In this document: positions 1 through 64,000 of the stretch, piece after piece
How positions within the stretch are numbered: position 1 is the stretch's first letter
Layout of the letters: each line of letters begins with the position of its first letter
Origin: Halobacteriovorax marinus SJ
Lineage (GTDB): Bacteria > Bdellovibrionota > Bacteriovoracia > Bacteriovoracales > Bacteriovoracaceae
Reading direction: 5' to 3'
NCBI RefSeq assembly: GCF_000210915.2
Contig: NC_016620.1
Coordinates: 2,542,001 to 2,606,000 of the forward strand
DNA: 64,000 nucleotides
Program-made: the position numbers and the translations under genes
Notes under the pieces: generated by a model
Database searches by the model: none
Told to the model about the DNA's origin: nothing
What the model saw: only the letters and a program-made list of their open reading frames with translations

Positions 1-392
1 CCACTGGCCATCATTAGTGGAATATCAAAGAACTCATCTCCCATGTAGAGAATTTCTTCTCTTTCATATCCCTGTGCAAGAAGCTCTTTAAAAGACTCTC
101 TCTTATCCTCATTACCGTAGTAAACAAAATCAAGTTTTAAGTTCTCTTTAAATCTTTTAAGTACACTTAGAGAGTCTCCACCAGTGATAACTCCAACTTT
201 AAAACCAAAGCTCTTTAGCATCTTAAGTCCATAACCATCACGTGTATCGGTGAATCGATTCCACGCCATTTCATCCCCACTGTACCAAACTTTTCCATCA
301 GTTAAGATTCCATCAACATCAAATGCAACGACTTTGATTTTGAGAAGTTTTTCTTCAAATTTCTTAGCAACTTCTTTTAGATTAATTTCCAT
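1..392 (-). CDS. kdsC: KDO-8-phosphate phosphatase, C-terminus cut by window edge
   Basis: HAD-family phosphatase that removes the phosphate from KDO-8-phosphate in the cytoplasm, the step after KdsA. The visible part starts [16 protein letters not shown] and carries the nucleophile motif FDVDGILTDG (about residues 20-29), then VITGGDS and the MGDEFFD metal-binding segment, all in KdsC order. The gene runs off the left edge, so about 130 residues are visible of a usual 170-190. Its ATG overlaps the end of kdsA by 11 nt, so the two are probably translationally coupled in the kdsB-pyrG-kdsA-kdsC operon. Confidence 0.93.
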   Translation of the reverse strand, partial: MEINLKEVAKKFEEKLLKIKVVAFDVDGILTDGKVWYSGDEMAWNRFTDTRDGYGLKMLKSFGFKVGVITGGDSLSVLKRFKENLKLDFVYYGNEDKRESFKELLAQGYEREEILYMGDEFFDIPLMMAS

Positions 393-1180
393 CAACTACA
401 TCCTTAATTTGTATTAGCTTCCTTACAATGCTCTGAACTTTATCAATAGGTAGAGCCGTTGCCGAGTCAGAGAGTGCTTTTTCAGGGTTTGGATGACACT
501 CCATAAAAATCCCGTCAGCTCCAGCAGCAACTGCTGCTTTGGCCAATGTAAATATCTGCTCTCTCTTCCCACCTGTCTGAGTACCTAAACCACCAGGTCT
601 TTGTACGCAATGAGTAGCATCATGAATAGTCCTTACACCAAAGCTTTTCATAATCTGAAAGCTTGCCATATCTACGACAAGATTATTATATCCAAAGCTT
701 GTCCCTCTCTCAGTAAGAAGAATCTTATCTTTTGAGAGGAAGTTGAGCGCTTTATCTACAATATTCTTTGTCTCTTCCGGGCTTAGGAATTGCCCCTTCT
801 TCACTTTTAATTGTCCATTATATTTTGCACAAGCTTCTGCACCGGCCAAGATCATATCTGTCTGTCGACAAAGAAATGCTGGAACTTGTAATGTTTGAAC
901 GACGCTTGCAATTTTCTCAGCTTGTTCAGGATGATGAAAGTCCGTAATTGTTGGAAGAGAATAAGTCTTCGCAACTTTCTCTAAAATCTTTAGACCGTCA
1001 TCGATCCCTGGTCCTCTATAAGAATCAATAGATGATCTATTGGCCTTATCGAAACTTCCTTTAAAGTGTAACTGAATTCTCCCCTCAAACTCTTTGAGGT
1101 CTTCAACTAACTTACCTGCAATATCCATTGCTAAAGTTTCACTTTCTAGAACACAAGGTCCAATAAAGAAGTCCATTTTT

Positions 1181-1191
<11 letters not shown>
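382..1191 (-). CDS. kdsA: KDO-8-phosphate synthase
   Basis: Condenses arabinose-5-phosphate with phosphoenolpyruvate to give KDO-8-phosphate for the LPS inner core. The chosen ATG (MENKKMDFF) gives 269 residues, near the family's usual 280. The reading frame stays open upstream only because it lies antisense-free inside pyrG in another frame. Motifs: GPCVLES (residues 11-17), [34 protein letters not shown], and [11 protein letters not shown]. The Cys in GPC sits where the metal-dependent (class II) enzymes have Cys; the E. coli metal-independent type has Asn. Start overlaps the pyrG stop by 11 nt, as kdsC overlaps kdsA. Confidence 0.96.
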
Positions 1192-2765
<1,574 letters not shown>

Positions 2766-2788
<23 letters not shown>

Positions 2789-3539
2789 GGAGAACTCCTT
2801 CAAGTTTTTCTATATCTTCTGGAACATCGACTCCCATCAATGTCATATCTGTAGTAACAGCACCCATGGTAAAACCATTCTCAAGTGCCCTGAGTTGCTC
2901 TAACTTCTCAATTAATTCATAACGAGAAGGAGAGAGTTTACAAAATTTCTTTAAGACCTCAGGACGATAAGAGTAAATCCCAATATGCAAAAACCAGTCT
3001 TTAATATCGACACTATCTCTATAGAAAGGTAACTCCGCCCTAGAGAAGTAGAGGCACTGCCCATTAATTGGACTATAGATGGCCTTAACCTTATTCGCAT
3101 CAATATGTTCAGCTTTATGACCGTGAAATGGTTTCACCACAGTGGCAATATCAAAGGAGCTCTGCTCGTGATAACTGGCCAATCTAGACAATAAGTCACT
3201 TTCAATTAGTGGCTCATCACCTTGAACATTTACAACAAAATCCCAATCTGTATCGCTATAGAATCTCTCCAAGGCCAGGGCTATTCTTTCGGAACCAGAG
3301 GCCACATCGTCATCGACACGAACAACCTCTCCTCCGAAATCTAGCACATGCTCTTCGATTCTCTCATCATCAGTAACAACACAAACAACAGAGTTTTTAA
3401 GTTGGTCTTTAATGCCCAAGCAGTTTTCATATACTCTTTGTATCATTGATTTTTTAGAGATTTTTGCAAGAGGTTTGCCTGGAAACCTTGACGACGCATA
3501 GCGAGCAGGAATGAGTATGAGAACTCTTAATTCATTCAA
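2766..3539 (-). CDS. kdsB: CMP-KDO synthetase (3-deoxy-manno-octulosonate cytidylyltransferase)
   Basis: Activates KDO with CTP to CMP-KDO, the donor for lipid A core glycosylation. At 257 residues it has the normal length. The N-terminus [19 protein letters not shown] is the nucleotide-binding signature, followed by NVQGDEPLI, the metal-binding region of the family, and [12 protein letters not shown]. The start is TTG with CGGAG about 8 nt upstream; the nearby ATG at 3535 is out of frame. First gene of the kdsB-pyrG-kdsA-kdsC operon, so CTP supply and CTP use are encoded together. Confidence 0.95.
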
Positions 3540-3613
3540 AAATCATCTCCGTGATCTTAAGGGTAGAATTTAACACTTTAGTTTAAATCTTCCAAGCTAT
3601 GTTATTATAAATA

Positions 3614-3973
3614 ATGAAAATGATAAGAAGAAAATATTTTTTCCACATATTTACGCTTTGCTTCCTATTCCTAAGTTCTTCGGTCGCACAGGATTATGAA
3701 AACACTGTTATTACAGACCCAAGTATTTCCAGAAGATGTGAAGAGCTTCTAAATAAGAGGAATCAAAAAGTTGCTCATAAACAAAAGCTCATGGAGCTCA
3801 TTACTAGAAATAGAAGACTGCTCAAAAATGTCCCTAAAGAGAAGAAGACTGTTAAAGTTAAACTCATAGAAAATTACGGAAAACTCAAAAATGAGTTGAG
3901 GCTTTCTCTAATTAAGATCACCCACCTTGAAGAGAGTATTGTTCGTACAGGATGTCCGGGACTCACCCTATAA
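3614..3973 (+). CDS. Small secreted protein, unknown
   Basis: 119 residues. The N-terminus (MKMIRRKYFFHIF, then a hydrophobic run ending SSSVAQ) is a typical signal peptide, so the mature protein of about 93 residues should be exported. The remainder is Lys/Arg-rich and probably helical, with a pair of Cys (in RRCEELL and TGCPG) that could form a disulfide. No clear ribosome-binding site precedes the ATG, and a TATA-like sequence (TTATTATAAA) ends just upstream, so the message may be leaderless or the true start may be the second ATG at 3620. Divergent from kdsB. No family recognised. Confidence 0.55.
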   Translation: MKMIRRKYFFHIFTLCFLFLSSSVAQDYENTVITDPSISRRCEELLNKRNQKVAHKQKLMELITRNRRLLKNVPKEKKTVKVKLIENYGKLKNELRLSLIKITHLEESIVRTGCPGLTL

Positions 3974-4021
3974 AGATTCTTTAAAAACTCCCCTTTTCAG
4001 GCCCAAATTTTTTGCGTATCA

Positions 4022-4043
4022 TTTTCTCACACACACGAGAAAA
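4022..4043 (+). other. Hairpin in the leader of the TolC-like gene
   Basis: TTTTCTC (4022-4028) and GAGAAAA (4037-4043) form a perfect 7-bp inverted repeat around an ACACACAC loop, 12 nt before the ATG of the TolC-family gene. The second arm ends just before AAGAG, the likely ribosome-binding site. No U-run follows, so it is not a terminator; a role in translation is a guess. Confidence 0.3.
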
Positions 4044-4054
4044 AGAGACAGATA

Positions 4055-5518
4055 ATGAACGGATTCATTAAATTAAATGTAGCAATGACAATTGCATTTG
4101 TAAGCACGACAACGTCTTACGCCCAACCAACACCTAAAGAACTTCACTCAGAAGGCTATGTTCAATCTTTAGATCAATCTGCTTCCAGCCGATTAAATAC
4201 GAAGGCTCTCCATCTTAACGATGTCATAGAGCAGGGACTGCGAAAGAATTACGATCAACAAATAAGAAAGTATAATGACGAAATTCTCGATCTAAAGTGG
4301 GATGATACTTGGGAAGACTTCTGGCTACCAAAGGTAAATATTTCACTTATTTCGGATGAGCACAGACTGGGAACTGTTAAAGGTGGCAGCAATAACTCAA
4401 GTCCAAGAAATAAGCGACCAGATGGTGCTCTTTCTCTTAACTTTGGAGACTATACTCTTTTTAACTGGGGACGAGACTACCTTCCCTACTTAAATACTAA
4501 AGCAGATATAAAGAGATCAAAAGAACAGATTAAAGAGGACTCTAGAGAGTTAAAGCATGATTTAATAATTGCTTACTTTAGACTTAGCTTTTTTAACGAG
4601 CAAGAAAGAATAAAGAGAGACCAACTAAGACACGCATCTTTTATCTATCGTCTCAATCGTGAGAAAATTTCTCTAAAGAAAGTTAGTAAGCAAGACTACT
4701 ATCTCGCACGCTCCGAGTACTTAAGGGCCCAGAATGAATTTCAAGAGGCCAAGAATGCTGTGCAACTCCAGAACGAGGTTGTAGCAAACTTAATTAATGA
4801 TGAAGTGGGAACAAAGTATATTCTTCAAGACGCTCTTAAGTATGAGCTCTTAACTACTCCTCTAGATGAAATTATTAGAATTGCGAATGCAAATAATCCC
4901 GACACACTTGATGCACTCAAAGAAGTTGAAAACGCAAAGAGAAGCTACGAGCTTGCACTTAAGAATAATCTCCCTCTTCCAAAAATTAGTATGACTCTTG
5001 GTGCTTATGACTACCGTTTTGGACCAAATACAAATAGAACAACATTTTCTACTGGAGAGGGAAACTCTAATATTGATATTGTGGCATCAATCAATGCAAC
5101 ATGGTCACTAACGGGTTCTGGAGGATTACTTAACTCTAGAAGAACAAAGTCGTCTATGCTTTCTAAGCATTTAGCATTTGCCAAAAAAGCGCAGGCTCAA
5201 AGAGATTCTAAAGCACAAATTAAATCTCAGTACTTCACTGTTAAACACTTACAAAATCAAATTAATATTCTAGACGCAAGGATTCCAACTCTTCAAAAAT
5301 CATTTGATACTATTTTAGAAAATTACATGAATAAAAGAACGCGCTATATTGATTTCAAAAATACTCTTATTGAATTGACCGATGCTCAGATACTTTTAGA
5401 ACAAAGTAAATTTCTACATCTCTTAAACAAAATAGAGCTAGCAAAAGTTGCGGGAGTTGAAGACTTCCCGGGGCAGAATTTTGAAAATTTAAAGCAAAGC
5501 AAAAAGGGTTCTAAATAA
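4055..5518 (+). CDS. TolC-family outer membrane efflux/secretion channel
   Basis: 487 residues with a signal peptide ending in TTTSYAQ. The body follows the TolC pattern: LNDVIEQGLRKNYDQQIRKY near residue 55, long amphipathic helices with the LARSEYLRAQNEFQEAKNA segment (about residues 215-235), a second strand region (ISMTLGAYDYRFG), and a second helical hairpin repeating the first half. Such proteins trimerise into an outer membrane barrel and periplasmic tunnel. No membrane-fusion protein or pump is next to it. The following barrel gene starts at its stop codon (TAATG), so the two are co-translated and may act together. Confidence 0.85.
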   Translation: MNGFIKLNVAMTIAFVSTTTSYAQPTPKELHSEGYVQSLDQSASSRLNTKALHLNDVIEQGLRKNYDQQIRKYNDEILDLKWDDTWEDFWLPKVNISLISDEHRLGTVKGGSNNSSPRNKRPDGALSLNFGDYTLFNWGRDYLPYLNTKADIKRSKEQIKEDSRELKHDLIIAYFRLSFFNEQERIKRDQLRHASFIYRLNREKISLKKVSKQDYYLARSEYLRAQNEFQEAKNAVQLQNEVVANLINDEVGTKYILQDALKYELLTTPLDEIIRIANANNPDTLDALKEVENAKRSYELALKNNLPLPKISMTLGAYDYRFGPNTNRTTFSTGEGNSNIDIVASINATWSLTGSGGLLNSRRTKSSMLSKHLAFAKKAQAQRDSKAQIKSQYFTVKHLQNQINILDARIPTLQKSFDTILENYMNKRTRYIDFKNTLIELTDAQILLEQSKFLHLLNKIELAKVAGVEDFPGQNFENLKQSKKGSK

Positions 5519-6279
5519 TGAAAGCACTTATAGCATTACTGACACTATTCATATTACTTAACCCAATAACATCGGCTCAAACGACACTGCCTCCGACTGA
5601 TGATGAATTAGAGGGAGAATTAAAATACCTGAGATCTGGCAAAACTAAAGATCAGAAGAGCCTAGATGAAGAATTGCGTATTCAGAACTACGACCTAGAA
5701 GCTGGTCTATCTCTAGATAGCTATTCAACAAGTAAGGACAGCTCTAGAGTATCTCTACTGTATAACCTAAACACTAACCCTATGAAAGCAATGGATGTTT
5801 CAGGTTTTGAATTTCAATATGCAAGGAAACTAGACCGCGCATGGTGGGAGTTTTACGGGGCCCAAAGTAGTGCAAAATTTAGTCAAGTTGCAGACGCGAA
5901 TGGACAATTTCCAACTTTTAGCAGCGATGAAATCTCAGAACAAACTCTAAAGACAACAACTCTTGGTACCGGTCTATCTTATAGAACAAGTTTAATACAA
6001 ACTTTATTCTCAAGTGACAACCTCTTTGAAACTATTGGAGCATTTGTAAATTACAATAAGACTTCTACCGAACTTGGGGAGTCCTATAGTGGTCCAGGTA
6101 TGAAAGCTGACTTTGGACTACATTATAGAACAAGTAACTCTTTTCACTGGGGGATGAGATTTAATTATAACCTCGCCCATGTTAAGAGAAGTAAGGTTAC
6201 TGATACAGAAAAATCAAGTGAGAGAAGTCTTCTACTAAAGTGGACCTCTTTTGCAGCAGATCTATCTTTTTATTTTTAA
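5518..6279 (+). CDS. Predicted outer membrane beta-barrel protein
   Basis: 253 residues: signal peptide ending ITSAQ, a short charged linker (residues 25-55, with DDELEGELKYLRSGK), then alternating hydrophobic/polar segments rich in Tyr, Phe, Ser and Thr, ending in SFAADLSFYF, a C-terminal strand with the aromatic last residue recognised by the BAM machinery. Start overlaps the stop of the TolC-like gene by one base, indicating coupling. Family not recognised; the barrel call rests on strand pattern and C-terminal Phe. Confidence 0.7.
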   Translation: MKALIALLTLFILLNPITSAQTTLPPTDDELEGELKYLRSGKTKDQKSLDEELRIQNYDLEAGLSLDSYSTSKDSSRVSLLYNLNTNPMKAMDVSGFEFQYARKLDRAWWEFYGAQSSAKFSQVADANGQFPTFSSDEISEQTLKTTTLGTGLSYRTSLIQTLFSSDNLFETIGAFVNYNKTSTELGESYSGPGMKADFGLHYRTSNSFHWGMRFNYNLAHVKRSKVTDTEKSSERSLLLKWTSFAADLSFYF

Positions 6280-6283
6280 TTAA

Positions 6284-6307
6284 GCTCGAACGACCCTTTC
6301 GTCGAGC
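6284..6307 (+). other. Hairpin upstream of purB
   Basis: GCTCG, one bulged A, ACGA, loop CCCTT, then TCGTCGAGC can form a 9-bp stem with one bulge. It lies between the barrel gene stop and the purB ribosome-binding site. No T-run follows on the plus strand, so it is not a standard intrinsic terminator; it could be an mRNA 3'-end stabiliser or a leader element for purB. Confidence 0.35.
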
Positions 6308-6327
6308 AATAACATGGAGCCCTTCGA

Positions 6328-7653
6328 ATGATTAGTCGTTATGACAAGAAAGAAATTTCTGAAATTTGGACAGAGGAAAATAAGTTTAAAACTTATTTGG
6401 AAGTTGAACTCGCTATCTTAAAATCACTCGAAGGAAATAGAGTTCCTGTAGGAACGAGTGAAGAGATTCGAAAATTGGCCAAGATCGATGTAAATAGAAT
6501 TACAGAGATCGAAAAAGAAACTCGCCACGACATCATCGCATTCTGTAGCTCAATTACAGAGAATCTCGATCCAAAAATTGGAAAGTTTTTTCACTTTGGA
6601 GTAACTTCCAGCGATATTATCGATTCAGCTCTTACACTACAAATTAAACAATCTCTCGAAAGAATTCTTCCTAGCTTCAAAAAACTTCTAGCTTCATTAT
6701 CAAGCAAAGCAAAAGAAACAAAAGACCTTCCTACAATTGGACGCTCTCACGGAATGTATGCTGAGCCTATGAGTTTTGGACAAAAGATTCTAGGTCACTA
6801 TGCAGAGTTTAGTCGCCGATACCTTGAGTTACTTGACTACTACAACGATGAACTAAGGGTTCAATTCTCAGGAGCTGTTGGGAATTATACAATCTTGACG
6901 CCAGAGCTTGAAGAGGTTGCAGCAAATGCCCTTGGACTTAAGCCAGAGGAACATAGCACTCAAGTTATTCCAAGAGATAGAATTGCAAAACTTATATCTA
7001 TCTTCTCTTTGACTGCCTCTGCAATTGAGAGAATCTCAGTTGAAATTAGACACCTTCATAGATCAGATGTTGCTGAACTTTTTGAAGGTTTTGCTAAAGG
7101 TCAGAAGGGCTCATCTACAATGCCCCATAAGAAGAATCCTATAAGCGGAGAGAATCTCACTGGTATGGCGAGAATGCTTCGCTCTCATATGAGTGTCGCT
7201 CTCGATAATATAGTACTTTGGCACGAAAGAGATATCTCTCACTCTTCAACGGAGAGAATGTATCTTCCCGATGCCTTTGGAATCCTACTCTACTCTCTTG
7301 ATAGACTTAGCTCGACGGTTGAGAATTTAGTTATTAATGATGATGTAATTTCAAATAGAGTTTTTGAAAATTGCACCTATCTATCAAGCTACTACCTTCA
7401 TCATCTTATTGAGAAAACGAATTTCAAAAGAGATGATCTTTACTCTCTAGTGCAACAAGCAAGTTTTGAAGCAAGTAAAACTCAAAGTGCAGAAGTATTT
7501 CACCAAGCACTTCAAACTCTTCTAGAGAGCAAGCAGACAAAGCTAGAACTCCCAATTCCAACAAGGGACGAAATTAAAAATATCTTCTTAAAGTCTACAG
7601 ATAAAGTATTTGAAAGGGTTGAGAAGAGTTATCCACATGGAAAAGAGCTATAA
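6328..7653 (+). CDS. purB: Adenylosuccinate lyase
   Basis: Cleaves SAICAR to AICAR and adenylosuccinate to AMP in purine synthesis. 441 residues, normal length. The fumarase/aspartase superfamily signature appears as SSTMPHKKNPISGEN (about residues 262-276); other expected pieces are HDIIAF, FHFGVTSSDIIDSA, and RSHGMYAEPMSFGQK. The ATG is preceded by GGAG at 8 nt. The last codons (HGKEL, stop) lie inside a palindromic terminator shared with manC on the other strand. Confidence 0.95.
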   Translation: MISRYDKKEISEIWTEENKFKTYLEVELAILKSLEGNRVPVGTSEEIRKLAKIDVNRITEIEKETRHDIIAFCSSITENLDPKIGKFFHFGVTSSDIIDSALTLQIKQSLERILPSFKKLLASLSSKAKETKDLPTIGRSHGMYAEPMSFGQKILGHYAEFSRRYLELLDYYNDELRVQFSGAVGNYTILTPELEEVAANALGLKPEEHSTQVIPRDRIAKLISIFSLTASAIERISVEIRHLHRSDVAELFEGFAKGQKGSSTMPHKKNPISGENLTGMARMLRSHMSVALDNIVLWHERDISHSSTERMYLPDAFGILLYSLDRLSSTVENLVINDDVISNRVFENCTYLSSYYLHHLIEKTNFKRDDLYSLVQQASFEASKTQSAEVFHQALQTLLESKQTKLELPIPTRDEIKNIFLKSTDKVFERVEKSYPHGKEL

Positions 7654-7665
7654 GAGCTCTTTTCC
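7639..7665. terminator. Bidirectional palindromic terminator overlapping both stop codons
   Basis: GGAAAAGAGCT (7639-7649), loop ATAAG, AGCTCTTTTCC (7655-7665): a perfect 11-bp inverted repeat. It covers the last codons of purB (+) and manC (-), which overlap tail to tail by 6 nt. Because the DNA is palindromic, both proteins end in the same residues, GKEL (PurB) and GKELL (ManC). The A/T-rich arms can serve as the U-tract in either direction. Confidence 0.75.
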
Positions 7666-8721
7666 GTATTCTTGATCTTTGAGGTGACTCACAATATTTT
7701 TAACTTTTTGTGAGTCCTTCTTAGGTAGAACAACAACTGACTTACCATTGGCAATGACAATTAAATCTTCAATACCAATGAGTCCAACGAATTGATCGGG
7801 AGTATATACAATATTTCCTTTAGAATCTTCAAAGTAATGATTCTTAGCGCTCACAAGCGTATTACCTTCAGTTTCTTCAACAACAGTAGAGAGAGCATCC
7901 CAAGACCCTAAGTCATTCCAATCAAAGTTGGCCTTACATAGACCAATTCGAGATGACTTCTCCATGATAGCGTAGTCGATTGACTCAGCTGGAAGTTTCG
8001 CATACACCTCGGCTACATTCTTCTCATTGCCAAGGGCCGCATATAGCTCATCATAGAATTCAAAGATCTCAGGACAATGGGCCTGAAACTCTTCTAGTAG
8101 AACACCAATTTCCGCTACAAACATTCCTGCATTCCAAAGATACTTTCCAGATTCGAGATAACTAATGGCCGTCTCTTGATTTGGTTTCTCTTTGAAAGTT
8201 ACGACGTCTAGAGATGTCTCAGTTAACTCCTCCCCTGTTTGGATATAACCAAAACCAGTGTGAGGAAAATGAGGAGGAATACCAATAGTAATAATTCTCT
8301 TCTGAGAAACAGCAACCTTAAGGGCGCTTTGGATCGTTTGTTGAAATCCATTCTTATTCAAAATAACGTGATCAGATGGAAGTATTGCAACAAGGTCAGA
8401 CTTACTTGCACCATTTTTCATTAATGTTGCCAATGATAGCAAGATACATGGCGCCGTATTTCTTCCACTCGGCTCGAATACGACTTGACCTTGTCCTATT
8501 TTACCAGCTGATTCTTTGAGAACTAACTTCTCTTGCTCTTTGACTGTAACAATATATCTTTGTTCATTTTTAACTAATCCATCGAGACGGTCGAGGGTAT
8601 CAGCTAAAAGACTTTGACTTGAAACTAGAGGTAAATACTGTTTAGGCTTTTTAGATGTGGACTCTGGCCAAAATCTTGTCCCCTGCCCACCGGCCATAAC
8701 TAAACTATAAATATTTCCCAT
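7648..8721 (-). CDS. manC: Mannose-1-phosphate guanylyltransferase
   Basis: Makes GDP-mannose from mannose-1-phosphate and GTP for surface polysaccharide. 357 residues, the length of the single-domain form without the C-terminal isomerase domain. N-terminal nucleotide-binding motif VMAGGQGTRFWP (residues 8-19), then QYLPL, ILPSDHVI, FKEKPNQET, and WNAGMF, all in family order; AIMEKSSRIG and NWNDLGSWDAL-like DFNWDNLGS equivalents (here FDWNDLGSW) follow. AAAGG lies 8 nt before the ATG. Transcribed alone toward purB. Confidence 0.9.
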   Translation of the reverse strand: MGNIYSLVMAGGQGTRFWPESTSKKPKQYLPLVSSQSLLADTLDRLDGLVKNEQRYIVTVKEQEKLVLKESAGKIGQGQVVFEPSGRNTAPCILLSLATLMKNGASKSDLVAILPSDHVILNKNGFQQTIQSALKVAVSQKRIITIGIPPHFPHTGFGYIQTGEELTETSLDVVTFKEKPNQETAISYLESGKYLWNAGMFVAEIGVLLEEFQAHCPEIFEFYDELYAALGNEKNVAEVYAKLPAESIDYAIMEKSSRIGLCKANFDWNDLGSWDALSTVVEETEGNTLVSAKNHYFEDSKGNIVYTPDQFVGLIGIEDLIVIANGKSVVVLPKKDSQKVKNIVSHLKDQEYGKELL

Positions 8722-8777
8722 AAAATTACCTTTGTAAGTTATGGGAATATTATAGCAATAATTTCTAAGAATTGAAA

Positions 8778-9434
8778 TTAATCAAATTGAGTGAATCTAT
8801 ACTCTGAAGAGCTAAAAAGAGATTTGTGCTCTATGACATAGTCCTTGGCTTCACTGATATTTTCAAAAACACCAATGCTCACTCTAAACCATGTACCTTT
8901 ATGCTGAAGGTTTTTTTCGTTAATTATAGTTGTATAGCCTCTCGCCTTAAATCCCTTTGCGAAAACTTCTGCTTCATCGACAGAGGGAAATGATCCGACT
9001 TGAATCGTATACTTACCACTTAACTTATCTCTAGAAGACTCCTTAGGTGCTTCCATCTGAGGAACTTCTGAAACTTCACTGCTCGTAGGACTTGTCACGT
9101 CAGTGTTCATAGTTGAATCACTATTCGTGGCCGTGCCAGAAAACTCTTGCTCAACTTTCTTTTCTAGGGCCATATCAGTTTTTTCTTTGAGGGCCTTGTA
9201 AGTCTCATCATCAGAATTAACTGACTTTTCAATTTCATTAACCTTCTCTTCTGCTGGTGAGAGTATTTCAACTTTATTGACGTCCTCTTTACTATAGCCA
9301 GATTTTTCAAATGAATTGTTAACCCCTATCTTTACTCCCAAGAGAAAAGATGTGATTGAAATCAAAATCATGAAAACAAAGATTAAGAATACTTCTTTTT
9401 TTGCAAATACATAGAGTTTAGTTTTATCTTCCAT
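8778..9434 (-). CDS. SPOR-domain membrane protein
   Basis: 218 residues. A short cytoplasmic start is followed by one membrane segment (about residues 15-33, VFLIFVFMILISITSFLLG), a long acidic Ser/Thr-rich linker, and a C-terminal SPOR domain (about 139-215) beginning YTIQVGSFPSVDEAEVFAKG and containing WFRVSIGVF. SPOR domains bind denuded glycan strands at division septa. This bitopic layout matches FtsN- and DedD-like proteins; which one cannot be decided. Divergent from the Tad/Flp locus across a 170-bp intergenic region. Confidence 0.8.
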   Translation of the reverse strand: MEDKTKLYVFAKKEVFLIFVFMILISITSFLLGVKIGVNNSFEKSGYSKEDVNKVEILSPAEEKVNEIEKSVNSDDETYKALKEKTDMALEKKVEQEFSGTATNSDSTMNTDVTSPTSSEVSEVPQMEAPKESSRDKLSGKYTIQVGSFPSVDEAEVFAKGFKARGYTTIINEKNLQHKGTWFRVSIGVFENISEAKDYVIEHKSLFSSSEYRFTQFD

Positions 9435-9570
9435 AGCTCTATTTTAATCGCCTCTAAATTTGCATGCAATCGTAATAACCAGTAGTTATTTTTACCCACT
9501 AGTTCAAAAAGCGAACCTAAACACTCCTAAGCTCTAGAAAATTCGACGCCACAATTGGCAAGCTCCATGC

Positions 9571-9600
9571 ACCCCTTAAACATTGAACTTTTCAAGGGGT
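9571..9600 (+). promoter_or_regulatory. RNA hairpin that would hide the pilin ribosome-binding site
   Basis: ACCCCTT (9571-9577) is the perfect complement of AAGGGGT (9594-9600), and three more A-T pairs can form inside with one bulged C. The right arm AAGGGG is the best ribosome-binding site for the Flp prepilin ATG at 9605. The structure would therefore block pilin translation until melted or bound. The pairing is seen in the sequence; regulation is inferred. Confidence 0.55.
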
Positions 9601-9604
9601 AAAT

Positions 9605-9784
9605 ATGAAAGCGAGCAAGAAAATTTTAAAAAATCAGAAAGGCCAAGGACTTATGGAGTACATAATCATCTCTTCTTTGGTAGGTATATTTTGCCTAGTC
9701 GCTATGAAGCAATTTGGAGAAAGTGTCCATACACGTGTAGAAAAAATGAGAAAGGATATAGTGAAACATATCCCTGCGAGATAG
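9605..9784 (+). CDS. flp: Flp-type (type IVb) prepilin
   Basis: 59 residues: a positive leader of 13 residues (with KKILKNQKG), then QGLMEYIIISSLVGIFCLVAM. Cleavage after Gly13 leaves Gln at +1, Glu at +5 and Tyr at +6, the signature of Flp pilins processed by a Tad prepilin peptidase. The hydrophobic helix (residues 19-35) and a short basic tail are as in the family. AAGGGG precedes the ATG at 5 nt, but lies inside a hairpin. First gene of the plus-strand Tad locus. A longer frame over the same bases (from 9583) is out of phase and is not the gene here. Confidence 0.85.
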   Translation: MKASKKILKNQKGQGLMEYIIISSLVGIFCLVAMKQFGESVHTRVEKMRKDIVKHIPAR

Positions 9785-9786
9785 AT

Positions 9787-10026
9787 TTGTACCTTCTTAG
9801 AACACTCTCACTATTTAAAATAGCAACTCTCTCACTCTACTTCTCCTGGTCCATTGCCCAGGAGTCAGAGTGTCAATCACATAAACATCACCTAATTCTA
9901 AAGAAGATGACTAAGGCGATCGTTTTAAATAAGAAAATGAGAGTCTTTAAATGCAAACAATTAGTCACCATCAATATAAGAAACTCAAAAATTGAAACTA
10001 AGAATTACTTTTCTCTAAAAGAGTGA
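9787..10026 (+). CDS. Small secreted protein in the Tad locus, unknown
   Basis: 79 residues from TTG 9787, three bases after the pilin stop. N-terminus YLLRTLSLFKIATLSLYFSWSIAQE is a plausible signal peptide (cleavage after SIA), followed by a basic 50-residue domain with two Cys (ESECQS and FKCKQ). The frame is also open upstream across the pilin, so the start is set by the signal peptide, not by a strong ribosome-binding site (only GCGAG upstream). Ends just before the next gene. No family recognised; position suggests a pilus accessory part. Confidence 0.45.
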   Translation: MYLLRTLSLFKIATLSLYFSWSIAQESECQSHKHHLILKKMTKAIVLNKKMRVFKCKQLVTINIRNSKIETKNYFSLKE

Positions 10027-10028
10027 AT

Positions 10029-10616
10029 ATGAAACTAGATCAAAGAGGAAGTACTCAATTACTTCTATGTCTCTTTCTACTAATGGCCCTAAGTGGTATT
10101 AGCGCTATAACAGTTAAAAAGCTTATTTATCTTCATAAGAATAGACTAAGACTACACTCATTAATATGCATGAGAAAATCTCACTTCTTTCAAGCTAAGT
10201 TTATTAATCAAATAAATTCAACCAATAAACATATTAGAATCTCCTACTACGCATCTTTACTTCCTATTCCCAGTGTCTCTTCTGCAGCAAAAACATCTTT
10301 AACCATTCTAAAGGCCAAGCAACAAATAAATCTGATTAGCTTCTATAGAGATATTTATAAAGTAGAAGAGTGTTCAAAAGTAACGAAGATAAACATCTTT
10401 TCATCTTCTTTCTACCAACTTAAATCAAAATTCATATTCATGAGGAATATAGATCACACAACGAGAGTTTCAATAAAGAAACAAGTAAAGTTTCGCTATT
10501 TCACATCTGGAAAATTATCTTTTAAAACACCTCCCGTCATTTTCAAATCATCCTTTAAGCTGGATAACCGCTTTGACATAAGGCCTAAGGTCTTTACGAA
10601 GGTGTATGAGCTATGA
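10029..10616 (+). CDS. TadE/TadG-like minor pilin candidate
   Basis: 195 residues from ATG 10029, chosen because AAGAG lies 6 nt upstream; a GTG at 10023 is less likely. The N-terminus KLDQRGSTQLLLCLFLLMALSG has the short basic leader, RG(S) processing site and hydrophobic helix of TadE/TadG pseudopilins, but lacks the usual Glu at +5 (Leu-rich instead). The rest is a basic, beta-rich domain with Cys at two sites (LICMRK, VEECSK). Overlaps the next gene by 4 nt (ATGA). Confidence 0.5.
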   Translation: MKLDQRGSTQLLLCLFLLMALSGISAITVKKLIYLHKNRLRLHSLICMRKSHFFQAKFINQINSTNKHIRISYYASLLPIPSVSSAAKTSLTILKAKQQINLISFYRDIYKVEECSKVTKINIFSSSFYQLKSKFIFMRNIDHTTRVSIKKQVKFRYFTSGKLSFKTPPVIFKSSFKLDNRFDIRPKVFTKVYEL

Positions 10617-10813
10617 GCAATAGAGGTTCTAGTGAACTTGAAGTTTCCATTTTTCTCTTTGCTCTGAGCTTAAGCTTTTTTTCATTCGTAAAAATAAGTA
10701 CATATTTAAGAGATATAGAACAAAGAGATCTAAATGAGTTTGAAAGAAAATGGAATAAGTTCTCCTCTAGAACTATTCAAAGAGTCTACAAAGAGAAAGA
10801 ATCAATCAGATAA
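10613..10813 (+). CDS. Small TadE/TadF-like pseudopilin candidate
   Basis: 66 residues. NRGSSELEVSIFLFALSLSFF near the start reads as a prepilin: cleavage after Gly5 puts Glu10 at +5, then one hydrophobic helix (about 11-28) and a charged amphipathic tail. ATG overlaps the stop of the preceding pilin-like gene (ATGA), so they are coupled. Being so short, it resembles Flp or TadE/F minor pilins; the exact class is unclear. Confidence 0.55.
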   Translation: MSNRGSSELEVSIFLFALSLSFFSFVKISTYLRDIEQRDLNEFERKWNKFSSRTIQRVYKEKESIR

Positions 10814-11195
10814 GAAAAAGCTTTGTATTCAATTCTTGGTGATATTTATACTCTCTCATTTTGCGAGAACTCTACTACAGACTCCTGAAGTGGTCATAAA
10901 GTCAGAAGAAGTAATCAGCAAGCGAGATGGTTACACGAGATTAGAAATAAAAGCTTATTCAATCATCCCAAATGATCAAAAACTTGCAAACCTTATACAT
11001 ACAACGAGTGCAACTGAGATACAGGGTGTTCATATTCTCCAAAGAACTATTCACGAAGAAGGGCAATTCACTGTGTTGCTAGATATTCCAACCAAGTATT
11101 ACTCAACATTTGTAATGAAGCCTAATAATTGGAAGCTAATTCCATTTAGAGAAATACCACTTAAAAGGAGAAAGAACTTTGAAATCATTTTTTAG
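10734..11195 (+). CDS. Membrane-anchored protein, possible CpaB/RcpC homologue
   Basis: 153 residues; the ATG lies 80 nt inside the previous gene, with AAAGAG upstream. A 30-residue cytoplasmic start is followed by one membrane helix (about 31-49, LCIQFLVIFILSHFARTLL) and a periplasmic domain. The pieces GVHILQRTIHEEGQ and FTVLLDIPTKYYSTFVMKPNNW resemble the 'G..l.r.i..G' and 'pVd...a..v.pGd.Vd' pattern of CpaB, which sits in the periplasm between inner membrane and secretin. The match is weak and by eye; position between pilins and secretin fits. Confidence 0.4.
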   Translation: MSLKENGISSPLELFKESTKRKNQSDKKKLCIQFLVIFILSHFARTLLQTPEVVIKSEEVISKRDGYTRLEIKAYSIIPNDQKLANLIHTTSATEIQGVHILQRTIHEEGQFTVLLDIPTKYYSTFVMKPNNWKLIPFREIPLKRRKNFEIIF

Positions 11196-11484
11196 ATTAA
11201 TGCTCTTTAGTACATTGAGCATATCTCAAGTCCAAGCCATGAAAGATACACCTTTAGTTCTTATAACTTATGAAGGCAGCGATATTGAATCATTTAATCA
11301 GATTCAGAAAATTATGAATGAGCACTTTCAAGTAAGTAAAGAACTCTACCAAGTTGAGTTAGGTCCATGTAAGAAGAAACACAGCTTGGCCACTCATGTT
11401 TGTATTGATAAAGATCTCAATGTGACAACTCTCTCGCGAAATAATGAAGTCATGGAAGATATGCTTGGAATTTATTGGAAATAA
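11179..11484 (+). CDS. Small secreted protein in the Tad locus
   Basis: 101 residues from TTG 11179, with AAAAGGAG 8 nt upstream, a strong site that fixes the start. Signal peptide MKSFFRLMLFSTLSISQVQA, then a mature domain of about 81 residues with two Cys (GPCKKKH and HVCIDKD), likely a disulfide. Overlaps the previous gene by 17 nt. No family recognised. Last gene of the first block of the Tad locus; the basic-protein gene of opposite orientation follows. Confidence 0.6.
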   Translation: MKSFFRLMLFSTLSISQVQAMKDTPLVLITYEGSDIESFNQIQKIMNEHFQVSKELYQVELGPCKKKHSLATHVCIDKDLNVTTLSRNNEVMEDMLGIYWK

Positions 11485-11507
11485 AAAAGCCCACAATGAG
11501 TGTGGGC
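11482..11507 (-). terminator. Second of two tandem terminators for the small basic gene
   Basis: On the minus strand GCCCACA, loop, TGTGGGC (11489-11507) is followed by TTTTTT (11488-11483): a standard intrinsic terminator. On the plus strand the hairpin is followed by A residues, so it acts on the minus-strand transcript. Confidence 0.75.
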
Positions 11508-11537
11508 AAAAAAATACGGGCCGCTAATAGGACCCGT
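11508..11537 (-). terminator. First of two tandem terminators for the small basic gene
   Basis: On the minus strand ACGGGTC and GGCCCGT (11537-11516) can pair over 7 bp (one G-U) and are followed by ATTTTTTT (11515-11508). It lies about 30 nt after the stop codon of the 42-residue basic protein and is directly followed by a second terminator. Confidence 0.65.
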
Positions 11538-11565
11538 GCATAATAATCTCGACGATTAATCTAGA

Positions 11566-11694
11566 TTACTTATCTTGGTGAATCGCAAACTTAGGAGTTG
11601 TTCCCTTGTTTCTATTAGCAGCCTTTCTCTTAGCACCAGCTTTAACTTTCTTATTTGCTCTTCTAGTTTTAGTAATTCTTGTATTAGAAACCAT
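11566..11694 (-). CDS. 42-residue highly basic protein, ribosomal-protein-like
   Basis: MVSNTRITKTRRANKKVKAG begins a 42-residue protein with 9 Lys, 5 Arg and one acidic residue; it ends KFAIHQDK. The ATG has GGGGAG 6 nt upstream and the stop is followed by two intrinsic terminators, so this is an independently expressed gene although it is short and lies antisense between two blocks of the Tad locus. Composition (Ala/Lys/Arg-rich, AKRKAANRNKGTTP) resembles small ribosomal or nucleoid proteins. I cannot assign a family. Confidence 0.75.
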   Translation of the reverse strand: MVSNTRITKTRRANKKVKAGAKRKAANRNKGTTPKFAIHQDK

Positions 11695-11770
11695 GATTTC
11701 TCCCCTATATCTTAAAATCTTCAATTTTTATTTCATTTCTACCCATAGTAGAAACAAGTTTTTACCTACT

Positions 11771-13072
11771 TTGGGCCAAGTTGTCAAAGTTTTAATCCTT
11801 AACTACTTAATTATCGTATCACCAAAATCTCTAAGTAGCTGTAAAAACGATACTACGAATATCCATCATATAAATATTGCCGTGGGAGAATACTATAGAA
11901 TCCCAACTCCAAACCTCGAAAACTACGCAGTGAGTAATAAAGAGCTCTTATCCGTGAGGCATAGAAAAGCGCAGGAAGGCCTCCTGATTCGTGGAAAACA
12001 TCAAGGTTTTAGCACGATCAAGGTATGGAATAGTCATCAGGTAGAAAAGAAGTATCATATTTTTATTCAAACAAAGATAGGCTTGGCAAAGATGAAGCTC
12101 TTGGCCCTTAATTTTGAACAAATGGGAATTGATACTGAATTGTCTTCTTCTAAGTTGAAATTATGTTCAACAATAACAGAGCTCAATCAATTTAAAAGTA
12201 TTTCCTCTCTTCTGAAGTCTAGTGAGAAATCAATCAATATAGATAATCAACTACTCATCTCAAAAGAACTTCAAAGAGAATTGGCGAACTTAATTTATCC
12301 AAAGTTTTTGAAAAATAAGGTTTCTGATATTATTTGCCAATTTCATCAGATGCCAATCCGTTGTAAAGTTCCTAAATCAAATCTTGATATTGATAGTCTT
12401 GTTAAATATTGGTTTCATGAAATTCCAATAGAAATACATCAATTTCAAGATGAACTAACATTAGATAATTTTAAACTTAAAACAAAATTGATTCTTCTTG
12501 AGTCTGCTTCCAGTGAGGTTCTAGCACTTGGTCTCGATAAGATTTCTAACAACCTCTATGCCTTAATAAGAAACGATCTCAACTCTTTTATCGGAGAGAA
12601 TATAATCAACTTTGAAAATAAGAGAGTTAAGCTCTCATCAATTGCTACTCCTGAGATTATAACAAGAGTTAATAATGAAGGGGAAATTAGTATAGGTAGC
12701 GAGATCCCCTTTACTAGAAAATCTAAGGAAGAATATGTTACGAATTGGAAATTCGCCGGGCTCAAAATAAAAACAAAGTTAGAAAAAGAAAATAATGAAT
12801 ACTTTCTAAATATTGAAACTGAGCTCTCTAGGCCAATGCAAAGTTCGGGTGCCTCAACAATCAGTTCAAATAAAACAAAATCTAGAGTAAAAATCACTCA
12901 GGGGAAATCTCTTAAAATTACAGATATAGGGCACCAAGGTATACAACACCAAAACACCTCTCTTCCCTACTTATCGAAGATCCCTTTGCTGGGAAAGCTT
13001 TTCACTTCTAGCTCAGAAATTGAAACTTATAAGAATATACAGCTCTACGTACAACTTGAGAGAATGCCATGA
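11771..13072 (+). CDS. Tad pilus secretin (CpaC/RcpA-like), divergent
   Basis: The outer membrane gate for the Flp pilus. Start uncertain: TTG 11771 gives 433 residues with a hydrophobic export signal (VLILNYLIIVSPKSLSSC); ATG 11693 would overlap the small basic gene. The N-domain INIAVGEYYRIPTPNLEN...VSNKELLSV...IRGKHQGFSTIKVW matches the CpaC 'pilus formation protein' N-terminal pattern. The C-terminal half has secretin features: VKLSSIATPEIITRVNNEGEI, IGSEIPF, and LPYLSKIPLLGKLF near the end. The middle region is poorly conserved. ATGA overlap with cpaF. Confidence 0.75.
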   Translation: MGQVVKVLILNYLIIVSPKSLSSCKNDTTNIHHINIAVGEYYRIPTPNLENYAVSNKELLSVRHRKAQEGLLIRGKHQGFSTIKVWNSHQVEKKYHIFIQTKIGLAKMKLLALNFEQMGIDTELSSSKLKLCSTITELNQFKSISSLLKSSEKSINIDNQLLISKELQRELANLIYPKFLKNKVSDIICQFHQMPIRCKVPKSNLDIDSLVKYWFHEIPIEIHQFQDELTLDNFKLKTKLILLESASSEVLALGLDKISNNLYALIRNDLNSFIGENIINFENKRVKLSSIATPEIITRVNNEGEISIGSEIPFTRKSKEEYVTNWKFAGLKIKTKLEKENNEYFLNIETELSRPMQSSGASTISSNKTKSRVKITQGKSLKITDIGHQGIQHQNTSLPYLSKIPLLGKLFTSSSEIETYKNIQLYVQLERMP

Positions 13073-14178
13073 ATATAGCAGAAGATATTTATAGAATTTC
13101 GAGAGCATTTATTCGTGACTCCATCAATAGAGGAAAGTTTCCAGATGTGAATCAAATCATTGGTAACTTAAACCTACAATTCGGTGAAGACTGGGAAATT
13201 CTCTTACCAAAAGAGAGCTTACAAATATGGTACGACTCAATTGCAACGATGAACTTTTTAAAGCTAAAAGAAGGGCTTGAAGAGATTATTATTCACGATG
13301 AAGAAAATATTCAGTATTTCTACAAAGATAAAATTACGAAGAACTCTATTTCATTAGACTTCGAAGATTTAGATTTATCTTATAGGCTTCTCTGTCTACA
13401 AAATAAAGTCGACTGGAATATTACAAAGCCATTTGTGAGTTTTAGATCAAAGATCGGTTATACTAATATTAGGGTTTCTCTCACTCACTCCTCTCTCTCT
13501 CAAGTTCACTCACATAAATGTTCTATTCGAATAATCTCCACGGAGAGCTTTGCACTGGAGACTTTCTTTGAAGATAGAAGTGAATGTGAAGTTGTAAAAA
13601 GGCTTTTTAAAGAAAAGAATAATATAGTGATCTGTGGATCAACTGGTAGTGGTAAAACTTCATTTATCTCTTCACTCCTAAAAGAGGTGGGACAAAGTGA
13701 ACACACTTTGATTATAGAAGACACACTTGAGATAAACTCTCCTAATAGAACGACAACCAGGCTAGTAGCGAAGGATCAAGAGAATTACTCTTTAAGAGAC
13801 TATTGCTCTTACGCTCTTAGGTTAAGGCCAGATCGACTCATCCTTGGAGAGATCAGATCTAGTGAAGTTGTTCCGTTAATATTGAACTCCAATACTGGCC
13901 ATAAGGGAATGCTAACAACGATTCATGCCAATAGTGCTATTGACTGTCCAGATCGAATATCTACCTTACTCTCACTCTATTCTGGAATTAAGGGAATGAA
14001 TAACGACATGGCACTGACTCTAATTACAAAGGGAATAGATAATATAATTTTTCTAGAAAAGAAGAAGGTAAAGTCTGTAATAAAATTGCTGGGGCACGAG
14101 AGTGGGAAGGTAAATTACGAAGACGTTATAGAATCTTCGAATGAACCTCTCTTACAAAATCTTCAATATCTTCGCTAA
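13069..14178 (+). CDS. cpaF: Tad pilus assembly ATPase (CpaF/TadA family)
   Basis: Cytoplasmic hexameric ATPase that drives Flp pilus assembly. 369 residues. Walker A GSTGSGKTSF (190-199), Asp box EDTLEI (about 217-222), Walker B LRPDRLILGEIR (about 251), His box GHKGMLTTIHANSA (about 280). It lacks the usual long N-terminal region of CpaF by some 80-100 residues but the N2 and catalytic domains are complete. Starts inside the secretin stop (ATGA). Its last 53 nt overlap lysC on the other strand. Confidence 0.88.
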   Translation: MNIAEDIYRISRAFIRDSINRGKFPDVNQIIGNLNLQFGEDWEILLPKESLQIWYDSIATMNFLKLKEGLEEIIIHDEENIQYFYKDKITKNSISLDFEDLDLSYRLLCLQNKVDWNITKPFVSFRSKIGYTNIRVSLTHSSLSQVHSHKCSIRIISTESFALETFFEDRSECEVVKRLFKEKNNIVICGSTGSGKTSFISSLLKEVGQSEHTLIIEDTLEINSPNRTTTRLVAKDQENYSLRDYCSYALRLRPDRLILGEIRSSEVVPLILNSNTGHKGMLTTIHANSAIDCPDRISTLLSLYSGIKGMNNDMALTLITKGIDNIIFLEKKKVKSVIKLLGHESGKVNYEDVIESSNEPLLQNLQYLR

Positions 14179-15208
14179 GAATTCGTAGAGCAACATACTC
14201 ATTTGTTTGCTTATAGATTTCATAATCACTGAGATTATTTAGGATAGAGACTTCTTCACTTAAGAGGTTTTCACCAATTATTGAGAGGATATCCCCCTCA
14301 AGGGCAAGACCTACGACACCATCTCTCTTTGGGAGGTCAAATATCCTTGAACCAACTTCACTTGGTAGTAGAGTTGACTTCACAACAACAGGAAACTTTG
14401 CTCTCATGGCCGGTTCAAGAGTTCTTTCAAATAGAACCTTCGCTCCAAATTGAGCAAGCCTAGAAGCGTGATCATAACTTAACTGCTCTATGAACTTTGC
14501 ACTTGGTACAATTCGCGGATCACAGGTTGCGACTCCGGCAACATCTGTCCAAATAAAAACTTCACTTGCGCTAAAGGCTTCCCCTAAAAGAGTTGCACTA
14601 TAGTCAGAACCTTCTCGTCCTAGAGTTGTTGTCTCACCACTTATAGTAGAACCTATAAAACCTTGTGTAACAATGAGGGCATCCTCAATTGCAGGCTTCC
14701 AAAGTTGGACTCTCTGTGAGATTTCACCGATCAGAGGAGAAGCGCAATTCCACGAATCGTTAGTAATCATAATCTCTCTAATGTCCTTTAGAAGAATTGC
14801 TCTGTCGTGCTGAATACTAAGGTATGAAGAAAGAATTAAGCTAGAGAAGCGCTCACCTAAACTATAGAGAGCATCCATTTTCTTTGGAAGAATCTCTCCA
14901 TCACCGAGAATACTTTGCGAGCACATTTGTAGCTCACTCTCAAGTTCACTGAGAGAGAGACCAATATCAAGTTCCAAGTCGTCTGCAATGGCCCTATGTC
15001 TTAAGGTGAGGGATTCTAATTGCTTTTGCATTAGATTCACTTCATTCAAGGATGCGGACTTTGCAATTTGCTCTAACTCGTTTGTGGTATTCTTTGTCGC
15101 ACTTACAACAACGATTCCACAATTTGAATGATTGAGAATAATTTCACTTACTCTTTTCATGGCAGTAGCATCTTGAACACTACTGCCACCAAACTTAAAG
15201 ATCTTCAA
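14126..15208 (-). CDS. lysC: Aspartate kinase
   Basis: Phosphorylates aspartate, first step to lysine, threonine, methionine and diaminopimelate. 360 residues, shorter than the usual 400-450. The kinase part is complete: KFGGSSVQDA (residues 4-13), GERFSSLILS, TLGREGSDYSA, and WTDVAGVATCDPRIV. The C-terminus has room for only one ACT-like unit (GVVGLALEGDILSIIGENL onward), so feedback control may be reduced or different. Start is TTG; ettA ends 3 nt upstream, so the two are probably one transcript. Confidence 0.88.
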   Translation of the reverse strand: MKIFKFGGSSVQDATAMKRVSEIILNHSNCGIVVVSATKNTTNELEQIAKSASLNEVNLMQKQLESLTLRHRAIADDLELDIGLSLSELESELQMCSQSILGDGEILPKKMDALYSLGERFSSLILSSYLSIQHDRAILLKDIREIMITNDSWNCASPLIGEISQRVQLWKPAIEDALIVTQGFIGSTISGETTTLGREGSDYSATLLGEAFSASEVFIWTDVAGVATCDPRIVPSAKFIEQLSYDHASRLAQFGAKVLFERTLEPAMRAKFPVVVKSTLLPSEVGSRIFDLPKRDGVVGLALEGDILSIIGENLLSEEVSILNNLSDYEIYKQTNEYVALRILSEDIEDFVREVHSKIL

Positions 15209-15211
15209 AAA

Positions 15212-16897
15212 TTAATCTCTAGTAAGCTTCTTATAAGTATGTCTCTTAGGATTAACGGCCGCGTCACCTAAACGCTTACGCTTGTCTTCTTCATAGTCAG
15301 CGAAATTCCCTTCAAACCAAATGCTCTCTCCATTACCTTCAAAAGCAAGGATATGAGTGGCGAGTCTATCTAAGAAAGCTCTATCGTGGGAAATAATTAC
15401 GGCACAACCAGCAAAGTCCACAAGAGCTTTCTCGAGAGCTTGCAGAGTATTTACGTCAAGGTCGTTTGTAGGCTCATCCAGCAGTAAAACGTTTCCACCA
15501 GTGAGAAGAGTTGCTGCTAAATGCACTCTATTTCTCTCTCCACCAGAAAGCTCACTAACTTTCTTCTTTTGGTCTTCACCTGAGAAGTTAAACTTAGCAA
15601 TATAGGCCCTTGAGTTTACTTCTTGCTCACCTAATTTAATAAATTCAGTTCCACCAGATACCGTTTCATAAATCGTCTTCTCAGGATCAAGAGCACGCCC
15701 TTGATCAACGTAACTTAACTTCACTGTATCACCTACTTTAAAAGTACCACTTGTAGGCTCTTGCTCACCAGTGATCATTCTAAAGAGAGTTGTCTTACCA
15801 GCACCGTTGGCACCGATAATACCTACAACACCACCAGGAGGTAGTTGGAAGTTTAAGTTATCGTAGAGAACTTTATCATCAAATGCTTTAGAAACATTTT
15901 CAGCTTCAATAACAGAGTTTCCAAGACGTGGCCCAGTAGGAATAAAGAGATCGTTAGTTTCGTTTCTCTTCTCTTGAGAAGACTTAAATCTCTCATCATA
16001 ACTCTTGATTCTTGCTTTTGACTTTGCCTGTCTTGCCTTAGGAGAACTTCTAATCCACTCAAGTTCCTCTTTCATGGCCTTTTGCCTCTTAGACTCAGTT
16101 TTCTCTTCCTGAGCAAGACGCTTCGATTTCTGCTCTAGCCAATCAGTATAATTTCCTTCAAATGGAATTCCTTGTCCTCTATCGAGTTCTAGAATCCATC
16201 CTGCAACATTATCAAGGAAGTATCTATCGTGGGTTACAGCAATAACTGTACCTTTGTATTGTTGTAAGTGACGCTCTAACCACCAAACTGTTTCAGCATC
16301 AAGGTGGTTTGTTGGCTCATCTAGAAGGAGGATATCTGGCTTTTGTAAAAGAAGTCTACAAAGTGCAACCCTTCTCTTCTCACCACCTGAAAGGACACCA
16401 CACTTTTGATCACTTGGAGGACATCTTAGTGCTTCCATCGCAAGGTCTAACTTGCTGTCTAGTTCCCAAGCCTCTGCGTGATCAAGCTTATCTTGAAGCT
16501 TGGCCTGCTTATCTAATAGTTCATTCATTTCATCATCGCTCATTGGCTCTGAGAATTTCATAGAAATCTCATCGAATTGAGCAAGCATATCTACAACTTC
16601 TTGGCACCCTTCCTGAACAATTTCCTTAACTGTTTTATCTGGATCTAGTGTAGGCTCCTGCTCTAGGTAACCAACAGTATATCCCTTTGCCATATGTGTT
16701 TCACCGAGGTGATCTTCATCAATACCAGCAAGAATCTTTAGTAGTGTGGACTTCCCCGCACCGTTAAGACCTAAAACACCAATCTTGGCCCCGTAAAAGT
16801 ATGAAAGTGAAATATTTTTAAGGATGTGTTTGCTCTTAATTACCTTTCCAACTCTATTCATTGAATAGATGATTTGCTTATCATTTGTTTGGGCCAC
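15212..16897 (-). CDS. ettA: Energy-dependent translational throttle protein, ABC-F ATPase
   Basis: Ribosome E-site ABC-F protein that gates the first elongation step according to ATP/ADP. 561 residues, standard. Two ABC domains: Walker A GLNGAGKST and GANGAGKTT, signatures LSGGEKRRVALCRL and LSGGERNRVHLAATL, Walker B LLLDEPTNHLD and LLLDEPTNDLD, and between them the charged linker with EELEWIRSSPKARQAKSKAR, the EttA-type arm. GTG start with GAGG upstream. Forms an operon with lysC. Confidence 0.95.
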   Translation of the reverse strand: MAQTNDKQIIYSMNRVGKVIKSKHILKNISLSYFYGAKIGVLGLNGAGKSTLLKILAGIDEDHLGETHMAKGYTVGYLEQEPTLDPDKTVKEIVQEGCQEVVDMLAQFDEISMKFSEPMSDDEMNELLDKQAKLQDKLDHAEAWELDSKLDLAMEALRCPPSDQKCGVLSGGEKRRVALCRLLLQKPDILLLDEPTNHLDAETVWWLERHLQQYKGTVIAVTHDRYFLDNVAGWILELDRGQGIPFEGNYTDWLEQKSKRLAQEEKTESKRQKAMKEELEWIRSSPKARQAKSKARIKSYDERFKSSQEKRNETNDLFIPTGPRLGNSVIEAENVSKAFDDKVLYDNLNFQLPPGGVVGIIGANGAGKTTLFRMITGEQEPTSGTFKVGDTVKLSYVDQGRALDPEKTIYETVSGGTEFIKLGEQEVNSRAYIAKFNFSGEDQKKKVSELSGGERNRVHLAATLLTGGNVLLLDEPTNDLDVNTLQALEKALVDFAGCAVIISHDRAFLDRLATHILAFEGNGESIWFEGNFADYEEDKRKRLGDAAVNPKRHTYKKLTRD

Positions 16898-16994
16898 TTC
16901 TTACCTCTGCTTAGTGTCAAATTATTAAAAAATTCAATACTAAGCTATTACAGCTAGACCCAAATATCAATCTCTTAGAGCGTCAATTAGCCTT

Positions 16995-17798
16995 TTATAA
17001 AAGCATTGTTACAAAACTAAAGAGATAAACAAAATAGCTGAGAAAACCAGCGATAAGTAGAGAGATAAATTTGGCAGCATTCATAAATTCCTGAAACTTC
17101 TTCTGCCCCGTGGCCCTTAAAAACGAGAGTTCATCTTCTAGCTCCGGCAAAACTTCCACTAGACCATCCCCACTTTCTTGCCAATGCGAAAGAGTTTTAG
17201 CAAAGAGCTTATCCCAGCTATGGTAGCGCTTATTTGAAGTTTGACCAATTGAGTCCCAATCAATATTTTTAATAACTCTTCCCACCGAAAGCCCACTTGC
17301 AGAGAGAGTTTTAACAATCAATAGATTCTTTAGACGAATAATTCCTCCGCGAATAAAGATCCGGTTTAAAAGCACACCACTTATATGTAGAAAGCTTAGT
17401 CCAAATACTTGAAGGAAGATAATGACAAAGTAGGTCTCACTCTTAGTCTCAAACATTGACCTGGTAATGAGAATCATCATTAAAATAAGTATCCCCATAA
17501 TGAACTGCTGAAAGTAAGCTCCGTGAAGAACACTTTTATTTTTCTTCTCTTCGCGCATAGAGCGAAAGGCTTCTTTCTTTAAAAGAAGTAAGGATTCATT
17601 GGCCTTAGCACCATAGAGTTTCCTGACTTCGAGTAAGAGTTTTGCCAATCTATAAAGCTCCCCCTCTACAGCCGGAGAAGATACTTCTGCTCCCTCAATT
17701 AAGCGCACAACTCCCTTATAATCCTCCCCTTTAGCTCGAAGAAGACTCTTAGGTCTTAGAAATAAAAATAAAGGAAGGAGTGCTACGAGATATTCCAT
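16995..17798 (-). CDS. TadB/TadC-like inner membrane platform protein (candidate)
   Basis: 267 residues: membrane helix at the N-terminus, a cytoplasmic region (about 20-100), two helices near 107-150, a second cytoplasmic region, and a C-terminal pair of helices (ISLLIAGFLSYFVYLFSF). SASGLSVGRVIKNID and the stretch GDGLVEVLPELEDELSFLRATGQKKFQEF read like the GspF/TadB domain, where helical bundles end in membrane helices. It lies 2.8 kb from cpaF across lysC and ettA on the other strand, so it may supply the missing platform of the Tad locus. AGGG precedes the ATG. By-eye match only. Confidence 0.5.
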   Translation of the reverse strand: MEYLVALLPLFLFLRPKSLLRAKGEDYKGVVRLIEGAEVSSPAVEGELYRLAKLLLEVRKLYGAKANESLLLLKKEAFRSMREEKKNKSVLHGAYFQQFIMGILILMMILITRSMFETKSETYFVIIFLQVFGLSFLHISGVLLNRIFIRGGIIRLKNLLIVKTLSASGLSVGRVIKNIDWDSIGQTSNKRYHSWDKLFAKTLSHWQESGDGLVEVLPELEDELSFLRATGQKKFQEFMNAAKFISLLIAGFLSYFVYLFSFVTMLL

Positions 17799-17863
17799 AC
17801 TTACCCTGTCTAATCGTTATTGACGATTGACGTTAAAAGGAATTTCTGGAATAAACAAACAAC

Positions 17864-18145
17864 ATGAAAACAATAGATCAAGATAATTCACAAGCGAAAA
17901 ATCCTTCACTTTACTCCCCTACTCAGGTGAGTTTAGATATCATGAACTTGGAGATTCTCATCTCAAAGCTCAAAGGGATTTGTCACGAAATCGATCCCTA
18001 CACAGAACTTACTCTTAGTATGAAAGAGAGACTTATTGACGTTGGGATTGAAGAATTCAACGACCCTTTTGCTCTCACAAATCAGCTTCTCTTCATGACT
18101 GAGAATGCTATTGAAGAGCTTGCAAAACTAAAAGAAGAAAATTAA
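17864..18145 (+). CDS. Small conserved-looking protein, unknown
   Basis: 93 residues, no signal peptide or membrane helix, acidic, probably helical (VSLDIMNLEILISKLKG and QLLFMTENAIEELAKLKEE). Lies 4 nt before rlmI on the same strand, suggesting one transcript. No strong ribosome-binding site (GGAATAAACAAACAAC upstream). No family recognised. Confidence 0.55.
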   Translation: MKTIDQDNSQAKNPSLYSPTQVSLDIMNLEILISKLKGICHEIDPYTELTLSMKERLIDVGIEEFNDPFALTNQLLFMTENAIEELAKLKEEN

Positions 18146-18149
18146 TTCC

Positions 18150-19367
18150 ATGGCAACTAAAGTAAAGAAACATAAATTACCAAGGGTAAAACTTCACCCT
18201 GCAACTCTTAAACACGCAAAGAAGGGACACCCTTGGGTTACAGAAGACTCATACACTAAAGAATTCCCGAGAAAACAAAATCTTCTCATTGGGAAGAATC
18301 CTAAAGGTGATGAAAAACTCTTTCTGTTACACGACCCTACTCACAAGAAAGTAAAAGCAAGAATTTGGGAAATCGGAACTGAACTTCCAGAGTCTCCAAA
18401 TGGTTTTCTAAGATCTTTTAATCATAGATTAGAAGAGTCGTTCTTAAAGAGAGTATCTGCTAGAGAGAAGTACCAAAGAGATAATTTCTATCTCTGCTTT
18501 GCAGAGGCCGATGGAATACCTGGATTAATGATTCAAAAATTTGGAAATGTAGCACTAATACAGATATATAGTGATTTCTGGTTCTTCTTTAAGAATGATA
18601 TCAGACGAATTGTTAAGGCCCACTGCGCCTCTCACTTCCCAGAGGTTGATAAATTTATTTTTCAACAGAGAAAAACTTCAGACGCTGTTAACTTTGAAAA
18701 CCTTGAAAAGAAATTAACAGAAATTACAATTCAAGAATTTGGTATTAACTATCATTTACGTTTTGATTATAGGTATGACATCGGTATCTATAGCGATATG
18801 TCTGCCATTAGAAAGAAACTTACTAATGAATTTAGAAATGCAAAATCTGTTCTAAACTTATATTCATATACTGGAGCCTTTAGTCTCTTCGCTCTCTCTA
18901 AAGGAGCAACAGATGTTCACAGTGTGGATCTTTCAAAAGATTATATCACTTGGCTAGAGAAAAATATTGAACTCAACCCACAGCTAAACTCTTCACATCA
19001 TGAAAGTAAAATTACTTCTGTTGAAAAAGCCCTTAAGAGCTACGCGGATGAAGGAAAGAAGTTTGACCTTATCATTTGTGACCCTCCAAGCTTTTCAAGT
19101 GATGGAAGAAAGAGTCAAAGTGCACTAAAGAGTTATGACAAACTTATTCCTATGATTGAGAGTTGCTTATCTGATGAGGGTAAGGCAGTCGTATTCTTAA
19201 ATACACATCATATTCTAAGAAAGAAATTTAATGAGAGAATCGAACAGCTTGCGAGTAAGAGTGGTATGCGTGTGGCAAAAGCTCTTAGAATGGAAGAAGA
19301 CTGTGTCACACTAAGTGGTTTTCCTGAAGGGGATTATCTTAAAGGACTACTTCTCTCTAGAAAGTAA
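18150..19367 (+). CDS. rlmI: 23S rRNA (cytosine) methyltransferase, RlmI family
   Basis: 405 residues: N-terminal PUA-like region (RVKLHPATLKHAKKGHPWV), a middle domain with FAEADGIPGLMIQKFG, and a SAM-dependent methyltransferase domain with LNLYSYTGAFSLFAL (motif I) and the catalytic DPPSFS. This domain order and these motifs are those of RlmI/RlmK-type rRNA m5C methyltransferases. Whether it modifies the same base as E. coli RlmI cannot be read from sequence. Confidence 0.85.
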   Translation: MATKVKKHKLPRVKLHPATLKHAKKGHPWVTEDSYTKEFPRKQNLLIGKNPKGDEKLFLLHDPTHKKVKARIWEIGTELPESPNGFLRSFNHRLEESFLKRVSAREKYQRDNFYLCFAEADGIPGLMIQKFGNVALIQIYSDFWFFFKNDIRRIVKAHCASHFPEVDKFIFQQRKTSDAVNFENLEKKLTEITIQEFGINYHLRFDYRYDIGIYSDMSAIRKKLTNEFRNAKSVLNLYSYTGAFSLFALSKGATDVHSVDLSKDYITWLEKNIELNPQLNSSHHESKITSVEKALKSYADEGKKFDLIICDPPSFSSDGRKSQSALKSYDKLIPMIESCLSDEGKAVVFLNTHHILRKKFNERIEQLASKSGMRVAKALRMEEDCVTLSGFPEGDYLKGLLLSRK

Positions 19368-19388
19368 TGTAAAGCTCAGAGTTAAACC

Positions 19389-19418
19389 TTTTCAATACTA
19401 TTTTTTTTCTTCTATAAT
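19389..19418 (+). promoter_or_regulatory. Sigma-70-type promoter for the barrel gene
   Basis: Consensus -10 TATAAT at 19413-19418 with a weak -35 (TTTTCA, 19389-19394, spacer 18). It lies 27 nt upstream of the ATG at 19445. Confidence 0.5.
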
Positions 19419-19444
19419 TAGTGAAAAGTTAAAATGGAGAAAAA

Positions 19445-20536
19445 ATGAAAAAACTATCTTTAATTAGTCTCTTTGTACTACTTCAAGGTGCAAATGCTGA
19501 AGTTATCATTCCTGACCTTAGACCAGGAAGCTATGAGCTATCCCAAGGCCTCTCTTCCCTATCTTGGACAGATAGAAATGCCTTTAGAGTAAGTACTCAA
19601 GGGGATAAGAATAAGAATAGAGATAATAATGGCACTCTAAATTCTGATACATATACAAGCTATCAGGAAGGTAATTTATTTTACTCGACGGAGAGCTTTA
19701 ATTTAGAGATAGGACTAGGTATTTACGATAGTGACCATGAAGCCTATGGCTCACTCTCTGACTATGACACTGACTTCTTAGCTTTCTCAGTTCACGCGGC
19801 CAAGAAGTTTAATAATTTTACACTTGCTGCAGGAATTGAAAAATCCGACGAAGATCTTCACAATACTCACTCAAGTGCAAATGAACAACATCGTGAACTT
19901 TCTTACTCAATTGCGGGAAGTTATAATTTCAACAAAAACTACTATGTAGGCGCACAGATTTCAAAGACAACAAGAAAGAATGAACTACACGCCTCAAATA
20001 TTACATTAGAAACAGAGCTAGATTTCTACAATTACACTCTAGGTATTGGACATGTTTCTGATGACAAGAATCTAACTTCGGAATTATACCTAACAAAAGA
20101 AACTGATGATAAGACGGACACTGACTCTAAGGGAAGCTCTCTTGAAATTGGTTCAAATATTTTCTACCAAGTGAATAGATTCTTAGTAGATACTGCTATC
20201 TCTCATACAAGTGGAAAGAGTTATGATAAGAAAACTGAATCAAAGTTTTTCTTCCTAGAGCTAAACCCAGAATATGCTTTTAGTAATTATAACTTCTTCG
20301 CCGGTGTTATTGCGAATTTTGGAAAAGGCTCAAGTGAGAACACGACAAGTAACACAAATAATTTAGATGTTAAAACTAGAGAATACGGGGGTGAAATTGG
20401 TTATAGATCAGAGACATTTGAATCTACCTTGACTATGACTTCAGTAAAATCTGAAAACACTTATGATAATTCTCCTAGCTCTAATAATACAGATAGAGAA
20501 CATATTTCAAAACTTGATGTTATCATTAAATTCTAA
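19445..20536 (+). CDS. Predicted outer membrane beta-barrel protein (porin-like)
   Basis: 363 residues with a short signal peptide (MKKLSLISLFVLLQGANA). The mature chain is made of alternating strands rich in Tyr, Asn, Ser and Thr (FNLEIGLGIYDS, FTLAAGIEKSDE, YYVGAQISK, YNFFAGVIANFG) and ends KLDVIIKF with a C-terminal Phe, as barrels inserted by BAM do. GGAG precedes the ATG. It has its own promoter and a bidirectional terminator, so it is monocistronic. Family not recognised. Confidence 0.75.
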   Translation: MKKLSLISLFVLLQGANAEVIIPDLRPGSYELSQGLSSLSWTDRNAFRVSTQGDKNKNRDNNGTLNSDTYTSYQEGNLFYSTESFNLEIGLGIYDSDHEAYGSLSDYDTDFLAFSVHAAKKFNNFTLAAGIEKSDEDLHNTHSSANEQHRELSYSIAGSYNFNKNYYVGAQISKTTRKNELHASNITLETELDFYNYTLGIGHVSDDKNLTSELYLTKETDDKTDTDSKGSSLEIGSNIFYQVNRFLVDTAISHTSGKSYDKKTESKFFFLELNPEYAFSNYNFFAGVIANFGKGSSENTTSNTNNLDVKTREYGGEIGYRSETFESTLTMTSVKSENTYDNSPSSNNTDREHISKLDVIIKF

Positions 20537-20541
20537 ATCAT

Positions 20542-20572
20542 AAAAAAAGGAGCTATATCAGCTCCTTTTTTT
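20542..20572. terminator. Bidirectional intrinsic terminator
   Basis: A7-GGAGCT (20542-20554), loop ATATC, AGCTCC-T7 (20560-20572). The arms carry A7 and T7, so it works in both directions for the convergent genes ending at 20536 and 20571. Confidence 0.9.
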
Positions 20573-20876
20573 ATCTACAAGTTACATTACCAAATGCGCC
20601 TACTAGTGGATCCATATAAGGATTATTTGCGTACACAAAGCCTCTCATACATTGACCAGGAAGTAGTACCTTAGTCTGAACCCCGTTAAAAGAATATCCA
20701 TAACTAGTTCTTCCCTGCACATTCAATGTACATGTAAGTGGTCTGTATCCAGCAAAGTTACAGGCTTCACATTGAGCCTGAGCTCCGCTAACTAAGAAAC
20801 AATTTGCAGCTGCTGTGTAATATGCATTTGAAGACACGCTCACAAGTGCTAACACTGCGATTAAGAATGCTCTCAT
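20571..20876 (-). CDS. Small secreted Cys-rich protein
   Basis: 101 residues from ATG 20876, which has AAGGGG 5 nt upstream (an ATG at 20900 has none). Signal peptide MRAFLIAVLALVSVSSNA, then about 83 residues with six Cys (NC, QC, EAC, TC, QC, TC), enough for three disulfides, so a compact exported fold is likely. Monocistronic and ends at a bidirectional terminator. No family recognised. Confidence 0.65.
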   Translation of the reverse strand: MRAFLIAVLALVSVSSNAYYTAAANCFLVSGAQAQCEACNFAGYRPLTCTLNVQGRTSYGYSFNGVQTKVLLPGQCMRGFVYANNPYMDPLVGAFGNVTCR

Positions 20877-21005
20877 AATTTCCCCTTTTCTTTTGGTCAT
20901 ATCAAAGAGGGGGCAATACCGTCAAAGAGGATGTAAATGAAGGTAATTTTTTTAGGATTAATCCCCCTCAAAGAGAGCTGAGGGGGTAAGAGTGTAGAAT
21001 CTTAA

Positions 21006-21377
21006 TTATTCGCAAAGAATATGCGCTTCAATTGACTCAATATCAGTCCACTTAATAGTTGGATTTGAACCAGCATACTTAGCACTTTTTACAACAACTT
21101 TTGCAGTATTTGGGTGATAGTCATATGTGTAAGTTGCTGAAAAAGTTGTCGTATAGTAGTAATCAACTACACCTTGATCAACACGATCAACAACAACCTC
21201 AGTGTTTAGTTCTCTTAATCCGTAAGCATTAATGCACTTGTAGTCTTCTAGAAGTACAGCTGCAATCTCTTTTTTAAGAGCTGGGTGTAGCTTTGATTCT
21301 GCACTATAAATTGATTCAACAGTGTTAGCACTTACTGATACGCAAGATAAGAATAGTAATGTCATTAGTGATTTCAT
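21006..21377 (-). CDS. Small secreted protein, unknown
   Basis: 123 residues from ATG 21377; GGAGA 6 nt upstream fixes this start. Signal peptide ends around VSVSAN. Two Cys in the mature part (YKCINAYG and the penultimate residue) may form a disulfide. The middle is strand-like (TTTFSATYTYDYH). Lies just upstream of the terminator of nothing else; it stands alone between the nuo cluster and the Cys-rich gene, all on the minus strand. No family recognised. Confidence 0.6.
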   Translation of the reverse strand: MKSLMTLLFLSCVSVSANTVESIYSAESKLHPALKKEIAAVLLEDYKCINAYGLRELNTEVVVDRVDQGVVDYYYTTTFSATYTYDYHPNTAKVVVKSAKYAGSNPTIKWTDIESIEAHILCE

Positions 21378-21493
21378 AAAGTCTCCAAAGTTATGTTTTA
21401 TTAATTGAAGCTTAAGTATCACCGTAGAAATGTGAAATACAGTTATGGTTTTGTTAGGAATCGTTTGGAAAATTTAATGAAGAAAGTTTGCAC

Positions 21494-21518
21494 AAAAAAG
21501 GCCTTCAAACGAAGGCCT
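21494..21518 (-). terminator. Terminator of the nuo cluster
   Basis: On the minus strand AGGCCTTC, loop GTTT, GAAGGCCT, then TTTTT. It lies about 10 nt after the nuoI stop codon. Confidence 0.9.
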
Positions 21519-21528
21519 ATACTTTTAA

Positions 21529-22053
21529 TTACTTAACGATTCTATCACGCCAAGCTCTAATATCAGGAGCAAGGTAGTCATACTTCATTGAATCAAGCGT
21601 ATATTGAGCAAACTCATAGTCAGTTGTGTGTGTTAGACATTCAGTAGGACAAACAGTCGTACAAAGTCCACAGTAACAACAAAGGGCCGTATCAATAGTG
21701 TATTGATGTAAATCTAATCTAATTGGATTTCCATTAGAGGCCTTTAACTTTGGAGCGTCCTTGTCTCTCTTAGTTGCTGTAATATAAATACAGTCAACAG
21801 GACAAGCAACTGCACATTGGTAACAACTAATGCAGTTTTCAGCGTCATTAAATAAACGAGATCTTGAATTCTCAGGAAGAATTTCTCTTACCTCTGGGTA
21901 CTCAATAGTTACAGGCTTAACCCCGTAAACATACTTAAGTGTAATCCCCATTCCCTTACTAACAGTTTTTACTGCACGGAAGATATTTAATAACCATTTT
22001 TTAAAAGTTAACTCTTCTGGTTGTCTAGTTGTCGTAAGTGTTGTCGTATTCAT
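21529..22053 (-). CDS. nuoI: NADH-quinone oxidoreductase subunit I
   Basis: Complex I subunit carrying iron-sulfur clusters N6a and N6b. 174 residues. Two 4Fe-4S motifs: CISCYQCAVACPVDC (about 73-87) and CCYCGLCTTVCPTEC (about 110-130 region). The N-terminal amphipathic part (FKKWLLNIFRAVKTVSKGM) is typical of the subunit. ATG overlaps the nuoD stop by 4 nt. Last gene of the cluster, followed by a terminator. Confidence 0.93.
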   Translation of the reverse strand: MNTTTLTTTRQPEELTFKKWLLNIFRAVKTVSKGMGITLKYVYGVKPVTIEYPEVREILPENSRSRLFNDAENCISCYQCAVACPVDCIYITATKRDKDAPKLKASNGNPIRLDLHQYTIDTALCCYCGLCTTVCPTECLTHTTDYEFAQYTLDSMKYDYLAPDIRAWRDRIVK

Positions 22054-23183
22054 CGGTCAACCTCTCCAAGTACAATATCAATAGAACCAATTGAAGCTAC
22101 AAAGTCTGCTATCATCTGACCTGGGGCCATATCTGGTAACATTGAAACGTGTGTAAAACATGATGACTTAACTTTAACTCTATAAGGGTTCTTAGTTCCA
22201 TCAGCTACAATGTGGTAACCAAGTTCACCTCTTGGGCACTCAGTTCTCATGTAAATTTCACCTTTAGGAACTTTTAGGACTTTAGGAACTTTCCCCATAA
22301 TAGGTCCTTCCTCAATTCCTTCAAGACACTGGCGAACAATTTTAATTGATTCGAAGATCTCCATGATTCTTACATAGTAACGATCCCAGCAGTCACCGAC
22401 TTGTCCTTTAAGACCTTCACCAACAACTGTATCAAAATCAAAGTCTTCATAGATTGAGTATGGTCTCTTCTTTCTTAGATCCCAATCAATTCCAGAACCT
22501 CTAAGTACAGGTCCAGTCGCTCCGTAATCGTATGCCATCTCTTTTGAAACAACACCTACGTTGGCTGTTCTTCCAATGAAGATTGAGTTCTCACCAACTA
22601 GGTTGTGGTATTTCTTTACGTTCTCTTCTAACTCAACTAAGAAGTTTTCAATTCTCTTAAGTTGGTCATCACTGATGTCGTTCCAAACTCCACCAATCCA
22701 AACATAATTATAAAGAAGTCTAGCTCCTGAAAGCTCTTCAAAAATTCTTAAGATAAATTCTCTATCTTGGAATGCATATAGAAATGGAGAGAAAGCTCCA
22801 AGGTCAATGGCATAAGTTCCAAAGAACATTAAGTGAGATGCAATTCTTTGAAGCTCTGCAACCATAACTCTTATATATTCAGCTCTCTTAGGAACCTCAG
22901 TTCCTAGCATTTTCTCAATGGCCAAACAGTAACCATGCTCCATGTTCATAGCAGCAAGGTAGTCCATTCTATCAGTGTAAGGAATAACCCCTCTATAATC
23001 TAGAAATTCAGAGTGCTTCTCTTTACATCTGTGTAGATAACCTAAGTGAGGAATTGCCTCAGCTACTGTTTCAGAATCTGTTTTAATCTCTACTCTAAGA
23101 ACCCCGTGAGTAGCAGGGTGCTGAGGACCCATATTAAGAGTCAAAAGATCAGTGTGAAGTTTTTCTTGATTAGAAATATCCAT
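22050..23183 (-). CDS. nuoD: NADH-quinone oxidoreductase subunit D
   Basis: 49-kDa subunit forming the quinone site with NuoB. 377 residues from ATG 23183 (MDISNQEK), one base after the nuoC stop; an upstream in-frame extension into nuoC is Arg-rich and clearly not NuoD. Motifs: LNMGPQHPATHGVLRV at the N-terminus, HLGYLHRCKEK, and the C-terminal ECPRGELGYHIVADG and DIVLGEVDR. Normal length for a stand-alone NuoD. Confidence 0.95.
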   Translation of the reverse strand: MDISNQEKLHTDLLTLNMGPQHPATHGVLRVEIKTDSETVAEAIPHLGYLHRCKEKHSEFLDYRGVIPYTDRMDYLAAMNMEHGYCLAIEKMLGTEVPKRAEYIRVMVAELQRIASHLMFFGTYAIDLGAFSPFLYAFQDREFILRIFEELSGARLLYNYVWIGGVWNDISDDQLKRIENFLVELEENVKKYHNLVGENSIFIGRTANVGVVSKEMAYDYGATGPVLRGSGIDWDLRKKRPYSIYEDFDFDTVVGEGLKGQVGDCWDRYYVRIMEIFESIKIVRQCLEGIEEGPIMGKVPKVLKVPKGEIYMRTECPRGELGYHIVADGTKNPYRVKVKSSCFTHVSMLPDMAPGQMIADFVASIGSIDIVLGEVDR

Positions 23184-23184
23184 C

Positions 23185-23889
23185 TTACTCTTCTCCCTTC
23201 TCTTGCGAAGACTTCTCAGCATCGGCCTTTGCTTTCTTAGCGGCCTTAATCTGTGCAACTCTATCTTTTGCTTTATTTGCTAAGTCTTGATCAATCCAAA
23301 CGTGCTCATCAACCCATGAACCAGAAACCTGTGTTGGATCTTCGTGATCAATTCTCATTTTTGCAAAGAATTCAATATCGGCTTTGTTAATCTTGTCTTC
23401 AGGATTAACAACCATATCCATATACTTTTCTTGAACGACATAGTCTTTTCTTAGAGGGAAACCTTCCCAGTCATCTGGACAAAGGATTCTTCTAAAGTCT
23501 GGATGATTTTCAAAAACAACACCAAGCATGTCGTAAGTTTCACGCTCTTGAAAGTTAGCAGATTTCCAAATATCACAAACGCTCTCTAGCTTTGGAAGAT
23601 TCTCTCCCTCACCTCTAGCAACTCTTGTCTTAAGGATTAGCTCTGTATTCTCAATGAAACTTGCTAAGATATAATTCACTTCAATTTGGTTTTCTTCTGG
23701 GTAATCAACACCAGAGATAACTTGAAGAACATTCATTTTAAATTTGTCACTTCCCTTAAGGGCCTGGCAAACTTGCTTTATGTAAGTAGGCTCAACTGTA
23801 ACTGCACTATCACCAACTTCAGCGATATTTGCGACAGCATTACAACCTGAAACTTCCGCATTTAAAAACTCTACAACTTCACTATGCAT
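23185..23889 (-). CDS. nuoC: NADH-quinone oxidoreductase subunit C
   Basis: 30-kDa subunit. 234 residues, slightly long because of a charged C-terminal tail ([14 protein letters not shown]). Family signature around [16 protein letters not shown]-type region is present as [17 protein letters not shown], then [26 protein letters not shown], the Complex1_30kDa signature. Overlaps nuoB by 8 nt. NuoC is separate from NuoD here, not fused as in E. coli. Confidence 0.93.
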
Positions 23890-24364
23890 GCTTCACCCAC
23901 TTATCTCTAAGAAGTCTTTCGTTAGCAATTTTCTTTTGTAGTGTCATTAGACCTTCAATAAGAGCTTCTGGTCTAGGAGGACAACCTGGTACATAAACGT
24001 CTACAGGAACAATCTCATCTACACCTTTAAGAACGTGGTATCCGTGTTGCCAATAAGGTCCTCCCTTATTTGCACATGAACCCATTGAGATAACATACTT
24101 TGGTTCTGCCATTTGCTCATAAAGAGTCTTAATTCTTGGTGCCATTTTAAGTGTTACAGTTCCTGCAACAATCATTAAATCGGCTCTTCTTGGTGTGGCC
24201 ATAAATGCCCCACAACCAAATCTTTCCAAGTCATACTTTGAAGCACCTGTTGCCATCATTTCGATTGCACAACAAGCTAAACCAAATGTCATTGGCCAAA
24301 GAGAATTCTTACGACCCCAATTAAAGAAGTCATCCAACTTCATCAAAACGACGCTGTCTTGCAT
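23882..24364 (-). CDS. nuoB: NADH-quinone oxidoreductase subunit B
   Basis: Carries cluster N2, the last electron carrier before quinone. 160 residues from ATG 24364 (MQDSVVLM), with AAGGA upstream; a TTG at 24388 is the alternative. The cluster Cys are present: [19 protein letters not shown], and VPGCPPRPE. The gene starts the cluster nuoB-C-D-I; nuoA is not upstream, where a secreted zincin lies instead. Confidence 0.94.
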
Positions 24365-24476
24365 TAGCGTTTTCCTTTCTTTATTCAATTTTAGATTTTT
24401 GAAATTATCCCATAATTTTTACCTTTCGCACAGGTTTTAGTCAATGTAAGGGCGTGAAAAAATACCGATTTAGTCA

Positions 24477-24513
24477 GACAAATGCTGTGCAACAAGTAAC
24501 GACATCATTTGTC
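24477..24513. other. Inverted repeat between zincin gene and nuoB
   Basis: GACAAATG (24477-24484) and CATTTGTC (24506-24513) are a perfect 8-bp inverted repeat with a 21-nt loop. It lies upstream of nuoB and 11 nt after the zincin stop. No U-run follows. It may be an operator for nuo or chance; a TTGACA-like hexamer on the minus strand overlaps one arm, without a convincing -10. Confidence 0.25.
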
Positions 24514-24523
24514 AAAATAAGAT

Positions 24524-25492
24524 TTAAGGACGAAACTGAGAACAACGCGTCTTGTAAGAAGCGTAGAGATTCTTAAACTTTCCAAAGCTCAAAGAGGCCG
24601 GAGAACGAGAACTGGTGCCCATTCCCTCTCTCATCATAACGAGTCGGTTGTAATCATTTTCACAGGCCTTCCCCATTATGGTTGTAAACTCACTTAATGC
24701 GGCGACAGGATATGGGAGACCGTAGGCAGATGAGATATAGAGAGCCTCTCCCTTACCTAATTTAGGAAACTTTGACTTCTCCCAACCATATTTATTGATA
24801 ATTTCTTCAAAATTTTCAGAGTACTCTCCAACATCATAAAAGCGAGCAACGCCTAGAGACTTTGAAAAATTTCCCGTTTGTGGGTCGACAACATTCTTAC
24901 AATTAGAGCTAGTCTTAAAGTTACTAGGCCTCAACTCTTTTAGTACTCGACACTCAATTAAGTAAGCATCTACTTCGCCGCCTCTTCCCTCAATAACTGA
25001 GCTTACAAATTGATCCACTGTGAACTTTGTCACATAAGGATTAAATGGCTCACGATATGAGTAATGCGTTAGTTCGTGGGCAAGATCTAGAACCGCATCC
25101 TGAAAAGAGAGACCTTTATTTAAATATACTTTAGATTTAGTTTGATAATGAATTTCGCTAGGATTATCTGGTGAGAATTTTCTAATAAGAGTTGTGTCTG
25201 TAAGGGAGCTACTCCCTACATCAATCACATCTCTAAGACTTGCTCCTACACTCTTTGCCTTCTCTGTAGATCTGGCAATAATAAGTCTTCCAGTTTTTGA
25301 TGTTGCAAGAGTTTGTAAAACCTTCTCAAGAGATTTCTCTTTTCCTTCTCGAGAATTGTACCAACTCTTATCCCAATTCTCCTGCACGTCAATGTGAATC
25401 ACGCGCGCTCTTCTATTGAATGACTTTGCAGACACTGAGCTAATAAGCAGCGAAAAAGAAAATAAGATCAATGGTTTAAACAAAACACTCAT
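24524..25492 (-). CDS. Secreted zincin-type metalloprotease candidate
   Basis: 322 residues with signal peptide ending ISSVSA. HELTH at 139-143 (HExxH) and, 30 residues on, GGEVDAY with Glu173, fit a gluzincin-like zinc site. The C-terminal half has three Cys-bearing segments (IECR, SNCKN, KACEND) and no known domain. Position: last gene of the minus-strand lipoprotein run, 32 nt after the TPR lipoprotein. Could digest periplasmic or prey proteins; substrate unknown. The zinc motif is seen, activity is inferred. Confidence 0.6.
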   Translation of the reverse strand: MSVLFKPLILFSFSLLISSVSAKSFNRRARVIHIDVQENWDKSWYNSREGKEKSLEKVLQTLATSKTGRLIIARSTEKAKSVGASLRDVIDVGSSSLTDTTLIRKFSPDNPSEIHYQTKSKVYLNKGLSFQDAVLDLAHELTHYSYREPFNPYVTKFTVDQFVSSVIEGRGGEVDAYLIECRVLKELRPSNFKTSSNCKNVVDPQTGNFSKSLGVARFYDVGEYSENFEEIINKYGWEKSKFPKLGKGEALYISSAYGLPYPVAALSEFTTIMGKACENDYNRLVMMREGMGTSSRSPASLSFGKFKNLYASYKTRCSQFRP

Positions 25493-25524
25493 TGATCTAC
25501 TTTCGGAAAATTAAGGGGGCTTCT

Positions 25525-27216
25525 TTAGAAGTTTACTCTCTTTTGAATAAAGTACTTTTTCTTCTTACTTTCTACCATTACTTGACCAATTGACTTGGTA
25601 CTATTTTCTAAACCTTCCACTCTAAGTTTTAGATTGTAAGTTCCAGGAAGTAAGTTTAATTCTGTCATTCTTATAGAGGCAGGAATTGTTGCCCACTGCC
25701 TTGTATCAGCTTGCTCAGAAGCCTCTATCCCCTTACTCGACGCCACATACTGTAAAACCGCTCCACTCTTAGCGAGGAATTCATTTTGATCTTTAAGACT
25801 CTTGTATGTTGCATAGGCCGCGAGAATTGCAATAACGTGCTTAGTGGCCAGTCTCGCTCCAAGCTTAGGGTATAACCAAGCAGATTGTTCAACTACAGCT
25901 TGTTCAGCAATATCACCCATCGGATTAACTAAAGGAATTATCTTCTCTTTAACCTTAGACTTATCACTCCAAACCTCAAGAACAAAACTTCCCTTAGCAT
26001 GGTGCTCTTCAATAACTGGCAATTCAAATGAAATTGCCGCCTGTGTTGCAGCAACGTAGCCGACAACCATTCCAACATTGGCCCCAACTGGATCGTAAGT
26101 TCCGGCGGGAGGCATGAGCCCTAGAACGTCAGCAGCAAAACTACCTAAGAGCATGGCCATAGCAGGGCTTTCCTTAGTTAAGCTCTCACCAAGTCCAAAG
26201 AATTGCTTTGAAGGAATTTTAGCTGGAATAACACCCTCTTCAATAAGAATAGAAATATTTCCAGTTTCCTGAGTTTTGATTTTCTTTGTATCGATTTTAA
26301 ATGGAGCAATTTCTCTTCTCCAAGTCCTTGGTCTAAGCTTTTTACTTAGACTTAGAACCTTTTCATCTAAAAAGTTTTTAAGTTCCTTTTGATGAGTCGA
26401 CATTGAAATATAGTCTTTTACAACTTTCTCCATTCCCATCTTAGGGAACTTTTCAAAGCTTTTAACATAATCAACATTCTTCATATTAAACGCTTTATAG
26501 GCGTTATAATTTTTAATGAGAAGTATGCTTGCGTCTTTATAAAGTTGATAGGCAATTTCCCTATCTTGGGAGGTGCCAATTGTTTCATGAATTCGAGCTC
26601 CAAGTATTTTAGCAGAGAGATCATTTTTAAAGACTGGATTTCCACTTCTTTCATTCTTTAAATCTTTTAAAAAAGAATCCCATGCCAGAAGCTCGGCCCT
26701 TGCTCTAAAGAGCGATTGTCTTTTGTCATTATCACTTTGCTTCTTCCACTCGAGCTTTATCTCTCCTTTCTCGGCCAGCTTTTCATGATCAACTTCATCT
26801 TTATAAGATAGAATGAAATGATTAAGGGCTTGGTAATAGAAAAGAGTTGAGAGTTCATACTTCTCACCGTAGTAAATATCTGAACTCTCATTTGCAATAT
26901 ATGTCTTAAGTTTTTTAGAAATCCTTACAGTATATTGCTTACGTGCAAGAGTTTTCGCTTCTTCAAAGACTTCAATGGACTTCGCATATCTACCTAGTCC
27001 ATGATAAATCAGGCCTTTCTCCATAAGATAAAGAAGCTTGGACTCAGGGTTCTTTTTGAAGAACTCCGAAGCTTCAAGAGACTTCAGAGCATTAGCATAA
27101 TCCCCTTGCTTAACCATTGACCTCAACTCTCTTGAGATCTTACGGCCTCTACTGGCACAAGAGACCAGTAGAGTAATACAAAGAAAATAGAAGAGAAGTT
27201 TTTTAACTCTTACCAT
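25525..27216 (-). CDS. TPR-containing lipoprotein (COG3014-like)
   Basis: 563 residues. Lipobox LLVSC at about residues 16-20, then helical repeats suited to TPRs (ALKSLEASEFF, YLMEKGLIYHGLGRYAKSIEVFEEAK, STLFYYQALNHFIL), a middle region, a small Gly/Ala-rich hydrophobic stretch (about 350-400), and a C-terminal beta domain ending GTYNLKLRVEGLE. The order lipobox-TPR-Gly/Ala region and its partner genes recall the COG3014 family, which travels with LpoB-like and LPP20-like lipoproteins. Overlaps the LpoB-like gene by 7 nt. Function unknown. Confidence 0.65.
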   Translation of the reverse strand: MVRVKKLLFYFLCITLLVSCASRGRKISRELRSMVKQGDYANALKSLEASEFFKKNPESKLLYLMEKGLIYHGLGRYAKSIEVFEEAKTLARKQYTVRISKKLKTYIANESSDIYYGEKYELSTLFYYQALNHFILSYKDEVDHEKLAEKGEIKLEWKKQSDNDKRQSLFRARAELLAWDSFLKDLKNERSGNPVFKNDLSAKILGARIHETIGTSQDREIAYQLYKDASILLIKNYNAYKAFNMKNVDYVKSFEKFPKMGMEKVVKDYISMSTHQKELKNFLDEKVLSLSKKLRPRTWRREIAPFKIDTKKIKTQETGNISILIEEGVIPAKIPSKQFFGLGESLTKESPAMAMLLGSFAADVLGLMPPAGTYDPVGANVGMVVGYVAATQAAISFELPVIEEHHAKGSFVLEVWSDKSKVKEKIIPLVNPMGDIAEQAVVEQSAWLYPKLGARLATKHVIAILAAYATYKSLKDQNEFLAKSGAVLQYVASSKGIEASEQADTRQWATIPASIRMTELNLLPGTYNLKLRVEGLENSTKSIGQVMVESKKKKYFIQKRVNF

Positions 27217-27818
27217 CCACTTCCACTTTGTTCAGAATACTTTGAAAGTTTTGCTCTTGTTCTTAAAACTTCTAAACCACTCTCAATATTTGTCATACGA
27301 ATATTAACTGAGTATTGCTTAATTGTTTTACCTTTTCTCGTTTCAGGCTTCATGTAGACATTTCCAAATATCATAATATCTGCACCAACTTGTTTACCGA
27401 TATTTTTTGCAGTATTTGGATCAACCATTCCATCATTTTGATAAGTAATTTCTTTTAAAATATTCTCTCTTGCAGAAGCGTCAACTAGAATAAAGTCACC
27501 ACTTGCAGAGATCTCATTTAAAAACTCATCATTGATATCATTAATTGGAAAGTAAGCTTCTGAAGTTAAGTTTTTAACCTCACCGATGAAAACAGTTGGC
27601 GTTTTTCCAGATTTTCTTAAGTAACGTTTAAAGCCATTATGCTTAGAAATATTTTCTAAAATTTCTTGAACAACTCTTTCAGTATCTCCCTGAACCCATT
27701 GGTCAGTTATCTCCATTGCTCTCTCATCAGACTCAGCAGAGTCAACTCTCTTTGCTTGGAAGCTTCCACAACTTGTTACGAATAAAAGTGAAAGCATTAA
27801 TGCTGTTATCTTAATCAT
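27210..27818 (-). CDS. LpoB-like outer membrane lipoprotein (penicillin-binding protein activator family)
   Basis: 202 residues. Lipobox LFVTSC, then a CsgG-like alpha/beta domain: TPTVFIGEVKNLTSEAYFPIND, FILVDASARENILKEITYQNDG, GADIMIFGNVYMKPET and IRMTNIESGLEVLRTRAKLSK, the order seen in LpoB. LpoB reaches through peptidoglycan to activate PBP1b, but no PBP gene is nearby, so the partner is unknown. AGGAG precedes the ATG. Middle of the lipoprotein run. Confidence 0.75.
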   Translation of the reverse strand: MIKITALMLSLLFVTSCGSFQAKRVDSAESDERAMEITDQWVQGDTERVVQEILENISKHNGFKRYLRKSGKTPTVFIGEVKNLTSEAYFPINDINDEFLNEISASGDFILVDASARENILKEITYQNDGMVDPNTAKNIGKQVGADIMIFGNVYMKPETRKGKTIKQYSVNIRMTNIESGLEVLRTRAKLSKYSEQSGSGW

Positions 27819-27833
27819 TATAAATCTCCTAAA

Positions 27834-28523
27834 TTAAATTTCGCCCCTCTTGGCCTTGTTAAAATTTTCCGCGGCATTATCAAGCGCTTTCTTCACATTA
27901 GACTTAGTCGCCTCGTCACCAGATTGATTTGCAACAAAATTTGCAGCTTGGTCAACAGCATCAGCTAACTTCTTAGAGTCCATTCTTACAAAGACAGCAC
28001 AAGTAAAAGCATTAAAGTCTTTCTTTGCTCCAAGCTCCACTTGATATGATCTCTTCTCCCAATAAGTCTTCACAATCGCTGCTCCATGAATAAGAGCTTG
28101 AACCTTTTGTGCGAGAGTGCTTTCAACATATTGTCTAAGAGGTTGAATATTTGGATTATTCTCATCTACTGATGCATTCCCCTCTGTAGATGTTGCTAAT
28201 TGCTTATCAATAAATGTTGCAATTTCACCACCGATATCTGCCTTCACATTTGCTTTGGCAATATCGCAAGCAATTCGTCTTGATACTTTCGGCTCAGTTT
28301 CAAAAGAAAAATATCTATACTTTGCAGTATCCTTTCCCTTATCTCTGGCCCAAATTTCAGGATCTTCAATCCATCCAGGTTTATAATTAGAGCTAGCATC
28401 CTTAACAACATAGTCTCTTTGAATTTCAGTATTCTCTCTTTCTTCAACTTCCCTTTCTTTGTCCGAAGAACCACATGAAGCAAGTAAGAGTAGAGAGAAA
28501 ATAAATAAAAATGATCTTTTCAT
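27834..28523 (-). CDS. Lipoprotein, LPP20-like
   Basis: 229 residues. Lipobox LLLASC at residues 12-17, an acidic spacer, and a domain whose order 'W..DPEIW...A...A...AkanvkadIggeI' (GWIEDPEIW, ACDIAKANVKADIGGEIATF) fits LPP20-type lipoproteins, with FTCAVFVRMDSKKLADA toward the end. Strong AAGGAG upstream. 9 nt after the related LPP20-like gene and 15 nt before the LpoB-like gene. Confidence 0.6.
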   Translation of the reverse strand: MKRSFLFIFSLLLLASCGSSDKEREVEERENTEIQRDYVVKDASSNYKPGWIEDPEIWARDKGKDTAKYRYFSFETEPKVSRRIACDIAKANVKADIGGEIATFIDKQLATSTEGNASVDENNPNIQPLRQYVESTLAQKVQALIHGAAIVKTYWEKRSYQVELGAKKDFNAFTCAVFVRMDSKKLADAVDQAANFVANQSGDEATKSNVKKALDNAAENFNKAKRGEI

Positions 28524-28532
28524 ATAAACTCC

Positions 28533-29477
28533 TTAATCAATATTTAATTCGTTAAACTTTTCTTTTATATAATTATAAATACCAGGTAATGCATTTTCAT
28601 AGGATTGCTTAAAGCTTCTTCCCGTTTGAATGATCTCATACTTAAGGGCTCCAATCTCTTCATTAGAGTTATTGAAACTCTTTGCACTTAGAATAAACTT
28701 ATTCTTAACAAAACCCTTCACTTTCATATATTGAGGCTCTGATTGCAGCTTAACTTCAATTCGGTAGTCGCCCTTATCTGAGTTTATAATGAAATCATTC
28801 TCTATTAAGTTCTCTTTGACTGATTTTAGGATATCACTTGCTTGATCAAGTTCATTCACTCTTAGGGAGACCTTAACGCCCAATTCTCTTTTCTTTTTCT
28901 TTAAATCTAATAATGTCTTTAAGCTTATTGAACTCGTGTAGTCTGTATTCCTTAAAATTCGATATCTATCGTGAATAAAATTGCGGGTTTCATAAAGCTT
29001 TATGGCCTTATTAAGCGAGCTTCTTCTTCCATCTTTAATTAATGACTTCATTTCTGTATCGATTCGACTCATTCTATCTTCTAAAATCGTAGAGGTCTTT
29101 CTCTTGTGAAGTGCCGCTAACGAGAAGTAGCTATCTTCACTTTGAAATTTCTCTTTAATATAAGAACCCTCAACTATTTCTTCCGTCATTTCTTGAATAC
29201 TATTATAAGTCTGCTCACTTACATCTCCAGCAATAACACCATCATTACTAGTAGACTCAGAAGTTGTAACTACAGAAGTATTAGACTTAATCTTTGTACT
29301 AAATATTTTTGCAATCTCATTTCTAGCAGCTGCATCTGCACCCATTGAGCCAGCTGCTTCTCCAACGGCACAGAGTTCAGTGGGAGGACAAAAACTCATC
29401 GGCGACGTGGCCCATTCAGGCAATGCATACGAGCTTAATTGAATTAAAAGAAATAGAGAGAGTGCTTTTTTAATCAT
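28533..29477 (-). CDS. LPP20-like secreted protein
   Basis: 314 residues. Signal peptide without a lipobox (ends SSYA), then EWATSPMSFCPPTELCAVGEAAGSMGADAAARNEIAKIF-type sequence: Trp, Pro, two Cys, 'AVGEA', and Ala-rich helix, the classic LPP20 start. The rest is helical with a C-terminal strand region (YRIEVKLQSEPQYMKVKG). First gene of the run of four envelope proteins plus zincin. Function not known in this family beyond surface or envelope location. Confidence 0.65.
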   Translation of the reverse strand: MIKKALSLFLLIQLSSYALPEWATSPMSFCPPTELCAVGEAAGSMGADAAARNEIAKIFSTKIKSNTSVVTTSESTSNDGVIAGDVSEQTYNSIQEMTEEIVEGSYIKEKFQSEDSYFSLAALHKRKTSTILEDRMSRIDTEMKSLIKDGRRSSLNKAIKLYETRNFIHDRYRILRNTDYTSSISLKTLLDLKKKKRELGVKVSLRVNELDQASDILKSVKENLIENDFIINSDKGDYRIEVKLQSEPQYMKVKGFVKNKFILSAKSFNNSNEEIGALKYEIIQTGRSFKQSYENALPGIYNYIKEKFNELNID

Positions 29478-29658
29478 TAGAAATATCCCAAAGAAATTAA
29501 CTGCTAAATGCTAACTAATTGATACTAGAAATACAATTTTAAATATTGAGTTTTTTGAACATCAAGAAAAATTACTTTTGTGACTTAACTGAATAACTTC
29601 AGATACTTAGTATGTATCGAGAACTCTTAGTCTGCGACAAATTATCCGACAAAAGTGC
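29478..29658. other. Intergenic region between divergent envelope genes
   Basis: 181 nt between the LPP20-like gene (-) and the sigma-28 promoter (+). AT-rich; I see no small reading frame with a ribosome-binding site and no convincing second promoter for the minus-strand operon. Confidence 0.4.
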
Positions 29659-29685
29659 TAAAGTTTAACGCTTTAATTCCGATAA
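29659..29685 (+). promoter_or_regulatory. Sigma-28 (FliA) promoter
   Basis: TAAAGTTT (29659-29666), 11-nt spacer, TCCGATAA (29678-29685). The E. coli FliA consensus is TAAAGTTT-N11-GCCGATAA, so 15 of 16 positions match with exact spacing. The OmpA-domain gene starts 33 nt downstream. Sequence match is direct; use by sigma-28 is inferred. Confidence 0.75.
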
Positions 29686-29718
29686 AATCATAAGAACCTA
29701 ATGATTAAAGGAAGCCAT

Positions 29719-31215
29719 ATGATTTCTAGAAAAATTATTAAACTAAGTCTCATCTATTCACTTACATGCTTTAGTACTGAATATGTAATGGCAAAGACTC
29801 AGTCACTTGAAAACAATGACTCCTTAAACCACTTAGAGACAAGTATTGATGGAGCAAAGGCCATTAGTGCTAAGCTATCTCCTCATGAAGAGACAATGAA
29901 ATCCCTACTTCTCACTCATGGAGAAAAGAGCGCTGTTTTAAAAAATATAGATAAAGTATTAGCGCAAAAGAATAAAGCTATTTTTGAGTATATGAAGCTT
30001 ACTAAATCTCTTTCCTCAAAAGTTGAGGAATTAACACTTTCACAAAAAATCAAAGGTGAATTTCAAAAAAGAGAGCTGAGTGGAAATATTGAAGACCATG
30101 ACCAAACAATCTCTGATCTAAAAGGTATTATTGTTCAAAAAGATTTGAGAATTCAATATTTAAAAAAATCGATGAAGAATCAGAATATTCAACTGTCTCA
30201 GAAGATTAAAAAACTAAATTTCAAATTAAAAGATTTAACAAATGCTTTTAATGAAATGCCAGAAAAGATGGAGGCGATGGCCATACTGTCTCAGAGTAAG
30301 CATATTGAAGAAATTAGAAACTTACAAAATCAACTCCATATAAAGAATGCATCTATTCTTGAGTATCAGAAAAAGATAGATATGTATGAAAATGAAACAG
30401 AGCTATCTTCCGCTAGCTCACTCCTAGCGAATGAGCTAAAAAGATCGCAAGATCAACTTTCGAAATTTAAAATTTCTTATAATGAATTAGAGAAGAAGTA
30501 CAACGATCAAGTTGAAGAGAATAAGCAATTAAGAACTTATGCTTCAAATATAAAAGAAGAGTACACTAATCATATTAGTATTCTTCAAGATAAGTACGCC
30601 GCTGCTATAAATACCAATAGTAAATTAGACAATAGTTACGACGGGAAAGTGAATCGTATGCCAGCAAGTGTTGTTAGCTATGAACCTATTCCTTCATCAG
30701 TAGATCTTGGTTATCTTGTAGAAGTTGATCCAAGACATCTAAAATTAATTCTAGATGAAAACTTCTTTTTTAACTCTGGTCAGTATGAGATGACAGAAAC
30801 GACTAGAACGAAGCTTCAATCTATAATAGGTGCATATAGCAAAGAGATATTCTCTAAAGATGAACTTAAAGATAGATTAGAAAGAATTCATATTATTGGT
30901 CACTCTTCTCCTATTTATAAAGGTAAGTATGTAGACCCAATCGATGCAGACCCAAAGGCCTTCCAAGATAATATGGATATCAGTATTCAAAGAGCAAAAT
31001 CAGTGGCGCGAGCTATCACCGATAATAACTTCGAGTTACCACATAGAAATGAAATACGCTCAAAGCTAGTTATCTCAGGAAAGTCATTTTCTGAGCCTAG
31101 AATGAAGCCTCGAGGACCAGCAAGTATTCAAGCACGAGAATGCGGAATATATGACTGTGAATCTTCACAAAGAGTTGAGATTATCTTCGAACTACAGAAG
31201 AAGGACTCTAAGTAA
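29719..31215 (+). CDS. OmpA-domain coiled-coil envelope protein, possibly flagellum-linked
   Basis: 498 residues from ATG 29719, fixed by AAGGA 6 nt upstream. A signal sequence or anchor (SLIYSLTCFSTEYVMA) is followed by a long coiled coil (about residues 60-310, many heptads with Leu/Lys/Glu) and a C-terminal OmpA-like peptidoglycan-binding domain (about 330-490) with LDENFFFNSGQYEM, IIGHSSP and SIQRAKSVARAI. This layout suits a stator- or MotY-like link to peptidoglycan; the sigma-28 promoter upstream supports a motility role, but motB motifs are absent. Monocistronic, with a terminator. Confidence 0.7.
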   Translation: MISRKIIKLSLIYSLTCFSTEYVMAKTQSLENNDSLNHLETSIDGAKAISAKLSPHEETMKSLLLTHGEKSAVLKNIDKVLAQKNKAIFEYMKLTKSLSSKVEELTLSQKIKGEFQKRELSGNIEDHDQTISDLKGIIVQKDLRIQYLKKSMKNQNIQLSQKIKKLNFKLKDLTNAFNEMPEKMEAMAILSQSKHIEEIRNLQNQLHIKNASILEYQKKIDMYENETELSSASSLLANELKRSQDQLSKFKISYNELEKKYNDQVEENKQLRTYASNIKEEYTNHISILQDKYAAAINTNSKLDNSYDGKVNRMPASVVSYEPIPSSVDLGYLVEVDPRHLKLILDENFFFNSGQYEMTETTRTKLQSIIGAYSKEIFSKDELKDRLERIHIIGHSSPIYKGKYVDPIDADPKAFQDNMDISIQRAKSVARAITDNNFELPHRNEIRSKLVISGKSFSEPRMKPRGPASIQARECGIYDCESSQRVEIIFELQKKDSK

Positions 31216-31240
31216 ATACCAAGAAATACTGCCACCTCCA

Positions 31241-31285
31241 AGAAGACAATGCCTATTTTTAAAGGCATTGTCTCTTCTTCATTTT
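31241..31285 (+). terminator. Terminator of the OmpA-domain gene
   Basis: AGACAATGCCT (31244-31254) pairs perfectly with AGGCATTGTCT (31263-31273), with a further AAGAAG/CTTCTT pairing outside, and T-rich sequence follows (TTCATTTT). Confidence 0.8.
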
Positions 31286-31377
31286 AGTTAAACCAATAAC
31301 TTAAATCACCCTTCTCCAACTATTGCCCGAATCCCCTATTCCTTTATGCTGTAGGACAGAACTGGGGTATTAACGAG

Positions 31378-32166
31378 ATGAAGAAGCTGTCCATATCTAC
31401 ATTTGGATTATTTGTATTCTGTCTATGCTTAAGGACATACTCATATCTTTCCTATAAGGACCTAAAAGATAAGGTCAACACTCACGAGTCTCTTCTTTCG
31501 GAAGATAAGAAGAAAACAATTGCTCTACTCAACACACTAAATGACCTAGAAGAATCAAAGAATAAATCAAACTCCCGTCAAGTTAGCTCAACTCCTCAGG
31601 AAAGAGATCTCAACAAAGAAAAGGATTCATTAGTGATCTCCTTTATTGAAGAATTCTATGCATCTAAAGATAATTTACTATTACTTAAAGATATTAAAAG
31701 AAATATTGGAAAGCTTAATAAGGAATTAAAGACACAAAGCACTCCCTTAGTCTACTTAGACCTAGAGCTTCTCTACTACTTTGTCATAAGAGAGAACTTT
31801 GAACTCAGAGACTTTCAAAAGGATATAGTCTTTGAAGATATTGGATTTGATAGGGACTCAATTGTTGCAATTACTAATTTTTCTAAGACAAGAGAATTTA
31901 AAAAAGAAATTTTAAGCTTCAAAAACGTTCTAACTCAAGAGAAAGAAGAAAAAGAAGATAAATTAGCAAGGCTTGAGAAGCTACATGAGAGCGAAAAAGA
32001 AATTGAGAAGAAGGCGCCAATGGAGTTTGAAGAGTTACCAGAGGATGCTCAATTAGAATTTCTTCAAGCAGCAGAAGACCAGAGCATTGATTTAGAAGAG
32101 AAGCTTCTTGAACTAGACTACACTCAAGAAGAAGTCGAAGAGATGCTCTCAGGCTTTGAACTATAA
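31378..32166 (+). CDS. Coiled-coil membrane-anchored protein, unknown
   Basis: 262 residues: one N-terminal membrane helix or signal (about 5-25), then almost entirely charged helix (Lys/Glu-rich, EKEEKEDKLARLEKLHESEKE) ending in an acidic tail (LEEKLLELDYTQEEVEEMLSG). The ATG lies only 12 nt before the HAMP gene's stop-to-start junction, so it begins the cluster of coiled-coil, HAMP and PilZ genes. No family recognised; a scaffold or regulator role is possible. Confidence 0.55.
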   Translation: MKKLSISTFGLFVFCLCLRTYSYLSYKDLKDKVNTHESLLSEDKKKTIALLNTLNDLEESKNKSNSRQVSSTPQERDLNKEKDSLVISFIEEFYASKDNLLLLKDIKRNIGKLNKELKTQSTPLVYLDLELLYYFVIRENFELRDFQKDIVFEDIGFDRDSIVAITNFSKTREFKKEILSFKNVLTQEKEEKEDKLARLEKLHESEKEIEKKAPMEFEELPEDAQLEFLQAAEDQSIDLEEKLLELDYTQEEVEEMLSGFEL

Positions 32167-32178
32167 ATGGAGTATGAA

Positions 32179-32673
32179 ATGAATGAGAACTTAGAAAGAA
32201 ATAAAGTTTATAAACTACTCTTTCAGGGAAGAAAGTTTCTAATAAACCCTCCTTTTCAAAAGAAGTTTATGGGCTTTATTTTAGCATCGGTCATACTCTC
32301 TATGGGAATCATGCATGGAGCAAACTGGGTTTTCTTCAATAAGTTTATGAATTACGGTGAAACTCTAAACCTTCCAAGTAATCACCCATTCTATCGTCTA
32401 CTCATGGAACAACAAGAGTTCATGACACTAGTTTTTCTAATTAGTTCAACAATCCTATCAGTAGCATTATGCACTTTCGGGCTCTTTTTCTCTCATAGAA
32501 TCGCTGGGCCAATCTACAGAATTGAAAAGGTCTTCAAAGATGCAAGTATAAGTGGTGAGCAAATAGAGTCCATCCGCTTTAGACATGATGACTTCTTTCA
32601 AGAAATTCCAAGCGCTATGAATGAATACTTTAAGAATCAAGAAAAAAAGGAGAAATTGAAAGAAGTTTCATAA
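32179..32673 (+). CDS. Two-helix membrane protein with HAMP-like domain
   Basis: 164 residues from ATG 32179 (MNENLERNKV), because GGAG lies 6 nt upstream; ATG 32167 has none. Two membrane helices (about 32-55 and 82-106) frame a small periplasmic loop; a HAMP-like segment follows (SHRIAGPIYRIEKVFKDASI, about 107-127), then a short charged end. It has no kinase, cyclase or methyl-accepting output domain, so it is a signal relay or decoy at most. Adjacent to PilZ, hence a possible signalling link. Confidence 0.6.
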   Translation: MNENLERNKVYKLLFQGRKFLINPPFQKKFMGFILASVILSMGIMHGANWVFFNKFMNYGETLNLPSNHPFYRLLMEQQEFMTLVFLISSTILSVALCTFGLFFSHRIAGPIYRIEKVFKDASISGEQIESIRFRHDDFFQEIPSAMNEYFKNQEKKEKLKEVS

Positions 32674-32728
32674 ATTCCCGATAGACCATTTTTCTCTTTT
32701 AAGCAATAATAGAGCTATAGGAGAAAAA

Positions 32729-33406
32729 ATGATTCAAGATGGTGAATCCATTCACGATGAATTTGAGATTCACTCTTTCTTTAGAGTTCTCAATCAAAGT
32801 AAGGCCAAAATTTGGCTCTGGCAGCGAAAGGATGAAAAACGTGTTGTTCAATATGCTGTCGTGAGAAAGGTTGATTTGATTAAGCAAGTCGTTCACATCG
32901 CTCCTTGTAGCTCAAAGGGCTTCAAGTTTACTTCTATAGATGAGTTCTTCTTTTTTAACGCACAAAAATCGCTTGCCTTTAAGTTCAGCGCAAGAGACTT
33001 AACTAAAGATATGATTATCTTTCCAATTCCAAATCGCATCTTAAAAGTCTCCAATGATTTTCTAAAGAATATTGAATTGGTCGAAAAAGAAAATGAAGAT
33101 AAATTCAAGCATCTAAGAAATGCTCCTAGAGTACAACCCCAGGGTCAACAGCAAGTTACGATTAAAAGACTTCTATTAAGTGGTGAATACGCTCACCAAG
33201 AAAGCTTCCCCCTCTACGATATGTCATCAGGAGGAATGGGTATTAAGGTCATTGACCCTTCAGAGTTTGACATCGGTGATCTTATCCAAGTCGTTGCAAT
33301 AAATGCTAAAGAAGCTCCAAAGAAAATGTCTGGAGAGGTTGTAAGTATTAGACAAGCAGAAGATGATTCTTCAGTCTTTAAGGTCGGAATTAAGTTTTCA
33401 AATTAA
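32729..33406 (+). CDS. PilZ-domain c-di-GMP-binding protein
   Basis: 225 residues. The C-terminal PilZ domain has the full binding signature: RNAPR (R130 and R134, RxxxR) and DMSSGG (D164, S166, G169, DxSxxG). The N-terminal part (about residues 1-115) is a separate beta-rich domain, like the N-domain of YcgR-type flagellar brakes, but no clear YcgR match. GAAAG-N14-CCCGATAG upstream (32658-32684) resembles sigma-28 only in part. Tail overlaps the DUF2341 gene by 4 nt. Confidence 0.85.
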   Translation: MIQDGESIHDEFEIHSFFRVLNQSKAKIWLWQRKDEKRVVQYAVVRKVDLIKQVVHIAPCSSKGFKFTSIDEFFFFNAQKSLAFKFSARDLTKDMIIFPIPNRILKVSNDFLKNIELVEKENEDKFKHLRNAPRVQPQGQQQVTIKRLLLSGEYAHQESFPLYDMSSGGMGIKVIDPSEFDIGDLIQVVAINAKEAPKKMSGEVVSIRQAEDDSSVFKVGIKFSN

Positions 33407-35274
33407 TCCCAACTCTGCTCTGCTCCTACACTAGTAGATACCGGAACAGGGGAATAGGACCTGGCCTGCTTCCACGAGACGACATTTGTTTCATCTTCAT
33501 CTTCATACTCGTAGTACATGAAAAAGTTAGCATCCCCGGAAACTCTCGTTCCATCTTGAAAACTAACAACAGTTGCACTACCAAATGAAATAACTCCAGG
33601 GTTATTGCCACCAGCAGGTACACAAACTCCTGAGTTGTCATTTCCACCTGGATCAGTGAGGGTGATATTTACTGTTTCAGGACAAATGATGACTACATAC
33701 TGCGAGCTTGCTGGAACAATATAGTCGTTATTTAATTCTTCAATTGGCCAAAATGATGCTGACTCAGAACCATCACTATCTGCTTGGGAAACTGCACTTA
33801 CTCCCTTAGTGGCAATAACACGAAGTCCAGTTGCACTATTTTGACTTCCTCCACCAGAGAAGTCTATGACATCTCCCTTATCACCAGAGAATGCTTGAGT
33901 TGTTCCATTAGTGTAGTAGATCGTTCCATTTGTCCCGTCTTCCACAATAGCAATAGACCCACTTGTGGCAGCTGGACCAATTATATCTGTCGATGGCTTC
34001 ATCATGACTACTGCATCATTTGAATTAGACTGATAATATAAACCTAGAAGAGGATAATCACTTTCAATTAATCCCATTTTTGATACGTCGTAATCGATAT
34101 GAAGTTCAGCACCAGCTGCAAGTGAATAGCTATTAGAGTTCACTAAGTTTCCAGAGCTATCATAATTAGAAAGTGTAAAATTAGCAGTTACAGAGTTTGG
34201 ATTATAAATATCCCAATCATCTGTTCCTCTCGACTTTGGATAGGCCAAAGTTGTTGAAGCAAAGCTTAGAGGGGCTACAGTATCAGCTCCATCATTGAAT
34301 GTAAGAAACCTTCCAGAGATTGGTCCGTCAACACCGATCAGACCACTTATGACATTTGAGTATGTTGTCGCTGCAACCGGAGATATCGTTTGAGATGAGT
34401 AGCCTGCATTAGTGAGGACATCTACGTTATTATTACTAATATAAGACGAGATTCCATAATTTCTTGGACCCGCAACTTGAGAGAGTTCATAGTAAATATC
34501 TTTATTAACATCATATGAAAAAACACCTTCTCTACTAGATGCACTCGCAAGAGAATTATTTCCATACACTAAAAGTAATTTATCTGTTCCTGAGTTTTGG
34601 ACCTTCACCCAGATTTTTGAGTCTCCAGTATTGTCCCAATTTTCAATCCAAAAATCTTGTTCATTAAAGTCTTCATCAAAAAATCTAATATCCTCACCTG
34701 CTGATTCAGCATTAGAGTAGTCAAAGTTTGAAGTTGTCAGGTTAACTTCAATTTGAAACTCATCTTGATCCGTAGAATTATCTAAATCAATTTCTCTATA
34801 GTAGTCACCGCTTATCACTTGTAATTGTAGGGGTTGTACAAAGATGAGAGTACTCCCCTCAACTTCTACTCTTATGGTATTCTTAGATCCATAATCAATT
34901 CCAGTTAGTGTAGCTTTATACACTCCATTTCCAGTATCTACAGTGGCCGAGAAAGTTCCTGTTGAAGTTCCATCTCCAACTAATGAGAAGTCCACATCAA
35001 GACCACCTTCATTTATGGCCACACCATCAGAGTCTCTTGCAGTAAAAGTTATAATGGCCTGATCACTGGGAGCAAGACGCTCCCTAGTTATTGCAACAAG
35101 AGAGTTTACAAGAGAAATATCATCATTTGTAGGATCATCGGGAGTAGAGACAGGCGGGCGATTAAACCTTCCTTGGTCAACAACTTCAACAGACTCCTTC
35201 GCCGAGTTACATGCAGCGAAGAGAGTTAGTAAACTCATTAATGTTAAAGCTTTTCTAAAATTCCAAACCATCAC
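33403..35274 (-). CDS. Large surface lipoprotein with DUF2341 and Ig-like domains
   Basis: 623 residues. Lipobox LFAAC with Cys at about residue 22, a Thr/Pro-rich linker, an Ig-like (big-1 type) domain (about 60-150, ITFTARDSDGVAINEGGLDVDF), then a DUF2341 domain (about 160-260) with FDYSNAESAGEDIRFFDED and GDSKIWVKVQNSGTDKLLLVYG, and a long Ser/Thr/Asn-rich beta region to the end. Such proteins are typically exposed on the cell surface. Length and composition suggest an adhesin; the partner is unknown. Confidence 0.7.
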   Translation of the reverse strand: MMVWNFRKALTLMSLLTLFAACNSAKESVEVVDQGRFNRPPVSTPDDPTNDDISLVNSLVAITRERLAPSDQAIITFTARDSDGVAINEGGLDVDFSLVGDGTSTGTFSATVDTGNGVYKATLTGIDYGSKNTIRVEVEGSTLIFVQPLQLQVISGDYYREIDLDNSTDQDEFQIEVNLTTSNFDYSNAESAGEDIRFFDEDFNEQDFWIENWDNTGDSKIWVKVQNSGTDKLLLVYGNNSLASASSREGVFSYDVNKDIYYELSQVAGPRNYGISSYISNNNVDVLTNAGYSSQTISPVAATTYSNVISGLIGVDGPISGRFLTFNDGADTVAPLSFASTTLAYPKSRGTDDWDIYNPNSVTANFTLSNYDSSGNLVNSNSYSLAAGAELHIDYDVSKMGLIESDYPLLGLYYQSNSNDAVVMMKPSTDIIGPAATSGSIAIVEDGTNGTIYYTNGTTQAFSGDKGDVIDFSGGGSQNSATGLRVIATKGVSAVSQADSDGSESASFWPIEELNNDYIVPASSQYVVIICPETVNITLTDPGGNDNSGVCVPAGGNNPGVISFGSATVVSFQDGTRVSGDANFFMYYEYEDEDETNVVSWKQARSYSPVPVSTSVGAEQSWD

Positions 35275-35327
35275 TTTTGATACCTTTATTTAAAGATTTC
35301 TAACAAGGTTCAATAACTGATCGGTCG

Positions 35328-35333
35328 ATTATA
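35328..35333 (-). promoter_or_regulatory. Possible -10 element of the DUF2341 lipoprotein gene
   Basis: A consensus TATAAT on the minus strand, about 55 nt before the start of the lipoprotein gene. No good -35 hexamer stands at the right distance, so this is only a possible promoter. Confidence 0.25.
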
Positions 35334-35354
35334 TTTTTTTAAGAAAAATTAACT

Positions 35355-35915
35355 TTAGAAACTATAAAAACTGTAGAATATGCCGGTTTCTAGGGCAAAT
35401 ATACCGAAAGAAGTGTTTCGGTGGTAATAATTGAGGTCAATGATCCACTTTAAATCTTGAATAAAGAGAGGACCAAAAAGACCTCCCCCCACAAAGAAAC
35501 TTATTGCGCTACCATCAATTGAGGAAGTATTGAGTCTAGAACTAGCAGTAGTCGTATACTCCGTCTCAACACTGTGGCGAACAATACCAAAATTAATATG
35601 TGAAAATAAATTTAAATCATACCTGAGCCCAAGAGTCATCATTGAGTCTTTGACATCGACATCAAAAGTTCCACCAGAGGCCGTGTGTATATTATTTAAA
35701 GTAAGTGATCTATAAGAAAGCTCTAGTGCAAGTCTGTTAAATTTTGCTCCTAAAATAAAGAATGGATCTCCACCATCCCCACCATTCCAAAAGTCACTTT
35801 CGGCAGAGAGTATATTATAGCTATAGCCAACTCCCCCATAGAAGTTTACTGCCGACACATGAGTACTGAAAAGAAAGATAGAAATGAAAGCTAGTTTTTT
35901 AATCACATTTTTCAT
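35355..35915 (-). CDS. Predicted small outer membrane beta-barrel protein
   Basis: 186 residues. Signal peptide ends THVSA, followed by strands rich in aromatic and Gly residues (FYGGVGYSYNILSAES, LALELSYRSLTLN, MMTLGLRYDLNLF) and the last strand ending GIFYSFYSF with a C-terminal Phe. Size fits an 8-stranded barrel of the OmpA/OmpX type. Starts 3 nt after pdxH stop, likely the same transcript. Confidence 0.75.
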   Translation of the reverse strand: MKNVIKKLAFISIFLFSTHVSAVNFYGGVGYSYNILSAESDFWNGGDGGDPFFILGAKFNRLALELSYRSLTLNNIHTASGGTFDVDVKDSMMTLGLRYDLNLFSHINFGIVRHSVETEYTTTASSRLNTSSIDGSAISFFVGGGLFGPLFIQDLKWIIDLNYYHRNTSFGIFALETGIFYSFYSF

Positions 35916-35918
35916 AGG

Positions 35919-36521
35919 TTAAGGCTGAAGTCTCTCTATATCCCAAGCGTTATTAGAATTTCGTTTAAATAAAATTCTATCATTTAACCTAAATTCTCCA
36001 TAGATAAAAAACTCAATCTCTGTTGGATCAATAACATAACCACCCCAATTACTCGGATACGGAATGTCTTTTCCCTCTAGCTCTGATACTTTTTCACTAT
36101 GTAACTTTAAGAGTTCTTCTCTACTCTCTATCCTTTTACTTTGATCAGATATATATGATGCGATTTGACTCTCTCTAGCACGTCCTTCAAAGTATTTCTT
36201 TGATTGCTCAAGAGTAGTTCTGCTGACATTACCTTTTACGCGAACTTGTCTAGCAAAGTTCTTCCAAAAGAATGCCATTGAGGCCCTAGGATTTTCCTCT
36301 AATTGCTCTGCCTTAGGACTATTATAATTTGTATAGAATGAGAATCCTCCATCTACAATACCTTTAAAGAGTAAGTAGCGAACACTCACATCCCCCTTTG
36401 AGTCAGAGGTAGCCAGAGAAAAAGCATCGGCGTAAGTATCAAGCTCTTTTGCCTTGTTGAACCAATTCTCAAATGTTTCTATAGGATCGTTTGATATATC
36501 GAATTTACTTAAGTTTTCCAT
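35919..36521 (-). CDS. pdxH: Pyridoxamine 5'-phosphate oxidase
   Basis: FMN-dependent enzyme that makes pyridoxal phosphate. 200 residues, normal. Family pieces in order: VSVRYLLFKGI, FSFYTNYNSPKAEQLEENPRA, FFWKNFARQVRVKG, and the C-terminal PYPSNWGGYVIDPTEIEFF, RLNDRILFKR, with ERLQP at the end. The barrel gene follows at 3 nt. Confidence 0.93.
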   Translation of the reverse strand: MENLSKFDISNDPIETFENWFNKAKELDTYADAFSLATSDSKGDVSVRYLLFKGIVDGGFSFYTNYNSPKAEQLEENPRASMAFFWKNFARQVRVKGNVSRTTLEQSKKYFEGRARESQIASYISDQSKRIESREELLKLHSEKVSELEGKDIPYPSNWGGYVIDPTEIEFFIYGEFRLNDRILFKRNSNNAWDIERLQP

Positions 36522-36554
36522 ATTTAAAATATGCCACTTTTAAAACTCAAGGAC

Positions 36555-36582
36555 AAATAAAAAAGGGCCCTAAGGCCCTCAA
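36555..36582 (-). terminator. Terminator of the 653-residue secreted protein gene
   Basis: On the minus strand AGGGCC, loop TTA, GGGCCCT followed by TTTTTT, directly after the stop codon at 36584. Confidence 0.85.
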
Positions 36583-36583
36583 G

Positions 36584-38545
36584 TTATTTTAATAAAAGTG
36601 CTTCTTCTTCCATTGATAAGTCTTGCTCGTTTGCAACCCTTAAGTCCCATGAGCGATCGTTTATAGCCCCATGAGCAAAGCGAAGTTCCTCATATATCTT
36701 AGAAAACTTCTGATCTCCATACTTCAATGTTACGTTCTCAGTTTCTCTAGCATGAAGATTTAATGTGATAAAAATCTTGTTTTCTAAACTGTCTTGAGGA
36801 AGAAGACTAATTAAAAAACCTATTCCCACTTTTTCAAAGAGATCGTTCTCTCTTATTGAAAGTAATTTTCTAACTCTCTCTTTTGCTCCTAGATCAACAT
36901 CTGTCATTGCAGAGTGTAGAGCTTTAGCAACTTTTTTAATCGACATTCTCTCAGTTATTCCAAGAATTGTGATTGTTCTCCAAATTCTTCTCCAAACACC
37001 ATGAACAGGTCCAGCAACAAGTCTCTTTCTATTCTTATAAAACTCTACAAGCTTACTATGTAAATCATCATATGAAATATTCTGTAATCCTTCAAAAGCT
37101 TCAGCTTTAAAGATAACTTGGAAAAATCCTCTCGCTGATTTGTGAGCTGTCGTCTCATCGAACTCCGCCCAATCAATATCATCGTAAATAGATGCTGGGA
37201 TATTATCTCTAACAAGTTGCTTTAGCTTCACTTGTTCACTTTGTCTGAAGTACTTATCTTTAATATCGTAAGTCACTCCATAATCTGAAAAGTTTGAACC
37301 CATATCTTCTTTATTTTTCATTGGCACAAGACCAAAGTATGAAAGCTTAGTCTTTTCTTTATACTTGAAAGGACTGATTCCAATTTGCTGACTCTTTGAT
37401 TTCGTATGAATTGGGTAGAAGAAGAAGTGCTTCTCACCATCATTAGCATCGTATGAAACAAGATTTTCTGTATACGATACATCTCTATCAAAGCTGGCCA
37501 ATAACATTCCAAGCTTCAATTTACTATTATCGTAATCATAGTTATTTGTTCCTTTAAATACTCTTTCGACTCTCTTCTCTTTCAAATCAACATCTTCTTT
37601 AGATAGTTGATCTGCTTTTTCATAAGAAGATAGTAATCTAATTTCAAGCTCTCTTTCATTTGCAAATTCTTGGAAAATTGCAAGATCTTTAAACTTGTAT
37701 GTCGAAGAGAGAATTGAGTTATAAGCCTCTTTAGCTTTTTCATCGTTTAAGTCAAAAATATAATCTATTAAGAATTGAGAACCTTTCCCTTTTCCCATTC
37801 CAATTTCAAGAGCGTCTAGCTCGAAAATCTTTTTAATTTGCTTATCTAAAATTGATACTCCGAAGAATTCGATATCAGCACCAATTGAAGCATCTCCTCC
37901 AATCCCATTCGACTTTTGAGCAATAAGCTTAACTCTTACCTTATTATCTTTCATTCTAAAGACGTGGATTAAGAACTTACCTTTTAAAACGTAATAGAGA
38001 TTAGCATCTGCATCTAATCCATCAATATGATCTAAGAATCCAGCAGAAGCACCGAAAGCAATTGTCATATCAGACGGGATACTTACAAAGTCACCAGGAG
38101 CAAGGTAGTCTAGTGCTCTCTTCGCATTGATTGGTAATCTATTGAGTAAGTATGGAAGAGCTTTTGTCGCTTCCCACTTTGATTTGAATTGTCTTACGAA
38201 GTAAATACTTTGGTCTCTATCTATATTTAGATAAATTGGAGTATCAAGAGAATCCTTAATAATATCCCCTGCTCTTATATCTGTCTTAACTTCCCAACGA
38301 TCAACACGTGTAAAGTAATTTGCAATATAAGACGGCTCAACTTCATATCTGTATCTAGATGAGATTCCTAGCCCTTCAAATAAATCGACATCAAAGAGTT
38401 CTAATCTAAAAGAAATATCTAGGTCAGCAACCTCTTCCTTTACTCTCTCTTGAATATTTGATGGTTTTAAAACATCGCTTAAGCCAGCATTAGCTGAAAA
38501 ACTCACAACAGTAGCTAGTAGCGTGAGTAAGGCCCAATTCTTCAT
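36584..38545 (-). CDS. Large secreted protein, unknown
   Basis: 653 residues. Signal peptide ends FSANA. The mature protein has no recognised motif: the first third is beta-rich (FRLELFDVDLFEGLGISSRYR), the middle mixes helix and strand with Lys/Glu clusters (EKADQLSKEDVDLKEKR), and the last third is helical with the segment RRIWRTITILGITERMSIKK. No Cys pattern, no lipobox. It has its own TTGACA promoter and a terminator, so it is expressed alone. GGAG precedes the ATG. Confidence 0.6.
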   Translation of the reverse strand: MKNWALLTLLATVVSFSANAGLSDVLKPSNIQERVKEEVADLDISFRLELFDVDLFEGLGISSRYRYEVEPSYIANYFTRVDRWEVKTDIRAGDIIKDSLDTPIYLNIDRDQSIYFVRQFKSKWEATKALPYLLNRLPINAKRALDYLAPGDFVSIPSDMTIAFGASAGFLDHIDGLDADANLYYVLKGKFLIHVFRMKDNKVRVKLIAQKSNGIGGDASIGADIEFFGVSILDKQIKKIFELDALEIGMGKGKGSQFLIDYIFDLNDEKAKEAYNSILSSTYKFKDLAIFQEFANERELEIRLLSSYEKADQLSKEDVDLKEKRVERVFKGTNNYDYDNSKLKLGMLLASFDRDVSYTENLVSYDANDGEKHFFFYPIHTKSKSQQIGISPFKYKEKTKLSYFGLVPMKNKEDMGSNFSDYGVTYDIKDKYFRQSEQVKLKQLVRDNIPASIYDDIDWAEFDETTAHKSARGFFQVIFKAEAFEGLQNISYDDLHSKLVEFYKNRKRLVAGPVHGVWRRIWRTITILGITERMSIKKVAKALHSAMTDVDLGAKERVRKLLSIRENDLFEKVGIGFLISLLPQDSLENKIFITLNLHARETENVTLKYGDQKFSKIYEELRFAHGAINDRSWDLRVANEQDLSMEEEALLLK

Positions 38546-38603
38546 AGATTCTCCAAAGTATAGATTCGATCAACTATATAATAATTATTTTCAAAAGGTG
38601 ATG

Positions 38604-38632
38604 ATCATTGGAGATTTTACAGACCCTGTCAA
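38604..38632 (-). promoter_or_regulatory. Sigma-70-type promoter for the 653-residue gene
   Basis: On the minus strand TTGACA (38632-38627), exactly 17 nt, then AATGAT (38609-38604). It lies about 59 nt upstream of the start codon at 38545. Confidence 0.6.
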
Positions 38633-38720
38633 GGCATAAGTCACTAATAATACGCCACTAGGCAGCGTAAAATATACAAGCTAACTTGTTTGGCCCACCA
38701 TTTAGAGTTATATACTGCCC

Positions 38721-39236
38721 ATGAGAAAAATAACACTATCCCTTACCCTACTCCTAAGCTTCCTCTTCACTAGTGCAGTGATGGCCAAAGTTGTGAGAGT
38801 TGAAGTTAGAAAATCAAATCGTGTGATGGAGCTTATCGACCATAAAGGCGAAGTTATTCGCACTTATGACGTTATGTTAGGTCAATCACCCATTGGGCCA
38901 AAGGTGCAAAGAGGAGATAATAAAACGCCAGAGGGAAAGTATAAAATCAATTGGAGAAATCCTAAGAGCTCATACTTTCTAAGCCTCCACATTTCTTACC
39001 CTAATAAAGAGGATCGTCAAAACTCAAGAGATTTGGGTGTTGATCCAGGAGATAATATATTTATCCATGGACTTCCAAATAAAATACAAAGGCTATCAAG
39101 CTTTGAGAGAAGAATTGCAGAATCCATTCTACTATCGACTGATTGGACTAATGGTTGTATAGCTGTCTCTAATAAAGATATGCAAGAAATATGGGACCTT
39201 GTTCCCAACGGTGCTGATATAGAAATACTTCCATGA
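38721..39236 (+). CDS. L,D-transpeptidase (YkuD domain, YafK-type)
   Basis: 171 residues: signal peptide ending SAVMA, then a YkuD domain. TPEGKY (69-74), HG (116, in IFIHGLPNK) and the catalytic WTNGCIAVSNKDM with Cys146. Such enzymes make 3-3 peptidoglycan cross-links or modify or release peptidoglycan-bound proteins. Start: ATG at 38721 follows a TATACT box by only 4 nt, so the message may be leaderless. Overlaps the next gene by 4 nt (ATGA). Confidence 0.85.
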   Translation: MRKITLSLTLLLSFLFTSAVMAKVVRVEVRKSNRVMELIDHKGEVIRTYDVMLGQSPIGPKVQRGDNKTPEGKYKINWRNPKSSYFLSLHISYPNKEDRQNSRDLGVDPGDNIFIHGLPNKIQRLSSFERRIAESILLSTDWTNGCIAVSNKDMQEIWDLVPNGADIEILP

Positions 39237-40453
39237 AAATATTTTTACTACTAACTCTATTCATCTCTCCTTTATTACAGGCAAAAGTTTGGCACTCTCA
39301 ATCTGCTTGGACGCAAGAGAGTAGTAAAGAGTTCTCAAATTGGATTGCCTCCGACGAGTATAACGTCAACCTATTTCAAGTCGGATCGAAGTGGGAAAAT
39401 ATAAAAACAGATTGTGCAGATGCCATCATTGCCGCGCAGGTGATTTTTGCATTTGAGAGAAGAATTCAATTTTCACTTCAGCTCTCTGAGGGAAGTGCTC
39501 ATTCTATTACAAGTGATTCTCACAAATTTGACCAAATTCAAGATGATGTCCAGAGGGTGAAGAGCTTTATTCACTACCTTGGAGAGAGCATTGGTACAGA
39601 GGGACTCGCACGCTATAATTCCTATCCAATTGATCTAAGAGAAATCAGGCCAGGGGATTTCTATATTTCTCGCTGGAAAACCAATGGAAACTTTATTCGT
39701 CATGCGGCCATGATTAAAGAAGTCTTACCTACTGGTCACCTTGTCCTCTATAGCTCTACAACGCCAGTGAAAGTTAGAGAACTAGAGGTACGTGAAGGAA
39801 TGCCTCTTCATGTCCTAAGTGGAAAACCGTGGGGCTTTAAAAGAATAAGGCCAGCAGCGATGAGTGCTCATGAATTAGAGGACTATTCACTAAATCAATA
39901 CGACCTCTTAAATCAAGTTGGAGAAGATTCATTTTTTCCAAGAGTTATAGATCATTTAAAAGTTGAAGAGGATAGCCTCGAAGAAAATCTAAAAAGAAGA
40001 GTGAGAAACCTCTGCTCTCAACTAAAGCTTAGGAATAGAGAAATTAACTCTACACAGATCTACTTAGAAAGTATTGGACATCGCTGTATGAATTATAGTG
40101 AGTACGATGAACACTCAACCCCCTCAAGAGATAAGTCCCTACTCAATGGAATCAAGAGACTTCTCTACGGTTGGAAGAAAATTAGAAGATCTAATAGTGC
40201 AACAGAACTAAGCCATGAGCTCACAAGTGCATTGGACTCAATCCTTAGAAAGAACGATTCAGATGAAGCTCGCCTTGAGCTTAGAAAGATGTGTCATATT
40301 CGGCTTAACCTAAACGGTGAAAACCTATTATACGATCTTAAAAATTTCTTCGACCTTTCCATGAAGGGACAAATCTCTTCTCACCCCAACGACACAGTGG
40401 CCAAAAGGTGGGGAGCACCGGGTCAAAACACCTCTTGCAAGAGTTTTTATTAA
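39233..40453 (+). CDS. Secreted NlpC/P60-like cysteine hydrolase candidate
   Basis: 406 residues. Signal peptide ends SPLLQA. The segments TDCADAIIAAQ (Cys61) and RPGDFYISRWK...FIRHAAMIKEV (His157) match the Cys and His positions of NlpC/P60 or CHAP-type peptidoglycan hydrolases, with 'RPGD' typical of that fold. The second half (about 200-400) is helical, with Cys at several sites and no known domain. Coupled by ATGA to the L,D-transpeptidase, which supports a joint peptidoglycan role. Confidence 0.6.
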   Translation: MKIFLLLTLFISPLLQAKVWHSQSAWTQESSKEFSNWIASDEYNVNLFQVGSKWENIKTDCADAIIAAQVIFAFERRIQFSLQLSEGSAHSITSDSHKFDQIQDDVQRVKSFIHYLGESIGTEGLARYNSYPIDLREIRPGDFYISRWKTNGNFIRHAAMIKEVLPTGHLVLYSSTTPVKVRELEVREGMPLHVLSGKPWGFKRIRPAAMSAHELEDYSLNQYDLLNQVGEDSFFPRVIDHLKVEEDSLEENLKRRVRNLCSQLKLRNREINSTQIYLESIGHRCMNYSEYDEHSTPSRDKSLLNGIKRLLYGWKKIRRSNSATELSHELTSALDSILRKNDSDEARLELRKMCHIRLNLNGENLLYDLKNFFDLSMKGQISSHPNDTVAKRWGAPGQNTSCKSFY

Positions 40454-40539
40454 GAAAAAACCGAATTCTAAAGAAAAATACTCGATAATCCTAAATTTTA
40501 TTTGTACGATACCTCTGCATTCCACAGAAGGATTGACAT

Positions 40540-41085
40540 ATGGAAACAAAAACACAATGCATCAAAAACAAGAAGATTAACGCTTTTACTCTCGAAAATT
40601 TTGAGAACTTAGGAAGTATCAACAATTGCCACTTGGCAAAGTCTACTTTCCAAAATTCTAAAATGGATAAGATAAAAGTTAAACACTCACACCTTGCTAA
40701 GGCCAATTTACAAAAGTGCAATATTAAAAAGGCTTCTTTTCAAAATACAAATTTAGAAAAGTCTTCTTTTGCATGGTCTAACCTACAACAGAATAGATTT
40801 CTAAGTGATAATATTTCGAATGTTAACTTTCAATTTGTCGACTTATCTCACTCTACTCTAGTTAAGTGTAAGGCCCTAAACTCAGACTTTAGATGGTCTA
40901 AACTTACTAGTGCTACATTTATTGATTGTAATTTAAAAGGTGCGAACTTCTCTAATTCAGATCTTAGAAATGTAAATTTCGAAAGCTGTAATCTAAAAGG
41001 AGCAAAGTATAATATTAATACTCTTCTTCCTTTTTCAAGAGACAAGGCAAATAGCTTAGGTATGAATTTCGTAGGTGTTAACTAG
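40540..41085 (+). CDS. Pentapeptide-repeat protein
   Basis: 181 residues made of five-residue repeats: LAKSTFQNSKMDK, LAKANLQKCNIKK, ASFQNTNLEKSSFAW, ATFIDCNLKGANFSNSDL. The central residue of each repeat is mostly Leu or Phe as in the right-handed quadrilateral beta-helix fold. No signal peptide. Functions in this family range from gyrase protection to scaffolding and none is indicated here. AAGGA lies 7 nt before the ATG. Confidence 0.85.
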   Translation: METKTQCIKNKKINAFTLENFENLGSINNCHLAKSTFQNSKMDKIKVKHSHLAKANLQKCNIKKASFQNTNLEKSSFAWSNLQQNRFLSDNISNVNFQFVDLSHSTLVKCKALNSDFRWSKLTSATFIDCNLKGANFSNSDLRNVNFESCNLKGAKYNINTLLPFSRDKANSLGMNFVGVN

Positions 41086-43061
41086 GACTTCTTTGGAAGT
41101 TTAATTGTAAACTCTGCAAACTCACCGAGCTCACTATCAATATCAAGCTCACCTTGATGAACACCAACAATAATTTCATGACTGAGAGAGAGCCCTAAAC
41201 CGGTTCCCTCTCCTGTTGGTTTTGTCGTATAGAATGGATCAAAGACATCTTTCAACTTTTCCTTTTCAATTCCAATTCCATTATCTCTAATCTTTATAAT
41301 TATGAATTTAGAATCTTGCAGGGAAGTTATAATTAGCTCTGCCTCATAAGGGTCCTTCTCCTGCTCTTTTCTTAAGTTCATTGAATAGAAAGCATTAGTG
41401 AACATATTCAATAACACTCTACCAAACTCCCCCTTGGCCAGTTCTGCCTTTGGTAAAGAGTCTTCTAATCTTAGTGTGATCTTTGCATTAAAACCATGAT
41501 ACTTCGCCTTGATTGCATGAAAGGCAAAGTTAACATTCTCTTCAATTAAGTTATTCACTTCCTCTAAAGACTTTTCAGACTCTTTAGATCTTGAATGGTC
41601 TAGCATTGAGCGGATAATCGTCTCTGCTCTCTTTCCATGCATATGAATCATATTGCTAAATTCTTTTAATTCATCTAAAGACTCTTTGACCTCACTAAAG
41701 TCAGGGGTCTTTGACTCCAGCTCTTTTGCAATGTCCGAACAACTCTCCTGGCTTGCTTGAGAGAAATTGATAACAAAGTTCAATGGATTATTTAACTCGT
41801 GAGCAATCCCTGAAGTTAAGCTACCAAGTGATGCTAACTTCTCTTGAGCAACTAACCTAGTCTGCATATTCTTAAGCTCGTCTAGGTTTTCACTTAGCTC
41901 TACATTCTTCTGCTCAACTTCAGCAGTCCTCTTTTCAACTAATACCTCTAGTTGCTGTTGATATCTTTTTAGCTCTTTTTCAGCAAAGTGCTTCTGAGTA
42001 ATATCAGATCCAAACCCAATAATCTCAATGATATCACCTTCAGCGTTTCTCCTTAAGAGAGTTGACCAATTTATGACAACCTCAGTTCCCCTCTTAGACT
42101 TAAGCGGAAGAATAAAGTCTTTTACCTCTGTAAATTTACTTTCATCTAAGAACTCTTTAACCCCTCTCTCATTACCTTCTATTCCAAGAGTTTTAAAAAA
42201 GTCACGACCGATAATTTCATTTCTCTTTACGCCTGTAATATTTAGCCCGACAGGGTTTAGAAAATTAACTATTCCTTTAGGTGTTAGGCCACAAATAATA
42301 TAGGGACTTCCGTTTATTAGACCATTGGAATAATCTCTTTCCTCAATAATATTCTTTTCACTTCGCTTCATTTTATCGACAGAGAGTTTTAGATGCACCC
42401 TCATCTGATTCATTGATTTTGCCAACTCATCAATCTCATCCAATTTATTACTTTCTCTATCTATACTGATTGGCGCATCAAGGTTTTTAATTCTTAACTG
42501 CTTAGCGAAGGAGACCAGAGTCATAATTTTCTTGGAAACAAGAACATGAATGATATAGAGAATACAAAATGAAACGATAAATGTTTTAACTGTTTGAGTA
42601 ATGAGAATCACTAAGATCTTATCAAAGAGTCTAGAAAAAAGACCATCTAATGTCGCTTGTACTTGTAGCTTACCAATTTTATTTACGTTATCACCATTTC
42701 GGTACTCGAGAGTATACTCCTGTTCAATTACATTCTTATCTTTATACTCACCGACTTCAGAGTAAACTTTGAAAGTATTATTTCTTCTCTCTGAAACCTT
42801 AATGTATTGAATATCTTTAAGCTTCTTTATCCCTTTAATTTGAATCGATATTTGCTCATCATCCAAGTTCCACAAACTATTAGACATAGATTGCACATAA
42901 CTATCCTTAATTTGAGAGAGAGTAGAATTGATAACTCTTAGACCTGACTTATAGTCCGTATAGAGCTGTACACCGGCCCCAAGGAAGGTGAAGAAAGTTG
43001 AGCATATTAAAATCCACTTCAATAGCTCGAAGGATAAATGAGATCTAGGTTTTTCATTCAT
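41082..43061 (-). CDS. Membrane sensor histidine kinase, PAS-containing
   Basis: 659 residues: membrane helix near residues 15-32, a periplasmic sensor region (about 35-145), second helix (about 148-175), HAMP (176-230), PAS (about 245-365), coiled coil, HisKA with phospho-accepting His421 in SGIAHELNNPLNF, and HATPase with NAFYSMNLR, RDNGIGIE and GEGTGLGLSLS. No response regulator is adjacent, so the partner is elsewhere. Overlaps the pentapeptide gene end by 4 nt, tail to tail. Confidence 0.9.
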   Translation of the reverse strand: MNEKPRSHLSFELLKWILICSTFFTFLGAGVQLYTDYKSGLRVINSTLSQIKDSYVQSMSNSLWNLDDEQISIQIKGIKKLKDIQYIKVSERRNNTFKVYSEVGEYKDKNVIEQEYTLEYRNGDNVNKIGKLQVQATLDGLFSRLFDKILVILITQTVKTFIVSFCILYIIHVLVSKKIMTLVSFAKQLRIKNLDAPISIDRESNKLDEIDELAKSMNQMRVHLKLSVDKMKRSEKNIIEERDYSNGLINGSPYIICGLTPKGIVNFLNPVGLNITGVKRNEIIGRDFFKTLGIEGNERGVKEFLDESKFTEVKDFILPLKSKRGTEVVINWSTLLRRNAEGDIIEIIGFGSDITQKHFAEKELKRYQQQLEVLVEKRTAEVEQKNVELSENLDELKNMQTRLVAQEKLASLGSLTSGIAHELNNPLNFVINFSQASQESCSDIAKELESKTPDFSEVKESLDELKEFSNMIHMHGKRAETIIRSMLDHSRSKESEKSLEEVNNLIEENVNFAFHAIKAKYHGFNAKITLRLEDSLPKAELAKGEFGRVLLNMFTNAFYSMNLRKEQEKDPYEAELIITSLQDSKFIIIKIRDNGIGIEKEKLKDVFDPFYTTKPTGEGTGLGLSLSHEIIVGVHQGELDIDSELGEFAEFTIKLPKKS

Positions 43062-43160
43062 TGAATAACTATTCGGATTCTTTAAGAAAGATTGAAGAAA
43101 TAAATGATATTTTTTGGTTCTTTAGATAAAATTAATGTAATCAAAACAGAGCTTTTTTAT

Positions 43161-43430
43161 CTACTTCTTTAAAAGAATCCAAGCTCCCATTAAAATAAAA
43201 GCTGAACCTGAAGCATACTTCATCTTATTAGGATCTATATACTTACCAAGTACCGAACCAAATGCAACACCCATTGTCCCAGCAAGAGCTAAGGCGAGAA
43301 TAGTTGCAAGTAAAACTGAGTAGGTCGATTTAGTTTGAGAGGCTGCTGCGAGGGCAGCAAATTGCGTCTTGTCTCCAATTTCTGCAATAAAAATTGTCAT
43401 AAATGTTGCTGTAAAAACTGACCAATCCAT
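43161..43430 (-). CDS. Half-size GDT1/TMEM165 (UPF0016) cation transporter
   Basis: 89 residues. EIGDKTQFAALA (17-28) is the family signature, with one set of helices only (about 5-13, 35-59, 72-87), where most members have two such units in about 190 residues. It must therefore dimerise. Family members move Mn2+ or Ca2+ in exchange for protons. Starts 4 nt after the second of two half-size membrane proteins. Confidence 0.85.
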   Translation of the reverse strand: MDWSVFTATFMTIFIAEIGDKTQFAALAAASQTKSTYSVLLATILALALAGTMGVAFGSVLGKYIDPNKMKYASGSAFILMGAWILLKK

Positions 43431-43434
43431 TCTC

Positions 43435-43785
43435 TTACCTTTTTAGAAGTTTTCTGTGGAGAGCTCTTAAGATAAAGACAGTACAAACGCCAATAAATGA
43501 GCTCATTCCTAATAGTCCACCGACACCGCTAAAGTAGCGCTCCATCACTGAAAAAGCAAATAGATATATTATTGTAGCAATGACAAGCTCTATTCTATTA
43601 ACTTTATTTGAACTACACATCCCAACAAAGGTTGCCCCAAAGAGTATACTTGAGTTTAGAAAGTCTAAATAAAGAGATATCAAATAAATAAGAATTCCAA
43701 CAAGGGAGGAACTTCTTATAGGCCCAATAAAACTCACCTTAGATAATTCATATGTTAAGAGTGAAGCAAATAGAGAGTAAACCAT
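43435..43785 (-). CDS. Half-size membrane protein B, paralogue of its neighbour
   Basis: 116 residues, four predicted membrane helices. Shares three spaced motifs with the upstream gene: SSSLVG (25-30; 38-43 in partner), SF/TFVGM (52-56; 64-68) and G(V)GGLLG (87-93; 100-106). The pair looks like a duplicated, probably heterodimeric, transporter. Starts at the partner's stop (1-nt overlap, TAATG). Family not recognised. Confidence 0.7.
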   Translation of the reverse strand: MVYSLFASLLTYELSKVSFIGPIRSSSLVGILIYLISLYLDFLNSSILFGATFVGMCSSNKVNRIELVIATIIYLFAFSVMERYFSGVGGLLGMSSFIGVCTVFILRALHRKLLKR

Positions 43786-44156
43786 TAGAAGATCTCCCTC
43801 AATAAAAGAACGGATAATAGACTTGTAAAGGCAACAGCTCCTAACTTACCGCCCATACCAATTAACCTCTTTCTAAAAATAAAGAGAATGACTCCTCCCA
43901 AAATACTTACGAGGATCATTTCTCCCCAATGTCCAAAGAACATCGGATCACTCATACCTGCAAATGAGCCACAATAAACAGATGCCTGAGCCTCTTTATT
44001 CTTATAGAAAATAAGTGATCCTAGTAATCCGACCAATGAAGAAGAGAGAACCATAGGAAGATCAAAACTTATATAGAGATAATTGCAAAGTAAGCACCCA
44101 ACTAAGAAGGAGAGCGAGTAGCCGATAATATAATGTAGTAGTGTAGATTTAAACAT
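43785..44156 (-). CDS. Half-size membrane protein A, paralogue of its neighbour
   Basis: 123 residues, four predicted helices, with the motifs SSSLVG, YCGSFAGMSD and GMGGKLG. The same three motifs occur with nearly equal spacing in the downstream gene, so A and B come from duplication. AGGA lies upstream of the ATG. A and B are coupled by a 1-nt overlap and followed by the half-size GDT1 protein. Substrate unknown. Confidence 0.7.
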   Translation of the reverse strand: MFKSTLLHYIIGYSLSFLVGCLLCNYLYISFDLPMVLSSSLVGLLGSLIFYKNKEAQASVYCGSFAGMSDPMFFGHWGEMILVSILGGVILFIFRKRLIGMGGKLGAVAFTSLLSVLLLREIF

Positions 44157-44192
44157 ATGAGGCTAGTCCTCTAGAAAATGAAGTCTTTAAAG

Positions 44193-44269
44193 TGGCGGGG
44201 CGTGAGGGATTCGAACCCCCGACCAAGAGGTTCGAAGCCTCCTACTCTATCCAGCTGAGCTAACACCCC
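44193..44269 (-). tRNA. tRNA-Arg(UCG)
   Basis: On the minus strand the sequence folds into a full cloverleaf: acceptor GGGGTGT/ACGCCCC (one G-U), D-arm GCTC/GAGT, anticodon stem GGAGG/CCTCT around loop CTTCGAA with anticodon TCG, T-arm GGGGG/CCCTC around TTCGAAT. Discriminator G, and CCA is encoded at 44193-44195. TCG reads CGN arginine codons. Confidence 0.93.
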
Positions 44270-44274
44270 GGTGA

Positions 44275-45246
44275 TTAAATCACTTCATTTTTCTTAGAGC
44301 TATATCTCTCCATAATCAAGATTACAGTAAAGCAGATTATAATTAAAGCAAACGCTAAGAAAGTTTGAGAATCAAAATCACTTGGAAAAATATTGGCCTC
44401 TCTAAGGACTCTTACCTTTCCTCTAATAACTTTAGTTTCTAGAACTTCTTTCCACGGCCACACTTTCTTCATTGAACCAATAAGAATCCCTGTCAACAAG
44501 GCCATAGTCTGAGTTCTAAAGTGTTTCATGAAGTAATTTAAAATCTTTGAAAATCCTAAAAGTCCAGTTGCTGTCCCACATAGAAAAATTCCTATTGTAA
44601 CCATGTTCTCAGGTAAGAAAGGATTCTTAATGGCCCCTGTGATAAATTCATACTTCCCTAAAATTAGGAGAAGAAATGAACCACTTAAACCAGGGAGAAT
44701 CATTGCAGTGATGCCGATAATTCCACATAGATAGATAAACCACCAATCAAATGGCGTCGTCACGGGAATCAAACTAACTAAGACCCATGCTATGGCCGCA
44801 CCAATGGCAATGAACATGAGATTCATCGGCTTTGTCGGCTTATCAATATCTTTCCAGATTACAATTATAGATGCAGCGATGAGACCAAAGAACGCAGACC
44901 AAGTTGGAATCGGTTGCTCTTTAATAAGATAGTGCATAACTCTTGCTAGAGAGAGGATCGCAAAAATCATCCCAAATGCCAGAGGAATTATAAATCTTAA
45001 GTGAACTGAGCTTAAGGCCTCTTTCCATCTTAAAGTCACGAGATCTACAAAGAAGTTTTTCTTTATAGAGGCTACAGCTTCTAATAGAGGTTCATATATA
45101 CCAGTAATAAAAGCAACAGTTCCACCAGAAACCCCTGGAATCAGATCTGCTGTTCCCATACAGAAACCTTTTAGAGAGAGCATCAGGTATTCTTTCTTAG
45201 TCCTTGGACCGGGAGTTGCCTCCCACGATTCTTTCCAAGTTTTCAT
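44275..45246 (-). CDS. DUF368 polyprenyl-phosphate transporter family protein
   Basis: 323 residues, about eight helices. The N-terminal KGFCMGTADLIPGVSGGTVAF is the DUF368 signature, and GLSGSFLLLILGKYE is its repeat in the second half. DUF368 proteins are now considered carriers that return undecaprenyl phosphate across the inner membrane for cell-wall and O-antigen synthesis. The topA stop and its start overlap by 1 nt (TAATG). The tRNA-Arg gene follows after 5 nt. Confidence 0.85.
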   Translation of the reverse strand: MKTWKESWEATPGPRTKKEYLMLSLKGFCMGTADLIPGVSGGTVAFITGIYEPLLEAVASIKKNFFVDLVTLRWKEALSSVHLRFIIPLAFGMIFAILSLARVMHYLIKEQPIPTWSAFFGLIAASIIVIWKDIDKPTKPMNLMFIAIGAAIAWVLVSLIPVTTPFDWWFIYLCGIIGITAMILPGLSGSFLLLILGKYEFITGAIKNPFLPENMVTIGIFLCGTATGLLGFSKILNYFMKHFRTQTMALLTGILIGSMKKVWPWKEVLETKVIRGKVRVLREANIFPSDFDSQTFLAFALIIICFTVILIMERYSSKKNEVI

Positions 45247-47777
45247 TAATGGCTACCCTTTAGAGCTTCCTCTTCTTGTCTCTGCTTCTCTAACTCTTCT
45301 TTGCCGTACTTAGTTTGTTCCCACTCTAATTTGAATTTACACTTGGCACATTCTAAATGCTTTCCGTCTCTCTTAGTTTCTTTGAATCCCATAATTCCGT
45401 AACCACAAGAAGGACAGTCTTGAACATATGGTTTAGTCCAAGAAGCATTTTCACAATTTGGATAATTAGAGCAACCATAGAAAATTTTCCCGTAGCGACT
45501 CTTCTTCTCAGCAAACTTTCCAACATTACATTCAGGACAAGTAATATCTAATGTATAAGGTAATGTTGTGTCACATTGAGGGTAATCTTCACAACGTACG
45601 AACCTACCATACTTACCTTTTTTAACTTCTAATCTCTTTTGGCAATTTGGACAATTATCATGGAACCAATTCTTAGGTAATATTTCATAGCTTCCATCTA
45701 AGTGCTTTTTGAAGTCCTGTGTCGAGTTACAGTCTGGATAATTTGAACAAGCAAAGAACTGTCCATTTCTCCCCCATTTAATATGGTACTCTCCGTCCTC
45801 ACACTTCAAACAATTTATACCTGTTGGGATCAATTGCTTCTTAAGGTTCTTCATTTCTTCTTTGGCTTTTTCAAGAGTTACTTCAAACTCTTTCCAAAAC
45901 TCTTTTAAAACTTTCTTATACTTAATTGTCCCGTCTTCAATTTGATCCAGCAGCTCTTCAACACCTGCTGTAAACTTGATATCCATTACGTTTGGAAAAC
46001 TCTCTACCAGCATTCTACAAACGACAATTCCTAACTCAGTTGGAAGGAAGCGGTTTTCAGTTTTTTCAACATATCCTCTATCTTGAATATTTGAAATAAT
46101 CGCAGCGTATGTAGATGGTCTACCAATACCAAACTCCTCTAATGATTTAACAAGTGAAGCTTCATTAAATCTTGGAGGTGGTGACGTCCAATGCTCTTGC
46201 TCAGTTGGACCTTCGATTGGAGTAAAACTCTCTCCCGTATTTATAACAGGTAATAGTCCACTCTTTACTTCACCTGCATCGTTATCATCCTCATCATCTC
46301 CGCCTTTTCGAGATCTCTTCTCTGCTGCGGCTTCTAGGTATACAGTTCTAAAACCAGGGAATTTAATAATAGACCCATTGGCCTTAAAGAAATGCCCTTC
46401 TCGCTCCATCATAACTGTAGTCTGATCTATAATCGCTTGACTCATTTGAGATGAAATAAATTTATTCCAAATAAGTTCATAGAGCTTCTGCTGATCAGGC
46501 TCAAGATCTCCTCTAACGGAGTCAGGTGTAAAAGCTAAGTTAGTTGGACGGATGGCCTCGTGAGCATCCTGAACTTTAGAGCTTCCCTTTTTCTTATACT
46601 CGATAGGCTCAACCGATAAATAATCTTTTCCGTACTTATCAAGAATAAACTCTCTCAGTGCTCCCATTGCTTCTGGAGCAGTTCTAACAGAGTCAGTTCT
46701 CATATATGTAATAAGACCTTGCATACCATGCTCAGTAAGCTGGATACCTTCGTAGAGCTTTTGAGCTGTCATCATCGTTCTCTTAGCAGTAAAGCCTAAC
46801 TTATTAGCGGCTTCCTGTTGAAGCTTTGATGTTGTAAATGGAGGAGTTGGGTTTTGTTTCCTCTCCTTCTTCTTTACATCAATAACATCGAGGCTCTTTC
46901 CTTTAACATCAGAAAGAATTTTATCTACAAGATCTTTTTCAGTTAAGTCAGTTTTCTTTGTCGCTGACTCTCCGTAATATTTAACTTCAAATTTCTGGGC
47001 GTCTTTTTCGCAGACACCATGAATAGAAAACCACTGCTCAGGTTCAAAGGCATTGATCTCATCTTCTCTTTCAACAATAATTCTAAGGGCAACAGATTGA
47101 ACTCTACCCGCAGAAATCCCTCGCTGAACCTTATCCCAAAGTATTGGTGAAATTTTATATCCCACCAGACGGTCTAGAATTCTTCTCGTTTGTTGAGACT
47201 CATACATAGACTTATTTAATTCTGTTGGATTTTCTATTGCATTATTTACTGCAGACTTTGTTACCGCATTAAAAACAACACGATACATTTTCTTCTTCTT
47301 TCCAATTTCTTCAGCTAAATGGTGAGCGATCGCCTCCCCCTCGCGGTCCATATCGGGAGCAAGATAGATAGCAGTCGCATCCTTGGCCAACTCTTGAATT
47401 CTTTCAATTTTATCTTTCTTTCCTGTTATTGGAACAAGGTCAATTTGAAAGTTCTCTTTAATGTCGACACCAAGCTTAGATTTTGGAAGATCTTTAATAT
47501 GACCATTAGAGGCCACAACTTGATAACCTTTCCCAAGGTATTTCTTAATTGTCTTCGCTTTGGATGGTGATTCCACAATAACAAGACTATAGTCCCCAAG
47601 ATCTCTTTTCTTAGTAGTCTTCTTCTTAGTAGTCTTTGCTGTTTTCTTTTTTGCAGTTTTCTTCTTAGAAGTTGTCGTTTTCTTCTTTGTCGTCTTCTTT
47701 TTAGAAGAAGCCTTGGCGGTCTTTTTTGCTGTTTTCTTTGAAGACTTTGTTTCTTCAACAGCTTCTGAGCTGGCCAT
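45246..47777 (-). CDS. topA: DNA topoisomerase I with Lys-rich N-terminal tail
   Basis: 843 residues from ATG 47777, fixed by AAGGA upstream. An unusual N-terminal tail (residues 11-58) contains 24 Lys and one Arg in Lys/Thr/Ala repeats, like a histone H1 tail, ahead of the Toprim domain (LVIVESPSKAKTIKKYLG). The TopA core is normal: PDMDREGEAIAHHLA, catalytic Tyr in GLITYMRTDS, IGRPSTYA. Four Cys4 zinc ribbons follow at the C-terminus (CLKC, CPNC, CPEC, CPSC). Coupled to the DUF368 gene. Confidence 0.95.
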   Translation of the reverse strand: MASSEAVEETKSSKKTAKKTAKASSKKKTTKKKTTTSKKKTAKKKTAKTTKKKTTKKRDLGDYSLVIVESPSKAKTIKKYLGKGYQVVASNGHIKDLPKSKLGVDIKENFQIDLVPITGKKDKIERIQELAKDATAIYLAPDMDREGEAIAHHLAEEIGKKKKMYRVVFNAVTKSAVNNAIENPTELNKSMYESQQTRRILDRLVGYKISPILWDKVQRGISAGRVQSVALRIIVEREDEINAFEPEQWFSIHGVCEKDAQKFEVKYYGESATKKTDLTEKDLVDKILSDVKGKSLDVIDVKKKERKQNPTPPFTTSKLQQEAANKLGFTAKRTMMTAQKLYEGIQLTEHGMQGLITYMRTDSVRTAPEAMGALREFILDKYGKDYLSVEPIEYKKKGSSKVQDAHEAIRPTNLAFTPDSVRGDLEPDQQKLYELIWNKFISSQMSQAIIDQTTVMMEREGHFFKANGSIIKFPGFRTVYLEAAAEKRSRKGGDDEDDNDAGEVKSGLLPVINTGESFTPIEGPTEQEHWTSPPPRFNEASLVKSLEEFGIGRPSTYAAIISNIQDRGYVEKTENRFLPTELGIVVCRMLVESFPNVMDIKFTAGVEELLDQIEDGTIKYKKVLKEFWKEFEVTLEKAKEEMKNLKKQLIPTGINCLKCEDGEYHIKWGRNGQFFACSNYPDCNSTQDFKKHLDGSYEILPKNWFHDNCPNCQKRLEVKKGKYGRFVRCEDYPQCDTTLPYTLDITCPECNVGKFAEKKSRYGKIFYGCSNYPNCENASWTKPYVQDCPSCGYGIMGFKETKRDGKHLECAKCKFKLEWEQTKYGKEELEKQRQEEEALKGSH

Positions 47778-47800
47778 AATAACATCCTTATTTAAATGAA

Positions 47801-47822
47801 AGGGTGAAGCACGCTTCACCCT
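47801..47822 (-). other. Strong hairpin between LysM gene and topA
   Basis: AGGGTGAAG and CTTCACCCT form a perfect 9-bp stem (up to 10 bp) with a 4-nt loop. On the minus strand it is followed by TTTCATTT, a weak T-tract, so it may terminate the LysM transcript or act as a topA leader. Confidence 0.6.
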
Positions 47823-47859
47823 AACTAACTAATTGCACAATTTCTTATTTAAGAGACTT

Positions 47860-49992
47860 CTATAATGTGTCAGTATTTAACAACTCGTCAATCTCTTCTA
47901 GATCAAATTCCGTTAGACCGTATGGATTCTCTTTAGAATTAATGTCTTCATCCATATACTTGAGTCCAGCTTCATTTTCAATATCATTTAATGACTCGAA
48001 TGCGTCAGGATCTTGTTTCGCCTGAGCACCTTCAATTGAATCTAGGTCTTGCTGCTCTAAGTACTTATCTTCATCAACTCTCGCTTCATTTAGCGCTGTT
48101 TCAGCTTCAACGATTTCAGATTCAAGTCTTTCAAGCTCTAAGAGATCTTTCTCATGATCTTTAATAATAGATTTTTCTCTCTCTTGTCTCTCCAGCTCTT
48201 CAAGCTCATCATCCGTAAGTTGGACGCGGTCTGCTGCTTTGAGTAAATCTTCTGAAATATCATCTAGGTTTAACTCAACATCTAGCTCATCTAACGCATT
48301 TTGTTCAGTAACACTTACCTCAGCAAGATCTACACCTTTTCTAAGCATTGACGCTCGCGCTGCCTGCTCCTCTGTCTTAGAAAGAGCAAGTGTGGCCACT
48401 GGAATATCGAGCTTACTATTTGTAATTAATATGGTTGAAAAGTTATCGGTTAAAGTTATGACAACAGCTTCACCAATTTTATACGTTGGGTCAGGTGTAA
48501 TTTTTCTCTCTGTCCCATAGTCTTTAAACGAGAAGAGCTCAAAGATATTTCCTAACTCAACTCCATCAGCTCGTCCTCTATCTAAATAGACTACGTCTCC
48601 AAATGAAATTCCATTAATTGTATCTTTGAAAGTATCAACAATTGCACCTTCAATATTTCTCTTATTAAATGTTCTCGTGATTCTATTAATCTTCGGAGTA
48701 TAAACAGTCAGTCTATCTTTTCTTGAAACAAGACCTGTTAATTCGAAAATCTCACACTCCCATAGGTGATTAATTTTTCTAACCGCCTTAACCTGACCTG
48801 AAATATAGTACTTATAACCAGAACGATCTGATATTGGATGTGAACTCTTTCCCGCAGCTGAGTAAATCGAAAACTTATCGCCTGGTTTTACTTTCACAGA
48901 GTTATCAAATTTCACATAAACTTTATCAAACTTCTGAATGAAGATAGATTCTTTTTGAGTCGCCTCAATCTCTCCTAGGTCTTGAACAACGTTAGTCGTT
49001 ATAAAAGTATTTAGGTAGAAACCTTCCTTTATATCAAAAGTTATTCTCGAACTTCTATCAAACCCAGAGCTATCATACTCATCCCCTGGTTCTTGAATGA
49101 CAATATCTGGAACCGGTGGATCGTATTTCTTATACTCATTTCTAAGCTGTAGGTTTCCAATTTCAAATAAGTCTTCATAAGTCTCAACAGAAGCGTATTG
49201 AAAATATGCACCTTCAGAGATTAATTTATTTCTCTCTTTAATCCATGCAGGCTCTACATCTTCTCCAAATGAAGTGAAGTCTAACTTCTTAGACTTTACT
49301 CCATCATTCCCACCCTTCTTTGAAGGATTGAGGGCTTCATCAAAAGAGCTCACTTCAATAGAAGGCATCTCATCAGAGCTTCCTGTATCAAAGGCCAAGA
49401 CCATACCGGGCTCAATTTCGTGAGGGTTAGTGATATGTGGGTTTAGTGACCAGATTTTAGAATAGTAGAAACCAGATCCAAAAAGTTTTTGAGAAATCTT
49501 CCAAAGCCAGTCACCTTCTTGAACTACGTACTTATCAAGGTTAGACCCTGTTGAGATCTCTTGCCATTCCTTTGCAGGAATTTTTGTCTCAACATACTTT
49601 GAAAGCTCTAATAACTTACTCTCCTCAGATCCCACATCAAAGATTTCTGTTTCATTATTTCTAGATGATTCTCTTGTATCACCATTAGTGAGCTTAACAT
49701 TTTCTTTAATCAATATATCTGGATCTTCGTCCATAAGAGGGATTTCTGTATTCTTCTTTTTCTTATCGCCTACTGAAAAAACAGCTTCGCCAACATCTTC
49801 CTTCAGCGATTCTAAATCATCTATTTCCTCTAATGTAGATAGATCTAGCGAATTACTCGCTGGAGCTGCATCTTCTTTTAAAATGGAAATATCTGAATCA
49901 TCCATTAACTCAAGACCGTCTAAGTCTTGCGCCATGGTCGAATGACCAATTACCAGAAGTATTAATAAATTTAGTAACTTCTTTTTCTTCAT
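47860..49992 (-). CDS. Secreted LysM-domain protein
   Basis: 710 residues. Signal peptide ending STMAQ; an acidic region (about 25-140, DLDGLELMDDSDIS); a LysM domain (about 150-200) with YVVQEGDWLWKISQKLF and NPHITNPHEIEPGMVL that binds peptidoglycan; then beta-rich domains with KVYVKFDNSVKVKPGDKFSIYS; and an acidic coiled-coil tail (DELEELERQEREKSI). A Bdellovibrionota envelope protein of unknown role. Shares a 1-nt overlap with the lipoprotein before it. Confidence 0.75.
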   Translation of the reverse strand: MKKKKLLNLLILLVIGHSTMAQDLDGLELMDDSDISILKEDAAPASNSLDLSTLEEIDDLESLKEDVGEAVFSVGDKKKKNTEIPLMDEDPDILIKENVKLTNGDTRESSRNNETEIFDVGSEESKLLELSKYVETKIPAKEWQEISTGSNLDKYVVQEGDWLWKISQKLFGSGFYYSKIWSLNPHITNPHEIEPGMVLAFDTGSSDEMPSIEVSSFDEALNPSKKGGNDGVKSKKLDFTSFGEDVEPAWIKERNKLISEGAYFQYASVETYEDLFEIGNLQLRNEYKKYDPPVPDIVIQEPGDEYDSSGFDRSSRITFDIKEGFYLNTFITTNVVQDLGEIEATQKESIFIQKFDKVYVKFDNSVKVKPGDKFSIYSAAGKSSHPISDRSGYKYYISGQVKAVRKINHLWECEIFELTGLVSRKDRLTVYTPKINRITRTFNKRNIEGAIVDTFKDTINGISFGDVVYLDRGRADGVELGNIFELFSFKDYGTERKITPDPTYKIGEAVVITLTDNFSTILITNSKLDIPVATLALSKTEEQAARASMLRKGVDLAEVSVTEQNALDELDVELNLDDISEDLLKAADRVQLTDDELEELERQEREKSIIKDHEKDLLELERLESEIVEAETALNEARVDEDKYLEQQDLDSIEGAQAKQDPDAFESLNDIENEAGLKYMDEDINSKENPYGLTEFDLEEIDELLNTDTL

Positions 49993-50765
49993 TATGCCTG
50001 CTCAAAAAAATCGTGAAGGATTGAATAATACTTTTGCTTCTTCTTAGAGAGTTTTAATTTCTCACTACAAACGATAAGTCTTCCTAAAACTTTTAGCACT
50101 ACACCAGAGAAGGCTTCCTTATGAATGATCTCTTCAAAGACTTGCATCGCTAAGTCAAACTCCCCTTGAATGAAGAGTAGCTCGCCAATTTCAAACTTTG
50201 CTCTCACCTTAATCTGCCTTACATTAGACTTTTCCAGTTCTTTTAAAATAGTAAGTGATTGATCAAACTTATTTTGAGAACTCAATGCTCTCGCTCTTTC
50301 AAGACTTATAATCTGGGCCTCAATCTCCGATGGCGGAACAACCACAGGAGCTACCGTAGCTCTTGAGTCAATAGAGTTCACCTTCTTAGCAATTGGCTCT
50401 CCGGAAAAAACATCTACTGTCTCAACAAGATCACTACTCTCTTTAGCCTGGCTAAGTTGATTTACAATTTCTTCTGATGATAATTGAGGAGCCTGTTGCT
50501 CTACAGGGACTGGCGTACTCTTGGACTTTGCTAGTAGCTCGTTATACTTTCTTTGTAGTTGTTCGTATTGCTCTTTTGGAACTGATTGAAGCTTCTCACT
50601 TCTTTTCTCTTGAGCACTCTCTACAGTCTCATCTCCAAAGAGGCTGCGCTTACTGCTAATCCATGAACACGAAGTAAGTGAAAGAATAAATAATAAAGGT
50701 AGAAAACTTTGAATTCCTCGTGTGAATACACGTCTATTCAAGAATTTTTCAGAAATACTTTTCAC
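49992..50765 (-). CDS. Lipoprotein with helical repeat domain, partner of the LysM protein
   Basis: 257 residues. GTG start with GGAGG 7 nt upstream. Lipobox LSLTSC at about residue 33, coiled region (QYEQLQRKYNELLAKSKST), then a helical TPR-like domain (LERARALSSQNKFDQSLTILKEL, FEIGELLFIQGEFDLAMQVFEEI). Start of the LysM gene overlaps its stop by 1 nt, so the two are co-translated and likely act together at the outer membrane. Confidence 0.7.
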   Translation of the reverse strand: MKSISEKFLNRRVFTRGIQSFLPLLFILSLTSCSWISSKRSLFGDETVESAQEKRSEKLQSVPKEQYEQLQRKYNELLAKSKSTPVPVEQQAPQLSSEEIVNQLSQAKESSDLVETVDVFSGEPIAKKVNSIDSRATVAPVVVPPSEIEAQIISLERARALSSQNKFDQSLTILKELEKSNVRQIKVRAKFEIGELLFIQGEFDLAMQVFEEIIHKEAFSGVVLKVLGRLIVCSEKLKLSKKKQKYYSILHDFFEQA

Positions 50766-50833
50766 TTTTCGTCCTCCATGACATATAAGCTCTTAATAAT
50801 ATAGTAATAGAAAATGAAATTGGTGGCAACGCA

Positions 50834-51103
50834 ATGACCAACTTAGATAATAATACCCAAGTTATTCACTTAATTATTAGAGTCCCGAAAGCTGATGCAG
50901 CATTTACATACTTCCAATTGGAGGCAAATGAAGGCCTGTGTTTCTACTCGACACTAGAAGATTCGTTAAGGGAAAGCTACCGAGACATTACTATAAAGGC
51001 CCATCAGAGTCTTGAGAGCGAAATGCGCTCTGTACTTGACACGCTTAGCAAAAATGTTAGCTTTGAAGTACTACTGGATGAAACGAAAGAGGATTCGCTA
51101 TGA
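50834..51103 (+). CDS. Small cytoplasmic protein, possibly DUF4911-like
   Basis: 89 residues, no signal. The pattern IIRVPKADAAFTYFQLEANEGLCFYSTLED reads like DUF4911, a short family from delta-type bacteria ('eayegl.v..T.d'). The rest is acidic helix. Overlaps the next gene by 4 nt (ATGA). The match is weak. Confidence 0.5.
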   Translation: MTNLDNNTQVIHLIIRVPKADAAFTYFQLEANEGLCFYSTLEDSLRESYRDITIKAHQSLESEMRSVLDTLSKNVSFEVLLDETKEDSL

Positions 51104-51444
51104 AAAAACTATTTCTACTTACATTTGTTGCGGCAATATTTTCCGGATGCGGAAGTGTGACTAAGGGAATAGCTCCAGAACTTGAGATTATTCTTACTAA
51201 GAAAGGAAGAAATGTTGGTGGAACTGTTGTTTACAACCCTTATGGAATTGAACACCTTACAAAGATGAGAAGAAATAAGGCCATTGCTAGAATGCGCTCT
51301 GTATGTCACCCAGCTCCTTATAAAATAGTAAATGAAGAGACATTAGCTCCAGAAGAAAGAAAAGAGAAATACTCTGGAAATATGAAAGTTCTCATGGGCA
51401 AGAAGATCAGGTTTATTGATTTTGAGTGCTTTTACCCATACTAA
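51100..51444 (+). CDS. Small lipoprotein, unknown
   Basis: 114 residues. Lipobox AIFSGC with Cys at about residue 17. The mature part is basic with two further Cys (VCHPAP, FECFYPY) and TVVYNPYGIEHLTKM. Overlaps the DUF4911-like gene start to stop and lies 28 nt before a solute-binding protein gene. No family recognised. Confidence 0.7.
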   Translation: MKKLFLLTFVAAIFSGCGSVTKGIAPELEIILTKKGRNVGGTVVYNPYGIEHLTKMRRNKAIARMRSVCHPAPYKIVNEETLAPEERKEKYSGNMKVLMGKKIRFIDFECFYPY

Positions 51445-51472
51445 ATTCATGTTTTTATATTAATATATAAGT

Positions 51473-52183
51473 ATGAATAAATTTATTTTACTCTATTTAC
51501 TCCTCACTTTTTCCGCAAATGCACTAGTGGCAAACCTAGCCGTTGAAGACAGTTGGCCACCATACTCAGATGAAAATGGAAAAGGAATTTCAACCAATAT
51601 TATAAAGGCAGCATTTAAGGCAGTTGATGTAGAAGCAAAGGTCAGTGTCTTCCCCTACGCTAGGGCCCTTCGAGTTGTACAAACTGGAGAATACGATGGC
51701 TGCTACAATGTTACCAAACAAGAGAGCACTAAGAAGCTCTTTCACTTTGGTGAAGAACCAATTTTAAAATCGCAAGCTTCTTTCTTTCAACATAGAGAAA
51801 CTCCTTTGAAGTATGAAGCCATTCATGAGATTCCAAAAGGTACAACTTTAGTTTTAATTAGAGGTTATGAATACGGGGATAACTTCGATAAAATAAAAAA
51901 TCACTTCAAGTTATTCTACGTTAATAACCAAAAGCAGATTATTAAAATGATTCTAAACAAGAGGGCAACTCTTACAATCATGTTTGATAATGTTGCGAAA
52001 TATCACCTTAAAGGTAATCCTAGAGCAAAAGAAATCAAGAGAACAATTCCCAATCATATGAGCGATATCTATGTTGGATTTAATTTGAAATCTGCTAAGT
52101 CAAAAGCTCTTTCTAAGAAATTAGATGAAGGCCTTAGAATCATAAAGGCCAATGGTGTTTATAATAAACTAGCTCAATTCTAA
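51473..52183 (+). CDS. Periplasmic solute-binding protein, family 3 type
   Basis: 236 residues. Signal peptide about 18 residues (LLYLLLTFSANALVA). ABC transporter solute-binding pattern: AVEDSWPPYSDENGKGISTNIIKAAF at the N-terminus, FPYARALRVVQTGEYDGCYN, and DIYVGFNLK. No transporter permease or ATPase is adjacent, so it may act in sensing or use a shared transporter. Ends one base before the convergent ABC exporter stop. Confidence 0.8.
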   Translation: MNKFILLYLLLTFSANALVANLAVEDSWPPYSDENGKGISTNIIKAAFKAVDVEAKVSVFPYARALRVVQTGEYDGCYNVTKQESTKKLFHFGEEPILKSQASFFQHRETPLKYEAIHEIPKGTTLVLIRGYEYGDNFDKIKNHFKLFYVNNQKQIIKMILNKRATLTIMFDNVAKYHLKGNPRAKEIKRTIPNHMSDIYVGFNLKSAKSKALSKKLDEGLRIIKANGVYNKLAQF

Positions 52184-53944
52184 TTATTCACCAGTTTGAA
52201 CACTCCACAGACTCTTATACATCCCACCTTTGGCAAGTAGCTCTTCGTGAGTTCCGTTTTCAGTGACGACACCTTTTTCTAAAACATAAATTTGATGAGC
52301 ATGTCTAATTGTTGAAAGCCTATGGGCAATCATTATAGTAGTCTTTTCATTGGTGATCTTATTAAGTGACCTTTGAATCGCTGCTTCTGTTTCATTATCG
52401 ACAGCGGAAGTCGCTTCATCAAAAATAAAGATTGGAGAATTCTTCATTACGGCCCTGGCAATAGAGATTCTCTGTCTCTGTCCACCAGAGAGCTTCTGCC
52501 CCCTCTCTCCTACTAGAGTTTGATAACCATTTGGAAGGGACATTATGAATTCATGAGCTTCTGCCGTTTTGGCCGCCTTAATAATCTCTTCTCTATTTGC
52601 ATTTTCTATTCCGTAAGCAATATTCTCTTCGACTGTTCCGTGAAAGAGATAATTATCTTGCCCAACATAGGAAATTTTCTTTCTGAGGTCTTGTTGAGAA
52701 ATTTCAGTCAGTCTATGACTTCCCAACTCGATTGCTCCTTTTGTGCAATCATAGAATCTAAGAAGTAGCTTTACGAGAGTACTTTTTCCAGATCCCGTTG
52801 AGCCAACGATAGCAATTGTTTTACCAGAATCAACTTTTATATCTATTCCATTTAAAACGTTAAATCCCTCTTCGTAAGCAAAGCTTATATTATTAAAGTG
52901 AATGCTCTCTACTTCCTCATCACTTATTGCATCGCCATCTTTAATACCTAGAGGTGTTTCCATAAGATCAAAAATTCTATTTGCCGAGGCCATCGCTCTT
53001 TGAAAGAGATCATATGTTTGACCTAATGAAGTTAAAGGCCAAAGAAGTCTCTGAGTTAAAAATATAAGTACACTATATGAACCAATCTCAAGTGCTCCAC
53101 TTTGAACTTTATTAGCCCCAACGATCATCGTCATCAGAAATCCACAAAGAATAACCATTCGAATGAGAGGTGAAAAAAGAGAGCTTAACTTAATCGCAGA
53201 GAAGTTTGCCATAGCATAGCTAGTACTCTGCTCTTTAATGCGTTTTGCTTCAAAAACCTCAGCACAATAACTTTTAATTGTCGCAATTCCTGCCAAGTTA
53301 TTATTCAATATACTATTTAAAAGTCCTGCATTATCTCTAACGCTTCGATACCTCTTTTCAATTCTCTTTTGAAAGAAATAAGAACCAAATAAAACCATTG
53401 GTACAGGTAGAAATGAGAGAGCTGCAATTAGTGGCGAAAAGTAAAAGAAGATGATTCCAATACTAATGACTGTCGTTGCGACTTGAATAAGAGAATTTGC
53501 TCCATCATCAAGAAACCTCTCCAGTTGATTAACATCATCATTCATAATTGAGATCAGATTCCCCGTACTCTTATTTTCGAAGTAACTTAGCTCTAACTTT
53601 TGAACATGATTATATGTATCTAGTCTTAAATCATTTTGAACGTTTTGTGCGAGACCTCTCCACTTTACTTTTAATAAATATTCAAAGAATGACTCTAGTA
53701 CCCAGACCACAATCGTTAGTCCAGCAATAGCATAGATCTGCTCCATCATTGTATGAAAGCCAAAGCCTGCAACAAATGAGTCTTCTTTTTTTACAACAAC
53801 ATCTACAGTCATCCCAATAAGAAGCGGTGGGGCAATATCAAATATTTTATTTAGAATTGAATATATAGTTGCAAGCCAGACTGTTCCTCGTCTGGCCTTC
53901 ATATATTTCAATAATCTCTTAAGTGGTGTGGTCTCTTCTTTCAA
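52184..53944 (-). CDS. ABC exporter (membrane plus ATPase, MsbA-like layout)
   Basis: 586 residues: six-helix membrane domain (about 1-320) then ATPase with Walker A GSTGSGKST, signature LSGGQRQRISIARA and Walker B FIFDEATSAVD. Half-transporter that works as a homodimer, like MsbA or multidrug exporters; substrate cannot be read. Start TTG 53944 is weak (no ribosome-binding site), and ATG at residue 14 is possible. Follows the nuclease gene after 1 nt. Confidence 0.85.
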   Translation of the reverse strand: MKEETTPLKRLLKYMKARRGTVWLATIYSILNKIFDIAPPLLIGMTVDVVVKKEDSFVAGFGFHTMMEQIYAIAGLTIVVWVLESFFEYLLKVKWRGLAQNVQNDLRLDTYNHVQKLELSYFENKSTGNLISIMNDDVNQLERFLDDGANSLIQVATTVISIGIIFFYFSPLIAALSFLPVPMVLFGSYFFQKRIEKRYRSVRDNAGLLNSILNNNLAGIATIKSYCAEVFEAKRIKEQSTSYAMANFSAIKLSSLFSPLIRMVILCGFLMTMIVGANKVQSGALEIGSYSVLIFLTQRLLWPLTSLGQTYDLFQRAMASANRIFDLMETPLGIKDGDAISDEEVESIHFNNISFAYEEGFNVLNGIDIKVDSGKTIAIVGSTGSGKSTLVKLLLRFYDCTKGAIELGSHRLTEISQQDLRKKISYVGQDNYLFHGTVEENIAYGIENANREEIIKAAKTAEAHEFIMSLPNGYQTLVGERGQKLSGGQRQRISIARAVMKNSPIFIFDEATSAVDNETEAAIQRSLNKITNEKTTIMIAHRLSTIRHAHQIYVLEKGVVTENGTHEELLAKGGMYKSLWSVQTGE

Positions 53945-53945
53945 A

Positions 53946-55043
53946 TTAATACTTCAAGTTAACAATTAGTGGAAAGTGATCAGAATATCCTGCTCTTCTA
54001 TTTGAAGTAGAGTTATGCTCATATCTAAATGGAGTTCCTTTAATAGTTGATCCATAAAGGTATTTTCCCTTACTTCTATATTCATATGTTCTAGTAGCAA
54101 ATGATGGTGCGTAAATCTGGTAAGAAGCAATATCAATTTCTAGACCAGAGTTATTTGTAAGGTTATTAGTAAAGAAAATTCTATCGAGTAGGTTCCAAGT
54201 CATTCCTCTTCCGTAGAAGTAACTTCCTGGAGCCATCTGATCTTTTACATTGTAGCTAATGGACTTATCTTTTTTGAAAGTTGTGTGTAAATCCTTATAG
54301 AGGTCGTCTTTATAGAGTACACTTTTGAATGGATGCGGGTAGTTTTCATCGATTGTATTGAAGTCACCCATTGCCATGATATTTTGATTTTTATTCTTCT
54401 TTAAAATCTCTTTCGTTCTCTTAGCCAGAGTCTTGGCTGCAATAATTCTTGCCTCTGTAGGGTTAGAAAGCGAAGGCCAGTGATTTACAAAGACAGTTAG
54501 CTTTTCTTTTTTACCAATTTGAAATTCCACCTCTAGAATATTTCTAGAAGGTCTGTCCTTAAAGTATTCTCCCTTAAGAACATGTTCTTTCTTAGAAAGA
54601 AACTTTACGTCTTCAGTCTCATTCCATAGTACCGCAAGATCAATCCCTCTCTTATCAGGTGAATCCGATACAGCGAACTTCTTATAACCAATGAACTTTG
54701 CTAATTGAGAGATAACTCGCTCATTTTCAATTTCAGAAAGTGCTAAGATTGCAGGAAGCTTTCCATCTCTTCTAACCATTTTTGTTATATTTTCAATTTT
54801 AACTTCTAAATTATCTTTGGCCCAATCAGTTTCGTGACACTCTTTTTTTCTGTAGCTAGACTTTACCTTATCACAAGCTTCCTTCTTACCTTTTGTTTTT
54901 GTTGGAAGAAAAGTCCAATCGTTCTTACCTTCATCGTGAACGATATCAAAAAGGTTTTCAACATTGTAAGACATGATCTCAATTGTCTTTCCAAGACATG
55001 GAAGAGAAATAAAAATGGCCATAGAAATTAAGAGTGATTTCAA
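53946..55043 (-). CDS. Secreted endonuclease/exonuclease/phosphatase-family enzyme
   Basis: 365 residues from TTG 55043, chosen because AAGGAG is 7 nt upstream; an ATG at 55082 has none. Signal peptide MKSLLISMAIFISLPCLG. EEP motifs in order: MSYNVENLF, LSEIENE, NHWPS, MGDFNTID and YSDHFPLIV. Probably a secreted DNase or phosphatase, suited to nutrient release from prey or debris. The ABC exporter follows after 1 nt; type I export is not implied because a signal peptide is present. Confidence 0.85.
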   Translation of the reverse strand: MKSLLISMAIFISLPCLGKTIEIMSYNVENLFDIVHDEGKNDWTFLPTKTKGKKEACDKVKSSYRKKECHETDWAKDNLEVKIENITKMVRRDGKLPAILALSEIENERVISQLAKFIGYKKFAVSDSPDKRGIDLAVLWNETEDVKFLSKKEHVLKGEYFKDRPSRNILEVEFQIGKKEKLTVFVNHWPSLSNPTEARIIAAKTLAKRTKEILKKNKNQNIMAMGDFNTIDENYPHPFKSVLYKDDLYKDLHTTFKKDKSISYNVKDQMAPGSYFYGRGMTWNLLDRIFFTNNLTNNSGLEIDIASYQIYAPSFATRTYEYRSKGKYLYGSTIKGTPFRYEHNSTSNRRAGYSDHFPLIVNLKY

Positions 55044-55129
55044 AGTAAGTCTCCTTGAGGATAAGTTAGCTTCTTTTAGCAAAATCGAGACTCTTTTTCT
55101 AGAATTCTTATGTTAAAGTTTGATTATTC

Positions 55130-55169
55130 CGTAGAAAAAAATAGGAAAGAGGCGAAGAAATCGCCTCTT
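55130..55169 (-). terminator. Terminator of the bcp gene
   Basis: On the minus strand AAGAGGCG and CGCCTCTT form an 8-bp stem, followed by TTTCCTATTTTTTT. It lies directly after the bcp stop codon. Confidence 0.8.
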
Positions 55170-55177
55170 AATTTCAA

Positions 55178-55654
55178 TTACTTAAGGTTTTCCTTAATCC
55201 AATTCATAACATCGTCATGGTGGGTCTTAGTCTTAACCTTGTCCATCACATGCTTAAGACGCCCGTCTTTACCAATAATGAATGTTGTTCTTAGAATCCC
55301 CATATATTCCTTGCCCATAAATTTCTTAAGTCCCCAGCAACCATATTTTTCAGCAAATTTGTGCTCAGGATCAGAAAGGAGATCAAAGTTTAGCTCATCT
55401 CTTTCAATAAACTTCACAAGTCTCTTTTCTTCGTCTGGAGAAACTCCAAGAACCACTGTATCAAGTTTCTTAAGTGGATTCTTACTATCGCGAATACCGC
55501 ATGCCTGAACAGTACATCCAGGAGTCATTGCTTTTGGGTAAAAGTAAAGGACAACATTCTTTTTTCCCTTAAAGTCTTTTAGAGAAACTTTCTCTCCATC
55601 TTGATTTACCATTGTAAATGCTGGTGCTAAATTTCCTACTTTTGGAAATGACAT
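55178..55654 (-). CDS. bcp: Thiol peroxidase, bacterioferritin-comigratory protein type
   Basis: Cytoplasmic peroxiredoxin that reduces hydroperoxides with thioredoxin. 158 residues, standard. Peroxidatic Cys in TPGCTVQACG (Cys and second Cys five residues later, the 1-Cys/atypical 2-Cys arrangement), GVSPDEE, and FIIGKDGRL follow. AAGGAG 8 nt upstream. Follows gloB after 9 nt. Confidence 0.92.
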   Translation of the reverse strand: MSFPKVGNLAPAFTMVNQDGEKVSLKDFKGKKNVVLYFYPKAMTPGCTVQACGIRDSKNPLKKLDTVVLGVSPDEEKRLVKFIERDELNFDLLSDPEHKFAEKYGCWGLKKFMGKEYMGILRTTFIIGKDGRLKHVMDKVKTKTHHDDVMNWIKENLK

Positions 55655-55663
55655 AAACTCTCC

Positions 55664-56434
55664 TTACCATTTATTTCTAAGTTCTCGCAGTCGCAAGAAC
55701 ACTTCTTTTTCGGATTCTACATTACCACTAAGGCCACTGACAATTTCTTCGTTGCCTAGTCTAAAGAAAGCATTGAATGATTTTTCATCAGCGATATTGA
55801 AGACAAACTTTGTCGAGTCTCCCGCCTTAACTTTCTTAAGCCACTGACACGCACACTTATTTCCCGGCTCTCTATTCAGAGTAAACTCTAGATTATTTTC
55901 AATATAGTCATGCCCTGGATAAATAATAACATCGCCATCTAAAGTGTGAAATTGTTCGCTAATAGTTTTATAGAGAACTTCGGGATTTCCTCCATTGTGA
56001 CAATTCCCAACCCCTGCATTAAAAAGCGTATCTCCAGTGAATACGGCCTTAACACTCTCACCTTGTATATACTTGAGACATAGGTGTGCAAATGTGTGCC
56101 CAGGAGTGTCCATTACTTCCAAAAAACCTCCGCGAACCTCTACCCTATCTCCCAAGGAGAGATAGGTGTCCACACCTGGAATTTTCCCCAACGCATTTTC
56201 GTGAGCATAGACTTTTGCCCCAGTCGCTTGGACAACTCCCTCGTTTCCACAGAAATGATCTAGGTGCTCATGAGTATTGATGATTGCGTCTATCTCCAAG
56301 TTCTTACTCGCCGCAAACTCAAGCATTTGATTCGCGTCAAAAGGGTCAACACAAATGGCCTTGCCATTTTCCTCTTCAATTAAATAAGAAAAATTTCTAA
56401 GGGGACTAAAAGTATAGATTTGATGGATATGCAC
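55664..56434 (-). CDS. gloB: Hydroxyacylglutathione hydrolase (glyoxalase II)
   Basis: Hydrolyses S-lactoylglutathione, last step of methylglyoxal detoxification. 256 residues, standard. Zinc ligands THEHLDHFCGN (about 55-65), GHTFAH, and TGDTLFNAGVGNCHNGG. GTG start with AGGTG upstream. Forms a small minus-strand unit with bcp (detoxification of aldehydes and peroxides). Confidence 0.9.
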   Translation of the reverse strand: MHIHQIYTFSPLRNFSYLIEEENGKAICVDPFDANQMLEFAASKNLEIDAIINTHEHLDHFCGNEGVVQATGAKVYAHENALGKIPGVDTYLSLGDRVEVRGGFLEVMDTPGHTFAHLCLKYIQGESVKAVFTGDTLFNAGVGNCHNGGNPEVLYKTISEQFHTLDGDVIIYPGHDYIENNLEFTLNREPGNKCACQWLKKVKAGDSTKFVFNIADEKSFNAFFRLGNEEIVSGLSGNVESEKEVFLRLRELRNKW

Positions 56435-56504
56435 TTTGACACCTATTTTTAAAATTGAGTAATATCTATAAGTTAATTCGTAAACACAATCACTGAGGAC
56501 ATCT

Positions 56505-57761
56505 ATGCAAGCTGCTGAAGTCGTTACAAAAGCCTTCTTATTTTTCTTATTTACAAAATCTCTTATTGAATCTTACCTCGATAATAGAAATAGAAAACAT
56601 ATTTTGGCCAATAGAAATTCTGTACCAGAAAAGTTTCAGGATCAAATAACACTAGAAGATCATCAAAAGGCGGCCGATTACTCGATTGCTAAGATTAAAG
56701 TTTCAAAAGTTTTTAATTTTATAGAATTAGTCATTCTTCTTATTTGGACACTTGGTGGTGGTATCGAGGCACTAGACAAACTTTCAAAAACGCTAAACTA
56801 TAGTGAGCTTACAACAGGAGTGATCTTCTTTGCCATCTATATGTTTATCAGCTTACTACTGGGACTTCCGCAGTCAATTTACTCTACATTTGTACTAGAA
56901 GAGAAGTTTGGCTTTAATAAGACGACACCAAAAACTTTTATCTTAGATCTAGTAAAAGGTTTAATCCTTGGTGCACTAATAGGAATGCCAATCATCTACG
57001 CTATTCTTTGGATCATGAATGCACTAGGAACTTACTGGTGGGTTTATGCCTGGGCATTTCTAACTCTTACGCAATTTGTAATCATCTGGGCCTACCCTCG
57101 CTTTATCGCTCCTCTCTTTAATAAGTTTTCAAAATTAGAAGACGGAGAAGTAAAGGATAAAGTTGAGCAACTTTTAAATAAGACTGGCTTTGAAAGTAAT
57201 GGTCTCTTTGTCATGGATGCAAGTATTAGAAGCAGCCATGGAAATGCATACTTCACAGGCTTTGGAAAAAATAAGAGAATTGTTTTCTTTGATACACTTA
57301 TTAAGAACCTAAGTGCTGATGAAGTGACAGCAGTTCTTGCTCATGAGTTAGGACACTTTAAGAAAAGACATATTATCAAAGGACTAGCGAAGTCTATTAT
57401 TTTGAGCTTCATCGGCTTTTCAATTCTAGGTTACTTGGCAGACTGGCTTCCATTCTTTACTGGTCATGGTGTTCAAACACCAAGTACTCACGCTGCTCTA
57501 CTTCTCTTTATGATGGTATCAGGAATTTATACTTTCATTCTCATTCCAATAAATGCAATGACTTCTAGAAAGTATGAATTTGAAGCAGATGAGTTTGCGA
57601 GCCAATACGCTAATGCAAAAGACTTAATCACTGCGCTGGTAAAACTCTATAAACACAACGCCAGCACTTTAACTCCAGACCCAGGGTACAGTAAATTCTA
57701 TCACTCTCACCCTCCGGCACTAACTCGAGTTAAGCACTTAGAGTCCCTTATAAAAGGATAA
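56505..57761 (+). CDS. Ste24-type integral membrane zinc metalloprotease (M48)
   Basis: 418 residues with about seven helices. Zinc site HELGHFKKRH (about 280) and EFEADEFASQYA (the glutamate ligand and neighbours). SHGNAYFTGFG, also typical of CAAX prenyl protease 1, stands before it. GAGGAC precedes the ATG. In bacteria its targets are membrane proteins; substrate unknown. Confidence 0.9.
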   Translation: MQAAEVVTKAFLFFLFTKSLIESYLDNRNRKHILANRNSVPEKFQDQITLEDHQKAADYSIAKIKVSKVFNFIELVILLIWTLGGGIEALDKLSKTLNYSELTTGVIFFAIYMFISLLLGLPQSIYSTFVLEEKFGFNKTTPKTFILDLVKGLILGALIGMPIIYAILWIMNALGTYWWVYAWAFLTLTQFVIIWAYPRFIAPLFNKFSKLEDGEVKDKVEQLLNKTGFESNGLFVMDASIRSSHGNAYFTGFGKNKRIVFFDTLIKNLSADEVTAVLAHELGHFKKRHIIKGLAKSIILSFIGFSILGYLADWLPFFTGHGVQTPSTHAALLLFMMVSGIYTFILIPINAMTSRKYEFEADEFASQYANAKDLITALVKLYKHNASTLTPDPGYSKFYHSHPPALTRVKHLESLIKG

Positions 57762-57769
57762 TAATCTCT

Positions 57770-57807
57770 AGGAGTTGGTCGACTTTTGACACCAGCTCCT
57801 ATTTTTT
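57770..57807 (+). terminator. Terminator of the Ste24-type protease gene
   Basis: AGGAGTTGGT (57770-57779) and ACCAGCTCCT (57791-57800) pair over 10 bp (one G-U), followed by A and TTTTTT. Confidence 0.85.
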
Positions 57808-57955
57808 CCTTGTCAGATTATTTCAATTTCTTACATCAAATCTCTAAGTTACCGAAACACCGTGTCAACAAATTATATCTACAAAAAAGTATTTTGACAC
57901 GTTGAGATATCCATCGCATTTTAGGGGTATAGAATTATTTCTGTGAGAGGGAATT

Positions 57956-58183
57956 ATGAAATTTTTAATGACTTGTTTTTTTCTATTAACTTTTATCTCT
58001 AACCTAAGTGCGGCAGAGAGTAACCAAAAGCAGAGACCATTTAACGATGAAGGTCCTATTTGCAAAGAAGGTTGCGGAAACCCTGATAGATTAAGAGCTG
58101 TGTCTCCGTATATTATTTTAACTAAAGATACTGCACCAAAGCCTCCATTTAATGATGAAGGACCAGGTGGAAAGAAAGGTTAA
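57956..58183 (+). CDS. Small secreted peptide with duplicated PFNDEGP motif
   Basis: 75 residues. Signal peptide ending NLSAA, then a mature part of about 55 residues with the heptapeptide PFNDEGP twice: in RPFNDEGPICKEGCG and in PPFNDEGPGGKKG at the C-terminus. The two copies are encoded by 20-nt stretches that differ at only two third positions (AAC/AAT, GGT/GGA), so the peptide repeat is under protein-level constraint. Two Cys (ICKEGC) between. AGAGGG lies 5 nt before the ATG. May be a secreted precursor peptide or a binding repeat; no family recognised. Confidence 0.7.
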   Translation: MKFLMTCFFLLTFISNLSAAESNQKQRPFNDEGPICKEGCGNPDRLRAVSPYIILTKDTAPKPPFNDEGPGGKKG

Positions 58184-58187
58184 TTTC

Positions 58188-58649
58188 TTACTTTAAGGCT
58201 ACTCCTTCTATAGCGAGTAGCTTCTCTTTTAATTTCAATCCCCCAGCATATCCACCTAATTCACCATTTGCTCTTATTACTCTGTGACATGGAATAATAA
58301 TTGGAATCTTATTTCTATTATTGGCACCACCCACGGCCCTTTGACCTCCGGCGACTTTTAACTTCTTTGCAATTTCTCCATAGCTTGTGACACTTCCGTG
58401 CTTAATCTTAAGAAGCTCTCTCCAAACTTTCTTTTGAAAGTCTGTTCCTACAATATCTAATTTAATATTGAACTCTCTTCTCTTGCCTTCAGAGAATTCA
58501 TTTAATTGCTTTGTTAAATCTGCAAGAAAGGTCTTATCCTTTTGCTTATCATCTACTTTGCTAGGAATTGAAAATGAGAGTAGACTTAAGCCTTGATCAC
58601 TATATTGAATATAGAATTTTCCAAGTTTTGTTTTTAGGATAGCTTCCAT
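58188..58649 (-). CDS. ogt: Methylated-DNA-protein-cysteine methyltransferase
   Basis: Removes alkyl groups from O6-methylguanine by a suicide Cys. 153 residues. Active site IIPCHRVIRANGELGGYAGG with the PCHRV core, and GQRAVGGANNRNKIP before it. ATG overlaps the start codon of the divergent amidotransferase gene in CATG. GGAG stands 9 nt upstream of the ATG. Confidence 0.92.
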   Translation of the reverse strand: MEAILKTKLGKFYIQYSDQGLSLLSFSIPSKVDDKQKDKTFLADLTKQLNEFSEGKRREFNIKLDIVGTDFQKKVWRELLKIKHGSVTSYGEIAKKLKVAGGQRAVGGANNRNKIPIIIPCHRVIRANGELGGYAGGLKLKEKLLAIEGVALK

Positions 58650-59286
58650 GAGTAAAATCTCCGTTATAGATTGTGCAGTCGAAACACTAACAAATAATTG
58701 CTTTAATAGACTAGTGGATAATTTAGAAATTGCCCTTAGATTTCACTGCCCCTCAATGTTTGGAATGGATAGCCTTAAAGGTGATGACTCCTCTGCCTAT
58801 ATTGTCTTTGGAAGTTATTCAAATATTGAAGATAGACTTGAGTGGCACAAAGACCTTGCCCAATTTCTAGATGAGAAGTTGAAGTCTGGCATTCCTGTCC
58901 TAGGCATCTGTTTTGGTCATCAACTTATGGCCGATTACTATGGCTCGGATATTGAGAGAAATGAAAACTCTCAATATTTTCAAGGAGTAAGAAAAGTCAG
59001 CTTAGAGAATAATCGCTCCATGTCTTTTTTCGTGGCTCACAATTTTCAAATCAAGAAAATTGCAAATTGCTTTAACACTCTTGGAAGCTCCAATGATTGT
59101 GCTCATGAAATTATTCAACACAAGGAATACCCTTTTACAGGAATTCAAGGCCATCCAGAGGCTTCCACGCACTTTGTAAATGATACTTTAAAAGATATTC
59201 ATATAGAACAAATTGAGTCTAGAAAGGCTTCCCTCGATGGAATCACTTTTATTAAAGACTTTCTAGACCAATACAATTTACTTTAA
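58648..59286 (+). CDS. Stand-alone class I glutamine amidotransferase
   Basis: 212 residues. Cys in GICFGHQLMADYYG (about 88-100) and the His/Glu pair in QGHPEASTHFVN. No synthetase domain is present or adjacent. Start ATG at 58648 overlaps the ogt start in CATG; AGGA stands 8 nt upstream. Such proteins resemble the GuaA-like YfeJ family; the acceptor is unknown. Ends tail to tail (9-nt overlap) with the GAF protein. Confidence 0.75.
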   Translation: MSKISVIDCAVETLTNNCFNRLVDNLEIALRFHCPSMFGMDSLKGDDSSAYIVFGSYSNIEDRLEWHKDLAQFLDEKLKSGIPVLGICFGHQLMADYYGSDIERNENSQYFQGVRKVSLENNRSMSFFVAHNFQIKKIANCFNTLGSSNDCAHEIIQHKEYPFTGIQGHPEASTHFVNDTLKDIHIEQIESRKASLDGITFIKDFLDQYNLL

Positions 59287-60024
59287 TGGAAAAGTTAAGC
59301 AGAACTCCTTAAGTTCTTCTTCAACTTCCTTACTAAAAGCATTCAACATATTAGAGTCAATATCTAACTCTGCAATAGAGTCGCCGTAAGAATTTTTCAA
59401 TGGGATAATTAACTCTGACTTCGTCTTTAAGCTGCAAGCGATGTGACGACTATCTTCATTTACATCACCAATATTTACAACTCTCTCTTCTCTAAGAGCA
59501 AGGCCACATAATCCTTCAGATATAGGAATCTTCACATGATCGGTAGACTCACCAATATATGGCCCAAGTAGTAAGTCGCTAGACTTCTCTCCACTGATAT
59601 ACTCACTCTTATAGTAGATACCAATCCAATCAGCTAGTTTTGATATTTTATTTCTTGCCTCAATTATCCACTTATAAACTTCAATATTATAAATGAGCTC
59701 ACGATCATCTGCTCCACCTCTTAAAACAGGAGCAAGCATCTTTGTGAGTTCATCCAAGATAAGAGATTCTCTCTCTTCAATCTTTACATTCATTGGCACC
59801 TTAAGTTGTAAGGCCCCAATAACTTTTCCAAGATACTCAATTGGAAGCATTAATTCTTTTTTCTTAACCGCTTTCTTTTCTTTAAAATTTAAAACACCGA
59901 GAGCGTTGTCAGTTGAAGAAATTAGCTTTAAATCATCTTCGATTTGTATGTAAACGGCTAGAGAGTAATCTACATCTAAAACTTGTAATAAGAAATGATT
60001 CTTAATTTCTGTATATATATCCAT
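59278..60024 (-). CDS. GAF-domain protein resembling free-methionine-R-sulfoxide reductase
   Basis: 248 residues: an N-terminal domain of about 105 residues without clear family, then a GAF domain that aligns with the MsrC/fRMsr fold. WIGIYYKS, LLLGPYIGES, ISEGLCGLALREERVV, and DSRHIACSLKTKSELIIPL match in order. Of the three fRMsr cysteines (E. coli C84, C94, C118), C173 and C197 are kept at the exact spacing, but C84 is replaced by His163. It may reduce free Met-R-sulfoxide less efficiently, use another resolving Cys, or sense redox state. Confidence 0.6.
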   Translation of the reverse strand: MDIYTEIKNHFLLQVLDVDYSLAVYIQIEDDLKLISSTDNALGVLNFKEKKAVKKKELMLPIEYLGKVIGALQLKVPMNVKIEERESLILDELTKMLAPVLRGGADDRELIYNIEVYKWIIEARNKISKLADWIGIYYKSEYISGEKSSDLLLGPYIGESTDHVKIPISEGLCGLALREERVVNIGDVNEDSRHIACSLKTKSELIIPLKNSYGDSIAELDIDSNMLNAFSKEVEEELKEFCLTFPLK

Positions 60025-60033
60025 TGCTAGCCT

Positions 60034-60888
60034 CTAATTAAGTACTGATAATAAAGAATCTTTTAAGAACTTAAAGTATGGAGTCCTATACTTCTCTATT
60101 TCATTATGTGTTTCGTGGTAAGCACCTTCTATCTTCTCAACCTTAAAGCTTTTATCAACAAGTTCTAAGTAACTCTCAAGTTTAGGAATACTTACTACCC
60201 TGTCCTCTGTCCCATAAGAGATAAAAGACGGACAAGTAATTCTAAGAGGTCTTGAGAAGACTTCCTTTGAAGCCTTCACCATTTCAAAGAGAAGCTTGGA
60301 GTGTGGCTTTAAAATATTAAACTCGTCTTCAATATAATTTTCCTTCACTCTATTATCGTGAGAGAGATAGTCTAAATCAACCAAGCCTCCAAGCTTTAGA
60401 GAGAATGGAAGTGATGTTAACTTATTTACAAACCCCAAAGGAGATATATTCATAATCTCACCTAGGGCTCCAGGAAAACCAGCAGGAGGAGCATTTAAAA
60501 AGACTGCATCTGGATAATTTTCAGCATCTGCTAAATTTTGCATATATCCAGCTGTGATAAGAGCGCCCATCGAGTGACCAAAGAGACAGAAACTTTCCAT
60601 CTTATATGACTTCTTTAAAAAGAGAATGACTTCCTTTAAATCACTAAAGAAATCAGAGAAGTTATCTACATAACCTTTCTTTAGCCCCTGACTTCTACCA
60701 TGTCCTCTAATATCATATTTTAAAATATTAAAACTACTTCCAAATAATTCGTCGATATAACTATGACGATTTAAGTGCTCTCCAATTCCATGAGTTACAA
60801 TCAACCACTTCTTCTTGCCACTTTCTGAGATTTCTAAATGCAGCTCTTTACCATCAATTGTCTTTAAAAACTTATAATCACGAATCAC
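60034..60888 (-). CDS. Alpha/beta hydrolase, monoacylglycerol-lipase/lysophospholipase type
   Basis: 284 residues from GTG 60888, where AAAGGAG lies 5 nt upstream; ATG 60933 and GTG 60957 upstream lack such sites. GHSMGALIT is the nucleophile elbow (Ser), FISYGTEDRVVS holds the Asp, GAYHETHNE the His. GIGEHLNRHSYIDELF is typical of the monoglyceride lipase branch. Cytoplasmic (no signal). Follows the GAF gene after 9 nt. Confidence 0.85.
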   Translation of the reverse strand: MIRDYKFLKTIDGKELHLEISESGKKKWLIVTHGIGEHLNRHSYIDELFGSSFNILKYDIRGHGRSQGLKKGYVDNFSDFFSDLKEVILFLKKSYKMESFCLFGHSMGALITAGYMQNLADAENYPDAVFLNAPPAGFPGALGEIMNISPLGFVNKLTSLPFSLKLGGLVDLDYLSHDNRVKENYIEDEFNILKPHSKLLFEMVKASKEVFSRPLRITCPSFISYGTEDRVVSIPKLESYLELVDKSFKVEKIEGAYHETHNEIEKYRTPYFKFLKDSLLSVLN

Positions 60889-60976
60889 TTTAACTCCTTT
60901 AAAACTAAGGTAATGATAACTTATTTTATTCATAATTTCACTTTGAGATTTTTTCACTTTCGCTTAGAATAGTTGG

Positions 60977-61360
60977 ATGTACTGTCCAAAATGTTTAAAT
61001 AATACCCTAGCAATTAACTCTCGTGGAGTCGTTCATCTCATGATAAATGGGAAGAAAATGGATTCAGGAAGGTTTCTCTTTAACTTTGGAGAAATGACTT
61101 CTGCAGAGTTCTTACAGGCCTTCACAGAGAAGATCGAAAGTTTCTTCAAGTGGTATTCAAATTTTCAAAACCAAGATCCCATTGCTGTTGTTGAGCTCTA
61201 CACAAGTGATCTAACCTGTGAAGACGGTTGCCCTATTCCAATTGAGCACTATGTCTCAGTTATTGATATTTTAATCAAAAAAGATACGCTCTTAAAAATT
61301 CTCTCTTCTCAAGCAGAGAAGTTTAATATGACTATCGAATTAAACCCTGAAGCCAATTGA
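60977..61360 (+). CDS. Small protein with N-terminal CxxC, unknown
   Basis: 127 residues. CPKC at residues 3-6 and CEDGC (about 76-80) could form a four-Cys metal site or disulfides; the middle is acidic helix (SAEFLQAFTEKIESFFKWY). No signal peptide. Overlaps the next gene by 4 nt (TTGA). No family recognised. Confidence 0.6.
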   Translation: MYCPKCLNNTLAINSRGVVHLMINGKKMDSGRFLFNFGEMTSAEFLQAFTEKIESFFKWYSNFQNQDPIAVVELYTSDLTCEDGCPIPIEHYVSVIDILIKKDTLLKILSSQAEKFNMTIELNPEAN

Positions 61361-61785
61361 ATATCTTTATTTTCGGATCACTTTTAAGCCAGGAAGTTTT
61401 AGATATTGTAATAAACTCACAGGCCATTAATTTAGAGACGATTCCCTCCAAAATAATTAATAATTACAAAGCCCAATATGTACTTGGAGAAGACTACCCT
61501 CTTCTAATGAAAGAAACTGGATCACAGACAATTGGAAAAATAATCCAAATTCATGACGAACTTCAATTGCTACGTCTTAAATACTATGAAGGAGAAGAGA
61601 ACCCTCTCCTTCTATTAGAAGGAGAGGAATCGCTCTATGCTTTTATTGCGGATGCCACTCTAGAGCCAAGCACAAGAGAGTGGTCCTTTATGGATTGGTA
61701 TCAATCAAGTAAACATCAGGAATTTCTAATGAAGGTTGAATCCTTTATGAATACCTATAATTCTAAAACCAAAACCCCTTGGTAA
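61357..61785 (+). CDS. Gamma-glutamylcyclotransferase-like (AIG2 fold) protein
   Basis: 142 residues from TTG 61357. MNIFIFGSLLS resembles the 'YGSLL' substrate loop of gamma-glutamylcyclotransferase-like proteins; DYPLLMKETGSQTIGKI and LQLLRLKYYEGEENPLLL follow in the AIG2 pattern (YP.L...G.v.G.l...l..ld..Eg). The catalytic Glu candidate is in YYEGEEN. Coupled to the CxxC protein; role unknown. Ends 3 nt before the convergent acidic gene. Confidence 0.65.
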   Translation: MNIFIFGSLLSQEVLDIVINSQAINLETIPSKIINNYKAQYVLGEDYPLLMKETGSQTIGKIIQIHDELQLLRLKYYEGEENPLLLLEGEESLYAFIADATLEPSTREWSFMDWYQSSKHQEFLMKVESFMNTYNSKTKTPW

Positions 61786-61788
61786 TAA

Positions 61789-61917
61789 TTATTCTTTTGA
61801 TGAATCTGCTGCGCTATCTAGTTGCTCAGAGTACTTTTCCAACTTCCTCTGCGCCATTTCTTCAAACTCTTTTTCCATATCTTCTGATAGCTCAATCTCG
61901 AGTTTAGTATTAGTCAT
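61789..61917 (-). CDS. 42-residue acidic helical protein, unknown
   Basis: MTNTKLEIELSEDMEKEFEE begins a 42-residue protein rich in Glu, Asp and Lys and predicted to be one or two helices. GGGGAGGAG lies 4-7 nt upstream of the ATG, a very strong ribosome-binding site. Ends tail to tail with the AIG2-like gene, 3 nt apart. Could be a small regulator or antitoxin-like protein; no partner is visible next to it. Confidence 0.65.
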   Translation of the reverse strand: MTNTKLEIELSEDMEKEFEEMAQRKLEKYSEQLDSAADSSKE

Positions 61918-62245
61918 ATCTCCTCCCCAAAGTCAGACTAAAATCAATCTTTAAATTAAAATCAAGATTAGCACGATGCTAGATTTTACGGATTTTCGAG
62001 GCATTAGATCTACTAAGTTTTGGCCAACCTTCAGAAACAAATGCTATTTAAAAATGTTAAAATATGCTCACAATCCCTAGATTTTACACAGAAGTTCAAG
62101 CCCCTATAGTACATTAGTCCAGACTCAGAAAGTGGTCACTTTTAACCTTAAGAAGTCCTCTAAGTATCTTGAGTTTATATTAATTTTTCTAAATCTGAAT
62201 TCAATATAAAATATTATTTAAGACATCATTTAGAAGAGAAATTAT
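61918..62245. other. Intergenic region with a palindrome
   Basis: 328 nt between the acidic 42-residue gene and apaG. AAAGTG-GT-CACTTT at 62129-62142 is a perfect short palindrome of operator type, and TTTTGGCCAACC stands at about 62019. A possible -10 TATAAA for apaG lies at 62205. I see no reading frame with a good ribosome-binding site here. Confidence 0.3.
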
Positions 62246-62686
62246 ATGTTAGAGCTAAAAAGTAAGAATACTCATCCTATAAAAATTGAAGTCCTCCCTA
62301 CCTATGTGGAAGAACTTTCTAGACCACTTAAGAATGACTTCGTCTTTAACTACTTTATTAAAATTTATAATATCCCCACTAGTGATATTCAATTACTAGC
62401 AAAGACTCTCTACTTTAGAGACGGAAAAAGATCAGAGACTTGTATGGAATTTGATGACGTCAATGAAGAGCAAGCATGGATTCCTGCCGGAGATACTTAC
62501 GAATACTCCGAGTTTCATACGATGAGAACAACGACAGGAAATATGCGTGGAGAAATCATCTTAAGACTTATTGAGACTGATGAGATTATAAAAGTAAAGA
62601 TACCTCTTACCTTCTTTAGAATTTTCAAAGCAGATGAAGTTTTAAAACTACAGAAGACGACTCAAGGGCCTAGGCTTCGAGAGTAA
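62246..62686 (+). CDS. apaG: ApaG-domain protein
   Basis: 146 residues. Fibronectin-like ApaG fold: VLPTYVEELSRPLKNDFVFNYFIKIYN, IQLLAKTLYF, and MRTTTGNMRGEI...IPLTFFRI match the family order. Usual GVVGxQP is not obvious. ApaG is often near apaH, but that is not in this window. AGAAGAG precedes the ATG. Tail overlaps the DUF2797 gene by 17 nt. Confidence 0.8.
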   Translation: MLELKSKNTHPIKIEVLPTYVEELSRPLKNDFVFNYFIKIYNIPTSDIQLLAKTLYFRDGKRSETCMEFDDVNEEQAWIPAGDTYEYSEFHTMRTTTGNMRGEIILRLIETDEIIKVKIPLTFFRIFKADEVLKLQKTTQGPRLRE

Positions 62687-63467
62687 TAAAATAACCTTGA
62701 TGCTTTCTCATATTTAAAACGCCACAATCTAGAATAAGATATTGTCCTTTAATTCCATTTAAGACTCCTTCAATAACGGGGTTTTTATCAAAACCTAGAG
62801 ACTTAATTTTCGTAGGGTATTCATTTACAGGATATTCAATTTCGATGACTTCTTCATCTAGGTCTTCTGCTTCAAAGTGATCCAATATATCAGCAAAATC
62901 TTCAAATATATTTTCTCTCTCCTGCTCTAGATCAACTTCTGTTACATCATTTTGTAACATCTTTCTCCAATTCGTTTTGTCAGAAAGTGATTTAGAAATT
63001 TCTTTTTCAATAAGACCTGATGTTAATCTATCTTCCACTCTAAGAATTGGAAGTGCAAACGAAGCACCCTGATCAATCCATCTTGTTGGAACTTGAGACT
63101 CTCTAGTTATACCAATCTTCAAATGGCTTGAGACTGAAAGATAGACGATATGAGGTTGAAAGCAATTTGCCTCTCCCCACTCTGGCTCACGACAAGTCCC
63201 ATCAGCAAAGTGGCACAACTCAGGTTTCACAATACAAATATCACAAGCAGCTAATTTCTGAGATGCCCTAAATGAATAGCCCTGATTATAACTCTTCGAT
63301 ATTTTCTCACCAGTTGATATACAATTAATTTGTCCATCAAAAGAGAGCTTTATCTTCTTTCCAATAAATTCATTCATACCAATAAGCTCATCTCCTATTG
63401 GCAATTTATATTGTACAGGACTCTCAAGCGTTGATTTCATTTTTAAAATATTTCCACTAACCTTCAC
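62670..63467 (-). CDS. DUF2797 protein
   Basis: 265 residues. Typical Cys pattern CDICIVKPELCHFADGTC...ANCF, a likely zinc site, then HLKIGITRESQVPTRWIDQGASFALPI, the family core. Function unknown in all members. GTG start with GAGGG upstream. Overlaps the esterase gene before it by 4 nt (GTGA). The two C-terminal beta segments end CGVLNMRKHQGY. Confidence 0.85.
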   Translation of the reverse strand: MKVSGNILKMKSTLESPVQYKLPIGDELIGMNEFIGKKIKLSFDGQINCISTGEKISKSYNQGYSFRASQKLAACDICIVKPELCHFADGTCREPEWGEANCFQPHIVYLSVSSHLKIGITRESQVPTRWIDQGASFALPILRVEDRLTSGLIEKEISKSLSDKTNWRKMLQNDVTEVDLEQERENIFEDFADILDHFEAEDLDEEVIEIEYPVNEYPTKIKSLGFDKNPVIEGVLNGIKGQYLILDCGVLNMRKHQGYFITLEA

Positions 63468-64000
63468 GCTTTAGACCCTCTTAGAAAGTTTTCTAATTCT
63501 CTTACGACTAGTGGAGGAACTTCGTGACCTCCAGAGAACTCAATAAACTCTGGCTCATTTTCAGTTCTTTTTAAAAAATCAATTAAATCTCTCGCTCCCG
63601 AAATTGGCAGGACGGGATCATTTGTTCCATGGCTTTGAAAAATTGGAAAAGGTAGTTGCTTCGTACAAGCACTTTCCCACTGTTTCTTTGCAACCATAGT
63701 AGAAGAGAGAAGAAAGAGTTTATCCACTAGAGTTGGATTATGGAAAGCTATATCAGCACTTACCATTGAGCCCTGAGAGAATCCTCCAAGATAAACCTCA
63801 TCATATTTCTCTCTAAGGACTTTCAGAAAATTAGTCACACGACCTCTCGCCTCTTCAATCCCCTCAGGTTCATGCTCTTTGAAGAACTCTGAGAAAGTTC
63901 CATTATTAAGAGCTTTCTCTAACGCCATCATATCAATTGGAAACCAAGACCTACCGGTTTCATAAGGTCCCATTGTGACTGGACAAATTCCATTTAAAAA
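63464..64000 (-). CDS. Carboxylesterase/phospholipase-type alpha/beta hydrolase, N-terminus cut by window edge
   Basis: 178 visible residues; the frame stays open to the right edge, where FLNGICPVT precedes MGPYETG. Nucleophile elbow LGGFSQGSMVS (Ser), NDPVLPIS holds the Asp, and GGHEVPP the His, as in YpfH-type carboxylesterases. The start lies outside the window. Downstream partner DUF2797 overlaps by 4 nt. Confidence 0.85.
   Translation of the reverse strand, partial: FLNGICPVTMGPYETGRSWFPIDMMALEKALNNGTFSEFFKEHEPEGIEEARGRVTNFLKVLREKYDEVYLGGFSQGSMVSADIAFHNPTLVDKLFLLSSTMVAKKQWESACTKQLPFPIFQSHGTNDPVLPISGARDLIDFLKRTENEPEFIEFSGGHEVPPLVVRELENFLRGSKA

Follow-up and report, generated by a model that had tools for sequence, protein, structure and literature searches.

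The Tad-like Kil system of Myxococcus kills prey (PMC8460266), and in Bdellovibrio bacteriovorus predation requires the canonical Tad pilins flp1 and flp2 and also flp4, a non-TAD pilin, while flp1, flp2 and flp4 mutants could still attach to prey (PMC5430801). In the same work, flp3 (bd3297) was classed as not TAD-associated, was found to be silent, and could be deleted without a predation phenotype; three non-TAD flps were counted in Halobacteriovorax marinus SJ (PMC5430801). In B. bacteriovorus, bd3306 and bd3307 correspond to pilQ and cpaF, respectively (PMC3818213), and a search of freely accessible papers found none uniting flp3, bd3306 and bd3307 as one machine.

A compact Tad-like locus is present in H. 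marinus SJ (genome of 3,435,933 + 1,973 bases), within a window of 64,000 nucleotides, the whole stretch of DNA analysed, whose coordinates are used below. It shares the secretin, the RcpC ring, the CpaF motor and the logic of a Flp fibre with Myxococcus Kil, Caulobacter Cpa and Pseudomonas Rcp-Tad. Unlike Kil and the classical Tad systems, it appears to possess an RcpC limited to the D2 domain and a single platform gene, with no TadV, CpaE or TadD at the locus. What the locus encodes is a real machine of Tad type, ancient and divergent and forming a new variant, for which a mechanism can be proposed from its parts, and this very divergent second Tad system is conserved across Bdellovibrionota. 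Probably, it is an ancestral type IVc (Tad-type) machine that this phylum has as its second pilus system, with the protein encoded at 16995-17798 as its platform.

Gene content and conservation of the locus

The gene set occupies 9605-14178 on the plus strand and codes for a Flp prepilin, two small pilin-like proteins and two further small ones that are exported or membrane-bound, along with a minimal RcpC/CpaB, a secretin and CpaF (Table 1). An initial annotation had placed a Flp prepilin, small proteins, a CpaB-like protein, a secretin and CpaF here, and the open reading frames, Pfam matches and conserved gene order bear this out, with a fifth small gene, the prepilin-like 10613-10813, to be added to its list. 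The ATGA-type overlaps it described do not run unbroken through the locus, a conserved minus-strand gene (11566-11691) standing between 11179-11484 and the secretin gene. In a Pfam search, the secretin and the ATPase were matched, and none of the small genes of H. marinus was.

Table 1. Features of the Tad-like locus and its neighbourhood (window coordinates)
Feature	Coordinates	Strand	Remarks
SPOR-domain membrane protein	8778-9434	-	Pfam SPOR 1e-11; divergent neighbour of flp
Flp-type prepilin, 59 aa	9605-9784	+	motif, orthologue profile
small protein, 79 aa	9787-10026	+	TTG start; N-terminal hydrophobic segment
minor-pilin/TadE-G-like protein, ~196 aa	10029-10616	+	RG(S) followed by a hydrophobic helix; invariant Cys at two positions
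short prepilin-like minor pilin	10613-10813	+	NRG/SSELE, then hydrophobic helix
minimal RcpC/CpaB (modelled), 153 aa	10734-11195	+	one membrane helix and D2 ring domain, without SAF/D1
predicted periplasmic protein, ~100 aa	11179-11484	+	conserved cysteines
very basic protein, 41 aa	11566-11691	-	MVSNTRITKTRRANKK...KGTTPKFAIHQDK; conserved
secretin	11771-13072	+	Pfam Secretin (PF00263) E 2e-15, pil_N 0.012
CpaF/TadA-type ATPase without fused CpaE domain	13069-14178	+	PF00437 E 5e-30
lysC	14126-15208	-	unrelated gene between ATPase and platform
ettA	15212-16897	-	unrelated gene between ATPase and platform
T2SSF-like inner-membrane platform (putative), one gene	16995-17798	-	two cytoplasmic helical repeats; Pfam T2SSF weak, 0.008

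Gene order was retained in 20 of 20 Bacteriovoracaceae loci (four from congeners and 16 from other genomes of the family, covering other species and genera), with one or two small slots not cleanly called in a few of them. The recurring series consists of Flp, proteins of ~90 and ~200 aa, a prepilin-like protein of 60-90 aa, a membrane protein of ~165 aa, an exported protein of ~100 aa, the secretin and CpaF. In comparisons with two congeners, every gene tested had a pN within 0.05-0.38 and a pS within 0.64-0.84, and by this measure the genes of the locus are under purifying selection. A coding signal of the small genes is therefore present in relatives, and the recurrence of their order and sizes, together with pN values far below pS, shows that they are not chance reading frames. 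Other families place the two parts of the locus separately, the Flp/minor-pilin part next to a SPOR gene and the secretin-CpaF part adjoining the small basic gene and the platform gene; the H. marinus locus unites the two parts.

The secretin, the ATPase and a small basic protein

The secretin reading frame is open from 11606, and its true start is probably the TTG at 11771. The ATPase has CpaF (8rkd) as its best match of solved structure (E 5e-41, residues 24-361); among NCBIfam models, it falls between TadA, VirB11 and TrbB, with no model above its cut-off. In the ATPase tree, it groups with TadA-type ATPases, separate from the PilT and GspE of the same genome, and its family falls in one clade with CpaFs from the second loci of Bdellovibrionaceae and of two other families (support 95/90), with both canonical CpaE-CpaF fusions outside. 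The orthology of the ATPase is thus phylum-wide. A search of genome contigs with CpaF returned as close named relatives only Bacteriovorax and related MAGs, beyond which similarity fell off sharply to generic TadA proteins.

The 41-aa basic protein matches no family among the Pfam and NCBIfam models searched. Its mean inter-genus identity is 66%, it occurs in 58 of 97 genomes phylum-wide, and it adjoins the secretin gene in many families; it looks like an uncharacterised small protein of ribosomal type.

A reduced RcpC

Sequence searches of Pfam and the PDB gave no relative for the protein encoded at 10734, and hhalign with its family profile gave no match to the canonical CpaB or to a 160-aa protein of B. 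bacteriovorus HD100. Its AlphaFold model (built from an 18-sequence alignment, pLDDT 82) has RcpC (9gzr) as the best fold match, with a Foldseek probability of 1.00, although the E-value was 0.006; the superposition falls on RcpC residues 119-268 (VIA Z 7.4 over 86 residues, against 4.2 for the next row, an unrelated one). Since these residues correspond to D2, which makes the C12 ring, and the linker L3 (PMC12307814), the protein as modelled is an RcpC with a membrane helix and D2, lacking D1. The CpaB-like character initially proposed for this membrane protein is thus confirmed, by fold, the sequence searches being blank. The initial suggestion of a divergent, lineage-specific Tad variant is likewise supported.

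The Flp pilin and the small proteins

The Flp prepilin is predicted to be cleaved after G13 (KG/QGLMEY), leaving a mature protein of ~46 aa. The motif GxxxxEY is invariant in 19 orthologues (G13/QGLME18-Y19 in the window copy), as are G13, Q14, E18, Y19, C30 and G38, with the invariant cysteine lying within the membrane helix. Pfam Flp_Fap was matched by 12 of the 19 orthologues (best 1e-5), the window copy itself being unmatched, and the orthologue profile was detected in 94 of 96 genomes of the family, with a sharp fall outside it. Mean inter-genus identity is 47% for the pilin and 36% for its own CpaF ATPase.

Among the other small proteins, the slot of 9787 is kept in nearly all relatives (pN 0.38 against pS 0.77). 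The 10029 family shows invariant G9, C49, N68, C117 and R141, shares its slot with Bdellovibrio, and had no match in Pfam. The profile of 10613 also matches, within the H. marinus genome, a 309-aa reading frame just 3' of gspF (E 1.5e-5) and, weakly, the canonical Tad pilins (E 0.006-0.01).

Instead of a surface pilus, such parts could make up a secretion device whose pseudopilus is short and confined to the periplasm: the pilin is better conserved than the motor, unlike a typical variable surface pilin, and two exported non-pilin proteins are encoded alongside the secretin. This reading is nevertheless rather unlikely, as a short Flp-type pilin, an RcpC ring and a TadA-type ATPase are typical of pilus-forming Tad systems and no evident substrate is co-encoded. 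A surface pilus, used for something other than obligate prey attachment, is the most likely role.

The canonical Tad system and the Bdellovibrio counterpart

A complete canonical Tad locus is located at 180.3-188.2 kb of the H. marinus genome, with TadC apart at 3.2288 Mb. It encodes three Flp pilins, TadV, TadE-like proteins, CpaB (SAF + RcpC), CpaC, a CpaE-CpaF fusion and TadB. No TadV is encoded at the window locus, and two A24 peptidases are found elsewhere in the genome; likewise, CpaE/TadZ is neither encoded at the window locus nor fused to its CpaF, while the canonical locus carries a fused CpaE. The lack of TadV and CpaE noted initially thus holds for the locus and not for the cell, and the assumption of a single system falls with the discovery of the canonical locus; the window locus, still real, is therefore a second Tad machine in this genome and not the sole one. 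Both have Flp, RcpC, a secretin, a TadA-type ATPase and a platform, whereas TadV, a full SAF + RcpC CpaB, the CpaE-CpaF fusion and separate TadB and TadC distinguish the canonical system. The canonical TadC lies in an FHA/cell-shape cluster, and a YD-repeat/RHS-like gene follows 3' of the canonical tadB, like bd0109 in Bdellovibrio.

In B. bacteriovorus HD100, the matching Flp lies at 3.216 Mb and is followed by a TadE-like protein, a 244-aa protein, a prepilin, proteins of 160 and 291 aa, a histidine kinase and a secretin. By position and gene count, the counterpart of the window locus fits flp3-bd3306-bd3307. The gene order was taken from locus L187, and CpaF is complete in L174, L190 and L197. 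Flp, a TadE-like protein, minor pilins, a short CpaB-like protein, an exported protein, a secretin and CpaF occur in the same order at both loci, and the CpaFs belong to one clade; the HD100 locus differs in the insertion of a histidine kinase and other genes and in a likely platform made of two short genes 0.45 Mb away. Identity of the window pilin with the predation-essential flp4 is ruled out: the HD100 match at 3.216 Mb fits bd3297 and not bd2719/2720. Of the three non-TAD flps counted in H. marinus, one is probably the window flp.

These correspondences also bear on predation. A pilus for prey attachment or invasion, the former suggested in the initial annotation, would accord with the requirement for flp1, flp2 and flp4 in B. 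bacteriovorus (PMC5430801) and with the killing of prey by Kil (PMC8460266). It is distinctly improbable, because the counterpart flp3 is silent and its deletion has no effect on predation, and even flp1/2/4 mutants still attached (PMC5430801); a role in prey attachment is therefore without support.

The probable platform gene

In H. marinus, the gene at 16995-17798 is parted from cpaF by two genes, lysC and ettA. Eighteen genomes carry the two on a single contig, and in 17 of these they lie 1.8-4.1 kb apart (13.6 kb in the exception); in seven further genomes, all draft assemblies, they are on separate contigs. In three other families (f8, f12 and f17), a reading frame of 314-352 aa is convergent to the same CpaF with no ettA between, either adjacent (81 bp in L209, 46 bp in L211) or one or two genes off. 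The profile of these homologues, which finds members across many families, aligns with that of the window platform over its full length (hhalign, 243 columns, 94%, E 1.4e-7). Three of them match Pfam T2SSF (1.5e-4 to 0.04), two by the N-terminal half and one by the C-terminal half.

In HD100, a tadB-like gene (259 aa) followed by a tadC-like gene (145 aa) that overlaps it forms a pair standing alone at ~3.669 Mb (L199, 8308-9512), and this pair is likely the platform of the flp3-bd3306-bd3307 system. The C-terminal half of the f8/f12/f17 family matches the tadC-like protein (83%, E 8.5e-6) and the N-terminal half the tadB-like protein (31%, E 5e-4), with no cross-match between halves; the half-matches of the window family itself are weak. 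The pair sits among cysK- and metB-type genes and is kept in four Bdellovibrionaceae genomes.

The AlphaFold model of the window protein (pLDDT 84) had no T2SSF match in a PDB fold search, which is uninformative: its matches were all of a generic helical kind, such as IE1 and BAR domains, at Z <=11.9, a range that is warned of for helical bundles. Alignments of the platform profile to the canonical TadB (5%) and TadC (0.6%) by hhalign used single-sequence templates and are uninformative. Apart from it, the T2SSF proteins detected in this genome are all accounted for by PilC, GspF, TadB and TadC, which by elimination leaves 16995-17798 as the candidate platform. Proximity to CpaF, the convergent homologues, the half-matches and this elimination thus indicate what seems to be a single two-repeat platform gene, split off by lysC and ettA here and divided into two genes in Bdellovibrio. 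The linkage to CpaF is conserved, and the pairing of 16995-17798 with the window Tad system, which we infer from gene neighbourhood and homology, is well supported, upholding the split-off TadB/TadC-like platform of the initial annotation. Borrowing of the canonical TadB/TadC platform, with 16995-17798 as an unrelated or repurposed membrane protein and conserved ettA neighbour, is very improbable: the gene does form a separate operon with ettA, stays beside it even where the Tad genes have moved away (L204, L205), and has a weak T2SSF signal (sub-threshold Pfam matches, 0.008 in the window and 1.5e-4 at best among homologues), but in other families full-length homologues directly adjoin the same CpaF with no ettA in between, and the canonical system owns its CpaE-CpaF, TadB and TadC set.

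Proposed mechanism and significance

For the second pilus machine, we propose that a prepilin peptidase from another locus would process Flp and the small pilin-like proteins, the canonical TadV (180.9 kb) and PilD (132 kb) being candidates. CpaF may then power assembly by acting on 16995-17798 as the single platform with two repeats, and a thin fibre would pass through the secretin and a ring of D2-only RcpC, with its base or tip presumably made of the small pilin-like proteins. More tentatively, and with a probability we place somewhat below even, the locus may represent a phylum-wide minimal Tad subclass, with TadB and TadC fused into one two-repeat platform and an RcpC that has shrunk to the ring domain, inherited vertically beside the canonical system and serving a task other than predation.

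The locus would provide a place for orphan "non-TAD" flps of predators, by extension for flp3 of Bdellovibrio and, among the three of H. marinus, probably for one, and would set a second conserved Tad apart from the predation-essential Tad set. With its apparently single platform gene and D2-only RcpC, it offers a natural minimal system for probing the core of the Tad motor.

Neighbouring genes

The SPOR gene remains divergent beside flp in many Bdellovibrionota families, even with the secretin-CpaF part elsewhere, and often together with manC. The SPOR protein is a possible accessory of the Tad locus and might conceivably be tied to placement at the septum or the pole. On the other flank, lysC was not found between CpaF and ettA in loci L074, L075 and L084. 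In H. marinus, lysC converges on cpaF and the two genes overlap at their 3' ends by 53 bp (14126-14178), and the same arrangement is seen in congeners.
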